Source: Tridacna crocea (taxonomy: Eukaryota; Mollusca; Bivalvia; Cardiida; Cardiidae). From it: DNA of 64,000 nucleotides. Of this stretch, positions 1 through 64,000 are shown piece after piece. The position numbers were made by a program, and so were the translations under genes. The notes beneath the pieces are model-generated. The model ran no database searches. It worked only from the letters and a program-made list of their open reading frames with translations, and was not told the DNA's origin. The DNA lies in contig OX031060.1 in the NCBI GenBank assembly GCA_943736015.1, positions 2,066,001 to 2,130,000 on the forward strand, given 5' to 3'. Positions within the stretch are counted from its first letter, which is position 1, and each line of letters begins with the position of its first letter.

Positions 1-107
1 GAAAGGAAAAATGCAGGTTACCAGCATTTTCTCCTTTTCCCATACAGTTTTCAAAAGCTGTGTGTCTTTGAGTTGCTAAAACTTAGGACTGTGTAGTAGA
101 TGGTAGG
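1..107 (-). mobile_element. Family A TTAA element, cut by window edge
   Basis: Reverse-orientation copy. Half of the stem with the GGTTACC loop and the degenerate ACACAATCCC-side end are present. The other half lies outside the window. Confidence 0.75.
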
Positions 108-206
108 TGAACGAATTTCAGCAGACTGATCTAGATCTACGCAGATGACAAATGCAGCTATTGTTATGAGGAGCACTGAACTCTTTATTACACTATCACA
201 AGGTTT

Positions 207-403
207 GGATGACCCTGAGGGAAAAACCTTAGAAAACCTTGTGGGAAAAGGAGAAAAAGATGGTGGCTAGCATTTTCTCCTTTGCCAACCAGATTTTCTA
301 AATTGTACTTTTGAAGACAATCACCATATGTCAGCCAGCTTTAATATATTGTCTGCAAATGCTTTCAATTTAGGACCAGTCTTAAGTTTTTGGGCTTGGT
401 TAA
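207..403 (+). mobile_element. Family A element, 5'-truncated, diverged
   Basis: Forward copy with a decayed stem. The loop reads GATGGTGGCTAGC instead of GCTGGTAACCAGC. It ends in the TTAA at 400-403, which is also the first TTAA of the next copy. Confidence 0.7.
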
Positions 404-628
404 CCCATTACCACACAATCCCTACTCCTGACGCCCCTGAGAAAGAAGCCTTTTGAAAACAATGTGGGAAAAGGAGAAAATGCTGGTAACCAGCATTTTC
501 TCCTTTTCCCACAATGTTTTCTACCCTTTCCAAATCAAAATTTAATGTTTTAGGCACATTAATTTTGTCGTCTGCAGATGCTTTCAATTTGAACCAGTCT
601 ATAAATTTGTCGTTTGGTAAAGAGTTAA
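400..628 (+). mobile_element. Family A element, complete
   Basis: Complete 229-bp forward copy with TTAACCCATTACCACAC at one end and TTTGGTAAAGAGTTAA at the other. The stem is perfect around GCTGGTAACCAGC. It shares its terminal TTAAs with the copies on both sides. Confidence 0.9.
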
Positions 629-1034
629 CTCTTTATGAAAATTTAGACATATTAATATTGAGTATATTTTGAAGAGACACTAAACATGGCACAAATGATT
701 TGTTTTTGACAGGGTAGAAAACATTTGGGAAAAGGAGAAATTGCTAGTTACCAGCCTTTTCTCCTTTTCCCACAATGTTTCAAATGGCTTCTTTCTCAGA
801 GTTGCTTAACGCTTTACCACACGGCAAAATTTCAGACCTAACCAAATCGACAGCTTCTACAGACGACAATTTTAAAGTTGTTCAAATAATGCAATTTTGC
901 TTTCATAGGGTAGAAAACATTGTGGGAAAAGGAGAAAATGCTGGTTACCAGCATTTTCTCCTTTTCCCACAATGTTTTCAAAAGGCTTCTTCCTCGGGGG
1001 TGTCAAAAGTCGTCATTGTGTGGTAATGGGTTAA
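625..1034 (-). mobile_element. Two adjoining family A copies, reverse
   Basis: First copy is 625-809, with its left part diverged and a stem around GCTAGTTACCAGC. The second is a complete copy at 806-1034 with a perfect stem. The TTAA at 806-809 is shared. With the copies at 207-628 this makes a four-element head-to-tail array. Confidence 0.85.
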
Positions 1035-1066
1035 ACTTGGAATTGTGTGGTAAAAGGATAAACGGT

Positions 1067-1288
1067 TTAACTGTTTATCAAACAATGCTGAGTTGTAAAA
1101 ACCCCAAGGTAGAGGTCTTTCAAAAACATTGTGGGAAAAGGAGAAAACACTAGAACCAGCATTTTTTCTTTCTCCCAAAGTGTTTTCTACCCTATCAAAG
1201 AACTTCATTTATACCACTTTCAAAGGTGCCAACTGCAGATGCTTTGAATTTCAAAGAGTCTAAATTTTGTTGTTTGGGAAAGGGTTAA
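1067..1288 (+). mobile_element. Family A element
   Basis: Forward copy bounded by TTAA. The stem loop is damaged (CACTAGAACCAGC), and the outer ACATTGTGGG arm pairs with CCCAAAGTGT. Confidence 0.8.
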
Positions 1289-1460
1289 TAGTTCTGCTAG
1301 ACTGGTAATGATGTTTTTCCTGATATTTTGAGCTTTTCAATTAATATGCAGATGTTGCTGCAAATTTGCTGACAAAACCTGACTGTGAGTTTAGTCTAAA
1401 TGCTTCCTTTACGAGTTGGTCTTACTCATCAAGTATGCATTAGTTTTACCTTGTGGCGCC

Positions 1461-1767
1461 AAGTCCTGGTAGCTCAGTCAGTTGCGTGTATTATTTGTGA
1501 ACAGGGGTCGTAGGTTTGATCCCTTGCTTGGACAATTTCTTACCAAGGGTCTGTGATAGTCATTGCTACAGGTTTCATACCTCTCCCATTGCTGAGCATT
1601 GTCTCGACAAAGGTTATAACGGAAAGTAGCCAGAGGCTTGGGAAAGAAAATTGTGCAGAGTACTGCTAAAAGAGGCTCCAGGAATGCATGTATAGGTGCA
1701 CTGGCAGCAATGATATAACTGTATTAATGTTGAAAATGGTGTTAAACACCATACCATGAATCAATCT
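1461..1767 (+). mobile_element. tRNA-derived SINE (type 1)
   Basis: The 5' part resembles a tRNA, with an A-box-like TGGTAGCTCAGTCAG followed by a B-box-like GGTTTGATCC. The body contains the phrases 'AGCCAGAGGCTTGG' and 'AGGTGCACTGGCAGC', and the tail is GGTGTTAAACACC...ATCAATC. The same body occurs at 34655, 48417 and (reverse) 58977. It is not a functional tRNA because it has no acceptor stem. Confidence 0.8.
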
Positions 1768-1857
1768 TTTACTTTGTGTCAGATGAGAGAATGTCCCCAG
1801 AATGAGCAACCATTTCAACCACAACATTATTTTTGCTGTTTATCTAATTTGCTTCGT

Positions 1858-2250
1858 CCTTTACCAAACAACCCTGTCTTTTGAATGCCCTGGGAAATAA
1901 AGCATTTGAAAACATTGTGGGAAAAGAAGAAAATGCCTGTAACCAGCATTTTCTTCTTTTTCCACAATGTTTTCTGTCCTGTCAGATACAAATTTCATCA
2001 TATCAACTGTAACAAATTTGTCGTCTGAAGATGCTTTCAATTTGAACTAGTCAAAATATTGTCATTTTGAAAAGGGTAAACTGTTTACCAGACAACAAAT
2101 TTCCAGACTTGTGCAGAGCAACAAATTTGCAGGATGGAAAATTTAATAATTGGCCTGAATGGTGCACCATGTCTGCCTAGAAAACGATGTTGGTTGTGGA
2201 GTAAAATGTTTGTTACCAACATTATCTTGCATTGTTTTCCCAAGTCATTT
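1858..2250 (+). mobile_element. Family A copy plus a decayed second copy
   Basis: A forward copy spans 1858-2073. One stem base pair is changed on both arms (AAAAGAAG with CTTCTTTT). It is followed by a heavily decayed reverse copy (2074-2250) in which only pieces of the outer arm and loop are recognisable. Confidence 0.65.
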
Positions 2251-2289
2251 TTTCCACATTTCTTATTTAGAGATGTCTACAAACACACA

Positions 2290-2740
2290 AGTTATCTTTG
2301 AAACAACTTCCAATATAATCAAAGCGTTGAGAATGCTGTAGTGGTATTTGTAAAGGAAGCCATTATGTGGAATTAATAATTGGAAAGAAAAAGAGAAATA
2401 TTCAAATATTGGCTTGAAAACCATCCTACTAAGCAAATGAATACCTTCTTGGTTGAAGGTAGAGTACATATTTAGGATTATTTGTGTATTGGTGGTCTCC
2501 TTTTGATCAGGAGTAACATCCCTCGACAGTAGGATGCATGATGGACAGAGAGAGAAACCATGACTGTGAATATATCAAATAAAATTAAGTGGTACCAAAA
2601 AACTCAATTGCCTGGGAAAAATTAGGTTTAATTGGGTTTATATCCTTCAGTTTTGCACAAAATATGACACATGGTCTTCAAAATTCAATTTTGCACTCAT
2701 AGTGGTTTTGTCTTTCACAAATACCACCAAAATATGTCTT
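2290..2740 (+). repeat. Unclassified dispersed repeat, copy 1
   Basis: About 450 bp that matches, in inverted orientation, the DNA at 19505-20300. Matching blocks include 'GTGGTATTTGT', 'CAAATGAATACCTT', 'AATTGGGTTTAT' and 'CATGGTCTTCAAAATTCAA'. This copy lacks roughly 300 bp present in the middle of the other. No family assigned. Confidence 0.7.
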
Positions 2741-2884
2741 TCAGAAAAACTGCCAAACAAAAATGCTATCATTGTACAAGGTTAATGTTTAAATCAGATT
2801 TGATGCTCAAAAACTGTTGAAAAAGGCAATATAGAAATTCTGAAGTAAGACTGATTCTTTTTGTTGTGTCAATTCCACGATAGA

Positions 2885-3114
2885 TTAACCCCTTACTCCA
2901 TAGATACTCATTTTGACGGATCAACAACAGACAGCTTTTGAAAACATTGTGGGAAAAGGAGAAATAGCTCGTAACCAGCAATTCCTCCTTTTCCCACAAT
3001 GTTTCCCACTCAATCTGATATTTGTAGCCTCATTTGTCCATATTTTTGACATCATATCTTTGTTTGCTGCTGAAATGGAAGAGCCTCAAAGTGGCATATC
3101 AGGTAAAGGGTTAA
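2885..3114 (+). mobile_element. Chimeric A/B element
   Basis: TTAA-bounded, 230 bp. The left end is family B (TTAACCCCTTACTCCATAG), but the outer stem is family A (GGGAAAAGGAG with CTCCTTTTCCC). The loop is mixed: GCTCGT on one side and ACCAGC on the other, so the inner stem no longer pairs perfectly. Confidence 0.8.
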
Positions 3115-3907
3115 CATAATCAAACTCAGAACAGTCAAATGACAAATCTATTGACATAATTATATTGTCTAAAGCAAGGACTTTCTTACAACTATGAAAG
3201 TTTGCAACAAATGCATAGTTGAAAAATAAACTGCATCTGGAGGGATTTGAACCCATTCAGACAAGATCCTCAGGGTGGGGGGTTTAAAAGACCACTATAA
3301 TCACTGAGCAAAGGAGATATCTCTGTAACACAGTTGTTAGGCTTTGTATTTAAATCGGGATGTCAAGCCATGCATGGAGTGGTCTCCCGTACCAACCTAA
3401 ATGCATTGCTAAGAATTTTTCAAAAGAGCTGGGTTGAAGATTTATCAGGAATTTTGGCCAAAATTTTCAAAGATTTTGAGAAAACAGTTTTGGCCCTATA
3501 CACTTGAACTGTTCTAGTTTTGGCCCAGTCTAAAATATTGTCATTTGTTGAAAGATTAAAATAGTTGAGGCCAATACTTCTACATTTTGAGAAATTAACA
3601 TTGTTAATGAAGAAATATTTTGGCCTGTATTTTGTCAGGAAATAAAGAACAACATAGAAAAAAGCTGTCATGTTCAATAAAAATATTTGACATTTGAACT
3701 TAACTTCCATCATGTTAATTAGACATCTTGGAATAATTTGTCCAATCCCTGAGGCATGATTAATGTATTTTTGACCATATTTTGTGGAGCCATGGTGCCC
3801 ATAAATTGTGTTCTAAAACATTATGGATAACAGAACAGGCTGATTGTTTGTTTGGCATTTTTCTCCCTCTAAATCTTTACTAATTTTTCCAGATTTTCAA
3901 TTGTCTA
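3115..3907. other. No gene recognised
   Basis: AT-rich sequence without a supported gene, RNA or full element. The phrase GGATTTGAACCCATTCAG near 3242 looks like a lone B-box relic of a SINE on the minus strand. Confidence 0.5.
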
Positions 3908-4132
3908 TTAAGTCTTTACCAAATGATAAAATTTTAGGCAAGTCCCCAGTTTAAAAAAAAAATTGCAGATGATAAACTGATTGTATCTTAAATAATGGTT
4001 CCTATCTTTTTCAGGGTAGAAAACATTGTGGGAAAAGGAGAAAATGCTATTTACCAGCATTTTCTCCTTTCCCCACTATTGTTTAAAAATGCCATCTCCT
4101 TCAAGGTCGTGAAATTGTTTGGTAATGGGTTA
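3908..4132 (-). mobile_element. Family A element
   Basis: Reverse copy starting TTAAGTCTTTACCAAATG. The stem is nearly intact around GCTATTTACCAGC. The terminal TTAA has mutated to TTAC. Confidence 0.85.
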
Positions 4133-4164
4133 CACACTCAATCCAGGGTGTTACAAGCAAAATG

Positions 4165-4321
4165 AACTGAACTTTTGAAAATATTACAGGAAATTGCTGG
4201 TAACCAGCATTTTCTCCTTTTACCACAATTTTTTCTATTCTTTCAAAGGAAAAATTCATGCCTGCACATTGTTTCAATTTTGACAAATCCATTAGTTTGT
4301 CATTTGGTGAAGTCAGTTAAA
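4165..4321 (+). mobile_element. Family A element, 5'-truncated
   Basis: Forward copy missing its left end. The left stem arm has lost several bases (ACAGGAAATTGCTGGTAACC), while the right arm and right end are complete. Confidence 0.75.
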
Positions 4322-5339
4322 TGTAAAGTGTTTTAAGAGTTCTTTTAGAATGTTTGTATCTAGTATAGTCTCCTTTTCTCATAACGTTTACAATGTTTTC
4401 ACGGCAAAATGTATTTGAATCACTGTAAAATGGAGCTATTTTTCCTAAGGCTGTTGCCTGGCTGTACCTGGCAATGCCTAAACCCTAACTGGAATTTCAG
4501 CCCTGTCCTAGGAACATTCTGTGCTGTTTTGTCCCAATCTTTCAGCTGTCATTTATAATGCACTGAGGAATCACTATTACAGAAAAATGAAACCTAAAAC
4601 TAAGTTAGAAGTTGCCGGGTAGCTCTGTCTTGTGTTTACTTTTTACCTGAATTGAAGATTCATATCTATGTCAAGAACATACTGTCACCTTGACAGTCTG
4701 CAGCTAACATTTGGACCAATAGAACCATCAGAGATTTTCACCTTCATAATTAAATTTTCATGATTCTTAATGCTGTGATTTAAATTTAAGTGTATTTTAC
4801 TACCCCATTGCCAACTTTTGGCCACTATAGAGCCTTTCATGATGAATAAAACCTTTTTGCATGTAGGCAATTCTTATTTACAAGGATATTTTCAAAGTGA
4901 ATTTGCTGTATTTTGTGTGTTTCAGGCAGTAACGTCGGAGACAAAATAAAGTAACAATAAAACCTTGTTCACACAACCTCTGGGTAATAAAACTTCAACT
5001 CTGCTTCCTAATTTCTCCATTTTTATATCTTTTATTATCTGAGAAAATCGAAGTTAAAAAAAAAAGAGCTGTCCTGGCGTTTTCACGAATGTGAAATCTT
5101 GCATGATTCTGTGCCTCCTATCCATGTACAATTTCTAATTAAGTACTTTTGGCTCTTTTTGAAGCCAAAGGCGTAAATAAAAGCACTTGCAGAGAGCATT
5201 ATGTCATTACTTGAGATACTGATCTTATACCTAAAATGTCCACATGACTGTTTGGTCAAGCATATTTGATGAACTTTTGTCTGAATTTCAGTAGATCTTA
5301 TATTCCGTGGTCAAAAGAGGTCGAGATTTGAAATTTACT
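4322..5339. other. No gene recognised
   Basis: About 1 kb of AT-rich unique sequence. I see no splice-bounded coding exon, element terminus or tRNA-like box. Confidence 0.45.
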
Positions 5340-6034
5340 GTAACTGCATACCAAACGGAAAAAAACTTAGACTGGTCCAAATTGAAAGCACTTGCAGACA
5401 ACAAAAAAAATCTGACTCAAAAATTGAAACTTGACTTTAGAAGAGTAGAAAACATTGGGGGAAAAGAAGAAAATACTGGTTACTAGCGTTTTCTCCTTTT
5501 CCCACAGTGTTTTCAGAGGACTTTTTCCTCAGGGTTATTAGATCCAGGGATTGTTTGGTAAAGGATTAAAGAGTGAACTTATTACCCCATAATTTGGGGT
5601 GTTTATAAATCTGAGAAACAGAGGCTTTTGAAAAAAAACTTTGGGAAATGGAGAAAATGTAAGAAACCAGCATTTTCTCATTTATCTGTAATGTTTTCTT
5701 CTCTTCCAAATACTAATTTCAATTTTTGAGTCATATTAATTTTGCCTGCAAAATGCTTTCAATTTGGACAACTTTAGAATTTTATCTTTTATGACAGAGT
5801 TTAACCCATTACCACACGATCCCTACTTTTGACACCTCTGAGGTAGAAGCCTTTAGAAAACATTGTGGGAAAAGGAGAAAATGCTGGTAACCAGCATTTT
5901 CTCCTTTTCCCACAATGTTTTCTACCCTTCACAAAACGAATTTCACATATTCAGTCACTTTTATTTTGTCGTTTGCAAATGCTTTCAATTTGGACAAGTT
6001 TAGAATTTTGTCTTTTATTATTACAGAGTTTTAG
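5340..6034. mobile_element. Three family A copies in a row
   Basis: Reverse copy 5340-5569; forward, diverged copy 5578-5803 (loop GTAAGAAACCAGC); forward copy 5801-6034 with a perfect palindrome at 5856-5922 (33-nt arms around A5889). The last two share one TTAA. The 5856-5922 stem is a good reference for family A. Confidence 0.85.
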
Positions 6035-6099
6035 CCCATCTTTTACACATCTAACTTTTCAGAGTTTTTTTATTTTTAACGCTTCACTGCCACAGTTCT

Positions 6100-6190
6100 G
6101 TATTTTAACAAGCCTGTGGAAGGACTGACTTTCGAAAATATTGTCGTGAAAAGGAGAAAAGGCTGGTAACTAGCATTTTCTTGTCAACAG
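6100..6190 (+). mobile_element. Family A fragment
   Basis: Decayed left half with AAAATATTGTCGTGAAAAGG and loop GCTGGTAACTAGC. The right arm is lost. Confidence 0.5.
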
Positions 6191-6359
6191 TGCACTTTAT
6201 TGAGGTTGTGAATTGTTATTCTGTTACTGTTGATTTCTGACCAAATCCAAACTTTACCCAAAGGAAGATGTGAGTTTTTACAGGAAATAAGCAATATCTT
6301 TGATATTAAAACCTCTCTGTTTGTCTGTATTTCTGTTTTGCTTTAGATTGACATACTGT

Positions 6360-6587
6360 TTAACCCTTTACTCCATAAGGCATTTCTATGGTATCTTTAA
6401 TTCACCCTAAATTACAGCAAGGATGAAGTTGTTTCTTATGTGTATATGACACCTTTTGATAGCATAGAAAACATTGTGACAAAAGGTGAAATTGCTTGTG
6501 ACGAGCAATTTCACCTTTTGCCACAATGTTTTCCAAGACTCCTTTAAGCAATGCGTAGAATTGAGTATCTATGGAGTAAAGGGTTAA
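6360..6587 (-). mobile_element. Family B element, complete
   Basis: 228 bp bounded by TTAA, in reverse orientation (starts at the CCATAAGGCATTTC end). The stem reads GTGACAAAAGGTGAAATTGC on one side and pairs with GCAATTTCACCTTTTGCC. Its right TTAA (6584-6587) is the left TTAA of the next copy. Confidence 0.9.
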
Positions 6588-6815
6588 CCCTTTACCCCAT
6601 TAGGCATATTCTATGGCATCTCTAATTGACTCTTAAATGACAGCAAGGATGAAGCCAATTCTTATGTGTAAATGACACCTTTTTGATAGCATAGAAAACA
6701 TTGTGGCAAAAGATGAAATTGCTCGTCATGAGCAATTTCACCTTTTGCCACAATGTTTTCCAAAGGCTCATACAAGCAATGTGTAGAAATGAGTTTCTAT
6801 GGAGTAAAGGGTTAA
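6584..6815 (-). mobile_element. Family B element, complete
   Basis: Second family B copy, same orientation, fused to the previous one through one TTAA. The loop is GCTCGTCATGAGC. Confidence 0.9.
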
Positions 6816-6842
6816 GTTAAAAACTGGCCCTAAAGTGCAAAG

Positions 6843-7071
6843 TTAACCCTTTACTCCACAGATACTCATTTCTACACATTGCTTGTAGGAGCCTTTGGAA
6901 AACATTGTGGCAAAAGGTGAAATTGCTCGTGACGAGCAATTTCACCTTTTGCCACAATGTTTTCTATGCTATCAAAAGGTGTCATATACACATAAGAAAC
7001 AGCTTCATCCTTGCTATTATTTAGGGTCAGATAGCAATACCATAGAAATGCCTTATGGGGTAAAGGGTTAA
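6843..7071 (+). mobile_element. Family B element, complete (reference)
   Basis: Forward copy with a perfect 33+1+33 palindrome at 6898-6964 centred on G6931. Against the family A stem it differs only at arm positions 14, 21, 26 and 31 and at the central base, each arm change being matched on the opposite arm. Confidence 0.92.
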
Positions 7072-7602
7072 TGATATGATATTTTGATGAAGCCAGCCAG
7101 TTGGTCAACCAACCAGTAGCAGTACAAGGCTCTTTTGATCAGAATATCTCTTAGAGTACCACTAAATGGATTAATGATCAGATTGCAGTTTCTGTGCAGC
7201 CTGATCTTTGCCATCAACTGAAGCTCTAAAGGTTGTCCATAGCATTTGAAGATAGAATCAAATAATGTTTTATCCATCAGGCATATTTGCCCTTTGACAA
7301 TTTTCAGGTGAGCAAAAGGGGCATGATGGCCCTCTTTCTGGTTTCCAGAGTTAAATGTTGAGTCATTTTGTGAAATAGCTGTAATGCCAACCTAGCAAGA
7401 TTATGGTTTCATGTATATTATACAAATGCTCCCCGAAGATTTTCAGTAATTAACTAAAGTAAATTAACCTTGCGTTTTAAACATACCCAATTAAAACAAG
7501 ATGTTAGAATCACTTCAGGTTTTGTTAGCCTGATCCATTTCTAGACGAAGACAAGTTTTAAACTTAGAACATTTAAATTTATGTGAAAAATATTGCCCCA
7601 TT
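7072..7602. other. No gene recognised
   Basis: Unique sequence without a supported coding exon, RNA or element terminus. Confidence 0.45.
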
Positions 7603-7832
7603 CTTAACTCTTTACCAAACGATAAAATTTTAGACTAGTTCAAATTGAAAGCATTTGCAGACAACAACATAAAAGTCACTGAAACATTGAAATTTGTTTT
7701 CGGAAGGGTAGAAAACATAGTGGGAAAAGGAGAAAATGCTGGTTACCAGCATTTTCTCCTTTTTCCACGATGTTTTCAAAAGGCATCTTTTACAGGGTTG
7801 TTAAAAGTCGGGATTGTGTGGTAAAGGGTTAA
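7603..7832 (-). mobile_element. Family A element, complete
   Basis: Reverse 230-bp copy with both TTAA ends. The stem is nearly perfect around GCTGGTTACCAGC. Confidence 0.9.
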
Positions 7833-7996
7833 TTTACCTTGTCATAATTTAGAAGGTAGTCCCTGATAGACTATGAAATTATGTGCATATTGTGAGCATA
7901 TTTCCTTTTGCCACAATGATTTTGTTTAAGTTGTCATCTGTGGGATTAAGAAAGCAAATTTTGGGAGGAATGATAATAATGATGTTTTTGCCATTA

Positions 7997-8773
7997 GGAA
8001 ATGAACTCCGTATCAGAAGACAAATTGTAGGCTTGTCTACTGGAAAACTGAAAGGATTTGCAGACTTCAAAATAGTTGTATATAAAGAGACTTGTCCTGA
8101 AAATGACAGAAAACACTGTGGTAAAAGGAGGAAATGCTGGACCCCAAATTGTTTTCCAAAGGCTTCTGCCTCAGGTTTTATAAAACATGGGATTATTATG
8201 GTAAAGTGTTGGACACATTTTCTGGTGATGATTATTATATTTTCTTGTTTATGCATTTAATACTTATGCCAAAATTATAGAACTGTCTCATTTGAAAGCA
8301 TTTGCAGACGACAAAATAAAAGTGGCTCAAAACTTGAATTCTTTAAAAAAAAAAAAAAAAAAGTTGAAAACAATGTGAGAAAAGGAGAAAATGTTGATTA
8401 CCATCATTTTCTCTTTTTCCCACATTGTTTTCAACATGCCTCTTTCACAGAGTTGTTAAAACACAAAATTGCTGATAACCAGCATTTTCTCCTTTTCCCA
8501 CAATGTTTTCTAATATGCTGGAAATAAATTTCAATTTTTGAGTTAAATTTATTTTGCCATCTGCTAAATTAATGCTTTCAATTTTGTTCAGTCTAAAATT
8601 TTGTCGTTTGGTAAAGGTTAATAATGGCTCAAACTATGTCTTTGAAAGGATAGAAAACATTGTGGAAAATGCTTAAAGTGCAACTTTCCAGCATTTTCTC
8701 CTATTCCCACCATGTTTTTAAATGCTTGAATCATCATGGTCTTTAGAACACAGGATTATTCCAGAGAGGGCTA
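7997..8773. mobile_element. Run of four decayed family A copies
   Basis: Reverse copy 7997-8210 (right arm lost), reverse copy 8257-8465 with an A18 tract in the left half, forward 5'-truncated copy 8465-8621, and reverse copy 8618-8773. The last two share the TTAA at 8618-8621. Confidence 0.7.
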
Positions 8774-9048
8774 AATCTATTGGATGATATATTACATGTG
8801 TACAACACATTGCATGATCATAAGGCATCGTTGTGCCTCTTCAACTTTTCATGGTAAATTAACTGCAACTTTGAAAATGATGACCAAAAAAATTAAATGT
8901 CTGGGAAAATTCAAATTATTTGTACTTGTGCAGAATGCGTTTCTACACCAAACTGTAAACAGATGTTTGAAAAGAACATTACATAGTGATTGCAAGATGG
9001 GGCGTCAAAGCTCAGAGAATAGGTGAAGGATTATTCGTAGTTGTAAGT
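8774..9048. other. No feature recognised
   Basis: Short unique stretch; nothing supported. Confidence 0.4.
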
Positions 9049-9276
9049 TTAACCCATTACCAAACGACAATATTTTAGACTGGTCCATATTGAAAGCATT
9101 CGCAGACAACAAAATAAAAGTAACTGAAAATTTTAAATTTGTTTTGTGAAGGGTAAAAAACATTGTGGGAAAAGAAGAAAATGCTGGTTACCAGCATTTT
9201 CTCCTTTTCCCTCAATGTTTTCTAAAGGCTTCTTTCTCAGGGGTGCAAAAGTAGGGATTGTGTGGTAATGGGTTAA
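9049..9276 (-). mobile_element. Family A element, complete
   Basis: Reverse copy TTAACCCATTACCAAACG to GTGGTAATGGGTTAA with an intact stem. It shares the TTAA at 9273-9276 with a family B copy. Confidence 0.9.
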
Positions 9277-9505
9277 ATCTTTACTCCATAGATACTCGTT
9301 TCTACACATTGCTTGTAGGAGCCTTTTGAAAACATTATGGCGAAAGGTGAAATTGCTCATGACGAGCAATTTTACCTTTTGTCACAATGTTTTCTATGTT
9401 ATCAAAAGGTGTCATATATATACACATAAGAAATGGCTTCATCCTTGCTGTTATTTAGGGTCAATTTGAGATAACCTAGAAATGCTTAATGAGGTGAAAA
9501 GGTAA
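9273..9505 (+). mobile_element. Family B element
   Basis: Forward copy with stem loop GCTCATGACGAGC. The right terminal TTAA has decayed to GTAA. This A-B junction shows that the two families use the same target. Confidence 0.85.
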
Positions 9506-9769
9506 GCACTATGGCCTATAACTCTCATATTCGCCCCAAACTCTCATATATTCAAAGATGGAAGCTGCAGATATTGACCATATAGTCTTGACCAAAAACA
9601 TCAGTGTTGCATAATATTTACCATTGAGTTGGCGAGCCTGTGGCCCTTTACTTTCATATCCAAAGACCGTGAGAAGCTGCCGAGATTGGTCGAACAGCCT
9701 TTTCGAAAACGTTCTGCGGGCCATAGACTTTGAATTCATGTCTTTGCCAAAACTTCTTTCAAAAATGTT
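9506..9769. repeat. 'AAGCTGCC' dispersed repeat
   Basis: Two irregular units contain CTCTCATAT...GATGGAAGCTGCAGA and AGAAGCTGCCGAGATTGGTCGAA. The same unit occurs after the family B copies at 40025 and 52700 and once without an insertion at 52785. Function unknown. Confidence 0.6.
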
Positions 9770-10677
9770 GAAAATCATTGAAAATCTTCTTGTCTGAAAC
9801 CGTAAGGCCTAGGGCTACCAAATTTGGCATGTAGCTTTATCTAGTGAACCTCTACCAAGTGTCTTCAAATTATAATCCTGGATTCAAAATTGGCCCCGCC
9901 CCAGAGGTCACAAGTTTTACATAGGCTTATAATTATAGGGAGAATTTGTAAATTCTTCTTCTACCTAGCCATAGGGCCTAAGGCTACCAAATTTGGCATG
10001 AAGCTCTTTCTAGTGGGTCTTTATCAAGGGTGCCCAAATTATAGCCCTGGGGTCAAATTTTGCTCCACCCTGGGGTCATAAGTTTTACATGGACTTATAT
10101 AGGGAGAACTTTCAAATTCTGCTTCTACCTAGCCATAGGGTCTAAGGCTGCCAAATTTGGCATGTAGCTTTATCTAGTGGGCCTCTACCAAGAGGGCCCA
10201 AATTATAACCTTGGGGTTCAAGTTTGGCCCCACCACAGGGGCTTACAAGTTTTACATGGGCTTTTTCATTGGAAACTTGATGGATCTTCTTGTGACTAAC
10301 TATAAGACCTACGGCTAACCTGTGCGATGGGTCTCATGTTTTACAGGGCCTTTTATTGAGTAAACTTGTTTTACAGGGCCTTTTATTGAGCAACTTTGAA
10401 AATCATCTTGTTTATAACCACACATTCTAGACTTGACTTTTTTTTTTTTGGTATGGGGCTGTATCTTGCGGACTTCCACCAGGATTCAAGTATTTGTAGC
10501 TTTGTGGCCAAAAATGGCTTTGCCTTGGGGTCATAACTTTCTTGAAGGATTTTATGGAAGAAAATTTTGTATGTCTTCTAGTTTAAAACCAATTGGCTAA
10601 GTATTGTAATGTTTGGCTTGTAGTGTTTTGATGTATTAGCCAGTGGAGCAATACAGGGCCATCATCGGCCCTCTTGT
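9770..10677 (+). mobile_element. Helentron-like element, 5'-truncated
   Basis: About 150-bp tandem units carry phrases such as GGGCTACCAAATTTGGCATG and ATTATAGCCCTGGGGTCAAA. The 3' end is GCCAGTGGAGCAATACAGGGCCATCATCGGCCCTCTTGTT, split here as subterminal repeat GCCAGTGGAGC plus hairpin GGGCC/GGCCC plus TCTTGTT. The core and 3' end match the complete element at 30103-31585; the AGCTCCACTGGC head is missing. Non-autonomous, no Rep/helicase ORF. Confidence 0.75.
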
Positions 10678-10921
10678 TTTTACTTTTAGCAACCATTCAG
10701 CTTTAGTGTTTTAGAAGAGTAACGTTTTGTCCATAATTGTTGAAAGGGTAAAATTTTGTAAAAAATGAGATTTTCTTTTTTTCTACCTAAAAGCCATTTT
10801 AAGTTAAGCATAAAAAAATTAATAATTTCTTAAAGTGTCTCAGAGCTAAAAGGATTTAAATGAGCTGAGAGCTGCTTTCTTCAGCTTAGACTTTTTTCCA
10901 GAAAAATAATAACTCTTACAT

Positions 10922-11597
10922 AATGAACCCTTTATCAAACAATCCCAATAGTTTTAACAACCTTGAAAATGTTGCTTTTTGAAAACATTGTGAGAAAAGC
11001 AGAAAATGCTGGTAACCAGCATTTCCTCCTTTCCCTCAATTTTTAGTACTCTGTCAAGGACGAAATTTGGCTAATTCAGCCATCTTTAATTTGTTGTATG
11101 CAAATGCTTTCAATTTGGACCAGCCTAAAATTTTGTCATTCTGTAGAGAGTGAAGCCTTAGGGTGCCAAATAAACCCAACAGACTCTGAACCCTTTGCCA
11201 CACAATACCAGCTTTTTACAATCCTCAGAAAGAAGCCTTTAGAAAACATTGTTTGAAAAGGGGAAAATGCTGGCAACCAGCATTTTCTCCTTTTCCTACA
11301 ATGTTTTCTACGATATAAAAATTAGAAATCATATTGCCAAGAATTAAGTTGTTGACAGTTACTTTAACCCTTTACCAAACAATCCCTGGTTTTTACGACA
11401 CTGAGAAAGAAGCCTTTTGAAAACACTGTGGGAAAAGGAGAAAATGCTGGTAACCAGCATTTTCTCCTTTCGTTTCCCACAATATTTTCTACAGTGCTGG
11501 AAACCAATTTCAAATTTTGAGTTATGTTTATTTTGTCGTCTGCAAGTGCTTTGAATTAGCACCAGTCTAAAATTTTGTCTCGTTTGGTAAAGGGTTA
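10922..11597 (+). mobile_element. Three family A copies, forward
   Basis: 10922-11150 (stem slightly decayed), 11187-11350 (right half lost) and 11364-11597 (complete; a 4-bp CGTT insert in the right arm, CTCCTTTCGTTTCCCAC). All are in the same orientation. Confidence 0.8.
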
Positions 11598-11905
11598 TAT
11601 TTGGTTCAAAAAACGTTGTTTGGTGAAGAGTTAATGATGATGTGGGAGGAAGTCTCTGAATAATGAACAGCTTTAGCTTTTAGCATCATGCAGACAACTT
11701 TTAATTCATCTAACAGAGAATGATCTTCGAAAATATCATGACAAAGTGCTAATTGCCCATAGAATAGGTATATGGTTTTTTTAGCTCACCTGAGCACGAA
11801 GTGCTCATGGTGAGCTATTGTGATCGTGCTGTGTCCGGCGTCCGTCGTCCGTCGTCCGTCGTGCGTCGTGCGGCGTGCGTCGTGCGTCGTCCGTCGTCCG
11901 TCGTC

Positions 11906-13950
11906 AACTTTTTACCTTGTGTACGCTCTAGAGGCCACAGTTTTAGTCGGATACTCATGAAAATTAGTCAGGATGTTTGTCTCGATGAAATCTCGGACGA
12001 GTTCGAAAATGGGTCATGTGGGGTCAAAAACTAGGTCACTAGGTCAAATCTTAGAAAAACCTTGTGTACGCTCTAGAGGCCACATTTTGAGTCGGATACT
12101 CATGAAAGTTGGTCAGGATGTTTGTCTCGATGATATCTCGGACGAGTTCGAAAATGGGTCACGTGGGGTCAAAAACTAGGTCACCAGGTCAAATCTTAGA
12201 AAAACCTTGTGTACGCTCTAGAGGCCACATTTTCAGTCGGATACTCATGAAAGTTGGTCAGGATGTTTGTCTGGATGATATCTCGGACGAGTTCGAAAAT
12301 GGGTCACGTGGGGTCAAAAACTAGGTCACCAGGTCAAATCTTAGAAAAACCTTTTGTACGCTCTAGAGGCCACATTTTCAGTCGGATACTCATGAAAGTT
12401 GGTCAGGATGTTTGTCTGGATGATATCTCGGACGAGTTCGAAAATGGGTCACGTGGGGTCAAAAACTAGGTCACCAGGTCAAATCTTAGAAAAACCTTTT
12501 GTACGCTCTAGAGGCCACATTTTCAGTCGGATACTCATGAAAGTTGGTCAGGATGTTTGTCTGGATGATATCTCGGACGAGTTCGAAAATGGGTCACGTG
12601 GGGTCAAAAACTAGGTCACCAGGTCAAATCTTAGAAAAACCTTTTGTACGCTCTAGAGGCCACATTTTCAGTCGGATACTCATGAAAGTTGGTCAGGATG
12701 TTTGTCTGGATGATATCTCGGACGAGTTCGAAAATGGGTCACGTGGGGTCAAAAACTAGGTCACCAGGTCAAATCTTAGAAAAACCTTTTGTACGCTCTA
12801 GAGGCCACATTTTCAGTCGGATACTCATGAAAGTTGGTCAGGATGTTTGTCTGGATGATATCTCGGACGAGTTCGAAAATGGGTCACGTGGGGTCAAAAA
12901 CTAGGTCACTAGGTCAAATCTTAGAAAAACCTTTTGTACGCTCTAGAGGCCACATTTCCAGATGGATACTCATGAAAGTTGGTCAGGATGTTTGTCTGGA
13001 TGATATCTCGGACAAGTTCGAAAATGGGTCACGTGGGGTCAAAAACTAGGTCACTAGGTCAAATCTTAGAAAAACCTTTTGTACGCTCTAGAGGCCACAT
13101 TTTCAGTTGGATACTCATGAAAGTTGGTCAGGATATTTGTCTGGATGATATCTCGGACAAGATCGAAAATGGGTCATGTGGTGTCAAAAACTAGGTCACT
13201 AGGTCAAATCTTAGAAAAACCTTTTGTACGCTCTAAAGGCCACATTTTCAGTCCGAAACTCTTGTTAGTTGGTCAGAATGTTTGTCTTGATGATATCTCA
13301 GACCGGTTTGAAAATGGGTCATTGGGGGTTAAAAACTAGGTCACCAGGTCAAATCTTAGAAAAACCTTGTATATGCTCTGGATGCCACATTTTCAGTCCA
13401 ACACTCTTGAAAATTAGTCAGAATGTTTGCCTTTATAATATCTTGGATGAGTTTGAAAATGGGTCATGTTGGGTCAAAAACTGGGTCAATAGGTCAAATG
13501 TTATAAACACCTTTTGTATGCTCTGGAGGACACATTTTCAGTCTGATACTCCTAAAACTTGTTCATTATATTTGTCCTGGTGATACCTTGAATGAGATTG
13601 AAAATGGGTCATGTGGAGTCAAAAACTAGGTCAATGGGTCAAATATTAGAAAAACCTTGTGTACACTCTAGAGGCTACATTTTCTGCCTGATATTCTTCA
13701 GACTTGGTCAGAATGTTTGTTTTGGTGATGTCTCAAAAGAGTTTGATAATGGGTAATTGTCGGGTCCAAAACTAGGTCACTTGATGAAATCTTAGAAAAA
13801 CCTTTTGTACACTGTAGAGGCCACATTTTCAGTCCAATACTCATGAAACTTGGCCAGAATGTTTGTCTTATTGATATCTCAAAAGTGTTTGATGATGGGT
13901 AATGTCTGATAAAAAACTAGGTCACTGGGAAACTAGATGGTGCATGTTTG
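11906..13950 (+). repeat. 145-bp tandem array
   Basis: About fourteen units. Those between 12200 and 12900 are almost identical, while units towards the 3' side (13225-13950) diverge steadily, the usual sign of homogenisation in the middle of an array. Every unit holds several GGTCA half-sites. Confidence 0.9.
12155..13055 (+). promoter_or_regulatory. Repeated GGTCA direct repeats and E-boxes (possible)
   Basis: Each unit contains GGGTCA-CGTG-GGGTCA, whose middle forms the E-box CACGTG (12160, 12305, 12450, 12595, 12740, 12885, 13030), followed by AGGTCA-CC/CT-AGGTCA, a DR2 arrangement. Where the spacer is CT the context AAACTAGGTCACTAGGTCA fits the RevDR2 consensus of REV-ERB/ROR receptors. 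Binding is inference only. Confidence 0.3.
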
Positions 13951-14081
13951 GTCAATAAACTCAGGTGAGCGATTTCAGGGCCATCATGGCCCTCTTGTTT
14001 CACTATATTATTAAGAAATATTTTACTTTTCAACTTTTTTTTTAATAATTTTTTTCCAGAAAACAAAAATGATGAAGTGCT

Positions 14082-14306
14082 TTAACCCTTTACTCCATAG
14101 ATACAAATTTCTACACATTGCTTGTAGGAGCCTTTGGAAAACATTGTGGCAAAAGGTGAAATTGCTCGTGACGAGCAATTTCAGCTTTTGTCACAATATT
14201 TTCTATGCTATCAAAAGGTGTCATATACACATAAACAGCTTCATCCTTGCTGTTATTTAGGATCCATTAGAGATACCATAGAAATGCCTTATGGGGTAAA
14301 GGGTTA
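14082..14306 (+). mobile_element. Family B element, complete
   Basis: Forward copy with both TTAA ends. Stem loop GCTCGTGACGAGC; one mismatch, CAGCTTTTGTC, in the right arm. Confidence 0.88.
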
Positions 14307-14364
14307 AATCACAAATTAACTTAAAATCAACTGATGTAATTTGTCATTGAAAGCAAAAAAAATC

Positions 14365-14570
14365 ACTGGTGTCTGTGGTTGTGAGGAAGAGTGTAGGCCT
14401 CGTTACCTAAAGGTCCTGAGTTTGATACCCGGGAACAGGCATCAACTTCGGGATTTTTCATTGGCCCACACATTCGGTGTGAGTACTGGTGTAATTTCCC
14501 TGGAAGTAAAATCGAGAGATTGGTATAAGTTGTAAGAACTTGTTTCTCAATCAATGTAAAATAAATACAT
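14365..14570 (+). mobile_element. tRNA-derived SINE (type 2)
   Basis: Starts GGTGTCTGTGGTTGTGAGG and has a B-box-like GAGTTTGATACC. The body contains CCCACACATTCGG and the tail is TATAAGTTGTAAGAAC...AATGTAAAATAAATA. The second copy at 61440-61645 agrees over the whole length. The central block has the look of a shared invertebrate SINE domain, which I cannot confirm. Confidence 0.82.
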
Positions 14571-14950
14571 AATCCATAATCATAGAAATCCTTTTTTGGG
14601 AAATAAAAAAAAATTCCTGGTTTCAAACATATTCTGCTTTTTGTATTATGTTTTCAAAAACTTTCACCCAAACTGTTGTAAAGATCTAGGGGTTGTAAAG
14701 AATTATTTACCATGTTCTATGTTATTTAAATCTTTACCAAATGACAAAATTTTAGACTTGTCCAAATTGAAAGCATTTGCAGACAACAAATTAAATATGG
14801 CACAAATAATTGATTCTAATCTTTGCAATGTTAGAAAACATATTTAGAAAAGGAGAAAATGCTAGTTACGAGCTTGTTCTCCTTTTCCCAATTTGTTGTC
14901 AAAAGGTTTCTTCCTAAAGAGTGGTTAAATTTGGGATTGTGTTTTAATTG
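14571..14950 (-). mobile_element. Two decayed family A copies
   Basis: A very decayed piece (14571-14712) is followed by a reverse copy (14727-14950) with stem AAAAGGAGAAAATGC around TAGTTACGA. Confidence 0.65.
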
Positions 14951-15138
14951 GTTGCCATTTACCACAGGAAGTTTACTTTTTTGCACAAGTTAATAAGGAA
15001 ATCAGCCCATTCTGATATTTAGATTTTTTTGTACATTTTCACAAATAAGCAGAAAGTTTTTGAACATCTGGATATTAAAATTTTGTAGCAAAAACTAATG
15101 CTGGATACATTATTTTACACAATGTTTAATGGATTGTT

Positions 15139-15200
15139 GTTAGCTCACTTGAGCACCAAGTGATTTCGGCAAGCCAACTGCTGGCATCTGGTATAGGTCC
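15139..15200 (+). mobile_element. Helentron-like head fragment
   Basis: TTAGCTCACTTGAGCACCAAG resembles the AGCTCACCTGAGCAC head of the 11783 element. Nothing else of that element follows. Confidence 0.45.
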
Positions 15201-15249
15201 TATGTTGTCCTTATAAGTCTTCATAATTAGTCAATAATTTCTTGTAACT

Positions 15250-15416
15250 TTTTTCCAAATGACAAAATTTTACATTCTCCCTAATCCAAAGCATTTGCAG
15301 ATGAAACATTATGGGAAAAGGAGGAAATGCTGGTTATCCGAATTTTTTTTCCCCGGAATTAGTTCAAAAGTCCTCTTTTCTCAGGTATGTCAAAGCATTG
15401 AATTAATTGGTAAAAA
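15250..15416 (-). mobile_element. Family A element, decayed
   Basis: Reverse copy with an internal deletion. The loop GCTGGTTATC is present but the right arm is largely lost. Confidence 0.6.
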
Positions 15417-15586
15417 ATGGATGGTTTTCCTTTTCCCACAACATTTTCCAATCGTTCATACCCTGCTGCAAAATTGCTTATGTAAATAAGAGGAGGAGGT
15501 ATTGCACATCATGATTGTATAATTATGTAAACTATAATGTATCAATACTGATATTCCATGCAGAAGAATTGTACAGAAAATGTGAA

Positions 15587-15800
15587 TTAACCCATAACCA
15601 AACAACAATATTTTAGACTGGTCCAAATTGAAAGCATTTGCAGAAGACAAAATAAAAGTGACTGAAAATTTGAAATTTGTTTTGTGAAGGGTAGAAAACA
15701 TTGTGGAAAAAGGAGAAAATGCTGGTTACCAGCATTTTCTCCTTTTCCCACAATGTTTTCAAAAGGCCTCTTTCTCAGGGATTGTGTGGTAATGGGTTAA
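15587..15800 (-). mobile_element. Family A element
   Basis: Reverse copy with both TTAA ends and an intact stem. About 15 bp are missing from the right flank (GTCAAAAGTAGG absent). Confidence 0.88.
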
Positions 15801-16185
15801 GTCTTTAACCGCACAATACAGTTTCTGACTGTTTTTTTTTTTTGCGCAGGGTTGAAAAAAAAAAACTTGGGAATTATGTGGAACAGACTTAATTAAAAGA
15901 TTTCTTTGCAAAAAAATAATTTTGTGCAAGGAAAAAAGCTTGAAAATCATGCTTTCCTGGTATTTTAATGATGATTAATTTGAAATTGTATTTTTAGAAG
16001 GAAAGGCTTGTTATTTTTTGCTTTTATGAAAACAAAAAAATGAACGTTTTTCTTGTAAAAGTCCATGCTTTTAGAAAATAAGCAGACTTCAGTCTTCATA
16101 ATTTTGAAGGACACTGATTTTTAGGTAATTCGACATGACCAGTTTGATTGTATGGTGTTTAATGCCACTTTCAACACTATATCCA
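15801..16185. other. No gene; SINE-tail relic
   Basis: Poly-A/T-rich DNA. At 16145-16180 GATTGTATGGTGTTTAATGCC resembles the reverse-complement tail of SINE type 1. Confidence 0.45.
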
Positions 16186-17074
16186 CAGAGCTGGAGATAA
16201 GCCGAGGTGTTAATACTTAAATCAAAACCAGTTTTTCACCTCAATGCTTAAATTGCAAAACCCAATGCTTAATTTTCTAAAACTCAAAATTGTATACATG
16301 TAGCAGTTGTTTCATACAATTAAATTTGTTATACTACTTATCAGATTTACATTAGTTTGATGGAAATCTGGTAAGTAATATCCACATGAATTTACCTCCT
16401 CTTTAAAACCATTTGAATTGATTGAATCAGCAGTCTTAAAGTGTGTCCAAAAAAAAAAATCGTAAGACATGGCGGATATCTCTGGTTAAAAGATGTCTAC
16501 TGAGGAATCGCCGAATGTCGCAGGTACATTGTTGTGTTGTCTATCGATAGACTAAAGAAAATTATGATTTATGTTTGTTTCGTGGGTGATTTTGGGTTGG
16601 AAAGGCTTTCTTGTGCTGGCGCCGGCAATCGAGACGTTGCATTCCTTGTGTTTATATTTCATAGGGGAGATTTTTTTTCATATTTTATCATTTATTTTGG
16701 TTATATCATGTCAAATTCCTGTGGTTCAACTAATTTGTAAATACGAGCGATTGACGAACGATAAGTTAAAAAGCGCTTGAATAACGTTCAATTGATACCG
16801 ACTGCTTGGTTCCAGATTTTTCAGTGCCGAATAAATTCCGTGAAATACAGCGTCACTTTGTTGTCTAACTTCGGGAACCAGTCAAACAACTTTCCGGGGG
16901 AAATGAAAAACCGGGTAAAACCGGTACAGACAGAAAAATAAAAACCGGAAATTACTATTAATGCGTTATCGGCGATTCCCAATGCGTTTTTTCACGCACA
17001 AAATTTAATTCTAATGCGTTTTTAAACAAAACCAATGCGTTTTTACGCTAAAAACATGCTTATCTCGAGCTCTG
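16186..17074 (+). mobile_element. hAT-like non-autonomous element, 889 bp
   Basis: Terminal inverted repeats CAGAGCTGGAGATAAGC (16186) and GCTTATCTCGAGCTCTG (17058-17074), one mismatch. Flanked by an exact 5-bp duplication ATCCA (16181-16185 and 17075-17079). The right arm repeats AATGCGTTTTT-like words (16958, 16980, 17014, 17034) and the left arm repeats AATGCTTAA. A CAG[AG]G terminus with a 5-bp duplication suggests a hAT-related superfamily. No transposase ORF. Confidence 0.8.
16493..16523 (+). pseudogene. Possible relic first exon inside the hAT-like element
   Basis: ATG with A at -3 and a short frame reading MSTEESPNVA, ending in CAG|GTACATT, a plausible splice donor. It may be the start of a transposase gene whose body was deleted. 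No downstream exon is seen. Weak. Confidence 0.25.
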
Positions 17075-17158
17075 ATCCAGTTTGAAAAATGATTCCAAAT
17101 GAGCTGCAAGATGTATGGTTTTACATGTAATTCCATAACTTTCTGACATGTAACAGCC

Positions 17159-17759
17159 TAACTCTCTAACATTCAACAAAATTTTAGACTTGATCAAAAT
17201 TTAAAACATTTGAAGACAAAAAAATAGAATGACGTCTGGTTTTAAAATTGAAATTACGATCCTTGTATGTAAAGAAAACATTGTTGGAGAAGGAGAAAAT
17301 GCTAGTTACCAGCAGTTTCTCCTTTGTGAACAATGCTTTCAGAAGACATGTTCTTCAGGGTTGTTAAAAGATGTGATTTTATTGTAATCTATTCATGTCA
17401 TGATACACATTCCTGACATTTAACATTCTTGACTACATATTTCTGCATTTGAGACTGTAAAGGAAGTTATTTTTCTTGTAATGGGTTGTAGTTTGGACAT
17501 GGAGTCTGAGTTTGAGCTATACTGTTCGCAGAAACAATTAATTAAGACGAAAAAATTTGAAGACATGTCCAAATTGTAAGCGCTTACAGACGACAAAATA
17601 ATCATTATTCAAAAATTAAAATTTGTTTCCAGCAGGGTAGAAAACATTGCGTGAAAAGGAGAAAATGCTGGTTTAACCAGCATTTTTTCTTTTTCACACA
17701 ATGTTCTCCAGAAGGCTTCTTTCTCAGGGTCGTTAAAAGTCGGGATTGTTTGGTAACGG
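17159..17759 (-). mobile_element. Two family A copies, reverse
   Basis: 17159-17390, with stem GGAGAAAATGCTAGTTACC against GCAGTTTCTCC, and 17540-17759, with loop GCTGGTTTAACCAGC (enlarged by two bases) and outer stem TTGCGTGAAAAGG. Confidence 0.75.
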
Positions 17760-17937
17760 ATATTCTTGACTGCGTATTTCTTTACTTAAGAATAAAAAGG
17801 ACATTACAGCACAGTGTTATGGATAGGAGTTCAATAGTTGATCTATGTTTTGTTGACTCCAAGCCATGATGTCTTCAAACCAGTTGAAATATGGACAACA
17901 TCCGCAATTCTAAGATTTTTGTATCTCGTACAGATTT

Positions 17938-18168
17938 ATCCCTTTCACCACTCAATCCCAAGCAGTAATAACCATGAAAAAGAAAACACCTGAAAAAATT
18001 GTAGGAAAAAGAGAAAATGCTGGTACCAGCATTTTTTCTTTTCCCACAATGTTTTTACCTATTCAAAGACAAAATGCTACTACATGTATTTGAAAAATAT
18101 TTGACTTGCCGTCTTTAAATTCCTTGGATATGGAGGAGTCCAAACTCTTGCCATGTGGTATGGGTTAT
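17938..18168 (+). mobile_element. Family A element
   Basis: Forward, diverged copy. Loop GCTGGTACCAGC (one base shorter, fully self-complementary). Confidence 0.72.
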
Positions 18169-18325
18169 TATCCTATCTTTTATAGCATCGGACATTTCTT
18201 CATAATCTTGATTTAAAGCATTACTATATTAGGTTAGGGAGGTTTGAATTCTCCAGTGATTCATCCTGGATGACCACTTTTGCCAAGGAAATACTGAAAT
18301 GAGAAAAAAAATATGCTAAACCTAC

Positions 18326-18729
18326 TTAACTCTTTACCAAACGACAAAATTTTAGACTGGTCCAAATTGAAACCATTTGCAGACAAAAAAATAAATGTGA
18401 CTAAAAATTTGAAATTTGTTTTTGGAACAGTAGAAAACATTGTGGGAAAAGGAGTTACCAGCATTTTCTCATTTTCTCACAATGTTTTCAAAAGCTGTCT
18501 TCTTCAAGGTCGTTAAGTCGGGATTGTGAGGTAAAGAGTTAACTGTTTACCATATGACAAAATTTTAGACTGGTCCAAATTGACGACATAATGAATGTGA
18601 CAAAAGAATTGAACTTTGTCTTAGGAAGGGTCAGAAAACATCATGGCAAAAAGAGTTACCAGCATTTTCTCCTTTTCCTACAATGTTTTCAAAAGGCTTC
18701 TTTTGGGGTGTTAAAAGTCTGGATCGTGA
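18326..18729 (-). mobile_element. Two adjacent family A copies with the same arm deletion
   Basis: 18326-18542 and 18539-18729 share the TTAA at 18539-18542. Both have lost the same inner part of the left arm, so the sequence runs from AAAGGAG or AAAGAG straight into TTACCAGCATTTTCTC. Confidence 0.82.
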
Positions 18730-18800
18730 GCTCTGTGGCATTCAGATCCAAAAGTTGTGAGTTTGAATCCAAGTTCTGGGAAAGTCTTGCTGGATTGATG
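18722..18800 (+). mobile_element. tRNA-like SINE head fragment
   Basis: The phrase GTTGTGAGTTTGAATCCAAG resembles a B box. Body and tail are missing. Confidence 0.35.
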
Positions 18801-19385
18801 AGAGTTAACCCATTGGCAGATGACAGAATAAACCCTTCCATCTCCGGAGCATAATGCACACAAAAAATACCAAAGTGATGCAAAATGGTGAACTTAAGTT
18901 TTTCTGAAATGCAATAATAGTCACTAGGTTCTTGAAAATGGTAATAACACAGAGTAGCGTTACTGAAGTGGTGTTCATCAGTGCTATGTTACAGAGGTGA
19001 ACGTCCTGAAACACCCTAGAGGTTTTATACATGATTTGAAAAACAGGAACCATGGAAGACATGTTTATTTGTTTTGTTAATCCTGTTCTCAGGTTTCAAG
19101 TGGACTGCTCCAGCAGGTATTCCATTGTTACCTTTTCCTTGGGTGGCAGGACCGAGGTTAACTGTGATGGTGCTCTGATCCTGAATTTAACTGCCAATGA
19201 GGAGAGTGTAAATCAAAATCGGACTGTACAAGACACCTGAAGTCTGATCTTGGATGCTGTCTGCTGCTTTCCATATACTATAATAAAAACATGTTCAAAA
19301 TTACAGAATCTGTATTTTTTTACAGTAGTGGCTGAAAGAAGTTTACTCCATCAAACTAGCAATATAAGAAGTTTGCTTACCAAAT
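18801..19385. other. No gene recognised
   Basis: A 62-codon open frame at 19052-19240 has no splice signals or recognised domain. Not called as a gene. Confidence 0.4.
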
Positions 19386-19389
19386 AATT

Positions 19390-19490
19390 ACCAAACAATC
19401 CTGTGATAAGCAACCATTAAGAAGAAGGCTTTGAAGTATTGCAAGAAAAAGATAAAATGAGGGTAAACCAGTATTTCTTCTTTATTGCGG
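19390..19490 (+). mobile_element. Family A fragment, decayed
   Basis: TTACCAAACAATCCTG end and parts of the left arm (AAGAAAAAGATAAAATG) are recognisable. The right half is missing. Confidence 0.5.
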
Positions 19491-19504
19491 GCAGCACTTC
19501 ATTT

Positions 19505-20300
19505 TTGTGGTATTTTTTTAAGACAACACCACTACGAGTTCAATATTGAATTTTGAAGACCATGTTTTGTATTTTGTGCTAAGTCGAAGGAAATAAACCC
19601 AATTAAACTCAATTTTTCTCTGGCAAATGATTTTTTGGCAGCACTCAGAATGTAAATTGAAATGGCAGGTTAAAGTACACTGGGTGAGGCCATTGTTCAT
19701 GGAAATACTAATTTTTGATTGAAAATAGCTTCACTCACACATAGCTTTCCTTTGCTGCTATGATACATAATTTGTCTAACGATCGCTTGGTCCAGGGCTT
19801 TTTGGTTCAAAAACAAGTTTGTCAAATGGGTTCCAAAACCAGTTTGCCAGTTTGTGAAATGGCTTGTTCATCCCATGATTGTGCACTACTCTGTTTGATT
19901 GGGCATGGATATTTATATGTCAAAATAATTTATTGTGATGTTTGGAATTAAATGTTAATGGCCAAAGATATTTCAAAATCATAGTTTTCAGGTACAAACT
20001 TAATTTTATTCGATTATTCATGTAGTTTCTCTCTCTGTTCATTATGCATCGTACTGTCAAGGGACATTACTCCTGACTCCTAGTGATCAAAGTGAGACCA
20101 ACAATACACAAATAATCCTAACTTTGTCACTAATACTCCCGCTTCAACCAAAAAGGTATTCATTTGTTTAGTTGGTTGACTTTCAAGCCATTCTTTGAAT
20201 GATATTTCTTTTCTTCTTTCAATTTCAATTCCACACAATGGCATCCTTGACAAATACCACTTCAGCGTTCTTAATGCTTTGATTTTGTTAGCTAATGCTT
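19505..20300 (-). repeat. Unclassified dispersed repeat, copy 2 (longer)
   Basis: Inverted relative to 2290-2740 and about 800 bp long. The outer parts (19505-19650 and 19980-20300) match copy 1; the middle 300 bp is absent there. On the minus strand there is an open frame near 20080-20322, interrupted in copy 1. No recognised protein family. Confidence 0.68.
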
Positions 20301-20345
20301 TCAATTCTGTAAAGACCAACATTTTGACGTTTGGTAAAAGGGCTA
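20290..20345 (+). mobile_element. Family A right-end fragment
   Basis: AATGCTTTCAATT...GACGTTTGGTAAAAGGGCTAA matches the right end of family A only. Confidence 0.6.
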
Positions 20346-20564
20346 ACCAGCATTAAAGGTGATTGTAATTCAATCACTCAAAGAGAGTAAAATGTCCGAC
20401 TATACATACACATGATGGGAGAAGTTTGCCTCTTTCAGGTGTTTGACTAATGGACTGATAGCTTACCAAAGTACTGAAATCTGAGTCTGGTCACACAAGT
20501 GAATTTTAAGCTGTGCATGATGTAGCTTTGAAACATATGTGACAATGCAGTCTAGGAAAGCTTC

Positions 20565-21230
20565 TTAACCCTTTACTCCATAGACACTTGTTTATACGCT
20601 TTGCTTGTAGGAGCCTTTGGAAAACATTGTGGCAAAAGGTGAAATTGCTCGTCATGAGCAATTTCACCTTTTGCCACAATGTTTTGTATGCTATCAAAAG
20701 GTGTCATATATACATAAAAAACAGCTTCATCCTTGCTGTTATTTAGGGTCAGTTAGAGATACCATAGAAATGCCTCATGGGGTAAAGGGTTAATTCCTTA
20801 CCAAATGACAAAATTTTAGATTTGTCCAAATTGAAAGCATTTGCAGATGACAAAATAAAGGTGACTAAAAATTTGAAAATTGTTTTGTGAAGTTTGGAAA
20901 ACATTGTTGGAAAAGGAGAAAATGCTGGTTACCAGCATTTTCTCCTTTTCCTATAGTGTTTTCTACAGGCTTCTTTCTCGGGGTCGTCAAAAGTAGGGAT
21001 TATGTGGTAATGGTTTAACTTTTTACCACAAAAGCCCGACTTTTAACACCTTTGTGAAAGAAACCTTTTAAAAGCATGGTTGGAAAAGGAGAAAATGCTT
21101 GTTACCAGCATTTTCTTCTTTTCCCACAGTGTTTTCTACTATTTCAATTCTTGAGTCACATTCATTTTGTCATCTGTGAATGTTTTCAATTTGGACCAAT
21201 CTAAAATTTTGTTGTTTGGTAAAGAGTCAA
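20565..21230. mobile_element. B-A-A array
   Basis: Family B forward 20565-20793 (loop GCTCGTCATGAGC), family A reverse 20790-21018 (loop GCTGGTTACCAGC) and family A forward 21015-21230 share the TTAAs at 20790 and 21015. The last copy ends in GTCAAG instead of GTTAA. Confidence 0.88.
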
Positions 21231-21627
21231 GTCTTCACTTTGAATGAAAGATTTAAGTCTGGCAAGAGTTGAAGTCTTGTACTCACAGAAAAAGGAAAAT
21301 AAATTACTGTTTATCCTTTCTATAAACTGTGAAAAGACATTTTTAGAACATCTTCCATAGAGTGAGGATGAATCCTTCCTTGATGAATGACCTCTTGCTA
21401 GGACGATTATGTCTGTCCCTTTGGATAAAACATCAGAATTTTTGCTTTGGTAGACAGTATAGGTCAAGATCAGAATTAGCAGTCTGATTTCGAATCCACA
21501 TTGGATAAAACAGGGTTTGGACCCATTTTCGGACAAATCCCATCCTTGGAATCAAGTTTAATTTGGCATTTGTAAAGCTTTTATTTCAGACAAATCCAAA
21601 ATTTTAACATAATTTATTGTAAAGAGT
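21231..21627. other. No gene recognised
   Basis: A 111-codon minus-strand open frame overlaps this stretch but runs into a family A end and shows no domain or splice signal. Not called. Confidence 0.4.
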
Positions 21628-21981
21628 TATCACTTTACCAGTTGACTTTTAATAACTCTAAGGGGGAGCCTTTTGATAACACTGTGGGATAAGGAGAAAA
21701 CCAGCATTTTCTCCTTTTTCCACAATATTTTCTACCCTTGAATGTTAAATATCATGTTTTGAATAACTTCTAATTTGTCTGTCTTCAAAGTTAATGCTTT
21801 CAGTTTAGACTAGGCCAAAATTTGGTCCGCTGGAAAAGAGTAAACTCTTCACAACACAATCCCGACTTTTAACGACACTGTTAGAATAGGTTTTTGAAAA
21901 CATTGAGGGGAAAAAGAATCTCCTTTCTTACCAATATTTTCTATCCTGTCAAAGACAAAAATCATTAATTTTATCAACATT
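21628..21981 (+). mobile_element. Two family A copies with reduced hairpins
   Basis: 21628-21842: inner left arm and loop lost (GGAGAAAACCAGCATTTTCTCC). 21840-21981: most of both arms lost (AAAAAGAATCTCCTTTCTTACC) and the right half is missing. Confidence 0.72.
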
Positions 21982-22208
21982 TAACCTTTCCCAAACAACA
22001 AGTTTTAGACTCGTCCAAACTGAAAGGGTTTGCAGACGACAATTTCAAACTCATATGAAAATGGTATAAAGTTCTCCAAATGGGAGGAAAACACTATGGG
22101 AAAAGGAGAAATTGCTCGTCACGAGCAATTTCTCCTTTTCCCACAGTGTTTTCAAAAGACTTGTATTGCAGACATGTAAAAACCAGAGTTTGTTTGGTAA
22201 AGGGTTAA
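21981..22208 (-). mobile_element. Family A element with half-converted (A/B) stem
   Basis: Both flanks are family A reverse. The palindrome is at 22087-22153 (centre C22120). Arm positions 14 and 21 are family A (G, A), whereas positions 26 and 31 are family B (T, C), on both arms. One outer pair, position 10, is mismatched. Confidence 0.9.
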
Positions 22209-22751
22209 GTTGCCATGTGCAAAATGAATGCTCTGAGTTTGGTTAAAAAATTTTATGGTGTGGTAAAGAGTTGAAGGATCAAAGTGCTGATGCTGTTAGT
22301 GGGAACAGACTTGGACAATTGATGCTTTGTTTGTGCTGTTGATATTCAATACTCTGCCAGCAGATTTCACAGGTTTCACAGTGGATGGAAGAACATGAGT
22401 TATGTTTCATTGGGCCTCTTATTGTTTGGGGGCTTCAAATTAAAAATTATTGATTTTCATATAATTTATCAAGCGTGATTTAATTAAAGTGAGTGTCCCC
22501 ATTGTGAGGGGGTTGCAAAAAATTGACTGTTTCCTCCCTGAGGCTAACGGTGTCGGACAGTTCTTTTTTTTTTGTTCCGCAATTGGGAATCCGGCTGTGG
22601 TGTGAAAAATGATGCTCATAAAATGGATGTCAATACTGTTACCTGCTTTAATGAAGTGGTGGAGTTAGTCTGGTAAATAATGTGCTCTCTGCATGGTTCT
22701 CTTACTTTTTCCCAAGCAACAAGGACTTGCAGACAAAAAATTGGCTCTTGT
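22209..22751. other. No gene recognised
   Basis: Unique DNA with a T10 tract near 22564. No exon or element identified. Confidence 0.4.
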
Positions 22752-23776
22752 TTCACTCTTTACCAAAAGACATAATTTTAGACTGGTCCTAATTGGAAGC
22801 ACTTGCAGACGACGAAAGTAATGGGACTCAAAAGTTAAAATGTGGTTTGGAAAAGATAGAAAACATTGTGGGAAAAGGAGAAAATGCTTGTCACCAGCAT
22901 TTTCTCCTTTTCCCAACATGTTTTCTTAAGGCTTCTTTCTCAAGGTCTTCAAAAGTAGGGATTGCGTGGTAATGGGTTAACTCTTTACCACACAATCCCA
23001 ACGTTTGTAGACCCATAAGAAGAAGGCTTTGGAAAACATTGTAGGAAAAGGAGAAAATGCTGGTAACCAGCATTTCCTCCTTTTTCCACAATGTTTTCTA
23101 CTTACCTGTGAAAAAGTTTTGACGTTTGATTCAGGTTTATTTTGTCATCTGCAAATTTATGCCTTCAATTTGGCCAAGTTTATAATTTTGTGATTTGGTA
23201 ATGAGTTAAATAAAAGGATTTTTTTGTGTGAATGGTTACCATCATTTTCTGCTCGTTTTACAATGTTTTCATATGAAAGGCTTGTTTCCTCTTCAGAAGG
23301 CTTCTTTCTGAGAGTTATTAACACAATGGACAGTTTAGTAAAGCGTTCAATCCCTTGACAAATGTTCGCTCGTTTTGACATGTCTGCGGAGGAAACCATT
23401 TGAAAACACTTGAGGAAAATGAAAAATTGCTTGTATGACAGAATGATTTCTATTATGTCATTGAACTTATGGTGATTTGTATGATGTATGAATAGATGGT
23501 CTGTTGAAGCTTTCAATTTGGAAGGGTCTAAAATTTGTCATTTGGGATAAGATTAACTCTTTTCTGTTTTAATGATGCTGCGGTTTAAGAAGCCATTTGA
23601 AAACATTGTAGGAAAAAGACAAAATGCTGGTACCCAGCATTTTCTCCTTTTCCCATAATGTTTTCTACCCTATCAGAAACAAAATTAATGCCATCATATT
23701 AGGCAGATTTAAATTGTCATCTGTAAATGCTCTGAATTTGGACAAGTCCAAAATTTTGTCGTTTGGTTAAGAGTTA
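22752..23776. mobile_element. Array of five family A copies
   Basis: 22752-22980 reverse, 22977-23209 forward, 23206-23350 reverse and decayed, 23346-23556 forward with ruined hairpin, 23553-23776 forward. Neighbouring copies abut at TTAA or its decayed form, with no DNA between. Confidence 0.8.
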
Positions 23777-24243
23777 AGAGGGTTTATTTAGATTAATAAA
23801 GCTCACCGGGGATCGAGAACAAAGTGATTAAGACTGGAAGCTGGTATTAGCGTACATATGAATTTAATTAACATATTCCTCTGACACAGTGAAATAGCTA
23901 CCTTGAGCCCTGTCATGTTGGGTCTTGATGGAGAAGTGAAAGTTTAAAAACGTTTTTATCTGCCGTTGGCCTCAGTCAGAACACACGTGCAGACATTTAT
24001 GTGAAGCTAGGAGTCAAAAAGCCGTAGCTGATATCTAGCATTGATTTGTTCTCTTCGAGGATAATTTAGATACTTTGTTTACAATTCTTTTGTCTGTGTT
24101 TGTAGATAGAGTGTGGTTTGTAATGCAGCAATTGTCTTTGCAAAGCTATAAATAATTCAGTTTGAGTGGATTAAGATAAGTAGTTACCAAGTGAACACTG
24201 GATGTATTGATTCATCATAGGTAAATTATTTTTGTTTCTTGAA
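23777..24243. other. No gene recognised
   Basis: Unique DNA. The phrase AAAGCTCACCGGGG near 23799 faintly recalls a Helentron-like head, too short to call. Confidence 0.4.
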
Positions 24244-24468
24244 TTAACTCATTACCAAACGACATTTTAGGTTTGTCCGAATTGAAAGGATTTGCAGGCG
24301 ACTTTGTAAAAGTGACAGAAAATTTGAAATGTGTTTTGTGAAGTGTAGAAAACATTGTGTGAAAGGAGAAAATGCTGGTTACCAGCACTTTCTCCTTTTC
24401 CTACAATATTTTCTAAAGGCTTCTTTCTCAGGATGTTCAAAATTCTGAATTGTGTGGTAATGGGTTAA
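24244..24468 (-). mobile_element. Family A element, complete
   Basis: Reverse copy with both TTAA ends. Left arm GTGTGAAAGGAG is one base short; right arm is GCACTTTCTCC. Confidence 0.87.
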
Positions 24469-24588
24469 TCGGCTTTCAGGTGGAACATTTATGCTTTCCC
24501 TTGATTCACCAACTGTTTTAACTGTTTTTGTATAAAACATTACAAAAATGCATGTATGAAAACTGCTTTTTCTGGAACACCTCACATT

Positions 24589-24680
24589 TAACCCTATACC
24601 GCACAATACTGACTTTTAATAACCCTGGCAAAGAAGCCTCATGAAAAAAAATTGTCGAAAAAGGAGAAAACTTTGGTATG
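24589..24680 (+). mobile_element. Family A left-end fragment
   Basis: TTAACCCTATACCGCACAATAC and part of the left arm; breaks off before the loop. Confidence 0.65.
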
Positions 24681-24887
24681 TTCAGACTGAATCATGAGAT
24701 AGAGTGGTACTTTAACATGCAGGAACTTGATCAGGCTAAGTAATGGATCAATACTTTTTTGTTGCAGATGCAAGAAGCCTGCATAAAGTCTTTGTTCCAT
24801 GGTAACTGCTAATCAAAATATTTTTATTTTTGGTGATCTCTTCAGGTATATAACTCACTGCTTATGGTTAAGGTGATGTTTTGCTTT

Positions 24888-25120
24888 GCTTCTCACCTCT
24901 GATGCATGTGAGAAAAGTAGTCAGTGACTTGAAAAGACTTGTGTCAATACTTGTGTGAGAGAGCCAGGAAACGTGTGTAGGTGCACTGACTGCTATAATA
25001 TGATTCTTCACTCACATTTATTTTGTCAAATGCTTTCAATTTGGACCAGTGTATAAATTTGTTGTTTAGTAAAGGGTTAAACCGTGTTAAACTCCTATAC
25101 AATCCATCAATCAATCACTG
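24888..25120 (+). mobile_element. SINE (type 3) split by a family A right end
   Basis: 24888-25002 matches the 3' body of the SINE at 34337 (GAGAAAAGTAGTC...GTGCACTGACTGCTATAATATG). The tail continues at 25081-25120 (GTTAAACTCC...ATCAATCAATC). Between them lies a family A right end (25003-25080) that closes with TTAA. Confidence 0.7.
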
Positions 25121-25160
25121 TTTCAGCAACTTTCAAAATTACCACTGTCTGTGGTAATAC

Positions 25161-26090
25161 CCCCCATTCCCTAGGCCGCGATCTACTGCACTCTGTGCAC
25201 TCATTCAGAGCGCCATAGATCGTCTGAGATTGCTGCCGGATTGGTGATTATGAGGACACTTCCGCTCAGATGATGCTCCGCTGGCGATCAAGTAACGACC
25301 ATGAGATCCGATAGCGATTTAACCGTACATAGTCGGTATCGTAGCCTTGCTGGGAGTTGCGACCTTATATGACCTGTTGTCGCTCCATTAGCGACCTGAG
25401 GCTTTGACCCCCATTTGCTCCTTCCCCTGGGTGCCATACTATATTTGACTAAAGAATTTATTATACCTACACCAGTAGGTAGAGTTCAAATGCGGAGTGA
25501 TGATTTCATGACTGTGTAGGATTAAGGTCCCTCTGTGCTCAAGGGACATATGGTATGAACCATTAGAGAAAAAGAATTGGATACAAGGAAATCTGTGTAC
25601 AAGCCCCGAGCTCTTCTTCAAATAGATCTCCTTGGTTCATTAACGGGCCTGGTGTAAAGCACTGACACATGCGATGCTACTTTTGGGTTCCAAACCAGTT
25701 TACCTCTAGTTGGATGGGAAGCACAAGGTCTCTCGGAAAGGTCCTGGTTGGGCGGGGTATCGAACCTCGAGCCTCAGGATTGAAATTCTGGCGTTTTACC
25801 ACTGCACAAACGGTCCATCCAGAAATGGTGATAGTCGAGTAAGACACTCCTTTATGACTGTAGTCCTCCAAAAGCGCGATCGGAGTGCCATCATATCGCC
25901 ACATGATCCTAACAAAGCGCTATCATATCGCCACTTGATTGTATGGGAGTGCGATCATATCACCACTTAATCGCAACGGAGTGCTACTGCATCTCTATTG
26001 GTTGCTATCGGATCACATAGGAGCGCACTGACTGGCATAGTGGGGGAACATTTACGCTCTTGAGCGATCCGAGAGCGCTCCATTTACGCT
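25161..26090. mobile_element. GCGATC-motif element, termini uncertain
   Basis: GC-richer than its surroundings. Both arms are made of scattered GCGATC / GATCGC / GCGAC words. The right arm has about 35-bp irregular repeats of AGTGCGATCATATCGCCAC (25875-25975). Candidate ends CCCCCCATTCCC (25160) and TGGGGGAAC (26041) pair only weakly. No clear target duplication and no long ORF. Confidence 0.45.
25690..25830 (-). mobile_element. tRNA-like SINE head, reverse
   Basis: On the minus strand a B-box-like GAGGTTCGATACCC and an A-box-like GTGCAGTGGTAAAACG occur in tRNA order. It lies inside the GCGATC element. Confidence 0.5.
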
Positions 26091-26103
26091 GTTAACATTC
26101 AAC

Positions 26104-26345
26104 TTGCATTTTGAATATTTTCAAAGGGCTTCTTTCTCAGGGTTCTTAAGAGTTGGGATTGCGTGGAAAAGAGTTAAGAACATTGCTAGAAAAATGAGAA
26201 AATGTAGGTAATTGTTAATTTCTCCTTTCCCATAATGTTTTCAGGTCTTTCTCAGACATGTTTCACCATTTGAGTTGCATTTTATCATCTACAAAAGCTT
26301 TTGATCTGGAAGAGTCCACAAGTATGTTGTTTGGTACAGAGGTAC
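26104..26345. mobile_element. Two partial family A copies
   Basis: A reverse right part (26104-26176, ending TTAA) and a forward copy without its left end (26173-26345, damaged loop ATGTAGGTAATTGTTAA). Confidence 0.65.
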
Positions 26346-26356
26346 TGTTTCCCCCT

Positions 26357-26585
26357 TTAACCCATTACCAAACAATCCCTACTTTTGACGCCTCTGAGAA
26401 AGACACCTTTAGAAAACATTGTGGGAAAAGGAGAAAATGCTGGTAACCAGCATTTTCTCCTTTTCCCACAATGCTTTCTACCCTTCACGAAACAAATTTC
26501 AAATTTTCAGTCACTTTTATTTTGTCGTCTGCAAATGCTTTCAATTTGGACAAGTCTAAAATATTGTCGTCTGGTAATGGGTTAA
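26357..26585 (+). mobile_element. Family A element, complete
   Basis: Forward 229-bp copy with TTAA at both ends and an intact stem (one mismatch, CACAATGCTTTC). Confidence 0.92.
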
Positions 26586-26789
26586 TTACATGGAATGTTA
26601 TTTTGGGAGGTAAATATCTTTGTTCAGCCCCTGTAATGTAGTGCCGGCTGTTGTTTTCTAGCTCATTAACAATTTCATTAACATCATTAGCAATCTCCTT
26701 CATAAAGAAACATGTCTATATTTTGTATGAATCAGATTGTTGCTGCAAATGGAGGAATTGTTTCAAAATGAGAGTTCTCGCTTCTTTGT

Positions 26790-27146
26790 CAACAAGTACT
26801 GCAAATGCTTTCAATTTGAACAAGCCTAAAATATTGTCGTTTGGTAATGAGTTAAACAATGCCTGCCTGGTGTAGGTAACAAACAGACAAAAAAATATCA
26901 GACTGGTCAAAATTGAAGGGATTTGCAAACCACAAATTTGGCTTATACCTTTACCACACAATGCTAACTTCAAACGACTCCATGAAAGAAGCCTGTTGAA
27001 AATATTGTGTGAAAAGGAGAAAAAGCTGGTAGCCTGCGTTTTCTCCTTTTTCCACAATGCTTCCTACCCTATCAAAGAAAAATTTTTATCATTTGAGCAA
27101 CACAGAAATTTTCATCTGCAAATGCTTTCAATTTGGACACTATTAA
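26790..27146 (+). mobile_element. Family A right end and a diverged full copy
   Basis: 26790-26856 is a right end only. 26952-27146 is a forward copy with loop GCTGGTAGCCTGC. Between them (26877-26940) is a reverse left-end scrap. Confidence 0.68.
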
Positions 27147-27370
27147 CTCATTACCAAACAACAATATTTTAGGCTTGTCCAAACCGAAAGCATTTGCAGA
27201 CGACAAAATTAAAGTAACTGAAAAATTGAAATTTGTTCTGGGAAGTGTAGAAAACACTGTGGGAAAAGGAGAAAATGCTGGTTACCAGCATTTTCTCCTT
27301 TTCCCACAGTGTTTTCAAAAGGCTTCTTTCTCAGGGGCGTCAAAGTAGGGATTGTGTGGTAATGGGTTAA
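27143..27370 (-). mobile_element. Family A element, complete, with compensated outer pair
   Basis: Reverse 228-bp copy. The outer arm reads GAAAACACTGTGGG and its partner CCCACAGTGTTTTC: position 8 has changed on both arms so pairing is kept. Confidence 0.93.
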
Positions 27371-27424
27371 AACTGTCGTGGGCTTACGGGTTAATGCTTC
27401 ATGTGTAGGCTACTAGACATGTTT

Positions 27425-27657
27425 GAATTTGTTTGTATATTTGAATGGTGTTTTACACCACTTTCAACATTATTTCACAGCATTTCACAGCAATAGCTTG
27501 CATATTCATATTTCCTGGGTTTCACCAGTACTAGGCTAGGCTCGGAAGTGTCTTGCCCAAGAACAGTCCTGTTAATAAATTCTGCGTAGCCTGAGTGAGG
27601 CTCGAACCAGGGACCTTCAGGTTACGAGCTCTACACTTTACCACTGAGCCACACAGG
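27425..27657 (-). mobile_element. tRNA-derived SINE (type 4), reverse
   Basis: On the minus strand: A-box-like TGTGGCTCAGTGGTAAAG, B-box-like GGTTCGAGCC, the phrase TACTGGTGAAACCCAGG, and a GGTGTAAAACACC-like tail. Relatives at 36662 (reverse) and 54188 (forward). Confidence 0.75.
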
Positions 27658-27745
27658 ATATTTAATAATAATAAACAGCAATGCATTTTGTTTGTTGTCT
27701 GTGAAAGTATATCAGAGGGTCGCTGACAGTGAATTTCACTCTCTT

Positions 27746-27963
27746 TTAACTCTTTACCATACAATCCCGACTTTTAATGACCCTGAAAAAGAAGGCTTTT
27801 GAAAACATTGTGGGAAAAGGAGAAAATGCTGGTAACCAGCATTTTCTCCTTTTCCCACGATGTTTTCTACCCTTTCCAAACCAAATTTCAACTTTTATTT
27901 TGTGGTCTGCAAGTTCTTTCAATTTGGACCAGACTAGAATTTTGTCGTTTGGTAAAGAGTTAA
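27746..27963 (+). mobile_element. Family A element, complete
   Basis: Forward copy with both TTAA ends and an intact stem. The right half is about 12 bp short (GAGTCACA missing). Confidence 0.9.
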
Positions 27964-28167
27964 TATAGCAAAAAATTGGTGGTGTGACACTACAAAGCAT
28001 CGGTCTGAGAGCTAGCCTCTGTAATATCTAGGTCAATGATACATTCAGCTATGGCTGTTTTATCTACTGGAAATGTCTCTTTTAATTAGGAAATGTGTGA
28101 AACAAATCTAGCAGTGCTGTGAACATCACATGACAAGTCAATATATTCTAGAGCTAGTCTCCCACCT

Positions 28168-28215
28168 TTAACTCTTTACCAAAGAATCCCAGTTTTTAAC
28201 AACTCTGAAGCAAGC
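28168..28215 (+). mobile_element. Family A left-end fragment
   Basis: TTAACTCTTTACCAAAGAATCCC and the following CAACTCTGA only. Confidence 0.55.
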
Positions 28216-28372
28216 AAATTTGATCTCTTTAAAACTATATCATTACGTAAAAGAACTTGATTTACCTTTAGGAACAATTATTTTAGAAAACGCTCAGACT
28301 CTCTCCTAATAAATAATGGAAGGATTCATAGAGAATTCAATCCAATCACTGTTTTTAACAAAATTTGGCTTT

Positions 28373-28480
28373 AAAAAACGACACAATATGATTCAGTGTA
28401 AAAAACGACACAATATGATTCAGTGTAAAAAACGACACAATATGATTCAGTGTAAAAAACGACACAATATGATTCAGTGT
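28373..28480 (+). repeat. 27-bp minisatellite, four exact units
   Basis: Four identical 27-bp units with no substitution. Because 27 is divisible by 3 they read as four copies of KKRHNMIQC within an open frame (28316-28567). That frame has no recognised domain and is probably not a gene. Confidence 0.9.
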
Positions 28481-28578
28481 AAGTTGTTTTACCCTATTAA
28501 TGATAGTTCATTTGAAACTGATTGCATCTCTTTTACAGCAATTTATAACAAAGCAGAGTTGTGTTGACTTGGAATGTA

Positions 28579-28806
28579 TTAACTCTTTACCACACAAGAA
28601 AATTTAGACCGGTCCAAATTGAAAGCATTTGCAGACGACAAAATAAAGGTGACTGAAAAATTGAAGTTTGTTCTGGGAAGGATAGAAAACACTGTGGGAA
28701 AAGGAGAAAATGCTGGTTACCAGCATTTTCTCCTTTTCACACAGTGTTTTCAAAAGGCTTCTTTCTCAGGGGCGTCAAAAGTAGGGATTGTGTGGTAATG
28801 GGTTAA
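28579..28806 (-). mobile_element. Family A element, complete
   Basis: Reverse copy with both TTAA ends. Like 27143 it has the position-8 pair changed on both arms (CACTG / CAGTG). Confidence 0.92.
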
Positions 28807-30102
28807 GCTCATAAATAGGCCAGTTTTGTTGAGATATCCTTATTCAATCAAGATATTATGTATCAGGGTTTTCCATAAGCCACGAATCCTGCATCATAGA
28901 TGTGATTTAAACTCAGATGAACCCAAAAATAAATGACAATGCCTCATCAGTGACGCAACTTTCCAGAATATAAATCATGTACGAAATTGAATAAAGTGTC
29001 ATAAATCTAAGTCCGTTATTGCAGATGAATACTGAATGTGTCGGACGAAGACCGTTCTCTTTGTAAGTGCAAGGTTAGTTTTAGATAAAAGTGGTTTTTC
29101 AGTAATTCATTTATAGAATTAGACTGGTTTAAACATTATTGCCATAAAGTACATCGGACATGTGTATTAAAGTCAAAGTCTTGGTTTGATTCTCTCAATT
29201 TCACAGCTTATTTTATGTAACTTCCGGTATATAAATGTGCTGTTCCTCGAAAGTAATGTCATGATGAAGTAAACTGCAGCATTCTTTTACATCGTCTGCT
29301 TCCTACAGCTGCCAGTCAAGTCAGGTCAAGCAGCGATTCAGACGAGAATGTTTTGTCTGTCAAAACTAAAGTTCAGCTTTTGGTCAGAAATGACTTATAG
29401 GTTTTACTTTTTTGGAGTTTAATGTTGAAATGCTTTGAAGTCCATACTTGATCATGAAGATATCCTATATTTTGACCCCCTAAGTTAAAGAAATGAGCCT
29501 AACTAATGAGGGAAGGGGTCACAATGACACCCAATTTTTAAAGCCAAGAGAAAACCCCGTGTATTAATCTTACTTTTCGTGTACAATCTATGGAATAAGT
29601 TCAGTTAAAATGTCTAAATTGTTAAATTGCAACCGCAGCAATTGATGTTTTTGTTTGCAATAGGGCTTTGGTCATAGACCGTCAATTAACACATTCCTTA
29701 AATATTGCACTGGTTGCCAATATATAAAGCAAACACTGCCTGAAAGTATGTAAAACACCAAACAGACAGGGTGCAAACCAGTTTTGTATGTCAGTAAGTA
29801 TGATAATGGTGTCTGGTAATGTCTCAGTATTGGAGCTATCAAGTGTGATTATTGCATTACAATGCCAGACACTCTCTGGCAATAAGCTTATGACAGTTCT
29901 TGCAGTCTAAACAGATACACAATCAATACTCATCAGCACTTGTATACCATACTATCTTTTCCAAGTTGATCCTTACTCCTTTACCAAATAATTCGTAAAC
30001 AAACACTGACAACCAATACTTGTTTCTTGGCACTCATCTTCGCAAGCCAAGGCTGATAATTCATTACGCTACTACGCCCTTGGTGGATTGAGCTTGATTT
30101 TT
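28807..30102. other. Low-repeat stretch, no gene recognised
   Basis: About 1.3 kb almost free of the families seen elsewhere. There is TATATAAATG-like sequence at 29230 but no coding exon I can support. Minus-strand ORF 29682-29882 lacks a domain. Confidence 0.45.
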
Positions 30103-31585
30103 AGCTCCACTGGCCGAAGGCCAGCGGGCTTATGTCATGGCCCGTTGTCCGTCGTGCCTCCGTCCGTTAACTTTTTCTTTAAACATCTTCTTCTCTGAAA
30201 CTACCCATCCAATTTTGATGAAACTTCACAGAAATGATCCTGTCATGGTCCTCTTCAGAATTTCTTTAAAATATTTAAGTCCTTCAAAAACTCTGGTTGC
30301 CATGGCAACAAAACTGAAAAATTTTGAAAATCTTCTTGTCTGAAACCGTAAGGCCTAGGGCTACCAAATTTGGCATGTAGCTTTATCTAGCGGACCTCTA
30401 CCAAGTTTCTTCAAATTATAGCCCTGGGGTCAAAATTGGCCCCGCCCTGGGGGTCATAAGGTTTTACATGGGCTTATTTAGGGAGAACTTTAAAATTCCT
30501 CTTCTACCTAGGCATAGGACCTAGGGCTACCAAATTTGACATGTAGTTTTATCTAGTGGACCTCTACCAACAGTGTCCAAATTATAGCCCTGGGGTCAAA
30601 ATTGGCCCCTCCCCGGGGGTAACAAGTTTATGGGCTTATTTAGTGAAAACTTTCAAAATCTTCCCGCACCTAGCTATAAGGGCTAGGGCTATCAAATTTT
30701 GCATGTAGCTTTATTTAGGGGGTCTCTACCAAGGGTGCCCAAATTATAGCCCTGGGAACAAATTTAGCCCTGTCCCAGGGGGTCACAAATTTTTACATGG
30801 GCTCATATAGGGAAACTTTAACAATCTACTCGTACATAGCCATAAGGTCTAGGGCTACCAAATTTTGCATGTAGCTTTATCTAATGGGCCTCTACCAAGA
30901 GGGCCCAAATTTTAACTTTGGGGGTCAAGTTTGTGCCCACCCTAGGGGTCATAAGTTTTACATTGGCTTTTACATTGGCTTTTATAGTGAAAACTTGATA
31001 AATCTGTCTCGTGGGTCACATACTTTAGAGGGCCTTTTATTGAGCAAACTTGTTTTACAGGGCTTTTTATTGGGCAAGATTAAAAAATCTTCTTGTTTAT
31101 AACCACACATTCTAGTTTCATATTGTAGGTCTGGGGTCAAAATTGGCTCCATTCCAGGGATCACAAGTTTAACATGGGCTTCAAAATATAGTCACTTCAA
31201 TTTAAACATTAATCAAGGGAAATAACTAATGAAAGATAAAGTTTGGTACTATTTACTTCCCTTGATTATCAAACTGCATTGACACATGATTGGTGCTAAG
31301 TTTTTTGATAGAAAATATTCTGTTTTCAAGGAGTGTGATTCATTTTGATGCTAATAGTTATGCTCACATGAGTTGAATAATAAATTCAGAGTAAGGTTTC
31401 TATCATTCAGCTTATTTTTCCAAGGATTTTTACCTTTCATGCTAATGAATTAATCTGCTTGTATTGCCTGACAGTGTTCATTGTTTTTGAAGGTCCTCTT
31501 TTTCATGGTCATGAACACTTCAATATGTGTGGTAAAGGGTTAAAAAGCCAGTGGAGCGATACAGGGCCATCATGGCCCTCTTGTT
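30103..31585 (+). mobile_element. Helentron-like element, complete
   Basis: Head AGCTCCACTGGC (30103-30114) followed by hairpin TGGCC-GAA-GGCCA and a GTCCGTCGTGCCTCCGTCC stretch. Core of about 150-bp units (CTACCAAATTTGGCATGTAG, ATTATAGCCCTGGGGTC). Tail GCCAGTGGAGC (31547-31557) plus hairpin GGGCCATCATGGCCC (31564-31578) plus TCTTGTT. Head and tail are inverted complements. Same plan as 11783-13999 with different sequences in the head, subterminal repeats and core, but an identical 3' hairpin. Non-coding. Confidence 0.82.
31470..31543 (-). mobile_element. Family A fragment inside the Helentron-like element
   Basis: ATGTGTGGTAAAGGGTTAA end and a decayed right flank, immediately before the GCCAGTGGAGC subterminal repeat. 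Confidence 0.6.
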
Positions 31586-31943
31586 ACATTCCCCGAAACG
31601 CTTTTTCATTGGATGCAGCCAGCTCTAACTGCAGCAAATGAAATCGCTCGTAGGATTTCATCTTTGATAAAAATAGAGCAAGGTCGCTACCTCTCGAATA
31701 GAAGGTAAACATAAAAACCCATGTGGATGTCTGCTTATCGCTTCATGTGTATTTGTAAGCGGTTTGTAAAATGATATTTCATTGGCTTTTAGAAATATGA
31801 TCTAAAGGGGGGGTAATAACCAGCATCCAATAGAGGGCACACCGCAGGAATCTAGATATCGGGGCTGAATCAGCCAAGGTCAGATCCACATAGTGATCAT
31901 AACCTTGGCTCTCAAAGATGCTTGGCACTGAGGAAGAAGGCTT
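31586..31943. other. No gene recognised
   Basis: Unique DNA; contains a G7 tract near 31806. Nothing supported. Confidence 0.4.
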
Positions 31944-32389
31944 TTAACCCATTAACCCTACTTTTGACACCCCAGAGAAAGAAGCCTTTAGAAAACATTG
32001 TGGGAAAAGGAGAAAATGCTGGTAACCAGCATTTTCTCCTATTCCCGCAATGTTTTCTACTCTTAACAAAACAAATTTCACATTTTCAGTCACTTTTATT
32101 TTGTCGTCTGCAAATGCATTTGATGTGAACAAACCTAAAATATTGTCGTTTTGGTAATGAGTTAACTCATTACCAAATGGAAAAATTTTGGCTGGTCCAA
32201 ATTGAAAGCATTTCCAGACAACATTATCAAATGTGAATCAAAAATTGAAATTTGATTTGGGAAGGGTAGAAACATTGTGGGAAAAGGAGAAAATGCTGGT
32301 AACCAGCATTTTCTCCTTTCCCACAATGTTTTTAAAAAACTTTCTTTCTCAGGGTCGTTATAAGTCGGGATTGTGTGGTAAAGAGTTAA
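31944..32389. mobile_element. Two family A copies back to back
   Basis: Forward 31944-32165 (stem CTATTCCCGC slightly mutated) and reverse 32162-32389 (loop GGTAACC, the opposite of most reverse copies). They share the TTAA at 32162-32165. Confidence 0.88.
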
Positions 32390-32395
32390 AACGCT

Positions 32396-32550
32396 GATGG
32401 AGAGAGTGGTGCAGGGGTAGAATCTTAGCCTCCACATCAGAGGTTCTAGGCTCAAACCCTGTAATTAAACTAGACTGACCTTTGGAGGTTCTGAAGTGTC
32501 CTTCCAACAGAAAAAGCCAGCACCCTAAATGAGGGCCACAATAGCCTTTA
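32396..32550 (+). mobile_element. tRNA-like SINE, partial
   Basis: A-box-like GTGGTGCAGGGGTAGAATC and B-box-like GGTTCTAGGCTC in tRNA order, then a body without a recognised tail. Confidence 0.5.
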
Positions 32551-32780
32551 CAAAACTCTTTACCAAACAACAAAATTTTAGACAGGTCCAAATTGAAAGG
32601 ATTTGCAGACAATAAAATAAATGTGGCTGAAAAATTGAAATTTATTTTGTGAAGGGTAGAAAACATTGTGGGAAAAGGAGAAAATGCTGGTTACCAGCAT
32701 TTTCTCCTTTTCCAACAATGTCTTCTAAAGGCTTCTTTCTCAAGGGCATCAAAAGTAGGGATTGTGTGGTAATGGGTTAA
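32551..32780 (-). mobile_element. Family A element
   Basis: Reverse copy. The left TTAA has become AAAA; the right TTAA and the stem are intact (CCAACAATGTCTTC on the right arm). Confidence 0.87.
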
Positions 32781-32808
32781 ACCAGGTGATATCAATTATT
32801 CATTCATT

Positions 32809-33033
32809 TAATTTTATACCAAGTAGCAAAATATAGACACATTTATAAACTGAAAGTAATTACATAATGATGAATTGTGAATATATAGGTGGAATTCCTC
32901 TTTGAAACGTTAGAAAACTTGACTTGAAAAGGAGACAAAGACAGTTACTAGAATGTTCTCCTTTTCCATTACTGTTTTCAACAGCCTGTCTCCCTGCAAT
33001 AGCTACAACAAGGGATTGTGTGGTGAAGATTTA
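32809..33033 (-). mobile_element. Family A element, strongly diverged
   Basis: Reverse copy. Outer stem GAAAAGGAGACAAAG / TTCTCCTTTTC is retained while the loop (ACAGTTACTAGA) has changed. Confidence 0.65.
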
Positions 33034-33193
33034 AATCATTTAAACTTTACACAAAATAGTGCAGTAGAATGACAAAAAGATTGTCTGTGTACAATTTGGA
33101 CAAAAAACATGAATGAAAGTTTAATTCATAAAAACATAAAAAACATCAAAGCAGAAAGAAAAATTGCTAACTGGAGCAATTTAATGCAAAAAA

Positions 33194-33328
33194 GTTAAAT
33201 TGTTTACCTAACAGTATATTGTCATTGTATGAACTTGAGAGAGAATGGTTACCTTTATTTTCTCCTTTTCCAGCAATGTTTTGAAAAGCTTTCACTTGCA
33301 GGGTTTTTATAAAACTTGGATAGTTTTT
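33194..33328 (-). mobile_element. Family A fragment
   Basis: Left end, then directly GGTTACC and the right arm (ATTTTCTCCTTTTCC). The left arm is lost. Confidence 0.6.
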
Positions 33329-33340
33329 GGAAGGCGAGAT

Positions 33341-33537
33341 TTTCATTCTCGCCTTCATTTGTCAACGCTCAGCAGCTTGCTGAAAATGCCTCTGAGCAGC
33401 ATTATCAAAACGCCTTTCAAATACTTCGATATTTCTCGAGTACATTAGAACAAAATAATGTCGAGACCATTGTAAATTTAATCAGAACAGCAAGAAGAAT
33501 CTTCAAGTTTCTAGAAGGAATGAAATCGAATTCGTAA
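33341..33537 (+). other. Coding-like open frame, unknown
   Basis: An open frame of about 65 codons with no in-frame ATG at its start, ending in TAA at 33535-33537. The predicted peptide (…NAQQLAENASEQ…IVNLIRTARRIFKFLEG…) has a helical, amphipathic look and balanced composition unlike the frames in repeats. An acceptor-like AG is available at 33373-33374 (CAACGCTCAG). A perfect 10-bp stem GAAGGCGAGA / TCTCGCCTTC lies at 33330-33356. It could be a terminal exon or part of a decayed retroelement. I do not recognise it. Confidence 0.35.
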
Positions 33538-33554
33538 TATTTGGTTAAAATTTT

Positions 33555-33673
33555 AGAATACGTAATAATAGAATGTTTTGCTTGTTACCAGTATTTTCTC
33601 CTTTTACAGCAACATTTTCCAAAATCTCCTTTTAAGAGATAGTTTGAATAACGGATTGTTTGTTAAAGGGTTC
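33555..33673 (-). mobile_element. Family A fragment
   Basis: Reverse right half: GTTACCAGTATTTTCTCC through GGATTGTTTGTTAAAGGGTTC. Confidence 0.62.
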
Positions 33674-33754
33674 AAGGGTTGTCTGATGCAAATGTAAAAA
33701 AAAGTTGTCTGGATTTTGTAATGAGTCTAAGCACAAAGGTGTTCAAAGTGCTGT

Positions 33755-33962
33755 TTAACTCTTTACCCTTAACCGAACAATGACAAATTTTGACGACCCT
33801 GAGGTAGAAGCCTTTTGAAAACATTGCAGGAAAAGGAGAAAATGCTGGTAACCTTTACCCTTCCCCAGTCAAGTTTCGATTTTTCAGCCACGTTTATTGC
33901 GTTGTCTGCAAATGCTTTCAATTTGAATCAGTCAATAAATTTGTTGTATGGTAAAGAGCTAA
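33755..33962 (+). mobile_element. Family A element, right arm deleted
   Basis: Forward copy. After GCTGGTAACC the whole right stem arm is missing and the sequence continues at TTACCCTTCCCC. Ends are intact (GAGCTAA on the right). Confidence 0.8.
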
Positions 33963-34180
33963 CCAAAGGACAAAATCGTCCTTAGTCTAAAGTGAAGGCA
34001 GTAGCAGACAACAAAAATATTGAAATTTGTTTCAGAAAGGGTAGAAAACATTGTGGGAAAAGGAGAAAATGCTGGTTACCAGCATTTTCTCCTTTTCCCA
34101 CAATGTTTTCAAAAGGCCTTTTCGTTAGAGTCATAAGAACTTCATTTAAAACTTCTCGACTGTGCAGTAAAGTGTAAAAT
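33958..34180 (-). mobile_element. Family A element
   Basis: Reverse copy adjoining the previous one, with a perfect stem and a short left half. Confidence 0.82.
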
Positions 34181-34322
34181 CCCTGTAGAATGGCCCCCAA
34201 TGTATAATATTGACAGAATGAAGTGGATTGATTAATTGCCAGCCTCTTTTTTCAAGTGATTATTGATTTTTAAAAAAAGCTCAGTCTGAACAAAGACTTA
34301 CCCTTGTTGTATTTTTGGGTGT

Positions 34323-34654
34323 TTAACCCTTTACCTGCCCGCCCGGGTGGCTCAGTGGTGAGCGTGTCGGACTCTTGACCTGGTGGTTGTGAATTTGATA
34401 CCCAGTTGAGGCGAACTTTCTTTCCGGCGTATTTTCGCCTCTCACCTCTGCTGAAGCATCTGAGAAAAGTAGTCGGTGGCTTTGGAAAGAAAGTTGTGCA
34501 AGTACCGGTATGAGAAAGCCAGTAAACACATGTGCGTCACTGACCGCCATGATATGACCTTAGCTGTTAAAGTGGCGTTAAACCCCACTATAACCGACCA
34601 AGCAACCAATTAACCCTTTACCTCATAAATCCTGAGTTTGAACAACCCTGAGGG
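34323..34654 (+). mobile_element. Family A left end split by a SINE
   Basis: TTAACCCTTTACCT occurs at 34323-34336 and again at 34610-34623, flanking the SINE. The element then continues CATAAATCCTGAGTTTG to about 34654, where a second SINE begins. Confidence 0.8.
34337..34609 (+). mobile_element. tRNA-derived SINE (type 3), complete
   Basis: Head GGTGGCTCAGTGGTGAGCG (A box) and GTGAATTTGATACCC (B box). Body GAGAAAAGTAGTCGGTGGC, tail GTGGCGTTAAACCCC...CAACCAAT. Flanked by a perfect 14-bp target duplication (TTAACCCTTTACCT), as expected for LINE-driven insertion. Confidence 0.88.
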
Positions 34655-34935
34655 GCCAGGTCCCGTTAGCTCAGTCAGTAGCAAGCAGAACTTGAGAACA
34701 GGGGGTCATTGGTTTGATCTCTGGCTTTACCAACTTATTTCCAAAGATGGATTAGTCATTTAGACAGTATACATTCCTCCTTACTACTGACCATTGCCTG
34801 ATGAGAGTTATACATGTAAGAAAGCAGCCAGTGGCTTGGAAATGATATTGTGCATATACTGGTAAAAGTAATTTCTGGAAAGCATGAATAGGTGTATAGG
34901 CTGCTGTGATATGTGGCCTATAATATCAATTATTC
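34655..34935 (+). mobile_element. tRNA-derived SINE (type 1)
   Basis: CCCGTTAGCTCAGTCAGTAGC (A box), GGTTTGATCTC (B box), CAGCCAGTGGCTTGG in the body and a short AT tail. Same family as 1461. Confidence 0.75.
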
Positions 34936-34941
34936 TCAGCT

Positions 34942-35008
34942 AAACCCTATGTTGTTGGTACTGATCAGAATCGAGACGATTCTAATGAGTACCCACAACA
35001 TAGGGTTT
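34942..35008. repeat. 67-bp palindrome
   Basis: AAACCCTATGTTGT pairs with ACAACATAGGGTTT and the centre is AGAATCG-AGA-CGATTCT; a few mismatches near GATC. The two arms recur, separated by a SINE and a B copy, at 61394-61430 and 61896-61925. Confidence 0.85.
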
Positions 35009-35359
35009 GGAAGAGAAATGATGGTTTTATAATATTATTACTCCCTCTTATCTGATATTCATTTATAGTGATTTTAAAGGTAATGGATTGATAAGTGATA
35101 CAATAAATTGTATCAAATATACTATTGATTTGGAGTGGAAATTTTTCTTTGTCAAAAACATAAAACTGTCAATAGAAAAAAATAATCTAAAGAGCCCATT
35201 CATGTTTTATGTGGGTTATTGAACTTAATCCTGACTGCTGCAAATCGATGATATGGAATCATATATACCAAGTGCACCTTGAGTCAATCAGCTTTATATT
35301 TTGCCTGGCTGTCCCATACACTGCACTATTACTAAATCTTCATTTTGGCTCCAGTGGAG
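35009..35359. other. No gene recognised
   Basis: Unique AT-rich DNA; nothing supported. Confidence 0.4.
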
Positions 35360-35671
35360 CAATTTTTCAAAGGGTAGAAAACATGGTGGGGCATGGAGAA
35401 AAATGCTGATGAGAAGCAGATTTTCTTGTACCAGCAATGTTTTTAACTGATTACCACACAATCCCTACTTTTGACGCTCCTGAGAAAGAAGCCTTTTAAA
35501 AACACTGTAGGAAAAGGAGCAAATGCTGGTAACCAGCATTTTCTTCTTTTCCCACAGTGTTTTCTACCCTTTCCAGAACAAATTTCAATTTTTCAGTCAC
35601 CTTTATTTTGTCGTCTGCAAATGATTTCAATTTGAACCAGTCTAAAATTTTGTTGTTTGGTACTGAGTTAA
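35360..35671. mobile_element. Family A fragment plus complete copy
   Basis: 35360-35446: reverse scrap with GGGTAGAAAACATGGTGGGG. 35443-35671: complete forward copy, position-8 pair changed on both arms (CACTG / CAGTG). Confidence 0.83.
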
Positions 35672-35728
35672 ATACTTTCTTGGTCAAGGTCATAACAGCT
35701 AATTACTGTGTGGTAGTAAAGGTTTATT

Positions 35729-35955
35729 TATCTCTATACCACACAATCCCAACTTTTAATAACCCTGAGGAAGAAAGCCTTTGAAAACATTGTAGCAAAA
35801 GGAGAAAATGCTGGTAACCAGCATTTTCTCCTTTTCCCACAATGTTTTCTGCCCTTTCCAAATTGAATTTCAAATTTTGATACACATTTATTTTGTCATC
35901 TGCAATTGCTTTCAATTTGGACAAGTCCAAAATTTTGTCGTTTGGTAAAGAGTTA
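35729..35955 (+). mobile_element. Family A element
   Basis: Forward copy with stem intact except TGTAGC for TGTGGG on the left arm. The left TTAA is lost (TCTCTATACC). Confidence 0.86.
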
Positions 35956-36264
35956 AGGGATTGGTAAGAAACATGAAGCCCACATGCCTGATGCAATGTT
36001 AAGTTGACATCCCAGGAGACTGAATAAACTGACCTGTTAATTCATTATCTGGTTTGCACATTTTTCAACTTCTTCAAATGCAAAGCAGCTGTTTGATCAA
36101 AGGCGTCTTCATGAGGGTCCCTAAAATCAAGACTATGTCAGCCGATTACGGGTTAAATGATATGAACTAAACATGCTTATTACATATGTTGATCCAGTTT
36201 TCTTTAGCTTCCAGTTAGCCTCCAATTACGTAGCCCTCAACTCTGTAGAAAACAATTCACAGTT
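35956..36264. other. No gene recognised
   Basis: Unique DNA with a few scattered family A words (GGCGTCTTCATGAGGG). Confidence 0.4.
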
Positions 36265-36640
36265 TTAACTCTTTACCAAACAACAAAATTATGCACTGGT
36301 TCAACTTCAAAACATTTGCAGACAACAAGTTAAAGATGGTTCAAATGGCAGAGTTTGTCCTTGATAGAGTAGAAAACATTGTGGAAAAAGGAGAAAATGC
36401 TGGTTACCAGTTTTCCCTCAGTGTTTTCTAAAGGCTTCTTTTTCAGGGTTGTTAAAAGTCGGGATTATGTGGTAAAGAGTTAAAGACCCCTGAAAAAGAG
36501 CAGTTTTGAAAAAAAAAGCCAGAAGAAGAGAAAACGCTGGTAACCAACATTCCTGCTATGTTTTCTACCTTATCAACGATAGATATCATCATTTGTCAGC
36601 CACATTTTATTTGTCCTCTGCAAATGTTTTCAATTTGGAA
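36265..36640. mobile_element. Two family A copies with hairpin damage
   Basis: Reverse 36265-36483 has lost most of the right arm (GGTTACCAGTTTTCCCTCAG). Forward 36483-36640 has lost both outer ends and half of the right arm. Confidence 0.75.
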
Positions 36641-36661
36641 AAAATATGATTCCTTGATTTA

Positions 36662-36852
36662 TTGAATGAACAGTTTGTTGAACCATTTTCAACATTATAT
36701 CAGTCAAATCATGACAACAATTCACAAACTCTTCCTGGGTTTCACCTGTACTAGACTAAGACACTCCTACCAAAAACACAGTTGATCTAGTGAGGCCAGG
36801 TGCCTCCAGGTCATGAGCCCTGTAACACTTTACGGCTGAGCCGTGTAGGACC
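36662..36852 (-). mobile_element. tRNA-derived SINE (type 4), reverse
   Basis: CTGGGTTTCACCTGTACTAG, GGTCATGAGCCC and GGCTGAGCCGTGTAGGA match the reverse SINE at 27425; tail-side TTGTTGAACCATTTTCAACA. Confidence 0.72.
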
Positions 36853-36929
36853 CTGGAAAATGAAAAATGTGTCTTTGATAAAGAGTTGCACTAGATCAAA
36901 TACAGATTACATTGTTCTGCAGACTGATT

Positions 36930-37010
36930 GCTTATTTTTGAATTATCATCTTCAAGTGATTTCAATTTGGACAAGTCTGAAACCTTGTGTGTCGGTGAAA
37001 CAGCCAACCA
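36930..37010 (+). mobile_element. Family A right-end fragment
   Basis: TCATCTTCAAGTGATTTCAA and TTGGACAAGTCTGAAACC only. Confidence 0.55.
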
Positions 37011-37361
37011 ATGAGGCACACTGGCACATGCAAAACTGATCATCAGTTTTTGTGTGCAACTTCTGTTGTAAGCTTGGTATCTCTGCATTTGAATGATGAT
37101 GCATATCCAAAGCCACTTGGGTTTATCTGACAGGGTCAAAGGTTAATTAATGTGAAATTTGGGGCACCAAAGCTTTCTAAGGATGCCAGGTCATTCTGGC
37201 CCCTGAGATAAAATTCTACATGACTAGAACTCTTTGTTTATATCTGAAGCTATTCCTGGGTAGAAGTAGGGCTGATAATAAACAATGGATGTATTCTTGT
37301 CAAGGTTTGAAATTTGTTTAGACAATTTTTTCCAAGCTGGAAATTAGCAACATCAAGTTTT
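37011..37361. other. No gene recognised
   Basis: Unique DNA; nothing supported. Confidence 0.4.
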
Positions 37362-37965
37362 GAACTCTTTGCCAAAATGAAAAAAAAAATTGGACATGAC
37401 CAGATTCAGAGCATGTGTGGATGACAGCATAAACGTGGCTCGAATGATCATTTCTGTCTTTTATAGGGTAGAAAACATTGTTGGAAAATAAGAAAAGGCT
37501 ATTATCCAACATTATTCCTTTTCCCACAATGTTTTTAAAAAGCCTTCTTTTTCAGGATATTAAAACTTGGGATTGTGTGGTGAAGAGTTAACCCTGTACC
37601 ACACAATCCGACTTTAAACACCCTGGTGAAAGAAGCCGTTTGAAACCATTTTGGGAAAAGGAGAAATTGCTGGTAACCAGCATTTTCTCCTTTTCCCACA
37701 ATGTTTTCTTCCCTTCCTAAAACAAATTTCAATTCTTTAGTCACTTTTAATTTGTGGTCTGCAAATGCTTTTAATTTGGACCAGTCTAAAATTTTGTCCT
37801 ATATGATAAAGAGTTCTATGGGAGACAAAGCTTATTAACTCTTACTGCGCTGCCTGCGTAAGGCTTTTCTGTTCTCCCATTGCTGGAGAGGCTGATTACC
37901 ACCATTTCTTCTTTTCCCACAATTTTTTTTTAAAAAGCTTTCTTTTTCAGGTGATAAAGAGTTAA
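37362..37965. mobile_element. Three family A copies
   Basis: Reverse, decayed 37362-37591 (loop GGCTATTATCC); forward 37588-37815 with an intact stem apart from A to T at arm position 26 on one side; reverse, decayed 37835-37965. The first two share the TTAA at 37588. Confidence 0.78.
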
Positions 37966-38244
37966 ACAGTTTCTTTGTAGACAAAGTTATTAATACAAAA
38001 GTGTTACTCATGGTTCAATAATTAGAAGCCATGTGGATTCCGTCATAAAGCGCTTAAAAACACCCATAAAATGTCTGTTAATGGCTGTTTAGAGCCACAA
38101 GTATTACTCATGTATGAAACCAATGTTTATTATATTCTATGCACTTTTATGACATGTACAATATCATTGCAGAATTTTGTATTCTGGAGTCAGTCCATGG
38201 TCTCTGAGTTGGTGACATGGGGCTCATTGTCATGGAATCACAAC

Positions 38245-38830
38245 TTAACTCTTTACCTAACAAAAAAGGTTTAGACTTATCTAAATTGAAAGCATTTGCA
38301 TTCACTAGAAAAATGTGCATGACTCAAAAATTGAAACTTGTCTATGGAAGAGTATAGAAGAGTATAGAAGAGTAGAAAACATTGTGGGAAAAGGAGAAAA
38401 TGCTATTTACCAGCATTTTCTCCTTTTCCCACAATGTTTTCAGAAGGCTTCTTCCTCTGGGTCGTAAAAGCCAGGGTTTGTTTTGTAAAGAGTTAAGTCT
38501 TTATCAAATGAAAAAATTGAGACCTGTTGGCGTTAAAAGCATTTGCAGAAGACATATCAAAAGCTGCTCATGTGATAGCACTTGCATTGTGCAATAAAAT
38601 CATCCTTAGAAAAGAAGAAAATGCTGGTTACCAGCATTTTCTTCATTGTCTACAATATTTCCATAGGCTTTCTGTCTCTGGATTATCAAAACTGGGGATT
38701 CTGTAGTAAAGAATTAAACTGTAAACCAGACCTCGAAATTTTGAACTTAGTCATATCGAAAAAATATGGAGATGACCTTATAATTATGGTTCAAAGGATG
38801 TGATTTGTCCTCAATAGGATAGATTCAGCC
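38245..38830 (-). mobile_element. Three family A copies in series
   Basis: 38245-38495 carries a short AGAGTATAGA triplication just before the stem, 38492-38716 has a shortened outer stem, and 38713-38830 keeps only its left half. TTAAs at 38492 and 38713 are shared. Confidence 0.8.
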
Positions 38831-38888
38831 TATCAAGTGTTTGATGAAATTCTGACCAATACAGAGTTAGAAATAACCTTATTTTTTG

Positions 38889-39372
38889 GCTCACCTTGAG
38901 CACAAGATGCTCAAGGTGAGCTTTTGTGATTATGCTGTGTCCGTGGTATGTCATCCGCTGTGCATCATCTTGGTGTCAACAACTATTGCCTTGTGTCCAC
39001 TTTAGAGGCCACATTTTCTGCCATATTATACTCATTACACTTACTCATAAGGTTTTGACACCTGTTCCAAGCATGAAATTGGGTCATTTTTGGTCAAAAA
39101 GTATGTCACCAGACCACATCGTAGAAAAACCTTGTGTGCACTCTGGTGGCTACAATTTCAGCAGGATACGAACTTAACTTGGTCAGAATATTTTCCTTGT
39201 TAATATCACTCATAAGTTTGCATTATTGTTACAAACTCTTATCAGCTGGCCACTAAACCTTGTGCCTTTTATATCAATGCTACCAGGATCTCTCCAGCCT
39301 TGTCAATCCAAGATGACTTAATTCACTCAGGTGAGGGCATTAGCATCAGGCCAATGGGCACCTTGTCTCCAT
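38889..39372 (+). mobile_element. Helentron-like element, degenerate and short
   Basis: Head GGCTCACCTTGAGCAC with hairpin GAGCAC-AA-GATGCTC, then GCTGTGTCCGTGG. Three decayed 145-bp-type units (CCTTGTGTCCACTTTAGAGG, GGTCAAAAAGTATGTCACC). Tail CACTCAGGTGAGGGC. The 3' GGGCC hairpin is decayed. Confidence 0.7.
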
Positions 39373-39700
39373 TTTTTCACAGATGCATTATGTTTGTTCA
39401 GGTATATAAGGCTTTCTTGTACAAAGAATAGGTTGCATTATTTTGGAAACTTGTAGTGATAAAATGGGAAAAACACACAGTTTGACATGTCAGTGGCTAA
39501 ATTTTCTAATACATGTAATAAAGAAAGACTTTAAAAAAGAAATCATTATGACTTGCTCATCTGGTGAATTGTATTTTTGATCGTGTTTTTATTGTGAAGA
39601 ACCTCTACTCCAGACCATCTGCCATAATATTGTGCTCTAAATCTTGTCCCCTTGGGGACCATTGGGGCAATATTATTGTTTCTTTATTCTGATTTCTATT
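39373..39700. other. No gene recognised
   Basis: Unique DNA; nothing supported. Confidence 0.4.
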
Positions 39701-39790
39701 TCACCCTTTAACACGTAATTCCAACCGAGAAAGAAGCCCTTTTTAAAACATTGTGGGGAAAAGAGAAAATGCTGGTATTACAAGGGTTAA
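39701..39790 (+). mobile_element. Family A left-half fragment
   Basis: Left end and left arm (ACATTGTGGGGAAAAGAG) to GCTGGTATTAC. Confidence 0.6.
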
Positions 39791-39927
39791 CATTCTTTTA
39801 GCCATGCTTTGGTAAAAGGGGATTTAATGCATCACAGTGATGCATGATACCAATCAAATCTTTCATAATTGTGGATCCATAATGGTCACTCTGAATCATG
39901 AGATGGAATGGTCCTGTAGCATGCAGA

Positions 39928-40024
39928 AAATAAATTACCAGCATTTCCTCCTTTTACCACAATGTTTTCAAAAGGCTCCTGCAAGCAATGCTTAGAAATG
40001 AGTATCTATGGAGTAAAGGGTTAA
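39928..40024 (-). mobile_element. Chimeric A/B right part
   Basis: The stem arm is family A type (TTACCAGCATTTCCTCC), but the terminus is family B (GCAATGCTTAGAAATGAGTATC...GGAGTAAAGGGTTAA). It is followed at 40025 by the AAGCTGCC repeat, as at 52700. Confidence 0.75.
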
Positions 40025-40337
40025 AGGACAGAAGCTGCCATCTTAGATTGGCCTTTTATGAAAACGTTGATGTTACAAATTCACCGAGAGATAGGGGTCT
40101 TAATCCTCAGGTTTTGCACACAAATTGTCCATTGACTGAGTTCTTGGTGGTTTTGTAAACCATAGGCCCTCACGTCAAGGCACAGGGCTTTTAAGTGGGA
40201 GTGTCCTGTGGCAAGGCCCTTTGGTGCCTAAAGTGCCTCAGCTCAGTGCAACTGATACCCAGCAAACACTTCAGTGAAACATGTGCATTGTTTTGACTGA
40301 AATAATGATGAAAGTAGAGTAAGACACAGTCCATTGA
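40025..40337. repeat. AAGCTGCC repeat piece, then no feature
   Basis: AGGACAGAAGCTGCCATC...AACGTTGATGTTAC (40025-40078) parallels 52700-52755. The remainder is unique. Confidence 0.55.
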
Positions 40338-40561
40338 TTAACCCATTAGCACACAATCCCTACTTTTGACAACCTTGAGAACTTAGAAGCCTTTGGAACA
40401 CATTGTGGGAAAAGGAGAAAATGCTGGTAACCAGCATTTTCTCCTTTTTCCACAGTGTTTTCTACCCTTCACAAATAGACAATTTTTCCTTTTCCCACAA
40501 TGTTTTCCAAAGGCTTCTTTCTGAGGGTCAGCAAAGTAGGGTGTTTATGGCAATTGGTTAA
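40338..40561. mobile_element. Family A element with two left ends
   Basis: It starts TTAACCCATTAGCACACAATCCC, has a stem with GGTAACC, then after CTACCCTTCACAAATAG continues as an inverted left half (CCCACAATGTTTTCC, GGCTTCTTTCTGAGGG, CAATTGGTTAA). No right end is present. Confidence 0.82.
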
Positions 40562-40673
40562 GGGTTAGAAGCCTGCTACCCGACAGACACATGTGGGAAA
40601 ATGGTTTGGGGCTGCGTTACCCAGCTGTTAAACTGTGAATTTATGATGAATTTAGAGACTGTAACCTGTAGTT

Positions 40674-41028
40674 TTAACTCCTTACCAGACGATAAAATTT
40701 TAGACCAGTTCAACTTAAAAGCATTTGTAGACTGCAAAATTATTGTGACTCCAAAATTGAAATTTGTCATGGGATTTAAGAAAAGGAGAAAATGCTGGTT
40801 ACCAGCATTTTCTCCTATTCTTACAGTGTTTTTAGAGGCATTCTTTCTCAGGGTAATTTAAAATCATGAGATTGTGTGGTAAAGAGTTAACCCATTTACC
40901 GCACAATCCCTACTTTGACGACCCTGAGAAAGAAGCCTTTAGAAAACATTATGGGAAAAGGAGAAAATAATGATAACCTGCTTTCGATTTGGAAAAACAT
41001 AAAATTACGTCATTTGGTAGCGAGTTAT
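40674..41028. mobile_element. Two adjoining family A copies
   Basis: Reverse 40674-40890 (outer stem lost, inner stem kept) and forward 40887-41028 with a large internal deletion that removes the right arm (GAAAATAATGATAACCTGC). Confidence 0.78.
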
Positions 41029-41052
41029 CAGTCTCCCTACTAAATAAATGAA

Positions 41053-41280
41053 TTAACTCTTTACCACACAACCCCTACTTTTGACAACCCTGAGAAAGAA
41101 AGCCTTTGAAAACATTGTGGGAAAAGGAGAAAATGCTGGTAACCAGCATTTTCTCCTTTTCCCACAATGTTTTCTTCCCTTTCTAAATCAGTTTTCAATT
41201 TTTGATTCACATTTATTTTGTCGTCTGCAAATGTTTCGATTTGGACAAGTCTAAAATTTTGTCGTTTGGTAAAGAGTTAA
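41053..41280 (+). mobile_element. Family A element, complete
   Basis: Forward 228-bp copy with both TTAAs and a perfect inner stem. Confidence 0.92.
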
Positions 41281-41444
41281 AGATTCTAAACGCTACACAT
41301 ACATTTCAGGTGAAAGATAACTCGATAGTATGATGATAAATATGAATGAACTAGTGAACAGTGTAGATCAGATGTCAGACTGTACTGTCTGTGCAGTCCA
41401 GTCTTATCCTACACTATCCAAAAAAGCTCCTTGTGTTGTCTGTG

Positions 41445-41660
41445 TTAACTCTTTACCATACGACAAAATTTTGGACTAGTTCAAATTGAAACCATTTGCA
41501 GACGACAAAATGAATGTGAATCAAAAATTGAAATTTGATTTGGAAAGGGTAGAAAAGATTGTTGGAAAAGGGGAAAATGCTTGCTCCTTTTCCCAGAATG
41601 TTTTCAAAGGCTTTCTTTCTCAGGGTTGATGAAAGTCGGGATAGTGTGGTAAAGAGTTAA
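41445..41660 (-). mobile_element. Family A element, loop deleted
   Basis: Reverse copy with both TTAAs. The inner stem and loop are replaced by GAAAATGCTTGCTCC. Confidence 0.82.
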
Positions 41661-41888
41661 GGAAAAGTTAAACCATTTCTGCATTACCAGGTGATGTGGG
41701 ACAGCCAGCTTACCAACTATTCTAAATTAGATTAAAATTCTCAAGAACTTTTTCAGATTTCAAAGGAACACAATTTCCCATTTGGTTTCACCACTCAGGA
41801 GTAAGAAATGGCAGTAATTTTCAAAGTTTAACATTTGACTAAGAATGCTGTAATAGGTGGTAAATAAGAGTCTCCCAGTGTATTAGAG

Positions 41889-42048
41889 ACCTTCAGAATG
41901 AGCGCTTTTGAAATCATTCTTCGAAAGAAGTAAATGGGTCTACAAATGCATGTTGTCTTTTCCCAGCAGTGTTTTCTATCCTTTCCAGAGACAAGTTTGT
42001 GCTGTCTGCAAATGCTTTTGATATGAAAAAGTTCTTGTATAGTAAAGA
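41889..42048 (+). mobile_element. Family A element, decayed
   Basis: Outer left arm, right arm CTTTTCCCAGCAGTG and right flank recognisable; loop lost. Confidence 0.55.
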
Positions 42049-42062
42049 TTGATTGATTGATA

Positions 42063-42107
<45 letters not shown>

Positions 42108-42182
42108 GTTGATTATATGATTGATTGATTGATTGGTTGGTTGATTGTACGATGTTTAACAATGTTTTCAACATTATTTCAG
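42048..42182 (-). repeat. (GATT)n microsatellite at a reverse SINE tail
   Basis: About 100 bp of GATT repeats with some GGTT, followed by GTACGATGTTTAACAATG...TTCAACATTATTTCAG, the reverse tail of SINE type 1/4 (compare 58977 onwards). Confidence 0.75.
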
Positions 42183-42411
42183 TTAACTCTCTACCACACG
42201 AGAAAATTTTAGACAGGTCCAAATTGAAAGCATTTGCAGAAGATAAAATAAAGGTGACTAAAAAATAGAAATTTGTTCTGGGAAGGGTAGAAAACACTAT
42301 GGGAAAAGGAGAAAATGCTGGTTACCAGCATTTTCTCCTTTTCCCGTAGTGTTTTCAAAAGGCTTCTTTCATAGGGGCGTCAAAAGTAGGGATTGTGTGG
42401 TAATGGATTAA
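42183..42411 (-). mobile_element. Family A element with compensated outer stem
   Basis: Reverse copy. The outer arms read GAAAACACTATGGG and CCCGTAGTGTTTTC: positions 8 and 10 are changed on both arms and still pair; position 11 becomes T opposite G. Confidence 0.92.
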
Positions 42412-42487
42412 ATTGCAGACTGGCCAGTACACTTTCCATAGCAGATAGCAATTTAAGTTTGTTTCAACATTATAGTGATTTACTTTT

Positions 42488-42883
42488 GAATAGGTAGAAA
42501 TTGGAAAAAAAGGAGAAAATGCTGGTTACCATCTCTTTCTCCATTTCCCATAATGTTTCAAAAGCCTGTGTCAGAGGATGCTAAAACTTGGGGTTGTGTA
42601 GTAACAGGTTAAAGCTTTGTGGAACTAGTATTTAGCCAAACTTTAAATTAACCCATTACCACTCAATCCCTACTTTTGACGCCCCTGGAAAAGAAGCCTT
42701 TTGAAAACATTGTGGAAAAAGGAGAAAATGCTGGTAACCAGCATTTTCTCCTTTTCCCACAATGTTTTCTACCTATAATCAATAAACAATTGCACCTCTT
42801 GAGCCACACTGAAATTTTTGGCTGCAAATGCTTTCAATTTGCATGGACAGAGCTAAAATTTTGTCATCTGGTAAAGGATTTAA
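42488..42883. mobile_element. Two family A copies
   Basis: Reverse, 5'-truncated 42488-42612 (loop GGTTACCATC) and complete forward 42648-42883. Confidence 0.8.
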
Positions 42884-43261
42884 AAAAAAAAACAGGAAAT
42901 TTTACTGACTACTTGTATTTATTCCTTGTTTACATGATTTTATTTCTATCTATAATAATCTTAGTGTAAGGACATCACTGCATATTTCAAAGATAATTAG
43001 TTTCTTTGAAGATGTGCTCAGAACCTTGTGAAGTCATCACTGTTAAGAAAGGAAACCTGATCAAGCCCTTGAAGACACAATGTCATGATATATCTGTGGT
43101 TCAATGTTTCTCAGAAAGAGACTAGAAGATCATTGAAGTCTGATACCAGTATATCAGTGAAGAGGCTAAAAGACCTGCCATTCAAAACCCCTTACCCTGT
43201 TCAAGTTGAAGAGCAGTTTACTGGAACGTTATGTCTACAATGGAATCTGTTGACCTCTTTT
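42884..43261. other. No gene recognised
   Basis: An open frame from 43085 runs into the next element. No splice-bounded exon is evident. Confidence 0.4.
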
Positions 43262-43770
43262 AAGAATTGTTCAAATTCAAAGCATACTGCAGGCAAAAAA
43301 ATGTATGTATCCCAATTATTGACAATCGTTTTTGAAAGGATAGAAAAAAATTTGGGAAATGCTTTTTCCAAACTGTTTTCAAAGGGCTCTTTCTTCAAAT
43401 TGGTGAAAACATGTGATAGTGTAGTAAATGATTAACCCATTACCACACAATCCCTACTTTTGACAACCCTGAGAAAGAAAGCCTTTGAAAACATTGTGGG
43501 AAAAGGAGAAAATGTTGGTAACCATCATTTCTCTCCTTTTCCCACAATGTTTTCTACCCTTTCCAAATTAAATTTCAATTTTTGATTCACATCTATTTTG
43601 TCAACTGCAAATGCTTTCAATTTTGACTGGTCCGAAATATTTTCGTTTGGTAAAGAGTTAAGAAATTAATATGAGAAAAATTAAAATGCTTGTGAACTGC
43701 ACTTTGTCCCTTTCTCACAATGTTTGCAGTTGCACACTTTTCCTCTGGGTTGGTTAAAAATCAGGTCTGC
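43262..43770. mobile_element. Three family A copies
   Basis: Reverse with hairpin loss 43262-43435, forward complete 43432-43661 (loop GTTGGTAACCATC), reverse partial 43661-43770. TTAAs at 43432 and 43658 are shared. Confidence 0.75.
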
Positions 43771-44237
43771 TTGCTGAATGCAAAAAGACCTGCCATTATC
43801 CCTTTCCTTTAGCCCTGTCCAAATTGCTCTAACATGTATCCAAGTTAAAAAAAATCTGTAAAATCATAGAAGATTCATTAAATGATATTGGGATAAAATA
43901 GATTCTTTGGCAAAATGAAGAAGTACTCAAAAGAAGTCATTTCCTCAACTGTCAAAATGTTTTCAAAAAAGAGGAGTATTGTATGAGGAGGGTTCATGTA
44001 AATGAGGCAAAGATTTCAAGTCCTTGCTCTCTCAATAAAAGTGTCTAGGTTCCTAATGTTTTAGGGCATTTAACACAATTTATCATCGATTTTTTTGTCC
44101 TGGCTCACAGAAAAGACAGTGTACTGGGATAGCAAGGTGGACATTTTCATATAAATCAACTCTTTTCAAAACTCTGCCAAATTGGGATGTCAGTGGCTTG
44201 AAATAGTAGAAGATATTTTTGATATTTCGGGTCACAG
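43771..44237. other. No gene recognised
   Basis: Mostly unique; a decayed family A scrap near 43915-43975. Confidence 0.4.
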
Positions 44238-44455
44238 ATAGGCTCTTGACCCTGTACCATCTATCCCTCCTGAGGGAGAAGACATTTGACAACATTGTGG
44301 GAAAAGAAGAAAATGCTGGTAACCAGCATTTTCTTCTTTTCCCACAATGTTTTCTACCCTTCCTGAAACAAGTTTCTAGTTTTGTACCTTTTGTCTTCTG
44401 CAAATGTTTTCTAGCTGGACCAGCATATAATTTTTTTCCTTCGGTGAAGAGTAAA
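44238..44455 (+). mobile_element. Family A element
   Basis: Forward copy with a perfect stem in which arm position 20 is changed on both arms (AAAAGAAG / CTTCTTTT). Ends decayed. Confidence 0.85.
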
Positions 44456-44597
44456 ATTGCAAAATTGGTTACAGACAGAACAGAGTTAATGGTGACTCAG
44501 GTTTTGCTATCATGGGAAGATCGGGTGACAGAACTCGTACATTATTGATGAAGGGTTAATACAAAACGTTTATAATGTTTTATTGGAAGGCTTTTTT

Positions 44598-44720
44598 TTA
44601 GCTCACCTGAACATGTGAAGGGGGAGCTGTAGTGGAAGGTAGAAGGTTAGGCCTTTCAGTTTTATGATGATAGCACTAGAACAAGTCTCAAAGACAAAGG
44701 TATTAGAAATTCATCCAAAG
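44598..44720 (+). mobile_element. Helentron-like head, decayed
   Basis: TTTTAGCTCACCTGAACATG matches the head of the 11783 element; no tail found downstream. Confidence 0.45.
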
Positions 44721-45565
44721 AAAGAAGACTAGGACTAAAAAAGAACACCTTTAACGGATATGGCCTTTATATTCTCCCTTTCCACAATGTATCTAAGTGA
44801 TACCTGAAAGTTTATTGGTCAAACATCCTGTGATGGAACAATCCTGGGCAGACCACAGTGGTTGTAGACAGTTTATGAAAAGTGGGGTCACTAGTTCTTA
44901 CAAAAGTAGACAATGGCATACATTGTTTACCCAAAGCAAATGCTGTAAAAGGCTTTATCATTAATTTGTGTCTACATTTGGTGTACAATATTAGTTGTAC
45001 GGTCAGGTGGCAGCCCGGACTTGGAAACTTGTTCACGGCTGTGGTGAATCATGTCGCCATTTTGGATGTGTTGCAACTGTAGTAACTTTTATAGGGGCAC
45101 TCAAGAGGGAAACTGGCTTTAAGTGTTTTTTTTGCCAAGGTACATGATATATTATGTTCCTGGCATGTTAACCAATCAGATCAAGAGAAATTTCTTTGCA
45201 GTGTAATAAAATTATTTTGTAGCTGTCAAGTGCATGAGCATCTACAGCAGTTGTGTGTTCTGTTGATGTACATGTATAAATTTCTGAAGCTGCTAGATTC
45301 TGTCTAGAATTATTCAGGGATGGGACAATTTTCCCATCACCTTGCAGAAAAAGGAGCCATTTCCTAACCAGGGCAGTCACAAATGCGCTAAAGGCTTATG
45401 AAAGTTTGATTTGGAAAGGAACAAACTCACAATTGTGTCCATCAGGACGGGATGTACATAATATTGTTGTTATTGTGGAACATTGCCAAGGAATTCTTGA
45501 CCTTTAACATTTACGTTGTCTGCAAGGTAGATTCCAAACCATAACTCTTCATCACACATTCAAAA
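44721..45565. other. No gene recognised
   Basis: About 0.85 kb of unique DNA with no supported exon or element. Confidence 0.45.
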
Positions 45566-45981
45566 TTAACTCTTTACCAGACAACAAAATTTTAGCCAAT
45601 TGAAAGCATTTACAGACAACAATTTCAGTGTAGCTCAGATGGTGTAATTTTTCTTTGATAGAGTAGAAAACATTGTGGGAAAAGGAGAAAATGCTGGTAA
45701 CCAGCATTTTCTCCTTTTCCCACAATGTTTTCTAAATGCTTATTTCCCAGGAGTGTCAAAAGTCGGCATTGTGTGGTAAAGACATGTCCAAATTGAAAGC
45801 ACTTGCAGATGAAAAATTGAAGATGGCTGAAATGACAGTTTATCCTTGATAGGGTAGGAAAACATTGTGGGAGAAGGAGAAAATTCTGGTTACAAGCATT
45901 TTTTTCTTTTCCCACAATGTTTTCCAAAGCCAAGACCTTTTTCAGGGTCATTAAAGTCAGCATTGTGTGGTGAAGGGTTAA
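45566..45981 (-). mobile_element. Two fused family A copies
   Basis: 45566-45782 breaks off after GTGGTAAAG and continues directly as GACATGTCCAAATTG, the inside of a second reverse copy (to 45981). The joint lacks a TTAA, so this looks like a deletion between two neighbouring copies. Confidence 0.82.
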
Positions 45982-46519
45982 AATGACTTTCATAGCAATT
46001 ATTGCCATTCGGCAAGATGGAGAGTAAAATGTGAATATGCATGTTGATCTTTTTTCTGCACTGTTTCTATACAAGGAGATTTTGGACAAAAGCAACCACA
46101 TATTACCCATAAAGCACGGAATAAACCCAAAACATTGATATAGACATAGATATAAGATCCAAAATATGACAATTTAATGGTTGCTTATTATAGAGTGAAA
46201 GAGCAAACGGACAATGTAGATCAAAGCTCAGGCTAAACATGCATATTTTTGCAGCCTGATCTTGATCTACACTGGCTGCTAAGGCAACTATCATTATGAA
46301 AGGTGCTTGAAAGGTTAAAAGTAATTGTTTGCGTCTTATTTCTAGACTAAGAATGTCTGTTGTGTTTGTTTGGTGTTCGAAGGGTGAATATGGAATTGGG
46401 AAGAATGGGTCTAATTTCTGGAAAACATGCTATAAAACCATCAGACAGATTCAAATGAAGTAATTTTCTCCGTCCAGATCTGTTTGTTTTTCATCCATAT
46501 ATGGAATGATCCCAAGTTT
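45982..46519. other. No gene recognised
   Basis: Unique DNA; nothing supported. Confidence 0.4.
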
Positions 46520-46700
46520 TACTGGCTTTTGAAGGCATGAAGTAAGGTGAATATGCTGGTTACCAGTATTGTTTTCTTTTCCAACAATGTTTACAACTCT
46601 TTTGAAAACAAATCCAACGATAGTGATCACACTTGATTTGTCATCATTCGTTCTATGCTTTCATCATAGATTATGTCTAAAATGTTTTTGTCCCATAGCA
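46520..46700 (+). mobile_element. Family A element, decayed
   Basis: Loop GCTGGTTACCAGT with partial arms and a right flank; ends lost. Confidence 0.55.
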
Positions 46701-46814
46701 GTAATGGAGACCCAGGAGATGGAAAAATATTCCATGTTACTCATTGACTTTTAGAATAATTTTGAAGGGGACAAAATTTTAATGTGAAAACATTCATGTA
46801 GAATGCCCATTTCA

Positions 46815-47163
46815 ACCCTCTCTTATATGACACATTTTAGTCCATTCCAAATTGAAAGCATCTGCAGATGGCAAACTTTGAAAGTGGAACAAATCATGTT
46901 GAGTTTTTTGACAGGGTAGAAAACATTGTAGGAAAAGGATAAAATGTTGGTAACCAGTATTTCCTCCTTTTCCTACAAAGTTTTTAAAAACCTCCCTTCC
47001 AAGGCTTGTTAAAACCAGGGATTGTTTGGTAAGGGGTTAAGGATAATCAGTGTGAATCAGTCTTTGATATTATGAATAAATGTTCAAATATTGCTGGAGA
47101 CGGGGCATTTTCTCCTTTTCCCATTATGTTTTCAAAAGACCTGATCTGTCCCAGGGTTGTTAA
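46815..47163 (-). mobile_element. Two family A copies
   Basis: 46815-47040 (stem with GTTGGTAACCAGT) and the partial 47058-47163, which ends in the TTAA shared with the family B copy at 47160. Confidence 0.72.
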
Positions 47164-48188
47164 CTCTTTACTCCATAGATACTCATTTCTACGCATTGCT
47201 TGTGCTAGCCTTTGGAAAACAATGTGGCAAAAGGTGAAATCGCTTGTCACAATGTTTTCTATGCTATCAAAAGGTGTCATATACACATAAGCAGGGTTTT
47301 CCCTCAGCCAGAAAAATAGGGGGTCATTGTGACCCCCTACTCAAAAATGATGGGGGTCATTTTGGAATTTGTGGGGGTCACAACAAAATCGCTAATACAC
47401 TTGAAACAAAAGCTACTATTTGTGAAAGTATGTGTTCTTTAATGTGTAGCCTCTCGCTGTGGTTAAGGGTTATTTTGTTTTTATCACAGAAATCAACCAT
47501 TTCGTTGGCGAAGAAAGCTTGTTGTCGGCCAGTGGGGGAAGTCTCTGTTATTTTTCTTGATAAAGATTATCCGTTTCGGCCGAAAATGAACTATTTTCAC
47601 CAATTAGATAAATGACCAATTCTTGTGTTTTGTTGACATGCGGGTCGCGTTCATGCCGCTGTTTTCAAAGAATAACAAAGTGTATCTCTAGCTAATTTAC
47701 AGTGAACCCTCGAGACCTTGAAATGATGTTCTGGGTGCTCTTACCAGCCGCAGTATCGTCTGATCTTTGTTTAAGGTCTCTTCTTCCTTGCAGACAGCAA
47801 GAATGACGTCGATTTTGATAGGAAACATATTGTTTTCATTTGAGATCGACTGGTTTAGTTTAGACCCGATTAAAGACCGACGGTATTTTAGTAAAATCGA
47901 TACACAGTCCAGTGTTTCGTCCCATTTTCCTTTCGTTCTCAAGATTTTCCATCTGCTCACGATGTAACAATGTCAGAAGTATATATGATCATTATTACCT
48001 CTTATTGTATTTGTGCGTCCACTATGACGCATTAATGAAAAAAATGCGGGTCATTTTCCTTAAAAGTGCGTCAAAACGCACAAAGTCGTGCGTCAAGGAA
48101 AACCCTGCATAAGAAACTGTATCATCCTTGCTGTTATTTAGGGTCATTTAGAGATACCATAGAAATGCCTTATGGGGTACAGGGTTAA
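47160..48188 (+). mobile_element. Family B element interrupted by an 816-bp insertion
   Basis: The left part is 47160-47291 and the right part 48108-48188. Its hairpin had lost the inner right arm (AAATCGCTTGTCACAATG). Removing the insertion and one CATAAG restores the usual ATACACATAAGAAAC of family B. Confidence 0.88.
47292..48107 (+). mobile_element. hAT-like non-autonomous element, 816 bp
   Basis: Ends CAGGGTTTTCCCTCAG and TCAAGGAAAACCCTG are inverted repeats. Flanking duplication CATAAG (47286-47291, 48108-48113). The left arm repeats GGGGGTCA (47329-47388); the right arm repeats GTGCGTC / GACGCA (48013-48095). CAGGG ends with a 6-bp duplication suggest a hAT-related element. No transposase frame. 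Confidence 0.85.
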
Positions 48189-48216
48189 AAAATCGGGTAG
48201 TGTTTGGTAGAATGGT

Positions 48217-48415
48217 TAACTGTTTCCAAATGACAAAATTCTAGAATGGTTCATATGGGAAGCATTTGATGCAGACAAATTTAATATGGCTCAAACGATG
48301 AAATATGTGTCTGAAAGGTTAGAAAACATTGTAGGAAAAGAAGAAAATGCTGTTTATCAGCATGAATTTTCTTCTTTTCTCACAATGTTTTCGAAAGGCT
48401 TATATCTATTGTTGC
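48217..48415 (-). mobile_element. Family A element, right end lost
   Basis: Reverse copy with a stem using AAAAGAAG / CTTCTTTT. Cut by the SINE at 48417. Confidence 0.75.
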
Positions 48416-48416
48416 T

Positions 48417-48770
48417 GAGCCGCTGTAGCTCAGTTGGTAGTGTGCAGGAATTAACCCTTTACTCCATAGACACTCATTCCTACGCATTGCTTGAAGGAGC
48501 CTTTGGAAAACATTGTGGCAAAAGGTGAAATTGCTCGTCACGAGCAATTTCACCTTTTGTCACAATGTTTTCCATGCTATCAAAAGGTGTCACATACACA
48601 TAAGAAATGGCTTCATCCTAGTTGAAATTTAGGGTCAATTAGAGATACCATAGAAATGCCTTACGGAGTAAAAGGTTAAGAAGAAGGGATGGGTAGGTGC
48701 ACTGGCCACCACAATATACTGGTAAATGAAATAATATTGTAAACAGCATTAAATACCATACAATCAGTTG
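48417..48770 (+). mobile_element. tRNA-derived SINE (type 1) split by a family B element
   Basis: Head GCCGCTGTAGCTCAGTTGG (48418 onwards) up to CAGGAA. The 3' body and tail resume at 48679 (GGTAGGTGCACTGGCC...GCATTAAATACC). The B element between them inserted at TTAA. Confidence 0.78.
48451..48678 (+). mobile_element. Family B element, complete
   Basis: Forward copy with perfect stem (loop GCTCGTCACGAGC) and TTAA at both ends, nested in the SINE. Confidence 0.92.
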
Positions 48771-48791
48771 ACCAATTATATCTATTTTCAG

Positions 48792-48864
48792 GTTGAAAAC
48801 ATCAACACTTGTTTGACCTTCCTGGTGAATCTGGGTGTCAACATTGATGGCATTACAGCTAAAG
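48792..48864 (+). CDS. NAV: Neuron navigator (NAV/unc-53-like), CH-domain exon
   Basis: A 73-bp internal exon. The acceptor is TATTTTCAG|GTTGAA (AG at 48790-48791) and the donor is AAAG|GTAAGT (GT at 48865). It enters in phase 0 and leaves in phase 1. The 24 codons read VENINTCLTFLVNLGVNIDG then ITAK, which I recognise as the penultimate helices of the calponin-homology domain of neuron navigators (human NAV2/NAV3 have a clearly similar 'IENIDACLNFL…G' segment). In known family members this domain sits near the N-terminus of a large cytoskeleton-associated, microtubule plus-end protein that steers axon and cell outgrowth. The exon belongs with the one at 51002. The preceding CH exon is not visible upstream. 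Symbol given at family level; paralogue not decidable. Confidence 0.85.
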
Positions 48865-49074
48865 GTAAGTTACAATTCTATTTCTTCTCTTTTTCTACCT
48901 TCAGAGGTTGCATTAGAGGCTAGGTAGCAGCCAGAAATAAAGAATTTTGCTTTTTGAAAGAATTTAAATTGTTAATATTGTATAGTTGGTCCAAGCGTTA
49001 CCGTAGTTGTTGACTGAAAAAAATGTGTAGTAAAAACAGGTCAAAAGTAACTGCAATTGGTCCTTTAGACCAGG

Positions 49075-50075
49075 CGTCCACTAGGGCCAGGACAATACGC
49101 GGATAGCATGCGGACAACAAATTTAATATTCGGCAAAGCTTCCGCATGTTCCTGATGGCTTCTTATTGTTGTCCTAGATGCTTCGGCCTGATTCGGAGCC
49201 TTCCGGATTGGCAATTTTGTCCGCGTCGAAATTTTGATCGAGAGCAAAATTTGGACGCGGAAATGAATTTCCTTACACCTTCGACATCTTGTCCGCGTTG
49301 TCGTCAGGACGTCGTCAGGACATCGTCAGGACATCCTGAGTCTTCCGCATATATTCCAGAAAGCTTCAGTGACGCGGACAGCTTGCGGACACCAGGAGGA
49401 ATCGATACAGAAGGTTCGCGGAACCTTTCCTGAACGTCCAGAGTGGTCGCGGTTTGCTCTCCGAACAATGAATGGAAAATGTCGCATCTAGGCAACCTAC
49501 TCCCCTAACATATCAAAATCAGTGCTCTGTCACTTGCATTTTGACTTTCACCAGGGTGGACGTGTTTTTAATCTCTCCTGCACACAACATGCCGAGACAA
49601 AAAAGAAAAAAAAAGTCGACCATGGGAAAAAAACAGTCGACTGGAGTTTGTGGTAATTTTAATCCTTTTTTGTCTAAATCGACGTTATTTTCTGCGATAC
49701 ACTTCAAATTTGTCGATGTCAGTCTATGGAACAAGAGATCCAAACGCTCAAATATAAACTATGAATGCAACTTCTGCATTTCCGTACCGTCTCCGCCTAG
49801 TGTCGTGCACTGAAACTGGTTGTCCCAAACGTTTCCTGGTGTAATCCTAAACGCGTCCGCGTTGTCCTGAAACGATCCGCTTTCACGCCTGAACTTTCGG
49901 AACTATTCCTGATTGTTTACGCGGACAATCCTAAGTATGCTAGCAAGAGGTCCGCGGACAGTCCGAGGATAAATACATTTCTGTACGGAATCGATGTTTT
50001 CTCACAGGAAGGTATGCCGAAGTCAATTCATATTTACCGCGAAGCTTCCTTGTCCCCTCCGCATCCTAGTGGACG
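49075..50075. mobile_element. Inverted-repeat element, 1001 bp, CCAGG duplication
   Basis: Ends CGTCCACTAGG (49075) and CCTAGTGGACG (50065-50075) are exact inverted repeats, flanked by the 5-bp duplication CCAGG (49070-49074, 50076-50080). Both arms are filled with GCGGACA / TGTCCGC and TTCCGCAT words, unlike the AT-rich surroundings. Superfamily not recognised. Confidence 0.85.
49589..49813 (+). CDS. Small basic ORF in the inverted-repeat element
   Basis: 74 codons from ATG (CACAACATG, no purine at -3 rule violation) to TGA. The N-terminus is very basic (MPRQKRKKKSTMGKKQS) and reads like a nuclear localisation or DNA-binding start; the rest (…FNPFLSKSTLFSAIHFKFVD…) shows no domain I know. 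It could be the remains of the first exon of a transposase from the parent element. No evidence of expression. It may equally be chance. Confidence 0.3.
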   Translation: MPRQKRKKKSTMGKKQSTGVCGNFNPFLSKSTLFSAIHFKFVDVSLWNKRSKRSNINYECNFCISVPSPPSVVH

Positions 50076-50225
50076 CCAGGCATTAAGGGCATGTGAACCA
50101 CCTGATTTTAAGTTTTAGAGCGGAATTTAGAATGTTTGGTAAATATTAGCTTCTAGCTACATGTCTGTCAGATCTGTATTGTTCATAAAGTTTATTCACC
50201 AGGGGAATAGTGACTGCCAGAATCT

Positions 50226-50560
50226 ATACCAGACGATAAAGCTATAGGCTGGTCCAAGTTGAAAGTGTTTGCACACGACAAAATATATGCGAGTCAGAAA
50301 TTGAAAGTCCTTTTGGGAAGGGTAGAAAACATTGTGGGAAAAGGAGAAAATGCTGGTAACCAGCATTTTCTCCTTTTCCCAAAATGTTTTCTAAAGGCCT
50401 CTTTTACAGGATCATTAAAAGACGGATATGATAGGATAGCAAACTGTGCGGGAAAAGGATGAAATCCTGGTCAGCAGTATTTTCTTCTTTTCCCACAATG
50501 TTTTCCAAAGGGTTCTTCCTAAGGGTTGCTAAAAATCGGGATTGTGTGGTAAAGAGTTAA
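50226..50560 (-). mobile_element. Family A element with two hairpins
   Basis: One left end, a perfect stem (loop GGTAACC), part of a right flank, then a second weaker hairpin (GGATGAAATCCTGGTCAGCAGT) and a complete right end. It probably formed by recombination between two copies. Confidence 0.82.
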
Positions 50561-50700
50561 ACCTGCTTGACTCAATAGTCAATGTGTTGGAGAATAGTGT
50601 GCAGGGATGCTGCACTCGATCTTGTCTCAAGCTCTTGGTTTCCTTGGGCATGGAACTGTAGAACCCTAGCCCAGTCCTAGTTACAGCAAGGAACTGCATG

Positions 50701-50921
50701 TATAACTCTTTATCAAACAACAAAATTTTAGACTTGTCTGAATTTGCAGACAACAAAATAAATGTGACTCAAAAATTGAAACTTGACTTCAGAAGAGTAG
50801 AAAATGTCAGGGGAAAAGGAAAAAATGCTGGTAACCAGCATTTTCTCCTTTTCCTACAATGTTTTCAGAAGGCTTCTTCATCTGGGTTGTAAAAATCAGG
50901 GATTGTTTGGTAAAGGGATAA
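50701..50921 (-). mobile_element. Family A element
   Basis: Reverse copy in the NAV intron. Left arm outer part mutated (AATGTCAGGGG), inner stem intact. Confidence 0.82.
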
Positions 50922-51001
50922 GTGAACTGTGATATGATTGAAATAATGTTGAAAAGCTTTGAGAAAACCATTTAGTTTATGGATCAATTTATTTTTAACA
51001 G

Positions 51002-51191
51002 ATATCCGTGACGGGAATTTGAAGGCCATTTTAGGACTGTTCTTCAGCTTGTCTCGCCACAAACAGCAACAGAAAAGTCAGCAGCAGCAACAGAAACAAG
51101 AGCTTCAACGCCAGCAACAAGGGGAGGTAACTGACAATCACCCTAGCAACAAGCATAGTAACCAGGCCAACGGAGACGAATCGCAATCCAA
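51002..51191 (+). CDS. NAV: Neuron navigator (NAV/unc-53-like), end of CH domain and Gln-rich linker
   Basis: A 190-bp internal exon. The acceptor AACAG|ATATCC (AG at 51000-51001) completes the split codon from 48864, and the donor is CCAA|GTAAGT (GT at 51192), leaving in phase 2. It reads DIRDG followed by NLKAILGLFFSLSRHKQQQ, the hallmark last helix of the NAV calponin-homology domain, where vertebrates have 'GNLKAILGLFFSLSRYKQQ'. After it come a run of Gln with Lys/Ser/Glu/Arg and a polar Asn/Ser/Asp linker, as in other NAV proteins, whose linker is also Gln-rich and poorly conserved. No premature stop. Codon use is less AT-biased than the surroundings. The following exon is not found in the remaining 12.8 kb. 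Confidence 0.93.
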
Positions 51192-51231
51192 GTAAGTGTT
51201 TGGAGGGTTTGGATTTGTGTTCATTGAATTT

Positions 51232-51869
51232 TTCAGCAAACAACAAAATTTTAGAATTGAAAGTGTTTGCAGGTGACAAATAAAATTTGTCTCAAGTAAA
51301 TGAATTCGTTTCTATAAAAGGTTAAAAACATTGTTGAAAAAATGAGAAAATGCTGGGTACCAGCATTTTTGCCTTTTCACAAAATGTTTTTAAAAGCGTT
51401 TTCTTCAGGGTTGTTACAACAAGGGATTGTTTAGGAAAGGGTTAATTCTTTAGTAGACAAAATTTTAGACAGTTCCATGTTGAAAGGATTTTCAGATGAT
51501 ACTTTAAATGTCAGTCAAAGGATTGGAATTGTCTGGAAAAAGGTTGTAAATATTTTTTAGAAAAGCGAAAAATGCCTTGCCTCCAACAATATTTAGTGAC
51601 ATTATTTAGTGGAGATCAGTAATCAGACCATAGAATTTTAGTCGTGCCTGCTTTGAAAGCATTTGCAAGCAAAAAGTGAAACCGGGTTCAAATGATAGTA
51701 GTGTACATATATTTGTCTTTTACCACACAAGAAAATTTTACACTGGTCCAAATTGAAAGCATTTGCAGACAACAAAATAAATGTTACTCAAAAATTGAAA
51801 TTTGGTTTTGGAAGGCTGCAAATGCGTTGAAAAAGGATGTCTGATGTTTTGTTATCTGATAAGGAGTTA
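51232..51869 (-). mobile_element. Four family A copies, reverse, partly hairpin-less
   Basis: 51232-51445 (loop GCTGGGTACCAGC), 51442-51580 (left part), 51622-51700 (left scrap) and 51717-51869 (both ends present but the whole hairpin removed). The first two share a TTAA. Confidence 0.72.
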
Positions 51870-51954
51870 AAGCTGTGTCGTATATTTTCCCAATCAGATC
51901 AGTGTTTTATATGAGTCAAAAGTATTGAGTATGAGTAAAACGGTGAATCATTTG

Positions 51955-52441
51955 AATCCTTTGCCATACAATCCAGTGTTCAAATGACCTAGAAGAAGGC
52001 AGCCTTTATACACTGTTAGCAAAGGAAAAATTGCTTTTAGGCAGCACTGTCAATATTTTTCCCATAATGACTTCTACCCTTACAAGTACAATTACCATAC
52101 AAGCCACATTTTGATTTGTCATTTGCATTTGTTATAAATTTGGACAAGTCCAACATTCTGTCATTTTGAAAGAGTTAGGTTAGCTGTTGGAATGGAGATA
52201 ACAACTTTACAATTGTTTGTAAACTCATTACCAAATGACAATATTTTAGCCTTGTCCAAATCGAAAGCATTTACAGACCACAAAATAAAAGTCACTGACA
52301 ATTTGAAATTTATTACGTAAAGGGTAGAAAACATTGTGGGAAAAGGAGAAAATGCTGGTTACCTTTTCCAACAATGTTTTCAAAAGACTTCTTACCAAGG
52401 GTCATTAAAAGGTCATCGTCGTTGTGTGATAAAGGGCTAAG
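51955..52441. mobile_element. Two family A copies
   Basis: Forward, decayed 51955-52178; reverse 52221-52441 with the right arm lost (GCTGGTTACCTTTTCC). Confidence 0.72.
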
Positions 52442-52470
52442 TCTTAATAACAGCTCCTAACTCTTATATA

Positions 52471-52699
52471 TTAACCCTTTACCCTATAAGTCATTCCTAT
52501 GGTATCTCTAATTGAACCTAAATAACAGCAAGGATGAAGCCGTTTCTTATGTGTATATGACACCTTTTGATAGTGTAGAAAACATTGTGGCAAAAGGTGA
52601 AATTGCTTGTCACGAACAATTTCACCTTTTGCAACAATGTTTTCCAAAGGCTCCTACAAGCAATGCGTAGAAATCAGTATCTATGTAGTAAAGGGTTAA
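52471..52699 (-). mobile_element. Family B element, complete, with matching empty site nearby
   Basis: Reverse 229-bp copy with TTAA at both ends (52471-52474, 52696-52699). Flanks CAGCTCCTAACTCTTATATA and AAGACGGAAGCTGCC match CAGCTTCTAACTCTCAAA-TTAA-AAGATGGAATCTGCC at 52785-52820, which has a single TTAA and no element. Confidence 0.92.
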
Positions 52700-52870
52700 A
52701 AGACGGAAGCTGCCAAGCTTGGCTGAAATACCTTTACAAAAACGTTGATGTTACTCTGTGTTTACCAAAGGGTTAGTGACTCTACAGCTTCTAACTCTCA
52801 AATTAAAAGATGGAATCTGCCGAGATTTGTCGAATATCCTGTGTGAAAATGTTTACTGATGAGTTAGGGG
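52700..52870 (+). repeat. AAGCTGCC repeat units
   Basis: Two units (52700-52755 and 52785-52850) with GATGGAATCTGCCGAG and CGAATATCCTG. Related to 9506-9769 and 40025-40078. Confidence 0.65.
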
Positions 52871-53345
52871 TAAAAAAAACCAGAATTGTTGGGTAAAGGG
52901 TTATTCTTGCTCTGTATTGGTCATTCCTGAATCATGTCTGTGTTGTCCACCATTGAAGGAGACCACTAAGTGAAATGCATTATGGGAGATTTCATCAACA
53001 CATTCTGCCTGATGAGGACTGTTTTTGCGTTGCAGTAGACAACTTTTGTAAACAGTGTCGTCTAAAAGAGAAATTGCCAATCATGAACAAATTCCACATT
53101 AATTACAATGTTTCTAATTGAATTAATAAAATTTTGATAGTAAAATGTTAATTCATAGTGTGTGTACATGTTTTATAAGGCTGCTTTGAGTGTCGTCTGC
53201 TGTGATTTTGTTTGGAGGGGTAAACAAGCTAAGAGCTTTTGTCAACATGCTCTGTTAAGTTTTATTGATTGACCTTTTGAGTCCCTTTTTTTGTCCCTAT
53301 GCCCTTCAGTGAGCCCTGTATGGCTTCATGTGACCTTTTCATTCA
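52871..53345. other. No gene recognised
   Basis: Mostly unique. TAAAAAAAACCAGAATTGTTGGGTAAAGGGTTA (about 52872-52902, given as a location only) resembles a family A end scrap. Confidence 0.4.
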
Positions 53346-53348
53346 TGT

Positions 53349-53619
53349 GTAACCCTTAACCAAAGGATAAAATATTGATCTGGACTAAACTGCAGACAAC
53401 AAATCAAGATTTGACCCAATGAAGATTTCAGTCTTTGTAAGGTTTTAAAACATCGTTGGAATGGGAGAAAATGCTGGTAACCGGCATTTTCTCCTTTTCC
53501 GACTATGTTTTCTGCCATTCCCAAATCAAATTTTCATTTTTGAGTCAAAGTAATTTTGTCGTCTGCAAATGCTTTAAATTATGACAAGTCTAAATTTTGG
53601 TTGTTTAGTAAAGACTTAA
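53349..53619. mobile_element. Family A element with two right ends
   Basis: It starts with a reverse right end (AACCAAAGGATAAAATATTG), has stem GCTGGTAACCGGC, and finishes with a forward right end (TTTGTCGTCTGCAAATGC...TTAGTAAAGACTTAA). No ACACAATCCC end is present. Confidence 0.82.
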
Positions 53620-53798
53620 CTCTTTACCACACGAGAAAATTTTAGACTGGTCCAAATTGAAAGCATTTTGCAGATGACAAAATAATCGTGACTGAAAAAT
53701 TGAACCGTTTACCAGCATTTTCTCCTTTTCCCACAGTGTTTTCAAAAGGCTTCTTTCTCAGGGTAGTCAAAAGTAAGCATTGTGTGGTAATGGGTTAA
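53616..53798 (-). mobile_element. Family A element, left arm deleted
   Basis: Reverse copy with both TTAAs. The left arm is missing, so TTGAACCG joins TTTACCAGCATTTTCTCC. Confidence 0.85.
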
Positions 53799-54187
53799 GG
53801 GTTTGGAGCATGAAAATTTGATCAAAGACCACCAAGTTGTACATTTGCCAAGTTGCCATCTGTCCCAGAATTCCATTTATTAAGGGGCAGGGTTTGAAAA
53901 AGAATGTGAGCAATTTGTTTGTTGGACTCTAGTATCCGTAGCAACAATTTCAAATATTCCAATGCGGGCAATCTAGTATTCCATTGATGTTGCTTTTGAT
54001 TATTTCTTGGAAATAACCGTTAGTGGTCAACGTGGCTGAGTGTGGATAGATCAGGATCTGCCCAAACAAAATGTCCAGTCTGATCTTTGATTTGCACTGT
54101 ATGCTATACTGAGACATGCTAGATGGGAGCAACCTTGAAAGTGCACCTGTTTTGCCATAGATATGCACTGCCTTCTGCCTGTCTCAG
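53799..54187. other. No gene recognised
   Basis: Unique DNA; nothing supported. Confidence 0.4.
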
Positions 54188-54424
54188 GGGTCCTATGTGG
54201 CTTAGAGGTAAAGTGTTGGACTGCTGATCTGGAGATCCGGAGTTTAAACCATACTGGTTCCACTGTTTTTTTCGTATGGATGTCCTTAGGCAAGACAATT
54301 TAGAGTCCTAGCTTAGTAGTACTGGTAAAACCCAGGAAATACCGGTATTATGAAGATGTGAGCTGTTGCCCTGGTATGAATGAAATAACGTTAAAGCAGC
54401 ATTAAACACCATTCAATGAATGAA
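54188..54424 (+). mobile_element. tRNA-derived SINE (type 4)
   Basis: Head TATGTGGCTTAGAGGTAAAG (A box) and GGAGTTTAAACC (B box). Body TACTGGTAAAACCCAGGAAA, tail CATTAAACACCATTCAATGAATGAAT. Confidence 0.78.
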
Positions 54425-54496
54425 TCTGTCTCGACCAAAGTTTAGTACACTACATGTATTTCCATTTTGTACTGAACATTACCAAGTTGAAAATCC

Positions 54497-54948
54497 TTAA
54501 CCCTTTACCTCACACAATTCCGACTTCTCTCGCCTCTGTGAAAGAAGCCTTTTGAAAATATTGTGGGAAAAGGAGAAAATGCTGGTAACCAGCATTTTCT
54601 GCTTTTCTCACAATATTTTCTTCCCTTCCTGAAATAACTTTCAGTTCTTTAGTCACATTTATTTTATGGTCTGCAAATGGTTTCAATTTCGACTAATCTA
54701 AAATTTTCACATTTGGTAAAGAGTTAACTCATTACCAAACGATTAAACTTTAGGTTTGTCCAAATTGAAAGCATTTGCAGACGACAAAAGTGACTGAAAA
54801 TTTGAAAATTGTTTTGTGAAGAGTAGAAAAAATTGTGGGAAAAAGGAGAAAATGCTGGTTACCAGCATTTTCTCCTTTTCCCACCATGTTTTCTAAAGGC
54901 TTCTTTCTCAGGGGCATCAAAAGTAGGGATTGTGTGGTAATGGGTTAA
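54497..54948. mobile_element. Two family A copies back to back
   Basis: Forward 54497-54727 and reverse 54724-54948 share one TTAA. Both stems are nearly intact. Confidence 0.9.
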
Positions 54949-54999
54949 CTTGTAGGCTGTTGAAGAACAAGTATGATGCTGATAGGTCTGATGTGATGC

Positions 55000-55110
55000 A
55001 AATGGATACATTTGACAGCATTTTATAACAATGTGGGAAAAGCTGCAATTGCTTGCAACAGACAATATTGATCCTCTTCTACAATGTTTCTCTTCATTCT
55101 TCAAAAGAAG
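55000..55110. mobile_element. Family A scrap
   Basis: CAATGTGGGAAAAGCTGCAATTGC and CTTCTACAATGTTTC; ends lost. Confidence 0.45.
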
Positions 55111-55186
55111 CTTTATTCTGCTATGCACTATTTTGTTTCTGCACCTCCTTTTTATTATCTGAAAATAGAGTGTTGGACAAAACCCC

Positions 55187-55521
55187 ACCAGGAAAAAAAA
55201 CTCACTGGGTTTGTCCTGGTGGGCCTTTGTCTGGTGGGCTAATTTGTCCTGGTTGGGTTTTTGTCCTGGTTAGGTTTTGTCCCAGGCCTGTATTCACCAA
55301 CCATTCTTAACAACATTCTCGGTCTTATTCTTCAAGATTTCCTAACCGTGAAAGTAACAGGACTTCTGATTGGCTAAACCAATCAGAAGTTCTGTTACTT
55401 TTGCATTGACAAATTCTGAAGAATTAGACTGAGAAGGTGAATACATACCTGGGACAAAACCTAACCAGGACAAATTGGCCCACCAGACAAAGGCCCACCT
55501 GGTTGGGTTTTGTCTGTATTC
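55187..55521. mobile_element. Foldback element of TTTGTCCTGGT words with a nested small inverted-repeat element
   Basis: Left arm 55187-55289 and right arm 55450-55521 are inverted copies, both made of repeated TTTGTCCTGGT[TG]GG words. The right arm is shorter by internal deletions. Between them, 55287-55452 carries its own inverted ends (CCTGTATTCACC / GGTGAATACA) and an inner stem with CTTCTGATTGG / CCAATCAGAAG, typical of a MITE. Confidence 0.8.
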
Positions 55522-55693
55522 TCTGAAAATGATCCATGACCTGTATAGTGCATACTGTAACTTTGGTTGGTCATGCACACAGTGTAGATTAAGATAAGAC
55601 TGCAAAGAACTTGTGCATTCAAATCTTCATCTGTTCTGTCCTGTTTTATGGGATGTTCTTTTCAAAATAGCCTTGACTTTTGCAGTATCATTG

Positions 55694-56332
55694 TTTAAAC
55701 CCTTAAAAGTATCACGCAATCCTGAGTTTTAACAACTCGTATGGAAAGAGGCTTTAGAAAACATTTTGGGAAAAGGAGAAAATGCTGGTAACAGCATTTT
55801 CTCCTTTTCCCAAAAGGTTTTCTATCCTATCAAAGATAAATCTCAGTGTAAGAGCAGCGCTTGAATTGTCGTCTGCAACAGCTTTGAATTTTTAGATGAG
55901 TGTAAAATTTTATTGTGTGGCAAAGAGTTAATTACAGACTGAAAATTTGCTACATCATTATCACTTTACCATGATCCTTTTCCACATTAGGGCTTTGCAA
56001 AAACATTAAGTTAAAAGGAGTTTTCTCCTTTTGTCACAATATTTTGTCCTACATTCTAAATACAGATCTATTACTTGAGCCTCTGTTAATTATAGTTAGT
56101 TTTCTGCAAATAGTCTCAGTATGGATCAGTCTACAATTTGTAATACCGGTAGTTTGTAAAGATTTGTCTACATAAGGTGAAAGGTCATTTGTACTGCGAT
56201 TGCTAGAGGGACTTAGATCAGATCGCAGATAAAATACTGAGGTGTGATGTGGGCAAGATTGTATACGGCCATTAATTTGTCATCTGCAAATTCTTTCAAT
56301 ATTTACCAGTCTAGTATTTTGGTAGGGTTAAA
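55694..56332 (+). mobile_element. Three family A copies
   Basis: 55694-55931 (loop GGTAACAGC), 55957-56165 (stem shortened to AAAAGGAG-TTTT-CTCCTTTT) and right-end fragment 56272-56332. Confidence 0.72.
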
Positions 56333-56684
56333 ACAGAAGTTGCACTGAGAGATTTCATGGAACTTTGTCATTTCGAAAATTGTGTATGACTTTCAAGTTA
56401 TTATTTGACATGATGTTCAACATTATCATTTCATTTTCATTTTTCTGTTTGTAGATTTGAAATATCTTGTTCTTTCCCAAGATGTCTCCAGATATTTGCT
56501 TCAGACATAAACAAAAAGAAAAAGGTGTTTATCAATTTCATGAAGGCATAAATCATGCATGCAAAAAAAGACACTAAATAAAAATGTCAAATTTAATTAT
56601 CACTTAGTCTTGAAAGCTTAGCACCAACTTAATTTTTCAACTGCTTTTAATGGCAACCCTTTCAAATGGACAGACCTATGTTTT

Positions 56685-56812
56685 AAAAAGAAAGAAAAGG
56701 CTTTTGAAACATTGTGGAAAAAGGAGAAAATGCTGAAAGGCATTTTCTCCTTTTCCCACAATGTTTACAAAAGTTTTTATCCTCAAGGTAGTATTTTAAT
56801 GAAGAGTTAGAA
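56685..56812. mobile_element. Family A element, mostly hairpin
   Basis: Stem ACATTGTGGAAAAAGGAG / CTCCTTTTCCCACAATGT with loop GCTGAAAGGC. Both flanks look like left halves. Confidence 0.65.
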
Positions 56813-57488
56813 ATAATTTGACAAGTGCCCCTGTCACATACTTAACCCCCCTGCTGTTACCACACCCATAGTGCAATAAAAGTCTGGCGTTGGGCCTCAT
56901 CAACATATATATTTCATATCTGGATATAAATCAGCTGTCAATCATCGTAAATAGCTCTGATAACAAATCCACTTCTCAAATCAAGAGGTCTACTTGAAGA
57001 AAATAAACATGAAAAAGTCACATGGCTTCTAAAAATAACCTAAGCCTTCCCTTATCATATCCCAGTTGACAATTTCACACCTGAACAAAGGGATGAAGGA
57101 ATGGAAGATGTAAACATAAACAAAGAAGTTAGAGATCAAAAGAAAACTGAGTAATTTGTTTTTACAATGACTTTACAGTAAGTGATTTTAATTCCTTGTT
57201 GTTCGGTTTTGTTTTGTGGGAGTAGACATTTTTTTTTTTTCATTTTATCTTTTAATCCTCATTATAGGGTTTGAATCAAAGATTAGTCATAGGGTGCAGA
57301 GACCCATTTCGGAAGTTACACCTGAACTTTTTTGGGGGGTTTTAACCACATGTGTTATTGTGATTGAAAAGATTTGAGGTCAGAGGTCAGAAGTTTGAAA
57401 TTTATGTGAAATCTTTGAATTCAGTGGATTTTTTTTTTATTTTATTCAGTTTGGATAGTCAAGATGCTAAGCAGGTAAATTGAAAATA
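56813..57488. other. No gene recognised
   Basis: Unique DNA with T tracts. I looked for a NAV exon in phase 2 and found none. Confidence 0.4.
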
Positions 57489-57933
57489 CCTAACTCTTTA
57501 CTGAAAGACAAAATGACTTGGGTGATTAGAATTATTTTTGAAAGGGTTAAAAATGCTGGTAATCAGTGTTTGCTCCATTTCCCATACTGTTTTTAAAAGC
57601 CATCTCACATTGGCCTTTTTTAAGTTGAAATTGTGTGATAAACGGTTACTAATAACTTTCTCTTTGAAACTTAAGTTTAATTTTTTATTCAATCTTTATT
57701 TACCTAATTACTTTTTTGTCGTCATATCAATCATTAGATCAAGATTCAATCAAGATTTTGTTTAACTCATTTTCGACAAAATTTTAGCTTTTCCGAATTA
57801 AAGCATTTGCAGACAACAAAGTAAAAGTGACTGAAAATTTGAAATTTGTTTTTGAATTGTAGAAAACATTGTAAGAAAAAGAGAAAATGCTGGTAGCCTA
57901 AAAGGCATCAAAAGTCGGGATTGTGTGGTTAAT
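57489..57933 (-). mobile_element. Two family A copies, reverse
   Basis: 57489-57648 (outer stem decayed) and 57761-57933 (right arm deleted after GCTGGTAGCC). Confidence 0.7.
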
Positions 57934-58222
57934 TCTTTACCAAATTACCAAATTTTGAATGATTAAGTTTTTTTGAAAACAGAAAAATTATTTAATCAAA
58001 TGACAGAATTTGATTTTGGGAGGGCAGAAACATTTTAGGTAAGGAAAACGTATTCAAAATTGTCTTCTTTGTTCTTCTTTTTCCATAATTGGGATCAGTG
58101 TCATGTTTGGTACCCTTCTTAAACCAGATTTCAAATTTTCAGTCTCATTTATTTTCATTGTTGGCAAATGCTTTCCATAGGACCAGTCTAAACTTTCCTT
58201 GTGTGTTAAAGAGATGGGTTAA
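57930..58222. mobile_element. Family A element with two right ends (decayed)
   Basis: Reverse right end TTAATTCTTTACCAAATTACC at the start; TTGTTGGCAAATGCTTTCC and GTTAAAGAGATGGGTTAA at the finish. Hairpin mostly lost. Confidence 0.6.
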
Positions 58223-58438
58223 TTTTTTACAACACGACAAAATCTTAGATTGAAAGCATTTGCAGACGACAATATAAACATGCTTCAAATAATGAAATTC
58301 GTCTTTGATAAGAAAGAAAACATTGTGGGAAAGGGAGAAAATGCTGGTTACCAGCATTTTCTCCTTTTCCCACAATGTTTTCAAAAGGCTTCTTTGTCAG
58401 GGGGGGTTAAAACCACGGATTGTGTTGTAAGGGGTTAA
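58219..58438 (-). mobile_element. Family A element
   Basis: Reverse copy with both TTAAs and a near-perfect stem. Confidence 0.88.
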
Positions 58439-58638
58439 GTGATGATTGACAGCTGATTACCTTGAGTTTCCTATAGGCACTGATCAGGTAGTTGTTTGTT
58501 TCATTATCATCCTTGATCAAAGTGAAATTTCACAGTTCAATAAGGTCACCTGTCAGTCCTCATTAATTGATGGCCTGTGATATCATGTGATCTATTACAA
58601 CAATACAACTTCAATTCTTCACCAAACAACTGCATCTT

Positions 58639-58866
58639 TTAACCCTTTACTCCATAGATACTCATTTCTATGCATTGTTTGTAGGAGCCTTTAGAAAACA
58701 TTGTGGCAAAAGGTGAAATTGCTCGTGACGAGCAATTTCACCTTTTGTCACAATATTTTCTATGCTATCAAAAGGTGTCATATACACATAAGAAACTGAT
58801 TCATCCTTGCTGTTATTTAAGGTCAATTAGAGATACCATAGAAATGCCTTATGGGGTAAACGGTTA
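58639..58866 (+). mobile_element. Family B element, complete
   Basis: Forward copy with both TTAAs; loop GCTCGTGACGAGC. Confidence 0.92.
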
Positions 58867-58869
58867 ATC

Positions 58870-59400
58870 CGTAGCTCTTTACCAAACAACAACATTTTAG
58901 ACTTGTCCAAATTGAAAGCATTTGCAGATGACAAAGATATGATGGAATTTGTCTTAGAGAGATTAGGATACATTTTAGATTGATTGATTGATTTTATGGT
59001 GTTTAAAGCCATTTTCAACATTATTTCAGTTATATCTTGGCGGCCAGTGCACCTATCCGTGCATTTCTGGAGTCTCTTTTACCAGGACTTGGCTAATTTT
59101 CTTTCCAAGCCACTGGCTGCTTTCCCACATGATCATCATTGAAACAATGGTCAGCGGTGGGAGAGGAATGAATCTTGTTGCAGTGACTATCATCAATCCT
59201 CGGAAAGAAACTGGCTGTGCCACGGGTCATTATAAAACCAGGGATAGAACCCTGGACCCCGTGTTCTCAAGTCCTGCTCGCTACCAACTGAGCTACCAGG
59301 GCTCGGCGGAAACAGTTTCGAAATAGGAGAAAATGCTGGTTTCAATCAGTTTACATTTTACAAAATGTTTCCATTTGCCTCATAAATAAAAGGGAGTTTT
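58870..59400 (-). mobile_element. Family A element split by a SINE
   Basis: Left part 58870-58977 (ACCAAACAACAACATTTTAG) and remaining hairpin and right part 59312-59400 (GGAGAAAATGCTGGTTTC). Confidence 0.7.
58977..59305 (-). mobile_element. tRNA-derived SINE (type 1), reverse, near full length
   Basis: On the minus strand: AGCCCTGGTAGCTCAGTTGG (A box), GGGTTCTATCCC (B box), AGCAGCCAGTGGCTTGG, CACTGGCCGCC, and a tail ending in ATCAATCAATC. The most complete copy of this family here. Confidence 0.85.
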
Positions 59401-59473
59401 TCATAAAGATGCATTTGCTCAGCTGATGATTTCAATCAAAATTGATCACACCTAAATATTACCAGTTACTGTT

Positions 59474-60171
59474 TTAATTCTTTACCAAACAACAGAATTT
59501 TAAGACGAATCCAGATTAAAAGCATTTGCAGACAGCAAACTAAATTTGAATCAAAAATTGAAATTTGATTTGGGAAGGGTAGAAAACATTGTGGGAAAAG
59601 GAGAAAATGCTGGTTACCAGCATTTTCTCCTTTCCCGCAATGTTTCAAAAGCTCATTTCCAGGGTCATTAAAAGTTGGGATTGTGTGGTAAAGAGTTATG
59701 ACACACAATCCAGAGTCTTTTCTCTATACCAAACGACAAATTTATAGACCGGTCCAAACTGAAAGCATTTTGCAGATGACAAAAAAAAATGTTACTGAAG
59801 AATCGAAATTTGATTCGGGAAGTGTAGAAAAATTGTGGGAAAAGGAAGAAATGCTGGTCAACAGCATTTTCTCCTTTCTCCACAATGTTTTCAAAAGGCT
59901 TCTTTCTCAGAGTCGTTAAAAGTCGAGATTGTGTGGTAAAGGGTTAACCCACTACTACACAATCCCTACTTTTGACGACCTGAGAAAGAAGCCATGAGAA
60001 AACATTTTGGGAAAAGGAGAAAATGCTGGTAACCAGTATTTTCTCCTTTTCCCACAATTTTTTTAGTTCTTCACAATACAAATTTCAAATTTTCAGTCAT
60101 GTTTATTTTGTCATCTGCAATTGCCTTTGTTTTGGACAAACCTGAAATTTTGATGTTTGGTAATGAGTTAA
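59474..60171. mobile_element. Three family A copies
   Basis: Reverse 59474-59699, reverse 59721-59947 (loop GCTGGTCAACAGC) and forward 59944-60171. The last two share a TTAA. Confidence 0.87.
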
Positions 60172-60177
60172 TGACTT

Positions 60178-60358
60178 AAGGAGAAGTGCTTTTGAAAATG
60201 TAATAGAAAATGGAGAAAATAGTGGTAAGCAACATTCCCTCCTTTTTCTATCCTTCACTGAAAATTCTAATTATTTAAGCCGTATTTGGTTGATCTTCCA
60301 ACATGATTATACTTTTGTTGGCGTCCAAAAAACTTTTTCATCTGGTAAGGAGGAATAA
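60178..60358 (+). mobile_element. Family A element, decayed
   Basis: Left arm GAAAATGGAGAAAATAGTGGTAAGC and right flank pieces; ends lost. Confidence 0.5.
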
Positions 60359-60528
60359 GTGACCTTTTTTTGTGGGACAGTTTGGTAAATATCTTAAATT
60401 ATATGTTTTTCAAAACAGTGCTAGAAATTTGCAATAATTTGGTTTCTTTTTTTGTCAGTTTATTACTAGACTTTAAACTAAATACCAGTTACCTAGGACA
60501 GTTACAAACTAGTCATTTAGGGCAGAGC

Positions 60529-61271
60529 TTAACTCTTTTTTACCACACAATCACAACTTATAATGACCCTGAGAAAGTAAGCTTTTGAAAACATTGTAGG
60601 AAGAGGAGAAAATGCTGGTAACCATCATTTTCTCCTTTTCCCACAGTTTTCTATCCTTTCTAAATTGAATTTAGATTTTTGATTCATATTTATTTTGTTG
60701 TCAGCAGATGCTTTCAATTTGGACAAGTATAAAATTTTGTCGCTTGGTAAAGAGTTAACTCTTTACCACACAATCCTGATTTTTAATGAACCCTGCGGAA
60801 GAGGCCTTTTGAAAACATTAAGGGAAAAGGAGAAAATGCTGGTAACCAGCATTTTCTCCTTTTCCCTCAATGTTTTCTTACCTGTCAAGGACAAGTACCG
60901 TTACCGGAGACACGTTTGAATTGTCATCTGCAAATGCTTTCAATTTGGACAAGTTTTCATTTTCATCGTGTGGTAAAGAGTTAAAGACTAGTAATCATAC
61001 CCCAACCTAAGGGTTGTCAAAAGTCAGGATTGGGTGGTAAAGGGTTAACTCTTTACCACACGGGAAAATTTTAGACTGGTCCAAATTGAAAGCATTTGCA
61101 GATGACAAAATAAAAGTGATAGAAAATTTGAAATCTGTTTTGTGAAGGGTAGAAAACATTGTGGGAAAAGGAGAAAATGCTGGTTACCAGCATTTTCTCC
61201 TTTTCCCTCAATGTTTTCTAAAGGCTTCTTTCTCAGGGGCGTCAAGTAGGGATTGTGTGGTAATGGGTTAA
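60529..61271. mobile_element. Family A array
   Basis: Forward 60529-60758, forward 60755-60984, reverse end fragment 61008-61048 and reverse complete 61045-61271. TTAAs at 60755 and 61045 are shared. Confidence 0.88.
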
Positions 61272-61393
61272 GGACTGGTATATTATACCCCTAAAATTAC
61301 TCCTAAAAAGTAGAGGCAGGTATACTTACTGAACTCCAGTTGGAGTGATTTTGATTTTTAAATTTAGAAATTTAGAAATTAATAATTTTCTAC

Positions 61394-61430
61394 AAAACCC
61401 TATGTTGTGGGTACTCATTGGAATTGTCTC
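61394..61430 (+). repeat. Left arm of the 67-bp palindrome family
   Basis: AAAACCCTATGTTGTGGGTAC... matches the arm at 34942. Its inverted partner is at 61896-61925 (GACGATTCTAATGAGTACCC). Confidence 0.75.
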
Positions 61431-61439
61431 ATCAAGAAA

Positions 61440-61645
61440 AGTGGTGTCTGTGGTCGTGAGGTAGAGCATCGGCCTTGTGACCAAAAGGTCCTGATTTCGA
61501 TTCTCGGGAGCGGGTGTCAACTTTGGGATTTTTCATCGGCCCACACATTCGGCGCGAGTACTGGTGTAGTTCCCAGGAAGCAGAATCGAGAGAGATTAGT
61601 ATAAGTTGTCAGAACTTGTTTCTCAATCAATGTAAAATAAATATG
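61440..61645 (+). mobile_element. tRNA-derived SINE (type 2)
   Basis: Second copy of the 14365 SINE. Here the B-box is better preserved (GATTTCGATTCTCG) and CCACACATTCGGCGCGAG is intact. Confidence 0.85.
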
Positions 61646-61646
61646 T

Positions 61647-61875
61647 TTAACCCTTTACCCCATAAGGCATTTCTATTATATCTCTAATTGACCCTAAATA
61701 ACAGCAAGGATGATGCCGTTTCTTATGTGTTTATAACACCTTTTGATAGCACAGAAAACATTGTGACAAAAGGTGAAATTGCTTTTCAAGAGCAATTTCA
61801 CCTTTTGCCACAATGTTTTCCAAAGGCTCCTACAAGCAGTGCGTAGAAATGAGAATCTATGGAGTAAAGGGTTAA
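61647..61875 (-). mobile_element. Family B element, complete
   Basis: Reverse copy with both TTAAs, loop GCTTTTCAAGAGC. It follows the SINE tail directly. Confidence 0.9.
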
Positions 61876-61895
61876 CTGTTACCTAAACTAAACTA

Positions 61896-61925
61896 AGACG
61901 ATTCTAATGAGTACCCACAACATTG
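61896..61925 (-). repeat. Right arm of the 67-bp palindrome family
   Basis: Inverted partner of 61394-61430, separated from it by the SINE and the family B element. Confidence 0.7.
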
Positions 61926-61959
61926 ATGGGATTTCACAACAATGATGGTATCTCTCCTT

Positions 61960-62108
61960 AATGCATTTGCCTTATAAAGACGAAAAAAACATTAGGGGAA
62001 AAGGAAAAAGAGACTTGATTAACACAAGTCTCTTTTTTTCCAACAATGTTTTCAAAATTCATCTTTCTCTGTTCTTCGGATTGTTAGAACAAAGGACAGT
62101 TTTGTAAA
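61960..62108 (-). mobile_element. Family A-like element with a different stem
   Basis: Outer words of family A (ACATTAGGGGAAAAGG, CAACAATGTTTTC) enclose a new inner stem AAAAAGAGACTTG (62005-62017) / CAAGTCTCTTTTT (62024-62036). Confidence 0.72.
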
Positions 62109-62706
62109 CAACAAAAATGGGATAGGTTGACAATGCTACAAAAAAGGAGAAAATAAAAGAAACTCTTCTTAACCATTTTTCTTCCCCCCCGTTCACACAT
62201 AGACGCCGCTTCTACTACGATCAAAGCGTGGCCGAAAACGTGGCTGATCGTGACAAATCACAGGAGAAACGTAGTGAAGTCTTCATAAGCGCAGTATGAT
62301 CGCGGTAGGGTCTTCATGATCGGGAAGCTCTAAGCTCTCGCCACGCTTATTTTGAACATGCTCAAAACAAGCGTAGCGGGATCGTGGCCAACAAGAATCG
62401 GGGTAAAGTCGTAAAAAGAGCGTAGTAGAAACGCCGTAATCGTATAAGCAGCGTAGAAACATCGTAGAGAGATCTTCATGATCGTAGTAAAAGCGCAGTA
62501 AAAGCGCAGTACAGTCGGGAACATATCGAGTACGCTCCTACAACGTTCCTATTACGTTCTTACTACGTTCCCACTACGATATCTCTACGTTCCTGACGAT
62601 CCTACGAAGACCTACCATGATCTTACGCCGATCATACCACGACCTATCAGCCAGCAGTTTGTTTTTATAGCGCTGATATTTGACCAATCATCATCTGTCA
62701 GCTACA

Positions 62707-62713
62707 TATAAAG
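62707..62713 (+). promoter_or_regulatory. TATA box of the 62.2 kb element
   Basis: TATAAAG, with an initiator-like TCATTT 27 bp downstream (62734-62739) and an ATG at 62792. The spacing is that of an RNA polymerase II core promoter. Confidence 0.5.
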
Positions 62714-62791
62714 GGCGGCACTATACTTCATGATCATTTGCAGTTGAGACTTCGAACTTTGCACATCTTGTTACAGTTGCAAAAATTGAAA

Positions 62792-63004
62792 ATGCTCCGT
62801 AAACCCCGTGGTAAATGCTGTGAAAAATCTGCACTTGCAAGCTCTCTGACTCAAGACCTTGAAAATCCTGCAGCAGAAAATCCTGAGGCCGAAAAAGAGC
62901 TATACGAGCCTTCGACCGTTCAAGCTGGTGCCCTTCCTTCAACGGAAACTCCTCAGCCTGATGATCCCGCCATTGTTTGGAAAGAAGTGAAAAATAATGT
63001 TTGA
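62792..63004 (+). CDS. 70-aa ORF in the 62.2 kb element
   Basis: ATG with A at -3, 70 codons, TGA at 63002-63004. I chose this ATG because the frame upstream contains no other. The basic start MLRKPRGKCCEK is followed by a low-complexity Glu/Pro/Ala-rich stretch (…NPAAENPEAEKELYEP…, …PSTETPQPDDPA…) and an end IVWKEVKNNV. No domain recognised. It could be the N-terminal remnant of a transposase or an accessory protein. The TATA box 79 bp upstream makes a real transcript plausible. Confidence 0.4.
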   Translation: MLRKPRGKCCEKSALASSLTQDLENPAAENPEAEKELYEPSTVQAGALPSTETPQPDDPAIVWKEVKNNV

Positions 63005-63399
63005 AACCCAAGATATATATACATCATCGCCAAAATCGTACTAGAAGCGTACTACAAGCGTGATATGATCGGCACCACCGTAGCGATATCGGCGTACAGT
63101 CTTTTAGGTCTGCGTAGCGTCGTAGTGTGATCTTGAATGTCGTAGCGGCAGCGTAGTATAAACGTAGTAAACGCGGCCGCTGGTCGGCAACGGTCTGCGT
63201 AGCATCGTAGTAGAAACGTGTCAGCAGCGCGTTGGACGTGGGAGCATCGAAGCACGGTCGTAATGAAGACCATAATTTGCTAAATTGCTCGATTTGGTCG
63301 CCGATGGGCCCCGATCCACCACGATCCAATACTTTTTCAGATCGTGGCTTGATCGGGATAATCGTCCTAAAGTCGCAGCTCAGTGTGAACGGGGGGTTC

Positions 63400-63668
63400 C
63401 CATAAATGACAGCCCTGATAGGATTTTCCATATTTAGGAGACAATTTTGGGAAAAAAAAGGAAAGACTGTCTAGAAATTAAATAAATGGAAAAGAATTTT
63501 CTGTCAAAGTAATTGCCAGCCAACAGAGCCAAACAGCACAATTTTAACTTCTCCCAACTTTATACATGAAGATTGAGATCAGACTGAAAAGAAAGTGCAG
63601 TCAGATACAGGATTTACCCGGTCTCCATTTTCTTTTGGTCATACTTGTGAAAAATGTTTCTGACTCTT
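63400..63668. other. No gene recognised
   Basis: Unique DNA; nothing supported. Confidence 0.4.
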
Positions 63669-63897
63669 TTAACTCATTACCAAACAACAAAATTTTAGGT
63701 TTGTCAAAATCAAAAGCATTTGCAGATGACAAAATAAAAGTTACTAAGAATTTTAAAATTGTTTTGTGAAAGGTAGAAAACATTGTGGGAAAAGGAGAAA
63801 ATGCTGGTTACCAGCATTTTCTCCTTTTTCCACAATGTTTTCTAAAGGCTTCTTTCTCAGGGTCGTCAAAAGTAGGGATTATGTGGTTATGGGTTAA
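63669..63897 (-). mobile_element. Family A element, complete
   Basis: Reverse 229-bp copy with both TTAAs; perfect inner stem. Confidence 0.92.
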
Positions 63898-64000
63898 CCC
63901 TTTACTCCACAGATACCCATTTCTATGCATTTTTGTAGGACCCTTTGGAAAACATTGTTGCAAAAGGTGAAATTGCTTGTGATGAGCAATTTCACCTTTT
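63894..64000 (+). mobile_element. Family B element, cut by window edge
   Basis: Forward copy sharing TTAA 63894-63897 with the previous A copy. The stem is seen up to TTTCACCTTTT. Confidence 0.85.

Follow-up and report, generated by a model that had tools for sequence, protein, structure and literature searches.

The CMITEs of Acropora (Wang et al. 2010, PMC2872659) are, like the elements of the bivalve Tridacna crocea described here, TTAA-flanked piggyBac-type MITEs with CCC tips, and CMITE families whose tips differ have in common an internal region which is more conserved than those tips and whose role is given as unknown. The same trait is present in T. crocea, where three families, A, B and C, share a palindrome that is 87-91% identical and have flanks that are alike at chance level (A-B and B-C) or at 72-78% (A-C). 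CMITEs differ in being about 100 bp long and in amounting to about 1,600 copies in A. millepora; their core contains no strong inverted repeat (at best 11 of 26 paired), and covariation is not among the features described in the part of that paper available to us (PMC2872659). In addition, local alignments of the CMITE core with A, B and C score no better than shuffles.

A second comparable repeat is the Lucina pectinata MITE-like consensus sequence 1 (2016, PMC4732748), a 210-bp bivalve repeat that has terminal inverted repeats and, at its centre, a self-complementary segment of 77 bp with 96% identity, akin to the central palindrome in T. crocea. However, it was derived from copies in two haemoglobin genes, with no target duplication found, and neither families nor paired changes are described in the available part of that report (PMC4732748). 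The ends of piggyBac and piggyBat carry internal palindromes bound by a transposase dimer, but these are short and partly imperfect, whereas that of T. crocea is 67 bp long and perfect in the family consensus (PMC11707139). DINE-1, a non-autonomous element, has a 3' stem-loop whose stem differs between species and for which its authors suggest compensatory mutations; it is by analogy a precedent for compensated stems, although the stem is subterminal and only 7-11 nt long, the element is debated as a MITE or a Helitron, and a genome-wide pairing test is not among the features described in the part of the paper at hand (PMC2374699). Furthermore, template-switch mutations in rRNA hairpins produce paired stem changes by one mutation event, but rRNA hairpins belong to RNA genes under RNA selection and not to a transposon, and the process looks rare in T. 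crocea (PMC8794818). A literature search, outside which most subscription journals lay, yielded no title or opening of an abstract on paired changes in a long MITE palindrome and no paper uniting a long perfect palindrome, such a copy number and measured paired evolution.

The window, that is, the whole stretch of 64,000 nucleotides (64 kb) of T. crocea DNA analysed, contains several such elements (Table 1). The original prediction, made from the letters alone, was that one A stem and one B stem are perfect palindromes, that every difference between them is a mirrored complement swap and that their flanking halves are almost unrelated. On recheck, both stems were again perfect 33+1+33 palindromes of 67 nt, which differ at pairs 14 (G/C), 21 (A/T), 26 (A/T) and 31 (G/C), each difference being mirrored on the opposite arm, and at the central base, A in the A stem and G in the B stem. 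Folded as single-stranded DNA, they reach -37.2 kcal/mol (A, z -14.5) and -38.3 kcal/mol (B, z -15.2), and none of 200 shuffles folded as low as either stem. The consensus flanks of A and B are likewise as unrelated as had been claimed, being at shuffle level on the left (z 1.7) and on the right (z 0.8).

Table 1. Elements and palindromes of families A, B and C in the window
Feature	Position	Strand	Remark
A-family element	5801..6029	+	holds the A stem; TTAA kept on the left, right end degraded and placed by the 107-bp spacing
A palindrome 33+1+33, haplotype AAAA (pairs 14, 21, 26, 31)	5856..5922	+	direct check and folds
B-family element, TTAA-CCCTTTAC ... GTAAAGGG-TTAA	6843..7071	+	B consensus
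B palindrome, haplotype BBBB	6898..6964	+	direct check and folds
Second B element	6360..6587	-	palindrome 6467-6533 with pair-13 mismatch (G.T in element orientation)
Third B element	6584..6815	-	palindrome 6694-6760; TTAA common with element 6360..6587
A element, TTAA at both ends	26357..26585	+	served as A query
C-type palindrome, AABB, pair 8 C-G, pair 10 broken	22087..22153	-	haplotype linking A and B
A-family palindrome, paired change at pair 8 (T-A to C-G)	27250..27316	-	flank-defined subfamily
Older copy, B-like tip (2885), partly decayed AABB-type stem (pair 31 = C.C)	2940..3006	+	

Other repeats are found in the neighbourhood. The window holds a tandem array at 11914-13926 (145-bp unit, 13.9 copies, 91% matches), a stretch at 39088-39258 related to it (63%), and two short arrays with a similar unit of 164-166 bp at 9806-10263 and 30349-30969. 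A copy at 61986-62053 has the usual AAAAC...GTTTTC ends and a different inner inverted repeat (AGAGACTTG...CAAGTCTCT). Outside the window, a palindrome with a GGATTAGCCTGCGCAG core at locus L030:2316-2387 is unrelated to A, B and C and probably corresponds to one known from heterodont bivalve sequences.

The A and B stems are identically placed within elements of 229 bp that are bounded by TTAA on both sides and consist of a 55-bp left part, the 67-bp palindrome with its 1-nt centre and a right part of 106-107 bp; the flanks of A and B show no sequence likeness above shuffles, yet their lengths are identical (55 and 107). Among 83 distinct elements flanked by TTAA on both sides, 63 were of 229 bp and 14 of 228 bp, only totals of 226-231 bp having been sought. 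The longest stop-free stretch in any consensus is 74 aa. The A, B and C consensus sequences each begin and end with TTAA, the target of piggyBac and piggyBat, and the tips are CCCATTACC in A, CCCTTTAC in B and CCCTTTCCCAAAC in C, with 10, 8 and 13 leading bases, respectively, identical between the two ends. With their TTAA target and fixed plan, A, B and C are classed as a putative superfamily of non-autonomous cut-and-paste elements of the piggyBac type. The tips start with CCCTTT in B and C and with CCCATT in A; a CC[C/T]T tip rule is on record, and one coral element likewise has CCCATT (PMC2872659).

Two nested insertions give relative ages. At L002:1501-1729 a B copy lies inside an older A element, the halves of which, joined at a single TTAA, align with A 20-229, and at L037:774-3762 an element with a transposase and its own CCCTTTATATAC tips is nested at TTAA in an old A element, so that the A-like tips lying further out at that locus are part of the interrupted A MITE. 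Together with the TTAA on either side of each consensus, these cases bear out a duplication of the TTAA target. The genome contains 118 piggyBac transposase matches of family PF13843. Tips were sought at 30 of these 118 loci, a matched CCC tip pair was proposed in 12, and no autonomous partner with A, B or C tips was found among the 30. In 25 of these 30 loci (L031-L060) the match lacks internal stops, and their tips are of four kinds or more (CCCTTTATATAC, CCCTAGTCATGC, CCCTTTCAG and CCCATTTATGCC); the genome may still carry active elements. Within the window, Rfam models gave no match at the gathering score; a tRNA search found none, viral contigs contained no exact match to the core and no relative of one ORF of the window, and a B element matched no phage record.

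The elements are extremely numerous. The palindrome profile matched 113 times in the window and 53 times in five random 10-kb stretches (7, 12, 17, 13 and 4), and the latter figure, about one match per kb, gives, roughly, copies in the order of a million in the genome of 1.05 Gb (1,048,827,098 bases in 31 contigs). Intact cores were counted genome-wide as the inner 33 bases with the six flip positions and the centre free and the rest exact. By this count the window has 33 cores vs 12.8 expected, about 2.6 times the genome mean, and the random stretches have 6 vs 10 expected. In the whole genome the inner 33-mer occurs at 209,043 sites, 204,626 of which (97.9%) fall into three states with every pair intact, namely, AAA (180,061), ABB (9,593) and BBB (14,972). 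The remaining 4,417 cores (2.1%) correspond to 0.36% per flip position if each has a single flip. In the BB inner context, pair 21 is A.T in 9,593 cores and T.A in 14,972, as opposed to T.T in 104 and A.A in 79, about 0.37% unpaired per site, and the unpaired states of pair 26 (666 + 652) also amount to 0.37%; since all these values agree, the unpaired intermediates are at the level of decay.

Between families, the pairing can be compared at several levels. The consensus palindromes are identical at 58/67 (A-B), 61/67 (A-C) and 60/67 (B-C) positions, the A-B and B-C flanks are at shuffle level, and the A-C flanks are clearly homologous (z 5.8 and 10.4). Family C has the haplotype AABB. Among 20 ABB copies examined, two are BABB, with a flip at pair 14 but none at pair 21, and are intermediate between C and B; another has paired G-C at pair 8 together with A-T at pair 14. 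Thus, in stems otherwise near-identical, pair 8 is seen as T-A, C-G and G-C and pair 14 as G-C, C-G and A-T. Family C, the BABB copies and the states of pair 8 show that paired changes are not confined to complement swaps: the claim that every difference is a mirrored swap holds for A vs B and fails beyond them, where paired transitions and other paired transversions occur, and mirrored flips as a special class were dropped. An independent acquisition of the A and B stems, which had been named as an alternative, is unlikely, because the AABB family and the BABB copies link A to B; three B-flanked copies with an AABB stem are in line with this.

Covariation between the arms, the proposed test, was strong: 205 distinct ungapped local copies had 229 double-change cells vs 66.8+-6.5 in shuffles, and 92.3% of their cells were standard pairs vs 87.7% shuffled. 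A picked set of 92 copies (91 distinct), made up of 88 of 105 aligned rows plus four chosen ones, with 17 A-type rows, mostly more decayed, left out, had 95.8% standard pairs and 161 doubles vs 65.2+-4.8 shuffled and 8-15 slid; the shuffle test is inflated by kinship among copies, and the control with slid partners retains the relatedness. A strongly diverged stem was also seen (L044:3937-4001), with 28 of 32 pairs still paired and paired changes at 12, 18, 28 and 32. The divergent arm of L060, sought as an amplified family, gave 0 exact-pattern sites, the L060 copy itself being unmatched owing to an indel.

One explanation of a palindrome far more alike between families than the flanks is that it is homogenised between families by ectopic gene conversion or modular exchange. 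This was weighed by a flank-stem test, in which 327 of 352 elements, those with a flank score above shuffles, were retained. At the four sites, 0 of 178 A-flanked ungapped copies had any paired B state, and 0 of 49 B-flanked ones had a paired A state at 26 or 31; many B loci and all ABB loci had been fetched for similarity, and with similarity-chosen loci left out, mixed copies numbered 0 of 158 (A-flanked) and 0 of 17 (B-flanked). Palindrome swapping between A and B is accordingly disfavoured, the stems not being mixed with the other family's flanks. C flanks foretell the stem less cleanly than A or B flanks: 2 of 20 C-flanked ungapped copies are AAAA, one more has the A state at 31, and after removal of the chosen loci three of eight have the A state at 31. 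The two AAAA stems could be due to exchange or to common ancestry, and the more numerous A copies have left B stems intact, so exchange is considered a most improbable cause.

Within single copies the picture is different. Thirty young B copies have 31 broken pairs and one paired change, and 21 young A copies have 14 broken pairs and no paired change. Singleton changes in B are alike in palindrome (17/1980) and flank (53/4619; P 0.36), so that resident B copies have no clear protection; in A they are fewer in the palindrome (11/1386 vs 55/3233, P 0.021). When shared changes are included, the palindrome is lower in both B (34/1980 vs 132/4619, P 0.006) and A (14/1386 vs 121/3233, P 5e-8), as expected if the source elements are constrained. 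In 217 oriented A-type elements, a set which mixes subfamilies, departures from the consensus affect 6.9% of palindrome sites and 21.7% of flank sites. A tree built from the flanks of 240 non-redundant copies has, on its terminal branches, 667 changes that break a pair and 35 that are paired; of the 46 changes on its internal branches, 28 break a pair, 13 restore one and 5 are double changes that leave the pair intact. For deep branches only the end states were used, because additive-cost parsimony roots unpaired states by ties; above clades of at least 10 copies, changes at pairs 8, 14, 21, 26 and 31 end paired, with the sole exception of one reconstructed intermediate at pair 14.

Therefore, the idea that structure has been conserved while sequence changed is borne out between families, by the covariation and the genome-wide counts, and is not borne out in single copies, in which arm substitutions are mostly unpaired, the very pattern that had been named as speaking against it. 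Pairing is a property of the lineages that amplified, and resident copies lose pairs. Nor is the property absolute: an amplified B subfamily carries G.T at pair 13 (18 of 49 oriented B copies), and, since this subfamily and small clades sharing unpaired changes exist, perfect pairing is not strictly required.

Of the two causes put forward in the original prediction, one was a mechanism copying one arm onto the other. Mutations of the template-switch or quasipalindrome type are on record (PMC8794818), and such correction alone, without selection, might keep the arms identical. A signal above chance is in fact seen at pair 26, the one pair covered genome-wide: the ABA state, with pair 26 flipped on both arms and 31 not, occurs in 30 exact copies, vs 2.4 independent doubles expected (666 x 652 / 180,061). 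The 30 copies scatter over flank subfamilies, three small clusters reducing them to about 26 groups by nearest-neighbour lists; by their scores, the flanks of five copies are C-like, such copies occur in two of the three clusters, and these are perhaps relics of a true intermediate lineage. Under a strict count, which demands a flank distance of at most 0.22 from an A.T copy and a position nearer to it than to any other ABA copy, 13 are independent (P 1.6e-6; with the expectation doubled to allow for unequal ages, P 0.0015). Moreover, doubles other than pair 8 in 217 local A copies number 36 vs 27.4+-4.7 (P 0.046). The nearest-neighbour test, however, had 178 A-flanked copies of some 180,000 as comparators, and for several of the 13 the nearest A.T copy is only slightly closer than the nearest ABA copy; some minor ABA subfamilies may thus have been overlooked. 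Paired flips may thus arise in place at 1-2% of the frequency of single flips.

Such a rate hardly suffices. Young A and B copies together show 45 broken pairs against one paired change, by which strong in-situ correction of resident copies was rejected; family B has 6 doubles vs 7.4 expected, the amplified G.T lineage remained uncorrected, and copying alone at the pair-26 rate would lead to a rough equilibrium with 19-23 of 33 pairs broken. The excess at pair 26 hints at rare arm templating which, by rough estimate, is too slow to hold 33 pairs alone. As a sole cause it is improbable; the above-chance signal at pair 26 stands, and what falls is its sufficiency for 33 of 33 pairs.

The other proposed cause, a function of the hairpin or cruciform, is the favoured one of the two. 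Since pairing matters for the lineages that spread and not for resting copies, a cis requirement in mobilisation or copying is suggested, and it is somewhat probable, from the comparison of copies, that the self-complementary stem, as hairpin or cruciform, is needed in cis for efficient mobilisation or amplification. The stem would act in cis during mobilisation or copying, lineages with the stem still paired would leave most descendants, new paired changes would arise stepwise via tolerated single mismatches, such as the G.T at pair 13 in B, and one arm would perhaps occasionally template the other. A hairpin or cruciform accords with pairs 8 and 14, which freely take one paired state or another. 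The conservation of the palindrome sequence itself counts against a reading by structure only, as structure alone would not demand it. The amplified G.T subfamily and the small clades with shared unpaired changes, the lower level of change in the palindromes of young copies, the looser tie between C flanks and their stems, and the failure to find an autonomous partner at the 30 loci searched for tips also weigh against the cis reading. The fuller version, in which success depends on the hairpin or cruciform, selection acts on self-complementarity itself and variants come partly from arm templating, is offered only tentatively.

The main rival to the hairpin or cruciform is symmetric binding by the transposase. 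Here the palindrome would be the double-stranded site of a dimeric protein, for example through paired cysteine-rich domains (CRDs) of a piggyBac-type transposase, no hairpin would form, and the arms would change together whenever the recognised sequence shifts. Indeed, the transposase dimers of piggyBac and piggyBat bind palindromes near the transposon ends via two CRDs, although these palindromes, 19 bp in piggyBac and 14 bp for one in piggyBat, are far shorter than 67 (PMC11707139). The high conservation of the palindrome between families and its fixed spacing from the tips would also be accounted for, but the several paired states taken by pairs 8 and 14 in near-identical stems would not: if a base is not read, unpaired variants should amplify equally, and if it is read, a second mutation should not help. 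Symmetric binding is therefore regarded as rather unlikely.

Selection might also act on a transcribed RNA hairpin, e.g., a Dicer/Drosha substrate or a protected transcript. The stems fold well as RNA (A -53.2, B -52.2 kcal/mol), and the amplified B mismatch, G.T in element orientation, would be a G.U wobble in the sense RNA. Nevertheless, wobble-type mismatches show no overall strand bias (A, 163 G.T vs 150 A.C; B without pair 13, 18 G.T vs 21 A.C), for which such a bias was discarded, and the differences from A to B are complement flips, which have no G.U intermediate; selection on RNA is thus highly improbable.

What was a loose statement about MITEs folding as hairpins becomes a quantified one: lineages that amplify keep their pairing, and resident copies lose it. 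The result suggests either that piggyBac-type transposition involves a structural element acting in cis or that the transposase has a symmetric site of unusual length, and both are testable. Furthermore, since 209,043 near-intact cores are present in one genome, the rates of paired and unpaired change are measurable by counting, and template switching from arm to arm can thereby be put to a direct test in an animal. If the fuller version, with variants partly supplied by arm templating, is true, the hundreds of thousands of copies in T. crocea would constitute a natural assay for such switching at one defined palindrome.
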